Assembly (NCBI GenBank): GCA_018992685.1
Contig: JACVGT010000028.1
Span: 1-29,885 of the forward strand
From: Theionarchaea archaeon
GTDB taxonomy: Archaea > Methanobacteriota_B > Thermococci > Methanofastidiosales > SZ-28-30
DNA: 29,885 bases
Direction: 5' to 3'
The number at the start of each line of letters is the position of its first letter. Position 1 is the stretch's first letter. Below the pieces are notes generated by a model. That model was given only the letters and a program-made list of their open reading frames with translations. It was not told where the DNA came from and did not search any database. Positions 1-29,885 of this stretch are shown in pieces. A program made the translations under genes and the position numbers.

Positions 1-6
1 GCCAGA

Positions 7-837
7 CTACTGGAGCATCTTCGAAACAAAGAAAATCACCAGGACACTGTACATGCCCGCTTTTTCCAATTTCTGGACTACTGTGATCTTGTCCATTCTC
101 ATTTTCAGCAGGAGATACACAGCATACACCATGAGGGCATCCACAGGTATCACGAGAACCAAGTACAGCCAGCCAAAGATTCCTGCAGAATACGGCAAGA
201 AGGTAGCAACTATTCCCAGGACCAGGCATACAGCAGAAAGTTGTGCTGATCTTCCAACGCCCCACAAAATAGGAAGCGTTCTCGATCCCAGCCTCTGATC
301 TCCTTCTATGTCCTCAATGTCTTTGGCTATCTCACGAGAGAAATTGGCAAAAAACGCACTGACTGCCAGCATACTTACAAGCAGAACCTTCCCGGCAGCA
401 GCTCCCCCGTACACCAACGTCAAGCTCGTCAGGAAGGCCACCACGAAATTGCCACTGAGGGGGCTCCGTTTCAACTTCCAGGAATACACGAAAATCAGTG
501 CTATGGCAGGATACCCAATCAGGATACATATCCAGTTGGTGAAAGCGATAAAAAGAAAGGCCAGCCCGAACAAGAGAAGTGCGAAGATACATGCATTTCT
601 CCTGGTCACCGCTCCGCTGGGGAGGGGCCTCTGAGGCTTGTTAATACTGTCAATGTCATAATCAAAGTAGTCATTCATCACCATTCCGGCAGACGAAGCA
701 GCAATAGTACCTATAACAGCCAGGAAAACGTCCAATGGAGGAACCTGTCTTCCTGCAGCAATCATCCCGGAAAGAAAGACAGCAAATCCAGCCATTATAG
801 AGTTAGAAGGCCTGATCATTTCCAAATATGCTTTCAT
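7..837 (-). CDS. UbiA-family prenyltransferase, probable geranylgeranylglycerol-phosphate geranylgeranyltransferase
   Basis: 276-residue integral membrane protein of the UbiA superfamily. The first Asp-rich motif, NDYFDYDIDSINKPQRPLPSG (about residues 55-75), fits the NDxxDxxxD prenyl-diphosphate/Mg site. The second, DIEDIEGDQRLGSRTLP (about 171-187), fits the DxxxD loop. Hydrophobic helices fill the rest, as expected for 8-9 membrane segments. In archaea this branch adds the second geranylgeranyl chain to geranylgeranylglyceryl phosphate, making the ether core of membrane lipids; the exact substrate is inferred from family and domain of life. Length is normal for the family. The ATG at 837 lies about 25 bp from a TATA box at 858-865, so the mRNA is probably leaderless. 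The stop codon is only 7 bases from the window edge, but the gene is complete. Confidence 0.88.
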   Translation of the reverse strand: MKAYLEMIRPSNSIMAGFAVFLSGMIAAGRQVPPLDVFLAVIGTIAASSAGMVMNDYFDYDIDSINKPQRPLPSGAVTRRNACIFALLLFGLAFLFIAFTNWICILIGYPAIALIFVYSWKLKRSPLSGNFVVAFLTSLTLVYGGAAAGKVLLVSMLAVSAFFANFSREIAKDIEDIEGDQRLGSRTLPILWGVGRSAQLSAVCLVLGIVATFLPYSAGIFGWLYLVLVIPVDALMVYAVYLLLKMRMDKITVVQKLEKAGMYSVLVIFFVSKMLQ

Positions 838-857
838 GGTAGCAGAACGTGTACATA

Positions 858-865
858 CTATAAAG
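858..865 (-). promoter_or_regulatory. TATA box of the UbiA gene
   Basis: On the minus strand this reads CTTTATAG, centred about 25 bp before the ATG at 837. That spacing puts transcription start at or next to the start codon. Confidence 0.6.
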
Positions 866-920
866 AGTTTTCGTCTTCAACGCCCTGCATACTCCACTGT
901 GTGAACTCTGAAAATCCATC

Positions 921-954
921 AATAAAGAAAAAAGAAAGGTCACAGAATGTGACC
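921..954 (-). terminator. Hairpin plus U-tract terminator of a short transcript
   Basis: 938-954 is a perfect inverted repeat, GGTCACA-3 nt-TGTGACC. On the minus strand it is followed at once by TTTCTTTTTTCTTTATT (937-921). The 7-bp stem and T tract look like an intrinsic terminator. It precedes the ubiA promoter, so it probably ends a separate transcript that starts near 1005. Confidence 0.55.
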
Positions 955-1007
955 GATCTCTCACCTCCCTTCGGGACCAGTCCTTCTCTCTACTTCACTC
1001 CTTGCAT
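921..1007 (-). ncRNA. Candidate small RNA or short leader transcript
   Basis: A TATA box at 1025-1032 (minus strand) predicts transcription start near 1003-1007. The hairpin terminator at 938-954 and U tract give an RNA of about 85 nt. It contains a second small hairpin (TCCC-GAA-GGGA, about 966-976) and the purine-rich GGGAGGTGAGAG. The only ATG near its 5' end (1007) opens a 5-codon frame, so no protein is evident. I saw no C/D-box motif pair, and the RNA matches no family I know. An attenuated leader is an alternative. Confidence 0.35.
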
Positions 1008-1024
1008 CTTCAGTACCTTTGGAG

Positions 1025-1032
1025 TATATAAA
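1025..1032 (-). promoter_or_regulatory. TATA box upstream of the candidate small RNA
   Basis: Minus strand TTTATATA, a near-consensus archaeal TATA element. No gene starts 25 bp downstream, which is why a non-coding transcript is proposed. Its distance to ubiA (about 190 bp) is too great for it to be that gene's core promoter. Confidence 0.5.
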
Positions 1033-1123
1033 TGTTTCGGTTTCAAAGTTGCCGAATGTTACTAAACCTATGTAGTAAGAATAAACTTCATCAATCAGAG
1101 ATGGGCTGCTCTAAACAGACACG

Positions 1124-2149
1124 TCAAGAAGTAGATTGAACCAACTTGTCCCGGGCAATTCTGAAAGCTTGCCTCACTTTTTTGTTAGTGGTCTGAGATC
1201 TCTTTTCAATATAATCCTCGAGGTTGTTCTCTCGAGTAGATTCTCGTATCATTTTCATTTCGTACAGAAAGATATTGAGGTTGTGCAGCGCCAGAATGAT
1301 TTCTGAGTCGCTGTCAGCCTTGATCATATCCTCATGAGTGTACTGCTGGCAGATTGCACACTCACAAGGGGGTAGGCTGTCTACACGTTTGATGTTCTTC
1401 ACCCGGGAAAGAGTCACAGGATGCACAAATTCCTTGAACGCTGCAGCCACCACATAAGCCCAGGAGTCAAAGGTGTCCACTCCCAGGTATGACAATGCGA
1501 AAAGAGCTGGAAACCCTGTTATCCCAAAACAGTGCACCGGCTTCTCAGTTTGCTGGCGCACCTCGTGTATCATGTCCACCAGATGGCCCAAATGATTCTT
1601 CCGGGGGACTAGAGAACCAATGCCGTACCCAGAAAACCCAGAATCAAGTTTCTGCATGTAGTCTGTTATCTCTCGAGGGTTGGAGCCATGGATAGCTCCA
1701 TACAGCTGCATGTCAGTTTTTTTCTGCTGAAGCATAATGTTGGCAGAGGCAATGGAGCGTTCCAGCCTAGCCTCCTTCTCCACGTCGTCAATATCGGGAA
1801 GGATTGGGAAATCAAAGGTGATGCCGATGTCGCAGCCCATGCGCTCCTGGTACTGCAAAACCTCCACCGGCTCAAGTTCCACGCCTTTCTTCATGTACTG
1901 AAACCCTCCGCTGTCAATGTAGACAGGGTTACGTGTGCGCAGCACATCATGAATCCCTTCTTTCAGAATTCGATCCCTGTAGGGATACTTCAAAATATGA
2001 TAGAGACTGAGAATAACGCCCTGAGACAGTTCCCACGGTGCAACGTAATCTCCTCCAATCCACTTGTCCCAGATGCCATAAGAGGCTGCCACAACAGGGA
2101 TAAGGGCGGGAGTCTTTATGATACCATGGTTTGTCACAATGTCGGGCAC
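1124..2149 (-). CDS. TGT-superfamily protein (TgtA/DpdA-like), no PUA domain
   Basis: 341-residue TIM-barrel protein related to queuine/archaeosine tRNA-guanine transglycosylases. Visible hallmarks are YIDSGGFQ (Asp79, catalytic region), TFDFP (111-115), GYGIGSLVPRKN (174-185), GVDTFDSWAY (223-232; Asp228 aligns with the base-exchange nucleophile) and the zinc site C262-x-C264-x2-C267 with His289. True archaeal TgtA carries a C-terminal PUA and linker domains that are absent here. The N-terminus is also short, starting just before TNHGIIKTPALIPV. It could be a tRNA or DNA base-exchange enzyme of the TGT/DpdA type; the substrate is unknown. It starts with GTG, preceded by GGAGGG (2156-2161) six bases upstream. 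The start lies inside the 3' end of the upstream winged-helix gene, so the two are translationally coupled. Confidence 0.8.
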   Translation of the reverse strand: MPDIVTNHGIIKTPALIPVVAASYGIWDKWIGGDYVAPWELSQGVILSLYHILKYPYRDRILKEGIHDVLRTRNPVYIDSGGFQYMKKGVELEPVEVLQYQERMGCDIGITFDFPILPDIDDVEKEARLERSIASANIMLQQKKTDMQLYGAIHGSNPREITDYMQKLDSGFSGYGIGSLVPRKNHLGHLVDMIHEVRQQTEKPVHCFGITGFPALFALSYLGVDTFDSWAYVVAAAFKEFVHPVTLSRVKNIKRVDSLPPCECAICQQYTHEDMIKADSDSEIILALHNLNIFLYEMKMIRESTRENNLEDYIEKRSQTTNKKVRQAFRIARDKLVQSTS

Positions 2150-3270
2150 GTAAGTCCCTCCAGAACCGTCTTCATCCTTTCCAAGTAGTCATCATAAGGA
2201 AAGTACAGTGTTTGATGTTCCTGATCGTAGTAATCCATGGAAATACTCTGTCCTCCCCATAGAGAGATGGTCTTTCGAAGCACAAAAAGCTGCTCATCTT
2301 CTATGAGCTCATACCTGTCCAGCTGATTCAACAACTTTATGGTAAATTCGGGGTGAGAAATACAGTAGATGACTCCATACATTCTCCCCGTTTGATATGA
2401 AGTCCACAGGAAGATCTTCTTGTAGAGTCGGGAATCCTTGGCAAAATTGAACAGCATCTTCTTGGTAGTCGAACTCTGGGGTGTGCGCACCAGGAGAAAG
2501 AAATGGGAGCACTTCCAGTACGACAAAGGAAAAATGTCACATACAGGCTGCAGGATCTTCCTCTCTGTCAAGAGCGTCTTTGCGTCTTTCCATTCTGCGT
2601 ATGTGTAGAAATTCCCCTGGGCCTTCTCCTGTTCCATGATATCAGTGAGGATGTTCTTCCCCTGCTCGAAACAGGTGATGAGCTCCTGTTCCCGGATGGA
2701 CAACTGAAGGCCTTCGAACTTGCCGAACGACAGATCAGGAATCTCCGTCTCGCCGAGCAGGTTGTCAAGAGAGGGGACAAAGTCAGCTTCTTCTGAATCT
2801 CTAAGAAAAACAGGTGGAATCACGTGTGTCTGATGGTCTTGAACATACAACTCATAGTGGAAAATTACCCCTTCCTCCTTGAGGAAATCAAACAGTTCCT
2901 TGACAGCCGTGGTATCACTGTCGAATATACTGACCATGATTCTCTTGAAAAACCGTTCTTCAATAGGATACATGTAGGAAAAACAGCCAATATTCTTAAG
3001 TAGAGAAACCATGAATCCGTACGATTGTTCAAACAGGATGATGGCAATTGACTTTCTCACGCTATTCCTGAAAATCTTGCCATAGTCCGTCTGGTAATAC
3101 GGTCCAACAAAGTATTCCTTCTCGTGCAGTATCCTCTTCAAGGTGGATACATACGGTGGATTCTTAAGATTTAAAAGATGAGCCAGTTCCTTATTGGTGA
3201 GCTCTGGCCATTTACCAATGTAATCGAGGAGTTTCATTTCAGTAAGGTTAAGATCGTCATTTTTTTCCAT
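2134..3270 (-). CDS. Winged-helix regulator with probable RAM-like ligand domains
   Basis: 378-residue protein of unrecognised specific family. Residues 1-60 form a winged helix typical of Lrp/AsnC- or MarR-like proteins (LTEMKLLDYIGKWPELTNKE). About 70-160 and 260-350 each have a beta-alpha-beta pattern reminiscent of AsnC/RAM effector domains (for example TGRMYGVIYCISHPEFTIKL); that assignment is inference. The ATG at 3270 is preferred over an upstream in-frame TTG (3288) because the TATA box at 3291-3303 centres 25 bp before it. The 3' end overlaps the TGT-like gene by 16 bp, forming a two-gene operon. It may regulate the operon or assist the TGT-fold enzyme on nucleic acid. Confidence 0.65.
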   Translation of the reverse strand: MEKNDDLNLTEMKLLDYIGKWPELTNKELAHLLNLKNPPYVSTLKRILHEKEYFVGPYYQTDYGKIFRNSVRKSIAIILFEQSYGFMVSLLKNIGCFSYMYPIEERFFKRIMVSIFDSDTTAVKELFDFLKEEGVIFHYELYVQDHQTHVIPPVFLRDSEEADFVPSLDNLLGETEIPDLSFGKFEGLQLSIREQELITCFEQGKNILTDIMEQEKAQGNFYTYAEWKDAKTLLTERKILQPVCDIFPLSYWKCSHFFLLVRTPQSSTTKKMLFNFAKDSRLYKKIFLWTSYQTGRMYGVIYCISHPEFTIKLLNQLDRYELIEDEQLFVLRKTISLWGGQSISMDYYDQEHQTLYFPYDDYLERMKTVLEGLTCPTL

Positions 3271-3290
3271 TTGTATAAATTTGACCAACC

Positions 3291-3303
3291 CTATTATTTA
3301 AGT
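3291..3303 (-). promoter_or_regulatory. TATA box of the winged-helix/TGT-like operon
   Basis: Minus-strand ACTTAAATAATAG is centred about 25 bp before the ATG at 3270, which supports that start and a leaderless mRNA. The remaining intergenic stretch to 3483 shows no convincing gene on either strand. Confidence 0.5.
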
Positions 3304-3483
3304 ATTGTGGACAAGGTAGCAGGTACCACGGAAGAGAGTCGTTATTCTGGGCAGGAGTTGGAGATCGGATGCCACAAGAGGATGAATCAAAACCAGAATC
3401 GGAAATTCTGCACAAGAAAAAGAAGGTGGATAAGTCGGAAAAAGAGAATACTCATACAGCCATGTACAGCATTTTCCCATGAG

Positions 3484-4506
3484 TTACTCGATCTTGAATC
3501 GTAGGAAAGCTGCAATACCTCCCAGGTGCAGTAGTTTTTCTCCTCCTTCGTGCTGGGATGAAATAATGTGAGTTCTGCCCCCGCGCTGACGCGCCTGTTC
3601 CAGCAAATATTCAGTTTCCCGAGTAGTTCGCAGCAGTGTATCTACAATAAGCAGGTCTTCGCAGGCACTGTACGTAACTGCTCTCTTGACATCTTCCATT
3701 CCGTAGACTGCATCATTTGTGATGATCCTGGCGAAGAGTTCTTCCACCAGCTGAATATCTCGTGCAGCTTTTGAATCCTGATAGACTTTTTCGATCAATC
3801 CCCGTTTGACTATTTCATAGAGCCCTGTCTTTCCTGTGGTGCTCACTGACTCTATTTCCACCTGTTTCTGCCCAGTGTCTGTTAAGAACTTTCTGAACTC
3901 CTCCTTCGTGAATCCAGGACCTGCTACAATAGTAGGAAGATCATATTCAGAGATCTTGGTAGAAACCTCTTTGAAGTACTGGGCCTTGGCTGCTTTTCTC
4001 TGGGAGGGTTCCCTCTTGCCAGGGATACCCGCATGCACGGTGGCTACTTCTTCTATTCCATATTGGCGCATTACACCAAAGTCTGCCTGTTCATCATCCA
4101 TAACGACCAGCAGAATCCGGGGGGTCGTACTCTGCTGGACTGCTTCTTTCAGTCTATCCAGGTGGTACTGCCGCCATTGTTTGATAATGGTACACCTGGT
4201 ACCTTCTTCGAGGTTAATGGTATGGTGACTTCCAGAATCTTCTCCCCCTTCAATGACTCCTGTGGCTCTCAACCAGTTTGAATGGGGGTGAAACTCTATC
4301 TTCTCAATCCGTATGGTGAGGGTTACGGGTTTTTTCTCAGCTCTCTGCGGCCGCAGCAAATCTGAGGGTTGATCAGTCCTCCGGTACGTTCTGGCTTTCA
4401 GCAAGTCTCCCTCCTCCAGAATGTGGTCCAGGTGCCATAAATCTTCCAGTGATTCTATCTGAAGGCCGATGGTTCCCCGTTCTGGATGATAAGAGAAAAT
4501 CTGCAT
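3484..4506 (-). CDS. pelA: mRNA surveillance protein pelota (archaeal Dom34)
   Basis: 340 residues, the normal archaeal length. The N-terminal Sm-like domain shows the archaeal pelota pattern (GTIGLQIESLEDLWHLDHIL, then VTLTIRIEKIEFHPHSNWLRATG). The central eRF1-like domain (about 130-255: RILLVVMDDEQADFG, TIVAGPGFTKEEF) lacks a GGQ loop, as pelota should. The C-terminal eRF1_3-like domain includes AVTYSACEDLLIVDTLLR and GGIAAFLRF. Known role: with aEF1A/aABCE1 it splits stalled ribosomes and starts rescue and mRNA surveillance. It is transcribed divergently from hjc; its start and hjc's are only 36 bp apart with crossed TATA boxes. Confidence 0.95.
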   Translation of the reverse strand: MQIFSYHPERGTIGLQIESLEDLWHLDHILEEGDLLKARTYRRTDQPSDLLRPQRAEKKPVTLTIRIEKIEFHPHSNWLRATGVIEGGEDSGSHHTINLEEGTRCTIIKQWRQYHLDRLKEAVQQSTTPRILLVVMDDEQADFGVMRQYGIEEVATVHAGIPGKREPSQRKAAKAQYFKEVSTKISEYDLPTIVAGPGFTKEEFRKFLTDTGQKQVEIESVSTTGKTGLYEIVKRGLIEKVYQDSKAARDIQLVEELFARIITNDAVYGMEDVKRAVTYSACEDLLIVDTLLRTTRETEYLLEQARQRGGRTHIISSQHEGGEKLLHLGGIAAFLRFKIE

Positions 4507-4512
4507 ACCAAC

Positions 4513-4521
4513 CTTTTAAAA
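4513..4521 (+). promoter_or_regulatory. TATA box of hjc
   Basis: CTTTTAAAA is centred 25 bp upstream of the ATG at 4543 and supports that start, so the mRNA is predicted to be leaderless. The box lies between the pelota start codon and the pelota TATA box. Confidence 0.6.
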
Positions 4522-4527
4522 TGCCCA

Positions 4528-4537
4528 CATATAAAGG
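4528..4537 (-). promoter_or_regulatory. TATA box of pelA
   Basis: Minus strand CCTTTATATG, centred about 26 bp before the ATG at 4506. It interlocks with the hjc TATA box, so the two preinitiation complexes would compete for the same 36 bp. Confidence 0.65.
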
Positions 4538-4542
4538 TTCAT

Positions 4543-4935
4543 ATGTACAAAAAGGGAAGACGGGCTGAACGCTTCCTGGTGGAGAAACTGTGGGATCTGG
4601 AATATGCAGCCATACGAGTCCCGGGATCAGGCAGATCGTACAAGAGGCCCCATCCTGATATAGTAGCCGGGAACGGGAAAAAGTATCTGGCCTTCCAGGT
4701 GAAGAGCACCAGCAAAGAGCGCAAGTACTTCAATGAAAAAGAGATTGCAGACTTGAAGGAGTTCTGCAGTGTCTTTGGATCATTGCCTGTTATTGCAGTA
4801 AAATTCTCACGTTCACTCAGATTATTTCATCCTGAAGATTTAACACCCACAGAAAACGGGTACAAGGTTGATTCCTCGCAAGGACAGACCCTGGAGGAGT
4901 TTCTCCATGATAATACGGCAAGTAACAGAGGATGA
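4543..4935 (+). CDS. hjc: Holliday junction resolvase Hjc with Gln in the active-site ExK motif
   Basis: 130-residue PD-(D/E)XK endonuclease resolving four-way DNA junctions as a dimer. The start MYKKGRRAER is the classic Hjc N-terminus with Glu9. It is followed by VRVPGSG-like IRVPGSG (24-30), HPDIVAGNGKKYLA (Asp39) and AFQVKST (51-56). The usual catalytic EVK is QVK here: Gln52 is encoded by CAG at 4696-4698, and Lys54 is present. FGSLPVIAVKFSR also matches the family. Start 4543 is chosen from the TATA spacing and family alignment; an upstream in-frame ATG at 4486 would lie within pelA. The 3' end overlaps rimI by 29 bp. The substitution may lower activity or mark a QxK variant of the nuclease fold. 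Confidence 0.9.
   Translation: MYKKGRRAERFLVEKLWDLEYAAIRVPGSGRSYKRPHPDIVAGNGKKYLAFQVKSTSKERKYFNEKEIADLKEFCSVFGSLPVIAVKFSRSLRLFHPEDLTPTENGYKVDSSQGQTLEEFLHDNTASNRG
4891..4899 (+). promoter_or_regulatory. Shine-Dalgarno site deciding the RimI start
   Basis: CTGGAGGAG lies inside hjc, with GGAGG 8 bases before the ATG at 4907. It supports coupled translation and rules against the upstream in-frame ATG at 4868. Confidence 0.6.
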
Positions 4936-5341
4936 CCTCTCGCAGGTAGCTCACATAGAGGAGGTGAGCTTTCAGAACCCGTATCCTGCAGATATTTTCA
5001 CCTTTCTGTTTGAGAAGTATCGGGAGACGTTCCTGGTGATAGAACAGGGGGGAACCGTTTTAGGATACATTACAGGAATTGATAGCTGGCGCGAGGGCCA
5101 CATCGTCTCTCTTGCCATACACCCAGCGTGGAGGAACAAGGGGATAGCCGCCCAATTGGTAGAAGAAATATGTATGATACTGAAAGAAAAGGGAAAGAAA
5201 CGGGTGAAACTTGAGGTGAGGATCTCAAATGAGGCAGCCCTCAATCTGTACAAAAAGGTAGGATTTGAAGAGCAGAAAATCGTACAGAACTATTATGAAA
5301 ACGGAGAAGATGCCGTCCTGATGAAGCGACGACTGCAATAA
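4907..5341 (+). CDS. rimI: RimI-like GNAT N-acetyltransferase
   Basis: 144-residue single-domain GNAT protein. MIIRQVTEDDLSQVAHIEE is the usual beginning. HIVSLAIHPAWRNKGIAAQLVEEI (about 66-89) holds the acetyl-CoA pyrophosphate loop R-x-x-G-x-A. VRISNEAALNLYKKVGFEEQ matches the C-terminal RimI signature (RxSNxxAxxLYxKxGF). Archaeal RimI/Ard1 homologues acetylate protein N-termini, including Ser/Ala/Met ends. It is coupled to hjc by overlap, with a good internal Shine-Dalgarno site. Its stop is one base from that of the convergent HTH gene, so transcripts must terminate in or past each other. Confidence 0.88.
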   Translation: MIIRQVTEDDLSQVAHIEEVSFQNPYPADIFTFLFEKYRETFLVIEQGGTVLGYITGIDSWREGHIVSLAIHPAWRNKGIAAQLVEEICMILKEKGKKRVKLEVRISNEAALNLYKKVGFEEQKIVQNYYENGEDAVLMKRRLQ

Positions 5342-5342
5342 C

Positions 5343-5735
5343 TTATTCTTGTTCTAATTCTTCCGCCATTTGTTTGAACAGGCGGGCCAGCCTCTGCCTC
5401 TCTTCAGAAGGATAGGTACGGAACGTCTTGAGGTGAGGTTCAGTAGCCCTTCTTATGAGCTCCAGGTGCTTCTCAGGAGTCTCAATGGCTTTGATGACCT
5501 GCCTCGTCTTTTCCAGAAGGACATGCTCAGCGTACGAAAGCCGGGTAGAGACAAACCATAATTTGGCCATTCCCACTTCCTTGTAGTCCAGCAACCCCGT
5601 TGCTCTCATGACTTCCAGGTACTTGACAGTAGTCGTTCTTGACATATTGAGTCTGTTTGCAATATCTGTAACTGTAGCCCCCATGGGTTGTTTCTTAAGG
5701 AAATCCAATATCAACTTCTCTGTATCAGTTTCCAT
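5343..5735 (-). CDS. Small winged-helix transcriptional regulator
   Basis: 130-residue protein. The N-terminal HTH is clear: LILDFLKKQPMGATVTDIAN followed by RLNMSRTTTVKYLEVMRATG, then a wing (DYKEVGMAKLWFVSTR). The C-terminal half is helical and charged (EHVLLEKTRQVIKAIETPEK, ERQRLARLFKQMAEELEQE), fitting a dimerisation helix. The ATG at 5735 is 25 bp from a TATA box at 5757-5767. An in-frame TTG at 5741, with GGGAGG ten bases upstream, is an alternative. The half-site ATTAACAAT (5734-5742) overlaps the start codon and equals half of the palindrome in the neighbouring promoter at 5817-5831. I infer it is autoregulated and may control that element. Confidence 0.75.
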   Translation of the reverse strand: METDTEKLILDFLKKQPMGATVTDIANRLNMSRTTTVKYLEVMRATGLLDYKEVGMAKLWFVSTRLSYAEHVLLEKTRQVIKAIETPEKHLELIRRATEPHLKTFRTYPSEERQRLARLFKQMAEELEQE

Positions 5736-5756
5736 TAACAATTCTTATCATCCTCC

Positions 5757-5767
5757 CTATATAAACG
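5757..5767 (-). promoter_or_regulatory. TATA box of the HTH regulator, with operator half-site at its start codon
   Basis: Minus strand reads roughly CGTTTATATAG and is centred about 25 bp before 5735. Downstream, 5734-5742 carries ATTAACAAT (plus strand), which is one arm plus centre of the palindrome seen at 5817-5831. Confidence 0.55.
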
Positions 5768-5807
5768 TTACGGATAAAGATCACGCTTATCTATGTTCAC
5801 CGAAAAC

Positions 5808-5831
5808 TTTATATAGTATTGATTAACAATA
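5808..5831 (+). promoter_or_regulatory. TATA box abutting a palindromic operator (copy A)
   Basis: CTTTATATAG is followed directly by TATTG-ATTAA-CAATA (5817-5831), an inverted repeat with perfect 5-bp arms. The 38-bp stretch 5801-5838 matches the metalloprotease promoter (24636-24599, minus strand) at 33 positions. A protein bound here would block TBP/TFB or RNA polymerase, suggesting repression. It drives the 32-residue peptide gene at 5850. Confidence 0.75.
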
Positions 5832-5849
5832 ATGAATAGGTGAAATGAT

Positions 5850-5948
5850 ATGAAAAAGAAGACACCATTAATAGTTTACATCCAATTATTACTCATCTTG
5901 ATTGTTGAAGGGCTAGCCGGAAAGAGAGGAAAATTCACCGGCCGCTGA
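5850..5948 (+). CDS. 32-residue single-span membrane peptide
   Basis: A short frame with good expression signals: TATA box at 5808-5815, predicted start near 5838, AGGTGA (5838-5843) six bases before the ATG, and a T-rich stretch (5951-5955) after the stop. The peptide begins MKKKTP, continues with the hydrophobic run LIVYIQLLLILIV (residues 7-19), and ends with the basic tail GKRGKFTGR. This fits a one-pass membrane peptide with charged ends. I know no homologous family. It sits between the HTH regulator (divergent) and ZPR1 (convergent). The shared operator ties it to the secreted metalloprotease. It could instead be a leader peptide. Confidence 0.55.
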   Translation: MKKKTPLIVYIQLLLILIVEGLAGKRGKFTGR

Positions 5949-5963
5949 CTTTTTCTAGAAATA

Positions 5964-6449
5964 TTATAGCGCATCAACAACAGCCTTTTCAGAGACAATG
6001 CAGCTGAACCCTCTAGAATCCTCAAGGATCACCGTAACTGCGTCCTTGCCTTCCAGGACATTCACCAATTTCTTCAATATTTTCTTTCCTTTCTTTTTCT
6101 GTTCATGATCACCCCAGCGAATAGCTGTCTTCAGAGCACTCTCCACCCGGCGAAGAATGCCTTCAATGTTAGTGACCACCCCCTCGGATGCAGGACCTGG
6201 ATCTACCCGGACGCCCAGCTCTGGTATCTCTATGACACATGTAGATGACTTTACTACCCGGACACACAGCGCGTCCTCTCCCACAGACAGTGAATATCGC
6301 ATGGGGACCTTCTCCTCAAAAGGAAAGATATCTACAAAGCGATATCCACAAGAACACACAAAGGTAGACTGGAGAACCATACCAAAATAAGGAATATCAT
6401 AGGTTTCAGTAATGAGAGTGAGCGCGCCACCACAAGCAGGACATTCCAT
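5964..6449 (-). CDS. Archaeal ZPR1-type zinc-finger protein
   Basis: 161 residues, one ZPR1 unit. The N-terminus has C3-P-A-C6-GG and, after DIPYFGMVLQSTFVC, C32-S-C34-GYR, the four-cysteine ZPR1 zinc finger. The remainder (LCVRVVKSSTCVIEIPELGV, DPGPASEGVVTNIEGILRRV) matches the alpha/beta ZPR1 domain, where a GxxTTVEG-like stretch is typical. Eukaryotic ZPR1 binds and helps fold eEF1A; the role of the archaeal single-unit form is unsettled. It starts five bases after the sepF stop codon and is almost certainly cotranscribed with it. Confidence 0.85.
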   Translation of the reverse strand: MECPACGGALTLITETYDIPYFGMVLQSTFVCSCGYRFVDIFPFEEKVPMRYSLSVGEDALCVRVVKSSTCVIEIPELGVRVDPGPASEGVVTNIEGILRRVESALKTAIRWGDHEQKKKGKKILKKLVNVLEGKDAVTVILEDSRGFSCIVSEKAVVDAL

Positions 6450-6454
6450 ACGAT

Positions 6455-6880
6455 CTACTCTTTGCTTCTATATATCCGAATATTGGTAGGAGTCACCAGA
6501 ATTTTGCTTTCCCCGATCCCGATGATGTCACCGCCAATTCCTCTGCAGATCCCTTTCAGCTGATCTACGGCTCGCTTTAGCTCCTGAGGATCCCGATTGA
6601 GCAGAGGAGTAATATCGCCCAGTACGATGTTCCCTTCACTGAGTTCCTGGTTCACTTTTTGCACGTCAGCCAGACTCCTCAATTTAACGGGCTTTACATA
6701 GGTGACACCGTACTCTAAGAACTCCTCTGAAAGGATGTCCTCTTCATAGCTGACCGCATCTACATCTCTAAACCCTCGAGACATGGAAAGGCCGCCAGTG
6801 TCCGTATCTTCATAGTATTCCTCTGCGTGCCCTTTTTCTTTCGAGAGTTTGTCTCCGAGCACTTCGCTGAGCTTTTTCAT
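6455..6880 (-). CDS. sepF: Archaeal cell-division protein SepF
   Basis: 141 residues from the preferred ATG at 6880. The C-terminal core is unmistakable: VKPVKLRSLADVQKVNQEL, GNIVLGDITPLLNRDPQELK, RAVDQLKGICRGIGGDIIGI, then LVTPTNIRIYR. SepF dimerises through this domain and tethers FtsZ to the membrane by an N-terminal amphipathic helix, here MKKLSEVLGDKLSKE, followed by an acidic linker. A TATA box at 6914-6923 fits start 6880. A longer form from the ATG at 6931 adds 17 residues and would use a weaker TATA-like CTTTATTG at 6955-6962. It forms an operon with the ZPR1 gene. Operator-like repeats lie just upstream. Confidence 0.9.
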   Translation of the reverse strand: MKKLSEVLGDKLSKEKGHAEEYYEDTDTGGLSMSRGFRDVDAVSYEEDILSEEFLEYGVTYVKPVKLRSLADVQKVNQELSEGNIVLGDITPLLNRDPQELKRAVDQLKGICRGIGGDIIGIGESKILVTPTNIRIYRSKE

Positions 6881-6913
6881 TCCAACACCGTCAAATAATA
6901 TATCGCATTCACT

Positions 6914-6923
6914 CCTTATAAAC
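6914..6923 (-). promoter_or_regulatory. TATA box of sepF-zpr1
   Basis: Minus strand GTTTATAAGG predicts transcription start near 6892, giving a leader of about 12 nt to the ATG at 6880. Confidence 0.5.
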
Positions 6924-6931
6924 GTTTGCAT

Positions 6932-6959
6932 TGTTGATTAGAATTATCAATTAACAATA
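6932..6959. promoter_or_regulatory. Two operator-like sites upstream of sepF
   Basis: 6945-6959 (TATCAATTAACAATA) matches the palindrome at 5817-5831 in 13 of 15 bases, with one arm perfect. The abutting 6932-6946 (TGTTGATTAGAATTA) matches the metalloprotease version in 11 of 15. They lie upstream of the better sepF TATA box but overlap the weaker alternative. Binding by the same regulator is inferred. Confidence 0.4.
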
Positions 6960-7042
6960 AAGATTCACATTATGGAAAACCGACAGTAGTATTCAACATG
7001 TAGTGATAGGGAAATCGAAACGAATGCATTCAGCATACAGAA

Positions 7043-8365
7043 TCACATCTGAAAGCCCTTAGGAAGTCTAAGCTTCTTTCCTCTCTTTCCGAACTGCTTG
7101 AACAATTTCCTCATCATGTTATACTGATCCAGGAGTTCCTTGACCTCCTTGTTACTGGTGCCCGAGCCCCTCGATATCCTCTTTACGTTGGAGAAATGAA
7201 TCTTCTTGGGAGTTTCCAGCTCTTCTTTTGTCATTGAATCCATAATAACCTTGAATTTCTTAAGCCGCTCTTCAGACATCTCAATCATATCAGAGGGTAC
7301 ATTCATTCCAAGTCCAGGGATCATTTTCATGATCTGCTGGAGGGGGCCCATGGAAGACACCATTTCCAGCTGCTGATACATGTCTTTGAGGTTGAATTTC
7401 CCGGTCATGAATTTCATGGCATCCTTTTCGGTCACGTCGTGGTGTTCAGTAGCTTCCTTCACTCTGGAAAGCAGAGATTCTATGTCACCCAGCCCCAAGA
7501 GACGGGCAACATACCGCTTGGGATCGAATTCTTCTAAAGCATCAATCTTTTCTCCCTCTCCAATCATTTTAATGGGTGCTCCTGTGGCATGCACAGCAGA
7601 GAGTGCTCCACCACCCTTGGCAGACCCATCAAGCTTTGTGATGATAATCGACCCGATGTCCGTAGCCTGCATAAATGCTTCAGCCTGCTGGTAAGCCTGT
7701 TGACCGATCGTACCATCAATTACGAGAATAACCTCTTGAGGGCTAACAGCACGGGATATTCTTTTCATTTCCTCAATCAATCCTGTTTCCTCTTTGTGCC
7801 TTCCCGCAGTATCTACAATGATTAGATCCATTTTTCTATCAGAAAAGTATTTTACCCCTTCTTTGGCCATCTTAATAGCATCTTCTGCTTCGGGATCTCC
7901 GAATACCTCCACTGTCGAGAACTGTTTCAGCTGTTCAAATGCGCCCGGCCTGAAGGTATCAGTACACACAAGACCCACTTTAAATCCTCTCTTCTGAAAA
8001 AATCTGCCCAGTTTTCCGCAGGTCGTGGTCTTTCCAGAACCCTGAATCCCCACCATAAGGAGCTTCGTGGGATGTGCTGAAATTTGAATCTTCTCCTTCC
8101 TGTCTCCCAGAACGGTGGTAATCTCGTCATAGACAATCTTGGTTACATGCTCTGCCCTGGAAATTCCTGGAGGAAGTTTCTCCTTAAGAGCTCGCTCTTC
8201 AATTCGTTCGGTAAGCTCAAATACCAGTTTGACATTTACATCTGCCTGTAGAAGAGCTCTCTGAATATCCCTGCATATCTCTTTCACCAGTTCCTCATCC
8301 ACAACTCCACGGGTTAATTTTCTCAGAGCTGCATTAATGGCTTTTCCCAGATTATCGAGTGCCAT
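7043..8365 (-). CDS. srp54: Signal recognition particle 54 kDa GTPase
   Basis: 440 residues, typical for archaeal SRP54. The N domain (1-85) leads into the GTPase G domain with [15 protein letters not shown] (G1, about 109-123), DTAGRHKEE (G3, about 190-198) and [13 protein letters not shown] (G4/G5 region, about 248-260). The methionine-rich M domain shows [32 protein letters not shown] and [13 protein letters not shown], which bind SRP RNA and signal sequences. It targets membrane and secreted proteins co-translationally with FtsY. The ATG at 8365 is centred about 25 bp from TTTTTAAAG (8386-8393), suggesting a leaderless mRNA. Confidence 0.97.
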
Positions 8366-8385
8366 GCTCTTCTTTCCTTCTCACC

Positions 8386-8393
8386 CTTTAAAA
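8386..8393 (-). promoter_or_regulatory. TATA box of srp54
   Basis: Minus strand TTTTAAAG at leaderless spacing from the ATG at 8365. Confidence 0.5.
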
Positions 8394-8547
8394 ACACTTG
8401 TATAGTGAGATCTTCTTTGAAGACAGATATCATCGTGCGGGGAAGAAACTGTGTTCTGGACTACCAGATTTACATGAAAGTGATAGCTGGAGATCATGTA
8501 TCAAGTTGTTCAGCAAAAATAGAACTAATATTCAAAATAATAGAAAC

Positions 8548-8556
8548 ATTTATAAA
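8548..8556 (+). promoter_or_regulatory. TATA box of the HTH-GyrI gene
   Basis: CATTTATAAAGG region centred about 25 bp before the ATG at 8578. This argues against the longer frame that is open from 8398. Confidence 0.6.
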
Positions 8557-8577
8557 GGGGAGAGTGTGAGTGATGGC

Positions 8578-9450
8578 ATGGATGTGAACAGCTCAATGAA
8601 CAACCTGGGAAAGACGATAGCTGAGTCATGTGAAGATATCGCTCTTATACTGGGTGCTCTCGCTCATGAGAAACGACTGCATCTGGCTGTAGCACTCTTG
8701 GCAGGTCGGGGTACCTTTGAGGAATTGAGACAGGCAACAGGGCTTGGAAAGACAGCTCTGGCACACCACCTTGCGCTTATGGTAGGATCAGGTCTGGTAC
8801 TCCGAACTGGAAGAGGCCGTTACGAGTTGAGTAGTGATGGCAGAGACCTACTGAACATTGTGGGTAGAACGTATTCGGGCTCGAGACGGAGGAGAGAAGT
8901 AGAAGCGGCAAAACGAGCAAACTACATCCAGAGGATACACACCAAGGAGGTACATACCATGAAGAAACTCAATGTTGAGATAGTCACTCTTGAACCCATG
9001 CATGTGGCGAGCGTTCAAGTCATTAGTGAGACGCCTGAACACGACGCATGGAAGAAGATGCGGGCATGGGCAGAACCCAAGGGACTGCTTGAAGATATTG
9101 AGGAACATCCGGTATTCGGATTCAACAATCCTAACCCTTCTCCCGGGAAAAAGGAGTATGGCTACGAATTCTGGATACAGGTAGAACCTGATGTGAAGTC
9201 AGAGGGTGCAGTAAAGATCAAGAAGATCAATGGTGGGAAGTACGCTGTTACTACCTGCAACCTGAAAGAAGAACTGGAATCGGAGTTCTTCAAGGAGAAT
9301 GGGTACCTAGAGTCTTGGAAAAGGCTCGCAGAGTGGGTCGAAAATAGCAAGTATCGATATGGCAGTCACCAGTGCTTGGAAAAGGCACACGACCCGGATG
9401 CCTCTGACGAGAACCTGATTCTGGACCTGTACTGCCCCATCGAAGAGTAG
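8578..9450 (+). CDS. HTH regulator fused to a GyrI-like effector-binding domain
   Basis: 290 residues. Residues 20-100 are an ArsR-like winged helix (IALILGALAHEKRLHLAVAL, TGLGKTALAHHLALMVGSGL, TGRGRYELSSDG). A basic linker (GSRRRREVEAAKRA, about 101-114) follows. Residues 128-290 form a GyrI/AraC effector-binding-like domain (MKKLNVEIVTLEPMHVASVQ, KEYGYEFWIQVEP, GGKYAVTTCNLKEE, DLYCPIEE). GyrI-like domains bind small, often hydrophobic ligands. Start 8578 follows from the TATA spacing; the upstream in-frame GTG at 8566 is less likely. The junction carries a strong Shine-Dalgarno site and an in-frame ATG at 8959, so a free ligand-binding domain may also be made. A T-rich terminator follows. 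No operon partner is seen. Confidence 0.8.
   Translation: MDVNSSMNNLGKTIAESCEDIALILGALAHEKRLHLAVALLAGRGTFEELRQATGLGKTALAHHLALMVGSGLVLRTGRGRYELSSDGRDLLNIVGRTYSGSRRRREVEAAKRANYIQRIHTKEVHTMKKLNVEIVTLEPMHVASVQVISETPEHDAWKKMRAWAEPKGLLEDIEEHPVFGFNNPNPSPGKKEYGYEFWIQVEPDVKSEGAVKIKKINGGKYAVTTCNLKEELESEFFKENGYLESWKRLAEWVENSKYRYGSHQCLEKAHDPDASDENLILDLYCPIEE
8944..8951 (+). promoter_or_regulatory. Internal Shine-Dalgarno site for a free GyrI-like domain
   Basis: AAGGAGGT, seven bases before an in-frame ATG (8959-8961) that is codon 128 of the fusion and exactly the first residue of the GyrI-like domain. It would produce a 163-residue protein ending at 9450. Confidence 0.6.
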
Positions 9451-9458
9451 ATAGTAGT

Positions 9459-9510
9459 ATTTTTTTCTCATTTTCTTTTTATTTTTCTTTTCTCACTTTT
9501 CTTTCTTATT
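9459..9510 (+). terminator. T-rich terminator after the HTH-GyrI gene
   Basis: Several runs of 4-7 T occur in about 50 bases right after the stop codon, without a clear hairpin. This is the usual archaeal termination signal. Confidence 0.55.
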
Positions 9511-9598
9511 CATTAGAGAATCACCTCTACTAGAGCACTCTCCTAAACTCACCCTCACCAGGGTAAATCCTTTTCAATGAGAAATGCGTGTCATGAGT

Positions 9599-10438
9599 AT
9601 GAAAATCACTCCTCTAGCCTTTGATTCCATGGGAGTGCGGAGCATGAGCTGTTTCATACAAGGAGATCGCAACATACTTGTCGATCCGGGGGTGAGTCTG
9701 GCACCCCATCGATCTGGACTACCTCCCCACCAACGGGAATTAGAACAGTTGGCAAAAAAGAGGAAGATAATAAATGAAAAAGGCGAAAAAGCTCATATTA
9801 TTATCATATCCCATTGGCATAATGACCGTCACACTCCTTTCACTACAGAGTTATACGGGTCAGTCACTCTGCAAATGGCCAGTAGACTCTATCAAGGGAA
9901 AAGCATCTTTGGAAAGAGTCTGTCTGGATTGAACTACATGCAGAAGAGAAGAGCTCTTTCCTTCCTTGATTACTGTTCTTTCACTCCCGCAGATGGGCTC
10001 TCCTTTTCCTATGGAGACATGAAAATCACATTTTCTCAGTCTGTTCCTCACGGAGCTGCTCACAGAATACCCGTTATCATGGTGGTTATAGAAGGGGAAA
10101 GAAAGATTCTTCATGCATCAGATACCCAAGGGATATCTGGAATCCAGTACATCCTGCAGGAATCTCCTGATCTTGTACTCATGAGCGGACCCCCTGTATA
10201 CCGTATGAGTTCTGAACAGATTCAAAGAGCCCAGTCAGATATTCTTGCCCTGGCAGATTGTACAGGAGAGATCATCCTGGATCACCATCACCTGAGAGAC
10301 CTCAAGTACAGAGAGCAACTTCCTGAAGTATGGAAGAATACTAAGGTGAAGACTGCGGCAGAATACCTGGGGCATCCCAACCTCCTTCTGGAAGCCAGAA
10401 GAAGAGAGTTATTCAGGGAGCAATGTCCACATCTATGA
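9599..10438 (+). CDS. UPF0282-family metallo-beta-lactamase-fold hydrolase
   Basis: 279 residues, near the usual length of this archaeal family. The start MKITPLAFDSMGVRSMSCFI matches its conserved N-terminus, so 9599 is preferred over in-frame ATGs at 9584 and 9593. ILVDPGVSLAPHRSGLPPHQ is characteristic. The metal motif is IISHWHNDRHTP (about 71-82 of this form), a variant of HxHxDHH in which Arg replaces the first His of the DHH part. Further ligands may come from HASDTQG and LDHHHLRD. The reaction is unknown; the fold suggests a di-metal hydrolase. No strong TATA box is seen (GGTAAATCC at 9562-9570 is weak). It is convergent with lysS, with 12 bases between stops. Confidence 0.8.
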   Translation: MKITPLAFDSMGVRSMSCFIQGDRNILVDPGVSLAPHRSGLPPHQRELEQLAKKRKIINEKGEKAHIIIISHWHNDRHTPFTTELYGSVTLQMASRLYQGKSIFGKSLSGLNYMQKRRALSFLDYCSFTPADGLSFSYGDMKITFSQSVPHGAAHRIPVIMVVIEGERKILHASDTQGISGIQYILQESPDLVLMSGPPVYRMSSEQIQRAQSDILALADCTGEIILDHHHLRDLKYREQLPEVWKNTKVKTAAEYLGHPNLLLEARRRELFREQCPHL

Positions 10439-10450
10439 CCTGAATGGAGA

Positions 10451-12025
10451 CTATATCGCTTTCATGATCATTTCTGAAACTCGTTGGGGGCCCACCCCAC
10501 TTATCAGAGTTCCTGCTCGTGGTCCTCGATCTGTTCCAATGACAACTCTGTACAGCACCTGAAAGAATCTCCCTGGTTTCACCTGATGTTCCTGGGCAGT
10601 GAGAAAGATCAGCTCCTGGATTTGTTCACCATCTGTGTACTCAGGTAGCTTCTCAGCCAGTCTCCTGAGAGCACTCCTTTCAGGTTCACTGAGAGAGACC
10701 TCTTCCTCTTCAGCTTCTTCTGCCTCCTCCACCCAGTTTGTGGCATACTCGATCTTCTGACACAATTCTTCGTCTGAAAACTCCTCATCAATCAATCCGG
10801 AACGCATCAGAATATCCTTGAAGAGCGCGAACCTGTTCTCCACAGTCTTGGGCAGCATCCGTGCCAACTGAACCAGGGTGTAGTAGTTTATGAGAAGCCC
10901 CATGTGATCGGGAGGGTGTAAGAAAGTTACATACTCATACAATCGGCGGACATGCTGTTCTTCTCTCTCGTTCGTAATCTTCTCTTTCCCGAAGAAAATC
11001 TTCTTCAGAGAATCCACCTCATTCATGAACTTGGGGATTTCTTCCACATCCACCACACGGGTAGTCCCCAGTCTTTTCAACATGAGAAGACGGAGGCTTT
11101 CTGGTGAACCATACGAAAGCCACACCTGTGGGGTAAACACATTACCCTTGCTCTTTGAAATGCGGCCTCCTCCTCGCTCGATAAATAACTCATAAAAAGC
11201 GTGTACAGGATGACGTATGTGAAAGATTTCCTTGGCTATGTGGTCATTCACTCGAACAGAATCCAAAATATCCTTGCCAAAGGCCTCAAAACTGATGTCC
11301 AGCGCCTTCCAGCGGGCGGCAAATTCTACTTTCCATGTGAGCTTTCCATCCCGAATGGACGCTTCTCCCCGGTGACCGCATCCAGAAACTGTCAGTTCCT
11401 TCCCTGTCTTTGAATCCGCCCCCTTGAATTCCTGGTCACATACATACAGTATTTTCTTTTTCTCCGGAATCCACTCATACGCCCGGGTGGTATAAATCTT
11501 GCCACATTCTGAACAGATGACATTGAAAGGCAGCTGCTCAAGATACTTTTTTTGCCCTGTCATCTCGAAAATGATTTGTCCTGCCTCTTTCCAGTTGTTC
11601 AAGGCCTCCACAACGACATCATCCAAAGTCCCATCCTCATATGCCATGGTTCCGCTCTGAAAGACGAACCTGACACCTACCTTGTCCAATGCATCAAGAA
11701 GCAGGGACGACATGTGTTCCCCATAGCTCGTATGACATTCAAAGGGATCTGGAATCGTGGACACGGGGCGACCAATGTGTTCCTCCAGGAAAGCAGGAAA
11801 TCCCCGGGGCACCTTCCTCAGTCCGTCCCTGTCGTCCGAGAAGGCTACAAACTCACTGGGAACTCCCCTATCCTCTAGGGCAAGAGTAACAGCGTAGGCT
11901 CTGATCCCGTCGCCCACAGAACCCACGTGAGGAATACCTGATGCACCTAATCCGCATTCTGTTCTGTACAGTTTCTTTTCTCTTCTGATTATCTTTTCTG
12001 CAGTCTTGTCTGCCCAGAATATCAC
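10451..12025 (-). CDS. lysS: Class I lysyl-tRNA synthetase
   Basis: 524 residues. The class I form is the usual LysRS in most euryarchaea. The HIGH-type motif is ASGIPHVGS (28-36) and the KMSKS-type motif is ISKSKGN (289-295). FSDDRDGLRKVP (62-73) is also characteristic of the class. A zinc-like C171-S-E-C174 pair with C196 and C216 precedes the catalytic C-terminal half. The C-terminal helical cage contains an acidic insertion (EEAEEAEEEEVS). It charges tRNA-Lys in the cytoplasm. The start codon is GTG, after AGGTGA (12030-12035). The TATA box is at 12054-12064, giving a very short leader. Confidence 0.95.
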   Translation of the reverse strand: MIFWADKTAEKIIRREKKLYRTECGLGASGIPHVGSVGDGIRAYAVTLALEDRGVPSEFVAFSDDRDGLRKVPRGFPAFLEEHIGRPVSTIPDPFECHTSYGEHMSSLLLDALDKVGVRFVFQSGTMAYEDGTLDDVVVEALNNWKEAGQIIFEMTGQKKYLEQLPFNVICSECGKIYTTRAYEWIPEKKKILYVCDQEFKGADSKTGKELTVSGCGHRGEASIRDGKLTWKVEFAARWKALDISFEAFGKDILDSVRVNDHIAKEIFHIRHPVHAFYELFIERGGGRISKSKGNVFTPQVWLSYGSPESLRLLMLKRLGTTRVVDVEEIPKFMNEVDSLKKIFFGKEKITNEREEQHVRRLYEYVTFLHPPDHMGLLINYYTLVQLARMLPKTVENRFALFKDILMRSGLIDEEFSDEELCQKIEYATNWVEEAEEAEEEEVSLSEPERSALRRLAEKLPEYTDGEQIQELIFLTAQEHQVKPGRFFQVLYRVVIGTDRGPRAGTLISGVGPQRVSEMIMKAI

Positions 12026-12053
12026 GCGATCACCTGAGTGACTTTCCTTTCAT

Positions 12054-12064
12054 GGTTTATAAGG
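12054..12064 (-). promoter_or_regulatory. TATA box of lysS
   Basis: Minus strand CCTTATAAACC; predicted transcription start near 12034. The rest of the gap to 12172 shows no gene. Confidence 0.6.
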
Positions 12065-12172
12065 TTTTAGTAGTCAATAGGTGGTAGTTACAGGTCACCA
12101 GACAATCCCAGATAAGCTCGCACATCGCATCCTGTTCAGACTGCCCTCTTCCAGAGATCTTTGTAATTCAAT

Positions 12173-15100
12173 CTACTTCGGCAGGGTGAAGTGAAAGGTA
12201 CTTCCCAATCCGAATACACTCTCAACCCAGATGTTCCCCCCATGTTGTTCTACAATATTCTTGGCTATGAACAGGCCCAACCCAGTTCTCTCTTCCACGC
12301 GTTTGTATTCGCTCTCTGAAGGAACAATGACAAATGGCTGGAAGATCTTCTCCTGGTCCTCCTGTTTGATACCAATTCCTTCATCCATGATAGCGACTTC
12401 AACGCTGTCTTCATGATCGTAGATCTTTGCTGTTATTCTGGATTCTTCGGGAGAGTACTTTATGGCATTCTCCAGCAGTGCTGCCACCACTTTCCACATG
12501 GCTGTCTTATCTGCCTCCACCGGAGAGAGTTTGTACGGTCCTCGAACTTCAATCTTTTGCTTCCTGAGCTCCCATGAGGGGCGAAGTTGACTGATGACAT
12601 CCTGAATCAGCTCACTGAGAGATATCATCTCCATTTCCAGGTCTTTCTTCCCCTTCCTGGAGGATAGAAGCGTATTGTCAATTATTTCTCCTAGTCTGTT
12701 TGAGCTGGCCTGAATCAAATTGATTTTCTCCTCCAATTCGGGGGCAAGGTGTCCATAACGGCCCATCTTTATCATTTCCAGGTATAATTTGATGGAAGTG
12801 AGAGGTGTTTTCAGTTCATGGGAAGCAATGTCAATGAAGTCTGATTTCACCTGGTTTGCTTCCCTCAACTGCTCATACAACCGAGCCTTGTGAATGGCCA
12901 GTACTGCCTGGTCCAAGAATCCGCTGATAGCATTGATATCTGCCTGTTCCAGCTTCTTCTTGCTTCCAACCACAAGCATACCCACAGGTTCCTCCTCGGC
13001 AGTCAACGGAAAGGCAGCGACCCAGTTCACATTCCCCATTCTGTACAAGACTCCCGCCAGTTTACGCAGGGACTCCTTGTCCGTGTAGTCCTTCAGGAAT
13101 GCAGTGATGTCGCTGGTGATCAGAGGGCACTTCTCGTCTATAACCTTTTTCAGCTGACTCCCCTCAAACAAGGGGATCTTGTATTTTTCCGGGCTGAATC
13201 CCACCAGCTTCGTAATTCCATCCAGCAGCCTGTGACTGATGTCTATTTCCTTCACCAGAAGATACCTCTTATCTTCACTGAGCAGGTAGACAGAAGGTGT
13301 GGTATACCCAAAGACTGAACTCATTCCCTTTACCAAAATCCTGAAAATCTCTCCCAGATCCATGGTGGAGTTTAGCGCATTATTGATCTCCTGCAACAGG
13401 CTGAGCTGTTCATTGGTCATCTTTAGCTCCTGTGACTTTCTCTCCAGTGCTTCGGAGTAGTTGAGCCTCTCCAGGGCATCTCCCGCCATTTGCCCCACTG
13501 TTTTCAGAATAACGAACTCATGATGTGTCAGAATGCGAGGACTTGCCACAACGAAAGCTCCTCTGCATTTTTTTGCCACGTACATAGGAATGCAGAAGGC
13601 TGACTGTAGAACAGCCAGGTCTTCCACCTGGTTGTACCTGGGGTCTCCCAGCCACAATTCCATGAACTCCTCCATGGTCAGGGGATGAACCTCCTTCTCG
13701 TCCTGCAACAGAACATTCTGTGTGATTAACGCAATGTTCTCTCGGACACCTTCTCTGTAGACTGCCCTTTCTGCAATACTGATCCTATCAAGCTGAGGTT
13801 TGGTTCCCGTGAGCTGCTCCATTCTCTTCTCGACCTTCTTCACCAGATTGTCCGGTTCAGTGTACACCAGTCGTGCTGAGGTGTCCTCATCCCGGCTGAT
13901 CACTGCGAGATACTCGTGGCCCAGCTGAAACAGGTGCTCTCCCACCAGGTCCATCACTTCTTTTTCAGTCTGGGTTGTATACAGCTTTTCTGCCAGCTCT
14001 CGCAAGGTGGTTTGTTCTTTCAGATGGGACTGCAGCTCTATTGAAGTTCTCTGGATAATGTCATCAAGGTGGGCATGATGAAAAGCCATCGCCAGGTGCC
14101 CGGAAATAGATTCCATCCTGTGGAAGTCGTCCTGTCCCAGAACGAGTCGGGATCCCACAATCATCACACCAAAGACTTCATTCTCTACAGTCAGGGGAAG
14201 AACGACTGCTGACCTCATCAGAGTCTTCTCGAGAATGCTGGTTGCTGCACCCTGGGCAAGAGCTCCTCCAAATATCTGACCAAGAGATTCTTCTTGCACC
14301 AGATAGCTCCTTTTCTTCTCTGCCGCCTTCCCAATGAGACTTCCCCTGTCCAGGTTGAACACGATCTCCTGAGGTTCTTCTTCCAGATCGAGTATGTGAC
14401 GGATTGCAGGAGAAGCAGCGAAACAAGGCAATCTGACTCTCTCATCCTCTTCGAGGAACACGATAGCTGCAATATCAGAATCAAAAATCTTTTGAACTTC
14501 CTGGACTGCCAGGTTCAGAATCGTGCTGAGATCTTGCCCAGTATTCAATGCATGGTTTATCCTTGACAGGAGCCTGAGATCTTCATTCCTCTTCTTTATT
14601 TCTGTTTCCTTCTCCTTTATCACGGTCAGATCCATGAATACTGATATGACACCCGTGAAGGTATCATGGTCAAACAGGGGCGTGGCTCCTACCATGACCG
14701 GTGTAATCTTGCCACTCTTAGCAATAAGGGCTGCTTCATACTGGCCGCTGGCGCCCTTCTTTCTTCTGGAACTTTCCGCCTTCACTTTCTCAAGATAGTC
14801 GGGAGCTACAAATTCTCTCCAATGATGACCGATGATTTCCTCTCTCGGGGCTTCCAGCAGGTTCTCCACTGTGGAATTGACATACGTGATAATGCCCTTA
14901 TCATTTTCAATGAACAGAGCATCATGCAGGGATTGGATGATGTTCTCACTGAACTCCTTCAGGACTCGTATTTCCTCTTCAGCTTTTTTCTGGGCAGTCT
15001 GATCCGTGAAAACAGTGAGGTTTCCTGTATATGTCCCGTTTTCAAAGAGAGGAGTAGCACTGACAATGACCGGTATTGTAGACCCATCTTTGCGCACCAC

Positions 15101-15889
15101 ACCTGCTTCGTACTGGCTCTTTACCCCCTGGGGTCTCTTCCTGGTTTCCGCTTCCACCAAAGAGAGACTCTGGGGACTGACAATGCAGGAATAATGCTTA
15201 CCAAGGATCTCGTCTGCAGAATAACCCAGCATTTCAAGGATTTTTGGATTGACGAACATGATTTCTCCTTGAGTGTTCTCCATGAGAATACCTTCTTGCA
15301 CTTCCCGCACGATTCTCTCCGAAAAATCTTTCTGCTCCTCGATTTCTCTCATTCGGCTTCTTATGTGAATAAAAGACTCTACGACATTCCTGAAAATGGA
15401 AAAAAGCGGAATTTCCTTTTCTGTGACGTCATCTCGGCCCAGAATCAGGACAGAACGGTGATCCGGCAGGGGGATTACGGCCCCTCCATTGGGAATGTAC
15501 TCGGTGCAAAGGTCAGGGGGCACTCCCAATCCACGAGCCAGGTGCCTAAAATCACACGGAACCACGGCGCCGTCTTCGGGTAATTCTCTCTGGAAAAGGG
15601 TATCTCGTGTCAGTTTTTTACCTCTAGAAGCGGTTTCCATGATTTCTGTTCCCTTTTCTGCTGGCAATGACGGAAAATGAATAGCCACAAGTCTCAAATT
15701 CTTGCTGGGAAGATCATCCCGCAGGAAAACACTGTGAAATCCTGCTTTCCCCAGCTCCTCAGAAAGGATAAGATGAATGTCTCTGGCATCTACCGTTCTC
15801 TCAAATGCTGCCAGTGCAGCACTCAGAGAAGAAAGCACATGCTTTCTCCGCTCACTTCCTGAATTCTCAGAGCTCGTCACGGTCACCAT
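12173..15889 (-). CDS. Large soluble hybrid-sensor-type histidine kinase (PAS2-GAF3-HisKA-HATPase)
   Basis: 1238 residues with no membrane span. Order: an N-terminal region with possible GAF-like fold (20-180), PAS (about 190-305; ILMENTQGEIMFVNPKILEM), PAS (about 313-430; GIITYVNSTVENLL), three GAF domains (about 440-610, 630-810, 830-1003), HisKA (SDFIDIASHELKTPLTSIKL, phospho-acceptor His1024) and HATPase (N box LLENAIKYSPEES, G1 DEGIGI, G2 GLGLFIAKNIVEQHGG). All catalytic boxes look intact. The PAS/GAF stack suggests sensing of a cytosolic ligand, redox or light signal; which is unknown. There is no receiver domain and no adjacent response regulator, so it is an orphan kinase. TATA-like sequence lies at 15919-15928. 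Confidence 0.92.
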   Translation of the reverse strand: MVTVTSSENSGSERRKHVLSSLSAALAAFERTVDARDIHLILSEELGKAGFHSVFLRDDLPSKNLRLVAIHFPSLPAEKGTEIMETASRGKKLTRDTLFQRELPEDGAVVPCDFRHLARGLGVPPDLCTEYIPNGGAVIPLPDHRSVLILGRDDVTEKEIPLFSIFRNVVESFIHIRSRMREIEEQKDFSERIVREVQEGILMENTQGEIMFVNPKILEMLGYSADEILGKHYSCIVSPQSLSLVEAETRKRPQGVKSQYEAGVVRKDGSTIPVIVSATPLFENGTYTGNLTVFTDQTAQKKAEEEIRVLKEFSENIIQSLHDALFIENDKGIITYVNSTVENLLEAPREEIIGHHWREFVAPDYLEKVKAESSRRKKGASGQYEAALIAKSGKITPVMVGATPLFDHDTFTGVISVFMDLTVIKEKETEIKKRNEDLRLLSRINHALNTGQDLSTILNLAVQEVQKIFDSDIAAIVFLEEDERVRLPCFAASPAIRHILDLEEEPQEIVFNLDRGSLIGKAAEKKRSYLVQEESLGQIFGGALAQGAATSILEKTLMRSAVVLPLTVENEVFGVMIVGSRLVLGQDDFHRMESISGHLAMAFHHAHLDDIIQRTSIELQSHLKEQTTLRELAEKLYTTQTEKEVMDLVGEHLFQLGHEYLAVISRDEDTSARLVYTEPDNLVKKVEKRMEQLTGTKPQLDRISIAERAVYREGVRENIALITQNVLLQDEKEVHPLTMEEFMELWLGDPRYNQVEDLAVLQSAFCIPMYVAKKCRGAFVVASPRILTHHEFVILKTVGQMAGDALERLNYSEALERKSQELKMTNEQLSLLQEINNALNSTMDLGEIFRILVKGMSSVFGYTTPSVYLLSEDKRYLLVKEIDISHRLLDGITKLVGFSPEKYKIPLFEGSQLKKVIDEKCPLITSDITAFLKDYTDKESLRKLAGVLYRMGNVNWVAAFPLTAEEEPVGMLVVGSKKKLEQADINAISGFLDQAVLAIHKARLYEQLREANQVKSDFIDIASHELKTPLTSIKLYLEMIKMGRYGHLAPELEEKINLIQASSNRLGEIIDNTLLSSRKGKKDLEMEMISLSELIQDVISQLRPSWELRKQKIEVRGPYKLSPVEADKTAMWKVVAALLENAIKYSPEESRITAKIYDHEDSVEVAIMDEGIGIKQEDQEKIFQPFVIVPSESEYKRVEERTGLGLFIAKNIVEQHGGNIWVESVFGLGSTFHFTLPK

Positions 15890-15918
15890 CCTCTCCTTAC
15901 CCTACAGACTTGTGCCCC

Positions 15919-15928
15919 TTAATATACC
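15919..15928 (-). promoter_or_regulatory. TATA box of the histidine kinase gene
   Basis: Minus strand GGTATATTAA, about 33 bp before the ATG at 15889, leaving a short leader that includes AAGGAG. Confidence 0.5.
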
Positions 15929-15980
15929 TTTTGTTGACACATGCCCTCTAATAGCTGCTTGCTCCATCAAGAAAAACGGG

Positions 15981-16196
15981 CTATTGCTTTCTGTAGAGAG
16001 TCGAAGCTTGATCTCCATCTCTTTTCAATACTTTGAGATAGGGTCTCTCAACAGGACCAAAAACATCCACCACGATTCCTACTGGCTTTTTCTTCTCCGA
16101 ATACACTGTCTGCCCCAGCAACAATTTGGCTTTCTTCTTAGTCCTGCAGACCAAGAATCGATTGAACCGAGAGATTACTTTTCCAATTTCTTCCAT
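15981..16196 (-). CDS. gar1: H/ACA ribonucleoprotein Gar1
   Basis: 71-residue archaeal Gar1, the core domain without the eukaryotic glycine/arginine tails. It has the pattern EIGKVISRFNRFLVCRTKKK, LLGQTVYSEKKKPVGIVVDV and FGPVERPYLKVLKR; the VxDVFGPVxxPY stretch is diagnostic. Gar1 binds Cbf5 in H/ACA guide RNPs and aids substrate turnover in rRNA and tRNA pseudouridylation. A palindromic TATA-like CTTATAAG at 16247-16254 would give a leader of about 28 nt. It could also be read through from the small zinc-protein gene upstream. Confidence 0.88.
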   Translation of the reverse strand: MEEIGKVISRFNRFLVCRTKKKAKLLLGQTVYSEKKKPVGIVVDVFGPVERPYLKVLKRDGDQASTLYRKQ

Positions 16197-16246
16197 GCTA
16201 TCAACTCTGGCAACCTATGGAAAGATGCCATCCCTTCCCACCACCA

Positions 16247-16254
16247 CTTATAAG
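16247..16254 (-). promoter_or_regulatory. Possible TATA box of gar1
   Basis: CTTATAAG, which is palindromic. Its position predicts a start near 16224, about 28 nt before the gar1 ATG. Confidence 0.35.
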
Positions 16255-16301
16255 TTCTTCTGTTTACCGGTTGTAGTGAGCATCTTCACAATCTTGGAAC
16301 A

Positions 16302-16406
16302 TCATCTGCGCTCCAACTCGCCCCCACATACGGGACACGCTTCGTAGCAATCTGGACAGAGATGTGCCACATTCACGGTGTATTCGCACTCTGAACACTG
16401 ATACAT
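16302..16406 (-). CDS. 34-residue zinc-ribbon microprotein
   Basis: A very short frame with strong sequence character. It begins MYQCSECEY, continues LCPDCYEACPVCGGELE and ends RR. Six cysteines occur as three CxxC knuckles (C4/C7, C18/C21, C25/C28); the last is a CPxCG motif as in archaeal zinc-finger microproteins. One or two zinc ions are likely bound. AGGATGTGA lies about 5-13 bases before the ATG, and a TATA box (16436-16443) predicts a start near 16413. It lies just upstream of gar1 on the same strand, so a role in RNA or ribosome biology is possible but unproven. Confidence 0.6.
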   Translation of the reverse strand: MYQCSECEYTVNVAHLCPDCYEACPVCGGELERR

Positions 16407-16435
16407 GATATCACATCCTGAACTTCTTCTCCCCT

Positions 16436-16443
16436 GTTATAGG
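16436..16443 (-). promoter_or_regulatory. TATA box of the zinc microprotein gene
   Basis: Minus strand CCTATAAC, about 30 bp before the ATG at 16406. Confidence 0.45.
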
Positions 16444-16550
16444 ACTTTGCCGAGAGCACGGGAAAAATAGGAAGTCATGAAGCGGGGACCGTTTTCATCT
16501 CATCAGAAGGATTATTCGCCCCGTATGGACACTTCTCCGATAACCCACAC

Positions 16551-16562
16551 CTTCTTATATCT
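16551..16562 (+). promoter_or_regulatory. TATA box of the class II aldolase gene
   Basis: CTTCTTATATCT is centred about 25 bp before 16580. This favours the second ATG (16580) over the first in-frame ATG at 16571. Confidence 0.5.
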
Positions 16563-16579
16563 CCTTTCAAATGAGGGAC

Positions 16580-17203
16580 ATGGATATACGAACACAGGTT
16601 CTGACTATCGCGAAACGAATCTACTCAAACAGGCTGGTTATCGCTTCATTAGGAAATGTCTCCTGTCGAGATGCATCTGGAACGATCGCAATAACACCCA
16701 GTGGTATAGATTATGAAGAGCTCTCCATACAAGATATCGTGACCGTTGATCTCCAGGGTACTCCAATGCACCAGGGTTGCACTCCTTCATCAGAAACTCC
16801 CATGCATACACTGATTTACAGGAAGAGACCTGACATTTCTGGGATTGTACATACCCATTCGCTTTCAGCCAGTGCATTTTCTGTGGTCAATCAGGAAATT
16901 CCTGTAGAAATGGTGGAAGTAGCGGCTCACGTGGGAGGATCCATTCCTGTTGCTCCGTACAGACCACCAGGAACTAAAGAGTTGGGAGAAGCAGCTCTGG
17001 ACGTGCTGAAAGACCGGAGAGCATGTCTGCTACAGAACCATGGTGTTCTGGCGGTGGGTACCACTCTGGAAAAGGCGTACAAAGCAGCAGCCATCACCGA
17101 GATTGCTGCTCGCATTCACATACTTGCTTCTGTATTGGGAACCCCAGGAGAACTGCCAGAGCATGAAGTGAAAAAAGTGAGGGATCTCTACTTCACACTA
17201 TGA
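16580..17203 (+). CDS. Class II aldolase/adducin family, L-fuculose-phosphate aldolase-like
   Basis: 207 residues. Zinc-dependent aldolase features are in order: ASLGNVSCR (phosphate-loop GN), AITPSGIDYEEL, PSSETPMHTLIYRKRPDISG (catalytic Glu), IVHTHSLSASAF (two zinc His) and LLQNHGVLAVG (third zinc His). Family members cleave fuculose-1-phosphate or make related C-C bonds. In archaea without fucose catabolism they may act on other phosphorylated aldehydes, for example in pentose or methyl-donor metabolism; the substrate cannot be named. The 3' end overlaps the convergent FKBP gene by six bases. Confidence 0.85.
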   Translation: MDIRTQVLTIAKRIYSNRLVIASLGNVSCRDASGTIAITPSGIDYEELSIQDIVTVDLQGTPMHQGCTPSSETPMHTLIYRKRPDISGIVHTHSLSASAFSVVNQEIPVEMVEVAAHVGGSIPVAPYRPPGTKELGEAALDVLKDRRACLLQNHGVLAVGTTLEKAYKAAAITEIAARIHILASVLGTPGELPEHEVKKVRDLYFTL

Positions 17204-17836
17204 AAAAGCAATCCTCGCCTGAGGCGCGTATTCTTCAATTTTTCGCTTCACCAGTTCCTCAGGGTTTCGTTCTTTTCCTCTGGATGCACTGTCCAGTTTA
17301 ATTGAATAGACCTCTCCGTCTGCAACAACTCTTCCCCTCATCCCGAGAAGCCTGATAACTGCCTCAATTTGCTCTCCTGTGTCCTCTATTCTTTTGTGAA
17401 GTGAAACAGTGTATGTAAGTATTTTCCCGGATAGGGGATGGTTGAAGTCGAGGGCAACCCTTCCTGAGGAAACACTTCTGATAGTTGCCCACTTCTCATT
17501 GATTTCGATACGCATTCCTGCCTGTGGCTTCAATCCATGTCTCCTAAACTCTTTGAGAGGAACAGTGGTCACCAGGGAACGATTTCTCTTGCCAAAGGCC
17601 TGCTCAGGAGGGATATCTACTTCTCGTTCTTCTCCGACCTCCATGGTTAGAAGGACTTCCTCCAGCCCAGGGATGACATGACCTTCCCCCAGGATTATGG
17701 TAACAGGGCCATATGACGCATTTGGAGTGTGAATGCCTTCCTTTTCTGCCACTTCCTGAAATGTCGTATCCACTACCTGGTTTGACTCCTTTATTCTGGC
17801 AGTGTAGCCAAAAGTGACAAAGTCTCCTTTGTGCAT
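17198..17836 (-). CDS. FKBP-type peptidyl-prolyl isomerase, SlyD-like long form
   Basis: 212 residues. The FKBP core begins MHKGDFVTFGYTARIKESNQ and contains VTIILGEGHVIPGLEEVLLT and VDIPPEQAFGKRNRSLVTTV, the point where SlyD-type proteins insert a chaperone flap (about 95-135). The domain resumes at ALDFNHPLSGKILTYTV. A C-terminal extension of about 60 residues (QIEAVIRLLGMRGRV onward) is known in long archaeal FKBPs. It probably acts as a cytosolic prolyl isomerase and foldase. The start is leaderless: the TATA box (17859-17867) abuts the stop codon of the MFS gene. Confidence 0.9.
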   Translation of the reverse strand: MHKGDFVTFGYTARIKESNQVVDTTFQEVAEKEGIHTPNASYGPVTIILGEGHVIPGLEEVLLTMEVGEEREVDIPPEQAFGKRNRSLVTTVPLKEFRRHGLKPQAGMRIEINEKWATIRSVSSGRVALDFNHPLSGKILTYTVSLHKRIEDTGEQIEAVIRLLGMRGRVVADGEVYSIKLDSASRGKERNPEELVKRKIEEYAPQARIAFS

Positions 17837-17858
17837 TCATGTGAAGACTGAAGCCGAA

Positions 17859-17867
17859 TTTATAAAG
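17859..17867 (-). promoter_or_regulatory. TATA box of the FKBP gene
   Basis: Minus strand CTTTATAAA, 25-26 bp before the ATG at 17836 and adjacent to the MFS stop codon. It gives FKBP its own promoter despite the tight gene spacing. Confidence 0.65.
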
Positions 17868-19019
17868 CTACCGCTCGCGGGTTTCTCCTTTTCTCCCAAA
17901 AGCAAAAAAGAAGAAGAGCCCAATGCCCACAAGCATACAGGCCAGACTGAGAAAGGCGGCCTGATAGCTCACAACTGAGATGAGAATTCCAGTGATAATT
18001 GGGCCTGAAGCCTGCCCCACATCCATAATCATGCTGAGAACTCCCAAAGCAGATCCATATGCACCCTGTGACAAATCTGAAACCAATGCTGAGGTGGAAG
18101 CTGTGACAGTGGCCAGACCAAGACCGTACAGGGATGCTGCGCCTCCCAGAGCCAGCCAGTGACGATTGTAAGGAATAATGATCAAAGAAATAGCTCCCAG
18201 CAGTACGCCCAAACTGATGGAGGGTAGTCTGCCTGCCGAGTCAGAAAGCTTTCCCATGACAGGCTTGGTGAGCAAGGTGACTACAAGCTGGATGGTAAAG
18301 ATAACCCCGATATAGGAAGGAGTAATTCCAACAGAAACAGCATACAGGGGGAGAAATGTTTCAAGACCTCCAAACGTGAAATACTGGCACGCCTCAACAC
18401 TTGTGGTAATCATGATATCTTTGTTTGCCAGAACGGCCCTGTAATCTTTACGTTCTGTTTGAGGAGCTTGAGGAGACGTATCTTCCAGGAATGTGCCTAG
18501 GATGAAGGCAATCAGTCCCCCTGCAGCACAGGCTATGTAGACGCTGGAGAAACTTCCCAGAGTCAATAAGAATCCTCCCGCAGCAGGTGCCATCATCCTT
18601 CCCACCATGGTGGCAGAAGAGAACAGACCGAGGCGAGCAGCTCTGTCCCCACTGTATCGTTCAGCAACTGCTGCCATGGCTACCGGGCCGAAGATTGCCG
18701 TTGCCACTCCATGATAGAACCGTACGACAGCCAGCTGCCACAATTCGTTCACTATCAAATACATAAAAGGGGCTGTTGCAAAAACAAAGAGAGCGATGTG
18801 CAGGATACGTTTTCTTCCATACAGGTCGGAAAGAACCCCTGCGGGCATACTGATGAGGATACCAGGAATGGTGGAAGCAGCTGATATAACACCAATATAC
18901 TCTTTAGATGCTCCCAGAAAATCAGCGAATAGCGGCAGCACCGGATTCTTGGACATTGTAGAAGAGAAAATTGCACAAGCACCAATGATACTCAACAACC
19001 AGAAATAGTTCCTCCTCAT
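17868..19019 (-). CDS. MFS transporter, drug/metabolite efflux type
   Basis: 383 residues with 12 predicted membrane segments. The motif-A loop GVLSDLYGRKRIL after TM2 (about 61-73) and its repeat GKLSDSAGRLP in the second half identify the major facilitator superfamily. FSSATMVGRMMAPAAGGFLL fits the antiporter-like motif of efflux carriers. Substrate unknown. Proton-coupled export of a hydrophobic compound is the usual role of similar proteins. TATA-like TTCTTAAATGG (19038-19048) lies at leaderless spacing from the ATG. Confidence 0.88.
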   Translation of the reverse strand: MRRNYFWLLSIIGACAIFSSTMSKNPVLPLFADFLGASKEYIGVISAASTIPGILISMPAGVLSDLYGRKRILHIALFVFATAPFMYLIVNELWQLAVVRFYHGVATAIFGPVAMAAVAERYSGDRAARLGLFSSATMVGRMMAPAAGGFLLTLGSFSSVYIACAAGGLIAFILGTFLEDTSPQAPQTERKDYRAVLANKDIMITTSVEACQYFTFGGLETFLPLYAVSVGITPSYIGVIFTIQLVVTLLTKPVMGKLSDSAGRLPSISLGVLLGAISLIIIPYNRHWLALGGAASLYGLGLATVTASTSALVSDLSQGAYGSALGVLSMIMDVGQASGPIITGILISVVSYQAAFLSLACMLVGIGLFFFFAFGRKGETRER

Positions 19020-19037
19020 GGAGCACGATTGGGCTGT

Positions 19038-19050
19038 CCATTTAAGAATC
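19038..19050 (-). promoter_or_regulatory. TATA box of the MFS gene
   Basis: Minus strand GATTCTTAAATGG, centred about 25 bp before the ATG at 19019. The remainder of the gap to 19134 is otherwise featureless. Confidence 0.4.
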
Positions 19051-19134
19051 TTTGCTCATCCTGATGCCACAGGAATGCGTGAGCATTTCTCGCGTGCCGA
19101 ATCCAGAACGTGGTGTCCTTCAGAGCAGAGATTT

Positions 19135-20508
19135 TCAGTACGATCCCAAAGGAACGTGCTCATATTTCGTACCCACCCTTCTATACAGAAACGCCGCACT
19201 CACCAGTATGACTGCTGAAATACCAAGTAACCACAAAGAACGCTCCATCAACGAGAGAATGCTCATCACCAGCAGTACGGGGAGAATCAGAAGGAGATAC
19301 CTCGCAAGAACAGCGCCATCAAACAACCGTGTATTGGGATACAATCCACACAGCCAGGCAGTAACGGCTGCAACATAGAACGATGTGGAGCCCATGATCA
19401 CGATGGACAATGGAACAAGATACAGTGCCTCCAGTATGTACCCGAGAACAACCAGATATACCATGGCAACAGTAAAGGAGAACAGCAGAAACAACATGAT
19501 CTTCCTCTTGATAACAGCAGAAGTGGTAATGGGAAACGTGCTGAGAGAAGAAGGAGCATCAATGTTGTTCAGCCAGCTGTACACCAAGGTACTCAGATAC
19601 CCAATGAATCCAGCATAGAACACCAGAGGGATATCAATACGGAATTGGAATAATCGTCCTGAAAAATAGAAGATCCCGTAGATGAAGATCAGAGGGAAGA
19701 GATAGGAGGTAGCAATAATCTGCCAAGTACCACTTCTCCGGACATCGATAATTTCCTTGGCCAGAACAGGATCCATTCTGTGAAACAGGTTAGTCCTGGA
19801 GAACAGTTTTTTTCTGGCTCGATACACAGGCTTGGTGATGGCCAGGGAGAGTATTGAAAGAGCCACAAAAATCCCTGCTGAGAGGAAGGCTGCCCCCCAG
19901 TCTCCGTAAACAAACGACACCAGAGGAGGGAAGTCCTCTACAGAACCAGTTCCCACCATCACTGCTGCCACCACCAGCATGCCAACAAGGGACAGTCTGC
20001 TGCGCACATAAAGGGAAGAAACAAGGAAGCTCACTGAAACCCCTATCAGGAAAGAAAGAAGCGATGAACCAAAGAGGCGGGCAACTACACCCAAAGAAAC
20101 ACTAAACGATAGGAATAATCCCAGGAATAACGGTACAATGGTCAAAAACAGGTAATAGACGATATCCTTTATGTAGAACCAGGTGAGAAGCTTCCGGAAT
20201 GATATGGGCAAAATAGTGTACATGTGAATCAGCAAGTGAGCATCTCTGAACCAGGTATTGGCCACCTCATCTGCAAAGAATCCAAAAGCACCAACAAACA
20301 GCCCGTACACCACCATGAGAACGTGGAAAGCAACAAGTAATTCAGACATCTCAAAAGCTTCCCTGAACAGTGGAAGCAACCATCCCATGATAACCCCAAT
20401 AACCACCAGAACTGCAGGAAAAGCAAAGAATAGGTTTTTCGAACTGAAATAACTGGTGAGCATCCGCCATTCTTCTTTCAAATTGAGGGATAACAGAGTA
20501 TCAGCCAT
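19135..20508 (-). CDS. ABC-2-type exporter permease
   Basis: 457 residues, very hydrophobic, with about 12 predicted membrane segments in two halves. The first cytoplasmic stretch (LKEEWRMLTSYFSSK) and the loop RARKKLFSRTNLFHRMDPVLA before the second half resemble ABC-2 permeases of the large archaeal kind. It is translated from an ATG that overlaps the last eight bases of the ATPase gene, so the pair forms one exporter. The cargo (lipid, peptide or drug) cannot be inferred. Confidence 0.85.
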   Translation of the reverse strand: MADTLLSLNLKEEWRMLTSYFSSKNLFFAFPAVLVVIGVIMGWLLPLFREAFEMSELLVAFHVLMVVYGLFVGAFGFFADEVANTWFRDAHLLIHMYTILPISFRKLLTWFYIKDIVYYLFLTIVPLFLGLFLSFSVSLGVVARLFGSSLLSFLIGVSVSFLVSSLYVRSRLSLVGMLVVAAVMVGTGSVEDFPPLVSFVYGDWGAAFLSAGIFVALSILSLAITKPVYRARKKLFSRTNLFHRMDPVLAKEIIDVRRSGTWQIIATSYLFPLIFIYGIFYFSGRLFQFRIDIPLVFYAGFIGYLSTLVYSWLNNIDAPSSLSTFPITTSAVIKRKIMLFLLFSFTVAMVYLVVLGYILEALYLVPLSIVIMGSTSFYVAAVTAWLCGLYPNTRLFDGAVLARYLLLILPVLLVMSILSLMERSLWLLGISAVILVSAAFLYRRVGTKYEHVPLGSY

Positions 20509-21214
20509 GGGTTCTCACCAGGGTGAAAAATACATCTTCCAGGGTGGGTCCTTCCCGGAGCAACTCGGAAAGCGTTCCCGATTTGAGTACAGTTCCTTTT
20601 GAAAGAACCGCAATCCGGGAACACAGCTTCTCTGCCATCTCCAGTATATGGGTGGACAGGAAAACTGTTCCTCCTTCTGTTACATATTCATTAAGAAATG
20701 TTCTCAACTTCTTTTGCATCAAAGGGTCAACATCTGCAAATGGTTCATCCAGAAACACCAATGACGGTTTATGAATAAATGCCGCTGCAAATGAGAGTTT
20801 TTGCTTCATTCCCTGGCTTAAATCCTTGCATAGTACATTCTCACTCTCATTGAGTTCCACAAAATCCAGCCAGAAGGCAGCCTGGCCCTCATCAACATGT
20901 CTCACGCCGCACACAAACTCCAGGTATTCAGTCACTGTGAGGAAACTCGGAAGTAAAACAACTTCCGGGACTATTCCCACAGCTTTCTTCACCTCAATGT
21001 GATGGGTTACATCGATGCCCAGAACACGCGCCTCCCCTGAGTCAGGTGGTACCTGTCCGGTGAGCATCTTTATGGTAGTAGTTTTCCCTGCTCCGTTTGG
21101 CCCCAGGAATCCAAAGAACTCTCCCTTGTTCACAGCAAGCGTAAGGTTCTGGACAGCCCTGGTGGGCCCATAGGATTTCGAGAGGTCCTGTACTTCAATG
21201 ACACTGGTATCCAT
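20501..21214 (-). CDS. ABC transporter ATPase subunit
   Basis: 237 residues. Walker A GPNGAGKTTTIKMLTG (about 39-54), Q-loop region VPEVVLLPSFLTVTEYLEF, signature LSQGMKQKLSFAAAF (about 134-148), Walker B SLVFLDEPFADVDP (about 155-168) and the switch His in FLSTHILEMAEKLC are all intact. The CcmA/ABC-2-type sequence fits its partner permease. It is probably the first gene of the operon; TATA box 21238-21246, leaderless. Confidence 0.95.
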   Translation of the reverse strand: MDTSVIEVQDLSKSYGPTRAVQNLTLAVNKGEFFGFLGPNGAGKTTTIKMLTGQVPPDSGEARVLGIDVTHHIEVKKAVGIVPEVVLLPSFLTVTEYLEFVCGVRHVDEGQAAFWLDFVELNESENVLCKDLSQGMKQKLSFAAAFIHKPSLVFLDEPFADVDPLMQKKLRTFLNEYVTEGGTVFLSTHILEMAEKLCSRIAVLSKGTVLKSGTLSELLREGPTLEDVFFTLVRTHG

Positions 21215-21237
21215 GCCTGTGGTGTTCTTCCTAGATA

Positions 21238-21246
21238 CTTATAAAC
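21238..21246 (-). promoter_or_regulatory. TATA box of the ABC exporter operon
   Basis: Minus strand GTTTATAAG, 25-26 bp before the ATG at 21214. The rest of the gap to about 21400 holds no supported gene. Confidence 0.6.
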
Positions 21247-21405
21247 CCTTTGATCCTGGTCAGTCACACCAGAGAACCGCTCTTTCAGTGTCTGAGCTTC
21301 CTTGAGAAGTAGAACCAGATTATCCACCGAAGTTCAAGACCAAGAAGCTGTGCAATGAATCATGACGCAGAAATACCAGTAAAAGAGAGAGAAGAAATCA
21401 AACCC

Positions 21406-21445
21406 AAAAAAAATGTTGAAAAGAAAACTAAAAGGAAAAGAAGGA
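21406..21445 (-). terminator. T-rich terminator of the metalloprotease gene
   Basis: On the minus strand several T runs, including an 8-T run (21413-21406), follow the stop codon at 21448. No stable hairpin is evident. Confidence 0.5.
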
Positions 21446-21447
21446 AT

Positions 21448-24400
21448 TTATATTCTTCCTAGGCAGCTGAGCACCTCATACACTTTCATCAGGGCTTGTA
21501 TTGCTTTGGTGGATGCTTCCTTGCACTTGCCCATCTCAAAGTACAGCTCCGCCTGGTCAATGTACATTTCTGCTTCTCTGAGAAGTTTCTCACAGAGCCT
21601 CACATCCCAGTTCTGCTTCTTCTTCTCCTCGAGCTTTGTTCTGGTTTCATACAGCAGGTTCTTGACCTTCTGGATAGTCCTCTCTACCTTGGAGCATTCA
21701 GAACTGAGTTTGGGCGACTCTGATTGATCGTCCTGGTCCTGATCGTCCTGATCTTGATCCTGATCATTTTGGTCCTGATCGTCCTGATCTTGATCCTGAT
21801 CATTTTGGTCCTGATCGTCTTGATCTTGATCCTGATTGTCTGAGCTTTGCTGTCCCTCTGTAATCGTCAGTGTATTGGACTTCTGCTCGGGGACTGTGAG
21901 GACGTCCCCTGTGCTGGTATCCACACCCTGTGCTGTTCCTGAAAAGACTACTGTTCCTTGCTTGACTGCGACATATGTCCAGAGGATAATTTCAAAGCTG
22001 TGACTGGGAACGCTAATAGATGTTCGGGATGGACCTGAAACGAGTTCTACAGCCCCCGTTCCTGAGACAGTCAATTCTGATGGGACTACGTTTACAGCTT
22101 CTGCCTGCCCAATGTTCTGCACCGTCATAGCCACGGTAAGAAGATCACCTTCTGCCACCTCTCTCGGAGTAACGATGACAAAGGCGGTCAGAATTGCAGG
22201 TGAGGCGACACCCACTGTTGACATGGCAGTGCTGGACACGAAAACCTGGCCTTCTGCTTCTCCTGAAACATAGCCGGTGAACACCACCGTTCCCCCCTGT
22301 GTGCCAGGGGTGGCTGCATACTTCCACTCAAATGTCTTTGTTTCACCCGGTTCCAGGGAGATGGGGGGTTTTGGTAAGGGACCAATCACCAGGCTGGCAG
22401 CTGCTGTGCCGGTCGTTGATGTGGACAGTGTTGAGGGCGTGACGTCTTCCAGAGTTACCTCTCCTGTGTTGTAGACCTCCATGGTCATGGTAATGGTAGA
22501 CCCTTCGATCACTCCGTAGAGCAGTGCTGAAATGTTTCCAGGTACGTCCGGTTCTATTGTTACAGTCACCGTTCCTGATTCAGCTTCTGATGACTCAATC
22601 TCTGCTCCAGTATCTTCTGCTCCTGCAGCGCTTCCTGTAAATATCAGTGAAGTACTCTCTTCTGCAGTGACTTCATATTCCCAGACAAAAGCTGCTGATT
22701 CTCCTCCGGGAATGTCCTGAGTCTCAGGCTCGGGGCCAGAGATCAACGTCACAGCATCGGGTGCTACCAGTGTCGGTACCACTGATTTCGCTAGTGCTTC
22801 CATGGTGTTGGTAACAGTCATGATGACTGTTATCTCATCGCCTTGTCCAGCTTCTGAACGGTTGGTTGAAATATCACAGTGGAGGGGTTGATCATCCTGT
22901 TCTGAAGGCTCTGCGGTTCCTGGTTCATCATCAGCCTGGTTGTCATCCGCTTCCTGTTCATCATCTTCTGATTCTCCAACAGTGAAGGTCACTGACTCTG
23001 TTTGACTCCAGTTCCCGACACTGTTCTGAGTCTTGACATCTAGGGTGTGATCCCCATCAGCCATATCAGTTGTGCCAAAGTCGAGGGTGAATTCCTCTTC
23101 AGGTTCATCAAAGCTACCGTCAGACGGAGTGGCTTGTTCCCATTCTCCCTGATCGACTCTGTACTGGACATCAGAAATGGTGTTCAGGCTGATATCGGTC
23201 TCTCCTGTCAAAGGATTCTGGTTAGGCAGTGGTGATTCCTTGGCTGTCCCAGCCCAGGATGTGTCCTGTTGGGTCAATGTAATAGCAGGCACTGTGTCAA
23301 AGACATCCAGGATTCCGTCAGAATCACTGTCACTCCAGCCCAGCTGTGTTCTCGCACTGACTTCGATCTGAGTATCCAGCATCCGCTCTCCTTTCATGAG
23401 AGAGGACACAGTAGACGTACAGGCTGTGCCATTCCACTCTGAATTGGTGGTTTCTCCACCGAGATATCCTGATGCTGTACTCTGTTCCACTTCGCTAGTG
23501 CATGCCTGATCCAATGCCCAGAAAACGTGACAGATCTCGTGGGCAATGACAGTGTCCATATTGGCAATTCCCCAGATGGAGTTGGAATAGGTAATAACCA
23601 CTCTCGGCCCACCCAGGAAAGAATAAGCTGAGTACCCGTCTGCAAACGCATTGTCTTCGTCTTCTGAATCATCCACCACAAAGATGATGAATGCCCAGTC
23701 CGAGTCATACGTATTCCGAAGATCATTGACGTATGAGTACTCATTGACCACATAATTCGGGCTTCCATATCCCAGGTGGTGCATAGCCTGCTCTTCCCAC
23801 AGGTCGTCATCAGTGTGGGGTCTTGTAATTGGTTCATAACCTACAGGTACATTGAAGTGCCACTCATATACAAAGGACAGCTGAGCTGCGGGTTCCTGCA
23901 TGAGTAGCCAGTTCAACCCATTCTGGATCTCTGAAACTACATTAACTTGCTCCTCTTCTGTCCAGTTCTCTGTGTCATCATCGATTGTTCCATTGCTCTC
24001 CAGGAACAGAACACTGACTGCCACAGTTCCTGCCAGATAGGCTGAGGTGTCCTGAAATCCTGCTCCGTACGGAAGCGCACCGTCATACTGAGAGGGCATC
24101 AGATACGATGAAATGTCAGGAAGAAGCTCACAATCATCTGGAGGAGGTTCAGGAGACAAGGGGGGTTCGTTCAACCCTGCGTCCACCGATAATCCCATGT
24201 AGTTGTAGTTCCATGCAGTCACTGGGTACAGCACGTCTTCAGGCCACTCCTTGCCTTCCGTATCTACTGGTCCTCTGTACACAGAAATACTGGGATCTTC
24301 AATCAGTGTCTCTTCTGCCTCCACAGAGAGCTTTCCAATAATAACTTCCGGCGGAAATACATGCATGACTTCTCCGTCAAGGTCCCGTATCAAGTCGCAG

Positions 24401-24558
24401 ACAGTGTCAATCTCTGGACCTTCTCCGTCCAGCAGTACAAGTGCTGGCAGATCTTCCAGGTCAGACTCTGATGCTACCGTCACTCCTGAAACCAGGAGTA
24501 GTGCTATCAATGAAAGCGAGTAGGTTACTCTCTTGCGGTTCGTCTGGTTTTTCTTCAT
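21448..24558 (-). CDS. Secreted metzincin-like metalloprotease with adhesive repeats and D/Q-rich linker
   Basis: 1036 residues. A signal peptide (1-29: basic start, then YSLSLIALLLVSGVTVAS) precedes a protease-like domain. IAHEICHVFWALDQ (338-351) gives HExxH with Asp350 at the metzincin third-ligand position, as in snapalysin. SSLMKG (385-390) may be the Met-turn. DSDSDGILDVFD (410-421) is a TSP3/dockerin-like calcium loop. Ig-like domains follow: one near 440-530, then three CARDB-like repeats with ITVIMTVTNT, ITMTMEVYNT and LTVAMTVQNI. A Asp/Gln tandem-repeat linker and a four-cysteine helical C-terminus end the protein. No C-terminal membrane anchor is seen, so it is released or bound by the tail. 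It shares a promoter/operator with the peptide at 5850. Start set by AAGGAGG (24566-24572). Confidence 0.82.
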   Translation of the reverse strand: MKKNQTNRKRVTYSLSLIALLLVSGVTVASESDLEDLPALVLLDGEGPEIDTVCDLIRDLDGEVMHVFPPEVIIGKLSVEAEETLIEDPSISVYRGPVDTEGKEWPEDVLYPVTAWNYNYMGLSVDAGLNEPPLSPEPPPDDCELLPDISSYLMPSQYDGALPYGAGFQDTSAYLAGTVAVSVLFLESNGTIDDDTENWTEEEQVNVVSEIQNGLNWLLMQEPAAQLSFVYEWHFNVPVGYEPITRPHTDDDLWEEQAMHHLGYGSPNYVVNEYSYVNDLRNTYDSDWAFIIFVVDDSEDEDNAFADGYSAYSFLGGPRVVITYSNSIWGIANMDTVIAHEICHVFWALDQACTSEVEQSTASGYLGGETTNSEWNGTACTSTVSSLMKGERMLDTQIEVSARTQLGWSDSDSDGILDVFDTVPAITLTQQDTSWAGTAKESPLPNQNPLTGETDISLNTISDVQYRVDQGEWEQATPSDGSFDEPEEEFTLDFGTTDMADGDHTLDVKTQNSVGNWSQTESVTFTVGESEDDEQEADDNQADDEPGTAEPSEQDDQPLHCDISTNRSEAGQGDEITVIMTVTNTMEALAKSVVPTLVAPDAVTLISGPEPETQDIPGGESAAFVWEYEVTAEESTSLIFTGSAAGAEDTGAEIESSEAESGTVTVTIEPDVPGNISALLYGVIEGSTITMTMEVYNTGEVTLEDVTPSTLSTSTTGTAAASLVIGPLPKPPISLEPGETKTFEWKYAATPGTQGGTVVFTGYVSGEAEGQVFVSSTAMSTVGVASPAILTAFVIVTPREVAEGDLLTVAMTVQNIGQAEAVNVVPSELTVSGTGAVELVSGPSRTSISVPSHSFEIILWTYVAVKQGTVVFSGTAQGVDTSTGDVLTVPEQKSNTLTITEGQQSSDNQDQDQDDQDQNDQDQDQDDQDQNDQDQDQDDQDQDDQSESPKLSSECSKVERTIQKVKNLLYETRTKLEEKKKQNWDVRLCEKLLREAEMYIDQAELYFEMGKCKEASTKAIQALMKVYEVLSCLGRI
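21729..21837. repeat. 36-bp tandem repeat encoding the D/Q-rich linker
   Basis: 21745-21780 and 21781-21816 are identical 36-bp units, with partial copies on both sides. In frame they encode 12-residue blocks made of Asp and Gln with one Asn. They are coding, flexible and highly acidic, and likely vary in copy number among strains. Confidence 0.85.
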
Positions 24559-24565
24559 AATGAAA

Positions 24566-24572
24566 CCTCCTT
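24566..24572 (-). promoter_or_regulatory. Shine-Dalgarno site of the metalloprotease
   Basis: Minus strand AAGGAGG, seven bases before the ATG at 24558, within a 41-nt leader. It is one of the few first genes here with a real leader. Confidence 0.65.
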
Positions 24573-24605
24573 GAAGTTAGGCTTGATGCCATTATCTTTA
24601 TACAT

Positions 24606-24630
24606 TATTGCTAATCAATAGCATATAAAG
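24606..24630 (-). promoter_or_regulatory. TATA box abutting a palindromic operator (copy B)
   Basis: On the minus strand CTTTATATGC is followed by TATTG-ATTAG-CAATA (24620-24606). The arms are perfect and only the spacer differs from copy A. The extended 38-bp element (24636-24599) matches 5801-5838 at 33 positions, including the flanks CGAAA and ATAATG. Predicted transcription start is near 24600. Confidence 0.75.
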
Positions 24631-24732
24631 CTTTCGGTGGCAACAAGGGTAAGGGAGGGAAGAAAACTGACCATCATGGATAAGACACTATGAAGAAGGA
24701 GACACGGAATGGAGAACAGATGGCAAAATGAA

Positions 24733-24752
24733 GAAAAAAAGGCCGAAAGGCC
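24733..24752 (-). terminator. Intrinsic-type terminator after the YbjQ/small membrane protein pair
   Basis: 24741-24752 is GGCC-GAAA-GGCC. On the minus strand it is followed by TTTTTTTCTT, right after the stop codon of the 82-residue gene. It closely resembles a bacterial rho-independent terminator. Confidence 0.6.
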
Positions 24753-24764
24753 CAGAGGTCGTGA

Positions 24765-25013
24765 TCACACTTTTTCGTGGACTTCTTCTGTTTTCACAGA
24801 TCGATACCGATCATACATGGCTGACAGGAGCATGAGAATGATTCCCAGAATGAATGCAGTAATTCCAACCAACACGAGCTGGGCAGAAAGAGGGAGTGGT
24901 CCCTGAACGAAGAACTGGAAGAGTACTTTAACGATTCCGTACACGATGAGCCCTGCAAAAATCAGTCCTCCCAGCACAACCAGGGCAAACCCTGCTTTGC
25001 CGAAAATGTTCAT
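24765..25013 (-). CDS. Small membrane protein with two helices
   Basis: 82 residues of no recognised family. Two hydrophobic segments (about 7-30, GFALVVLGGLIFAGLIVYGI; and about 44-66, AQLVLVGITAFILGIILMLL) are joined by a short loop. A charged tail (DRYRSVKTEEVHEKV) is likely cytoplasmic. It starts 19 bases after the YbjQ-family gene and is followed by a hairpin terminator, so it is the second gene of a two-gene operon. It may anchor the YbjQ protein to the membrane; that is inference. Confidence 0.7.
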   Translation of the reverse strand: MNIFGKAGFALVVLGGLIFAGLIVYGIVKVLFQFFVQGPLPLSAQLVLVGITAFILGIILMLLSAMYDRYRSVKTEEVHEKV

Positions 25014-25032
25014 GATTCCACCTTCATTCAGA

Positions 25033-25347
25033 CTACTTCAGCGTAACAGCAGTACCATATGCAAGTATTTCTGCAGCAGATGACGCTACCTGCGAGGTGG
25101 TGAATCGTACGTTTACCACAGCGTCAGCCTTCAGCTTCTCAGCTTCTGCAATCATCCTGTTCAGTGCTTCTTCCCGAGATTCAGAGATCATCTCAGTATA
25201 TTCCAGGAGTTCTCCTCCTACAATATTCCTGAGCCCAGCCATAATATCCTTTCCCAGATGCTTGGCTCTGATGGTGTTTCCTCTAACCAACCCAAGTACT
25301 TCTGAGATTTCTCTTCCTGGAATTGTATCAGTATTCACAACAATCAT
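25033..25347 (-). CDS. YbjQ/UPF0145-family protein
   Basis: 104 residues covering the whole family domain (IVVNTDTIPGREISEVLGLV, RGNTIRAKHLGKDIMAGLRN, then VGGELLEYTEMISESREEAL, ADAVVNVRF, AEILAYGTAV). Members form pentameric rings. They have been called heavy-metal binding, but function is uncertain and no metal cluster is obvious here. GGTGAT precedes the ATG, with a TATA-like ATTAAAAG at 25378-25385. Cotranscribed with the membrane protein downstream. Confidence 0.85.
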   Translation of the reverse strand: MIVVNTDTIPGREISEVLGLVRGNTIRAKHLGKDIMAGLRNIVGGELLEYTEMISESREEALNRMIAEAEKLKADAVVNVRFTTSQVASSAAEILAYGTAVTLK

Positions 25348-25432
25348 GGTATCACCGGTAGTATGAAGGTGTTCGTGCTTTTAATCTTTTCTCCAGGCCA
25401 GACATGACATTCTATCGTGCGGCGTACCCAAC

Positions 25433-25441
25433 CTTTTTAAC
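25433..25441 (+). promoter_or_regulatory. TATA box of the reductive-dehalogenase-like gene
   Basis: CTTTTTAAC, 25 bp before the ATG at 25462; leaderless spacing. Confidence 0.55.
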
Positions 25442-25461
25442 GGGGAATCAGAGAGTGTCCC

Positions 25462-26472
25462 ATGTACACAGTGAACTCCGGGTACTCGCAATTTGACGGC
25501 AGGAACATTATTTTTGCCCGTGCCCTGTCTGATCCTCAATGCCCGTGCTACGGTCACTCGGTCGAGGAGCATCTTCCAGATATTGTTAAGGAGGGGAAGT
25601 CTGGGTATTCTCTGATTGATGTTGCCCTGTATGAGGCAGCATGGGTAGTATACGAGACGTATGGGGGTGCCTTTTCATGGGGACGCCTCCGTCCTTTGGA
25701 TGCAAAACCCGAGCTGGACAGGCTTGAATCATATAATCCCGGTCCAGAACAGCTGACTGCAGTGGTGAAGAAAGCAGCTCGCTTTTATGGGGCCTCTCTC
25801 GTGGGTATTTCCAGAATTGACTCCCGATGGGTATATTCACACGATCGAGAAGGGACTCCTGTAGAGATTCCTGAAGGAGCAACCCACGCTGTAGTCATGG
25901 CCCTTGAAATGGACCCCCGGGGCATTGGGACTACTCCTGCGCTGACGTCATCAGCTGTCGTGGGGCTAGCATATTCCAGAATAGCCTTCTTGCTTGCCTG
26001 TATGGGTGAATTCATTAGAAACCTGGGATACAAGGCCATTCAGATGGGTAATGATACAGCCCTGAGCATTCCACTGGCTGTGGATGCGGGATTGGGAGAA
26101 CTGGGAAGACATGGACTGCTGATCACTCCTCAACTCGGGTCCAGAGTACGCATCTGCAAGATATTCACTGACATGGAGCTGGTGTGCGATAACCCTCTTG
26201 ACACAGGAATTCAACAGGTTTGTAAGACGTGTAGAAAATGTGCGGAAGCCTGTGAGGTTGACGCCATCTCTTTTGAGGAAGAACCCACCTTCGAACCAGT
26301 GTGTAAATCAAACAATCCGGGGGTCCTGAAGTGGCCGGTGAACGCGGAGAAATGTTATGCGTTCTGGTGTGAAAATGGCGGAGACTGTGCCACGTGTATC
26401 ACAGCATGCCCTTTCACCGTAAGGACAGGTGTCAAGGAGACAGCACCCGATGACTTCTGGAATACCTTGTAG
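25462..26472 (+). CDS. Reductive dehalogenase-like corrinoid iron-sulfur protein, soluble short form
   Basis: 336 residues. The B12-binding core resembles RdhA: ASLVGISRIDSRWVYSH, HAVVMALEMDPRGIG, LACMGEFIRNLGYKAIQMGN and IPLAVDAGLGELGRHGLLIT, then PQLGSRVRICKIFTDMEL. Two ferredoxin-like clusters follow: C254/C257/C260/C264 and a second set among C298, C303, C309, C312 and C316 (CITACPF). Respiratory RdhA proteins are longer, carry a Tat signal and sit beside the RdhB anchor; both are missing here. It may be a cytosolic dehalogenase or a related corrinoid reductase such as the QueG branch. The RdhA-type C-terminal KW...C...W pattern favours the former. No cobamide genes are in view. Confidence 0.8.
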   Translation: MYTVNSGYSQFDGRNIIFARALSDPQCPCYGHSVEEHLPDIVKEGKSGYSLIDVALYEAAWVVYETYGGAFSWGRLRPLDAKPELDRLESYNPGPEQLTAVVKKAARFYGASLVGISRIDSRWVYSHDREGTPVEIPEGATHAVVMALEMDPRGIGTTPALTSSAVVGLAYSRIAFLLACMGEFIRNLGYKAIQMGNDTALSIPLAVDAGLGELGRHGLLITPQLGSRVRICKIFTDMELVCDNPLDTGIQQVCKTCRKCAEACEVDAISFEEEPTFEPVCKSNNPGVLKWPVNAEKCYAFWCENGGDCATCITACPFTVRTGVKETAPDDFWNTL

Positions 26473-26527
26473 AGGACATGTGCAGCACCATTACCGTATC
26501 CTTTCAAGCAGGTTCACCTGTGATGCT

Positions 26528-28741
26528 CTAGATCAGCTGAAGGGTGGGATCACCAAATAACACAAAGCAGCTCCAGGCAATATTATGAGTGGCAAAGGCA
26601 TGCTCTTTTGCTTTCCGCAGGGCCTCTCCCAGGGTATGGTGATGGAGACAGTTGGTGTAAAAATCCACTGCCAGACGGGCCGCTGCCACATCATGAACAT
26701 CCCAGAGACTGCCCAGATATCCCAGGGCCCCTCCCTGCAGGAATGCTCCTGCCAGAGAAGTCGCCAGAACCCCTGCTGATCTACATCCATTAACAAAGAC
26801 AAGCGGGGCTCCTGCAAGGTGACGCAATATGACATTCCCTTTCAGCACGCCATCTGACAGATCGAGTCCATGTTCAGTGACGTGTCCCGCATAATGGATA
26901 ATGGTATATCCTGAGTGCAGTCGTGCTCTCACGGTTTCTGTTGTGGCTTCCTCCTGTTTAATATAATCAACAGTATCTATGAGCCGACTCAACGATTCAG
27001 CCAGGTAATCACACTCGCGCACAGCCTCTCCCAGGGTGCTGTCAGGATCAGCTATGACTAATGCCCTGTTCTTTTCCACCTCCTGGGGCAGATTGAGAAC
27101 CAGCGGGCCATGCACCCGGAGACGGCGTCCAATCCCATATTGGAGGGCAAAAAAGGTTTGATCCCACATGAGCTCAAAAGGAACATCAACCAGATCTGTT
27201 TCCAGCACAAGGTGAGAAATGTCAGGAACCCGGTATGATGATTCACTGAGCACACTCTCAAATAGAGATTCCCCTTTTTGCTTTAAGATGTCAAGAACAG
27301 GGGGATTATCCACCGTGTACGTTCTCAGATATGCAAGGGTACCCAAAGCAGATTTCATGACTGAGTTGATATCATATGCCTTCTGCTGAAGTTCATTCAC
27401 AGAACAGGTGGTGACAGATGGTACGACTGCAGAAAGTGTTCCTCCTGCAGGCTCCAGAGACACTTCTACCTTATCGCCCCGTGACATCACAGAGAGCAAT
27501 ACCGATTTGGGGACTCTCACTCTTCTCTTCCCCAGAATGTATTCCAACAGGTCTCGATCTCTTTCTGGAAGTTCTGTCCTTACGAGGTCAAACTTCTCAG
27601 TGAAGGCATCCATCTCTGCTGAGGGCTGCAATCCATAAACGAGCCCCTTTGGACTTTCGTAAACCGACAATTCGCCCTCCTCTTTGAGCTCATTAAGCAG
27701 TGGAAAGGTGTCTTCAAGTTTCAGTCCCAGCCTATCTGCCACTATCTCTGGTTCCAGTACATATTCATTTCTACTCCATGTAACAATGTCCTTACGCCAC
27801 TGCTGCACTTGCTCTTCCCTGCTCTGCAAGTACTGGCTGACTGGGATGAGGACAATCGGCGTCATTAAAGCCCAGAAGAGGAGCTCAATCACAGAGCACG
27901 CACGGAAAACTCCTGCAGGAGAATAGCCTAACACGAGATCACCGCAGAAGGATGTCGATTTCACAGGGCGAAAGGGAAGAGGATTGGGTAGAAAACGCTT
28001 CATACGTTGAAAATCCAGCTCAGATCCTCTGAGAAATTCCAGGACTGCAAACACAAACGGAGGAAGAAGTATGAAAATGAGAACCCACCCATCCGTTCGC
28101 ACCATGTAGTACAGGACAGCAACAGGAATTCCCATACTGAAGACTACATCACGTCTGTAGCTCACCTGAAATCGCGTAATCGCAACAAGTATTCCCATGA
28201 CCCATGCCCAGAAAATCGTGAAAATCATGGCCACCTCCAGGTATCCTCTGTTCGTTATCACGTGGACGAAGTCAACAAGAATCACACAGGAGAGAATGGC
28301 TATTAACTTGTGACCAACAATATAGTGGTGTTCTTGCCGGTAATACCAGCGAGAAATCAAGAAAAAGATCAGGACAGAGCTGAGACGTACCAGGCGATCA
28401 TCTGTAGTCCCCAGTGATCCTCTGAGGAGATTCTGGATTATGATTGTCCCACCAATGGCCAAACTCCCCAGGAAGGAGAGTACAAATAGATAGAATGAAA
28501 TGTACGTTGTCTCAAAAAACCGGTGATGCGTGTGATGATAGAACTGGTGGTGTTTGGTATGCGCTTTCACCAGGGCCTGGGGGGTGGGACGTTTTCTGGA
28601 ACGAAGAAATCGAGTCCACAGTCTGTGAACAGAGAACACGTCATCTATGATCACAGCAGCAGCAAGGATTCCCGCCCCAAGAAGAATAACTGCAAACTGA
28701 AACTCCTCCTCGCTCATGATTCTTTGTGACAGTTGCATCAT
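26528..28741 (-). CDS. Membrane-anchored CHAT (caspase-like) protein
   Basis: 737 residues. About eight membrane segments lie within residues 14-305. Histidine clusters sit between TM1 and TM2 (HTKHHQFYHHTHH, 61-73) and after TM3 (HHYIVGH, 138-144). Residues 315-375 look like a winged helix or its remnant (PEIVADRLGLKLEDTFPLLN). Residues 500-737 are a CHAT domain with IIHYAGH (His620) and VFVNGCRSAG (Cys653), the caspase-like dyad, plus GALGYLGSLWDVHD and SCFVLFGDPTLQLI. CHAT proteins are clan CD proteases or their scaffolds, often in regulated cell death or gasdermin-type defence. No gasdermin or TPR partner is visible here. TATA box at 28766-28774; leaderless. Confidence 0.85.
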   Translation of the reverse strand: MMQLSQRIMSEEEFQFAVILLGAGILAAAVIIDDVFSVHRLWTRFLRSRKRPTPQALVKAHTKHHQFYHHTHHRFFETTYISFYLFVLSFLGSLAIGGTIIIQNLLRGSLGTTDDRLVRLSSVLIFFLISRWYYRQEHHYIVGHKLIAILSCVILVDFVHVITNRGYLEVAMIFTIFWAWVMGILVAITRFQVSYRRDVVFSMGIPVAVLYYMVRTDGWVLIFILLPPFVFAVLEFLRGSELDFQRMKRFLPNPLPFRPVKSTSFCGDLVLGYSPAGVFRACSVIELLFWALMTPIVLIPVSQYLQSREEQVQQWRKDIVTWSRNEYVLEPEIVADRLGLKLEDTFPLLNELKEEGELSVYESPKGLVYGLQPSAEMDAFTEKFDLVRTELPERDRDLLEYILGKRRVRVPKSVLLSVMSRGDKVEVSLEPAGGTLSAVVPSVTTCSVNELQQKAYDINSVMKSALGTLAYLRTYTVDNPPVLDILKQKGESLFESVLSESSYRVPDISHLVLETDLVDVPFELMWDQTFFALQYGIGRRLRVHGPLVLNLPQEVEKNRALVIADPDSTLGEAVRECDYLAESLSRLIDTVDYIKQEEATTETVRARLHSGYTIIHYAGHVTEHGLDLSDGVLKGNVILRHLAGAPLVFVNGCRSAGVLATSLAGAFLQGGALGYLGSLWDVHDVAAARLAVDFYTNCLHHHTLGEALRKAKEHAFATHNIAWSCFVLFGDPTLQLI

Positions 28742-28765
28742 AAGAACCTTTGCCAGCGAGCGAGT

Positions 28766-28774
28766 GATATATTC
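28766..28774 (-). promoter_or_regulatory. TATA box of the CHAT gene
   Basis: Minus strand GAATATATC, about 26 bp before the ATG at 28741. Slightly upstream, TACTGTTGATTACC (28782-28795) weakly resembles the palindromic operator of copies A and B. Confidence 0.5.
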
Positions 28775-28851
28775 TAAACTATACTGTTGATTACCCAGTC
28801 AGGGAGCACGGCACGACTACTACGCCTGCAGAAATGCCACCCTGATATCAC

Positions 28852-29601
28852 TTATGTTGTGGGACCTTCTGTAAAAAGTTCTTCATTATATACTTCAATT
28901 CCAGAGTTGGTAATCTTCAATGGGCGCATGTCTTCATCAAACCCTGTCCCTCGCATTTTCTGAATCTCGATCGCCCTTCGCTTTCTCCCGCTCTCGATAA
29001 AGGTGTGCATCTTCAAGACTCCATCGCTGATGTAGTTCTCCAGGCTGGGGGTGTCTTCTGTGGTCTCTGATGTAAGAAGACAGGTACATCCTGATTCTAT
29101 CAGAAATTCCATCAATCTAAAAAGCATCCGTCTCTTCTTGACCTCATCTCCATAGAACATCTTGAGAGTGCTGAGGGAATCCAGGGCAATCCTCCTGGTA
29201 CTTGGCTTCAAGGCAGAAGATATAAGTCTTGTGACACTGGGCAGGTTGATAATCACATCAGTCTCCGTCACTAATTCCTTCTTCTGGGAACCCGTGCCCA
29301 GAACAGCGTCTAGCCGGGGTCCTGGTTCACGCCTGGGAGTATGTTCAACAGGATTAATAAAGGTTATCTGATTAAGATCCCATCCAAAGGTCTCAATATT
29401 TCTTTGTATCCGTTCTTTGCTCTCACCCAGCGAAAGGAAAATACCGTCTTCACCATCCATTACCCCGCGCATGAGAAACTGAATGGATAGAATTGTCTTT
29501 CCTGAACCTGGTCCTCCTGCTACAATGATGGCACTGTTCTCTGGAAATCCGCCACTGAACATCCTGTCGAGGCCAACAACGCCGGTTGGAACTTTTTTCA
29601 T
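28852..29601 (-). CDS. KaiC-like RecA-superfamily ATPase, single domain
   Basis: 249 residues. The start VPTGVVGLDRMFSGGFPENS matches KaiC/RadA-related archaeal ATPases. Walker A is GGPGSGKT (29-36). Glu residues of FLSLGESKERIQRN and the Walker B strand RRIALDSLSTLKMF follow, with the C-terminal pattern ISDGVLKMHTFIESGRKRRA and IQKMRGTGFDED typical of KaiC domains. There is one domain rather than two, as in most archaeal homologues, which link signalling, motility and DNA-associated processes. The precise role is unknown. TATA box at 29621-29631 with leaderless spacing. It is on the same strand as the CHAT gene but separately promoted. Confidence 0.88.
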   Translation of the reverse strand: MKKVPTGVVGLDRMFSGGFPENSAIIVAGGPGSGKTILSIQFLMRGVMDGEDGIFLSLGESKERIQRNIETFGWDLNQITFINPVEHTPRREPGPRLDAVLGTGSQKKELVTETDVIINLPSVTRLISSALKPSTRRIALDSLSTLKMFYGDEVKKRRMLFRLMEFLIESGCTCLLTSETTEDTPSLENYISDGVLKMHTFIESGRKRRAIEIQKMRGTGFDEDMRPLKITNSGIEVYNEELFTEGPTT

Positions 29602-29620
29602 GGAGCATTTTGTGGTTGAT

Positions 29621-29631
29621 TCTATTTAAGG
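29621..29631 (-). promoter_or_regulatory. TATA box of the KaiC-like gene
   Basis: Minus strand CCTTAAATAGA, about 25 bp before the ATG at 29601. Confidence 0.5.
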
Positions 29632-29756
29632 TTTTGTGTCAGCACTCAAGATCTTCATCATCGATTAACTCAGCAGGGTTCTCTCATCATGCTAATAGTT
29701 CCGAGGGGTCTCACGTTATAAAGGTACTGTCACTGAGAACGGTGTAATATCACCAG

Positions 29757-29800
29757 ACATGGGTGACACTTTTGACACCACACATAGGTAACACTTCTTA
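29757..29800. repeat. Tandem 25-bp-period repeats at the right edge, possible insertion-sequence end
   Basis: ACATGGGTGACACTTTTG (29757-29774) and ACATAGGTAACACTTCTT (29782-29799) are direct repeats 25 bp apart. This pattern resembles the tandem terminal repeats I recall at ends of IS481-type elements; no transposase is visible before the window stops. The rest of 29632-29885 holds TATA-like sequences (29714-29722) and no convincing gene; a 36-codon minus-strand frame (29716-29826) lacks support. Confidence 0.35.
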
Positions 29801-29885
29801 TAAGTCTCATGGCAACCGCTCCTCATATCTCGCGTGAGGCGTTGCACCGTTGATGCCCATGTGAGACCTTTCGTGATTGTAGTAG

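Follow-up and report, generated by a model that had tools for sequence, protein, structure and literature searches.

We describe a gene in a Theionarchaea genome for a putative CHAT cysteine protease (P0001, 737 residues) with an intact His-Cys dyad, in which the catalytic domain lies at the C-terminus behind a polytopic membrane domain and a winged helix. By sequence, one CHAT subfamily, to which P0001 belongs, stands behind exchangeable membrane-anchored sensors in these archaea. The reading we prefer, with a probability of about one half, is that P0001 is a protease of membrane-receptor type in which a sensor gates cytosolic cleavage, which may serve a stress response, defense, or cell arrest. 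The arrangement of a polytopic membrane domain and a winged helix ahead of a C-terminal CHAT domain was not met in the limited literature that we searched, although membrane CHATs and receptor-like caspase homologs are already known.

The gene and its reading frame

The window analyzed here is an entire contig of 29,885 bases from a Theionarchaea MAG with a genome of 3.03 Mb (G000). To our knowledge, this is a lineage without a cultured member. The gene is a complete open reading frame on the reverse strand, from an ATG at 28741 to a stop at 26528 (26528..28741, stop codon included). By codon usage, its frame comes out best of the six throughout the protein, which we divided into four sections; the preference is least marked in the membrane section. 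G+C is even along the whole gene. Both observations argue against a misjoined or spurious reading frame, and codon usage gives no sign that coding DNA has become joined to non-coding DNA by accident. A search for a TATA-like consensus gave a result no better than shuffled sequences.

The CHAT domain and its catalytic dyad

The only profiles that match P0001 are those of CHAT (PF12770, E-value 2.7e-25, 89.8 bits for a cut-off of 24, residues 510-731) and, over the same residues but more weakly, Peptidase_C25 (PF01364, E-value 1.4e-13, 51.3 bits for a cut-off of 23). There is no match to a NACHT/STAND NTPase or to TPR, the features that soluble CHAT-STAND-TPR proteins have fused to their CHAT domain. 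We place the whole caspase-like domain, from the profile match and the alignment, at residues 510-737 (26531..27214, reverse strand, as are all features of the gene).

An earlier note on this DNA had proposed an intact dyad of His620 and Cys653, and both residues are where it placed them. His620 (codon 26882..26884, in the motif IIHYAGH) and Cys653 (codon 26783..26785, in FVNGC) align with the His and Cys of CHAT relatives, including those of Lentzea and Rhodococcus ("IHYAGH" and "FLNAC"). The region just before the domain, residues 400-509 (27215..27544), is in part common to other membrane CHATs and to the actinobacterial relatives.

A membrane domain with seven or eight helices

The membrane domain, delimited from sequence and insertion energies, spans residues 11-303 (27833..28711). 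The same note had counted eight membrane segments. On a scale that follows a published predictor, seven non-overlapping segments between residues 14 and 303 are predicted to insert at an energy of about 0 or less (candidate helices 14-36, 80-107, 116-135, 140-162, 167-191, 218-238, and 278-303). These seven are borne out, while the eighth, 195-215, is marginal at +0.75, so that the count stands at seven or eight.

The first long loop holds a His-rich stretch, HTKHHQFYHHTHH (residues 61-73, 28523..28561), in which 7 of the 13 residues are His. We weighed a desaturase- or hydroxylase-like chemistry for this loop and do not propose it; Pfam gave no match for the membrane domain. The loop also carries nine Lys/Arg, and most of the Lys/Arg residues of the membrane domain are found in loops 1, 3, 5, and 7, a concentration that favors the N-terminus being outside. 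The side of the C-terminus is ambiguous from sequence, and it depends on segment 195-215: eight helices with the N-terminus out would put the CHAT domain outside, and if 195-215 is not a helix, the domain would be inside. In 115 genomes of the phylum, we found no credible relative of the N-terminal 407 residues: every non-self hit has an E-value >0.002 and either is short or falls in a frame broken by stops.

A winged helix between membrane and protease

The segment that joins the membrane domain to the protease, residues 304-374 (27620..27832), has no useful Pfam match. An AlphaFold2 model of residues 304-400 alone has a mean pLDDT of 74, and about 80 over the core, and it runs helix-helix-helix-strand-strand, that is, the three helices and two-stranded wing of the winged-helix fold. 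It superposes on many solved winged helices with Z of 8-9.7 over about 60-70 residues. This confirms the winged-helix-like linker that had been suspected from the sequence. The same residues 304-374 reach a pLDDT of 67-81 in the model of the full-length protein. That model, made with four sequences, is poor overall (pLDDT 44), and the geometry of the dyad and of the membrane domain is not readable from it. Structure prediction, which had been suggested as a check, thus resolved the winged helix on its own piece but not the full-length protein.

The top fold match is to Z-alpha domains (Z 9.7), tied with many other winged helices. The Asn, Tyr, and Trp that mark Z-alpha are, by eye, not at matching positions in P0001. 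For both reasons, we do not claim Z-DNA or Z-RNA binding. We also set aside an identity with DDRGK1, for which the sequence match is weak (E-value 0.066) and no better a guide.

One CHAT subfamily behind different membrane anchors

The close CHAT relatives of P0001 have 41-42% identity to it, and each of them has a membrane anchor. One, P0002, is in the same genome (contig C34). It is a protein of 1256 residues with a hydrophobic N-terminus, WD40-like and FG-GAP propellers, two to three helices, and a CHAT domain that keeps the catalytic dyad. The others are in a sister species (G001, the one relative of the same genus in the comparison, which the GTDB scan names Theionarchaea archaeon SZ_28-30, JACVGW01), a genome with a CHAT gene on a contig of 60,733 bases. 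There, on contig C8, a gene interrupted by a masked stretch (P0004/P0003) encodes GIFT, MopE metal-binding repeats, one helix, and CHAT, and a fragment at the end of contig C106 encodes FG-GAP, one helix, and the beginning of the CHAT region. In P0003 the catalytic His is replaced by Glu, so that the dyad is kept in one (P0002) of the two complete close paralogs, and not every member of the group need be an active protease. A basic stretch comes right after the single helix in P0003 (RRMIK) and in the fragment (GRRMGR), from which the CHAT domain of the single-helix members should be inside the cell. P0002 and P0003/P0004 share with P0001 the C-terminal CHAT of the same subfamily behind a membrane anchor; where P0001 has a polytopic domain and a winged helix, they have large ectodomains (beta-propeller/FG-GAP or GIFT-MopE) and one to three helices.

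When 13 CHAT domains are placed in a tree, those of the three membrane CHATs come together with moderate support (85/89), separate from the soluble CHAT-STAND-TPR proteins that these genomes also encode. A long-branched Leptospira plasmid CHAT, the one match of the plasmid search (29%), sits among the membrane CHATs. On that plasmid (NZ_CP092665.1; locus L080, 3001-3747), it is an unannotated CHAT-like frame that follows a gene of the sigma-70 family and a hypothetical one. Searches of viral contigs and phages gave no relative. A GTDB scan with P0001 found no relative, and one with the CHAT alignment matched only the sister species and the Lentzea and Rhodococcus CHATs; these scans use few degenerate peptides, and distant relatives could escape them.

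A search for the same architecture, as the earlier note had advised, therefore finds the CHAT subfamily behind other membrane anchors, but no relative of the polytopic domain in the 115 genomes. The idea that a membrane sensor controls the CHAT domain is strengthened by related CHATs standing behind different membrane-anchored ectodomains, while the gating itself is something we infer.

Other CHAT-like genes appeared in these comparisons. At three loci (L019, L021, and L023), soluble CHAT-NTPase-TPR genes share flanking genes for a winged-helix-like protein of ~360 residues and a TPR/PadR-like protein of ~455 residues, which form a conserved module; the window has a 23% relative of the first of these flanking proteins at 2134-3288. 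Several genomes of the same class have open frames of about 2000 residues with a C25/CHAT-like domain (L030, L032, and other loci), and the one at L030 is a secreted-type protein with repeats.

Presence and absence between sister species

Neighbor proteins in the syntenic block beside P0001 are mostly 82-95% identical between the two species, and other genes mostly 82-97%. P0002 is flanked by TruD and an XPB-type helicase. In the sister species these two genes (86% and 93%) adjoin, and P0002 is absent: the flanks align to the TruD stop and resume about 131 bases past the CHAT stop, with a 16-base junction. About 4 kb holding P0002 alone are present in one species and absent from the other, by insertion or loss. 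Conversely, P0003/P0004 lie in the sister species between ThiW and a KaiC-NAC pair, a site that in the host of P0001 is taken up by three PqqD-radical SAM-SPASM genes and an M50-like gene. These genes (L084, 3212-8706, contig C3), with the M50-like one a peptidase, make up a peptide-modification (RiPP-like) cluster.

Given the clean absence of P0002 and the other genes at the P0003/P0004 site, the membrane CHAT group looks accessory, one effector with swapped sensors, and the same most likely holds for the P0001 gene. For the full P0001 architecture, no ortholog was found in the genomes of the phylum or in the GTDB scan. The reason for this is that the syntenic contig of the sister species breaks just before the gene, ending inside the neighboring reductive-dehalogenase-like gene. 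In the window, that neighbor (25462-26472) encodes a reductive-dehalogenase-family protein (TIGR02486, above cut-off) that is 82% conserved in the sister species.

The neighborhood

Upstream of P0001, 110 bases away and on the same strand, there is a KaiC-like gene (28852-29601), and the contig ends 284 bases beyond it, where the visible upstream context stops. The earlier note had pointed to this gene as the closest neighbor. As a conserved partner it finds no support, even though a KaiC-like neighbor occurs at two of the three membrane-CHAT loci (contig C8 of the sister species included): the KaiC-NAC block of C8 occurs in the P0001 host without CHAT, this genome has 18 KaiC-like genes above cut-off, and the co-location is likely due to chance.

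The other scanned neighbors in the window are ordinary genes of housekeeping, transport, signaling, and surface types, such as lysyl-tRNA synthetase, SRP54, pelota, a transporter, and a sensor kinase. Among them, no substrate or effector gene was recognized, in agreement with the earlier observation that no small partner or substrate is obvious nearby. At 21448-24558 lies a probable surface protein of 1036 residues with a HEICH metallopeptidase-like motif, CARDB-type domains, and an acidic Asp/Gln repeat tail. Conservation of this protein in the sister species drops in the second half (58% against 84%).

A proposed receptor-type protease and its alternatives

We propose that the CHAT domain of P0001 would lie in the cytoplasm and that the membrane domain would sense a signal, either within the membrane or from across it. 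The change might then be relayed, or a target recruited, by the winged helix and the pre-CHAT region, which would move the dyad into a new position, as happens in Csx29, after which a protein substrate would be cut. In Csx29, the TPR-CHAT protein of type III-E CRISPR, the dyad is repositioned allosterically (PMC10028731, PMC9729208). It too has a CHAT domain with a His-Cys dyad, and it shows how a distant sensor could activate such a domain allosterically; unlike P0001, it is soluble, has a TPR sensor, is bound to Cas7-11, and has its substrate, Csx30, encoded next door. A second comparison is with the metacaspase-CHASE2 protein of Trichodesmium (PMC3501461), in which a receptor with several helices is fused to a metacaspase. 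Both proteins join a multi-helix receptor, putative in P0001, to a caspase-like domain with a predicted cytoplasmic location, but the cyanobacterial one has a peptidase C14 domain instead of CHAT, a defined CHASE2 receptor domain, and the reverse domain order.

The membrane domain could instead sense infection or membrane damage, and the CHAT domain cut a target that kills or arrests the cell. Membrane CHAT genes come and go between otherwise similar species, swapped sensors on one effector are typical of conflict systems, and a CRISPR system has a CHAT protease in Csx29 (PMC10028731). Yet PADLOC defense families give no match for P0001 or P0003, and match P0002 once, only in the propeller; no gasdermin-, nuclease-, or pore-like neighbor was recognized in the window, where the scanned genes are ordinary; and phage and viral contigs have no relatives. 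The death or defense switch that the earlier note envisaged thus finds no direct support. A defense or death role is possible, and we consider this specific form of it rather unlikely.

HetF of Anabaena suggests another role, in which a membrane CHAT controls division, the cell surface, or differentiation, and not death. HetF has CHAT, one transmembrane helix, and TPR, it loses function when its conserved active site is mutated, and it joins the divisome (PMC8406250). The CHAT domain is held at the membrane in both proteins, and the paralogs of P0001 have surface-type ectodomains (FG-GAP, MopE). But in HetF the CHAT domain is N-terminal, with a single helix, whereas in P0001 it is C-terminal, behind seven or eight helices and a winged helix, without TPR, and the accessory distribution of the group is unlike that of a core division factor. 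A developmental or envelope-stress protease of this kind seems to us unlikely.

If all eight helices are real, the positive charges, which favor loops 1, 3, 5, and 7 inside, would leave the C-terminus outside, and the CHAT domain could process surface proteins as C25/PorU-type peptidases do. The Peptidase_C25 match points the same way, a secreted or surface location being a feature of that (gingipain/PorU type) family. The marginal segment 195-215, without which the C-terminus is inside, the single-pass relatives with their CHAT inside, and a winged helix ahead of the protease, which suits the cytoplasm, all make this quite unlikely.

We regard as improbable that the CHAT domain, on a signal, severs P0001 at its tether, which leads from the membrane domain to about residue 304, and that the winged-helix/CHAT protein so released acts on DNA or on cytosolic targets; if true, this would be a one-protein counterpart of the regulated release of membrane-bound transcription factors. 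That P0001 is a non-catalytic scaffold, with its CHAT domain degenerated to a binding module, as the Glu of P0003 might suggest, is most improbable with the dyad intact in P0001, P0002, and the actinobacterial relatives.

Animals and cyanobacteria have caspase-fold enzymes on receptors, and the receptor-type reading of P0001 and its relatives suggests that archaea too join a CHAT protease to exchangeable membrane sensors. Related membrane CHAT genes differ in presence between close species, and the group provides concrete candidates for how a membrane signal may switch on a caspase-like protease.
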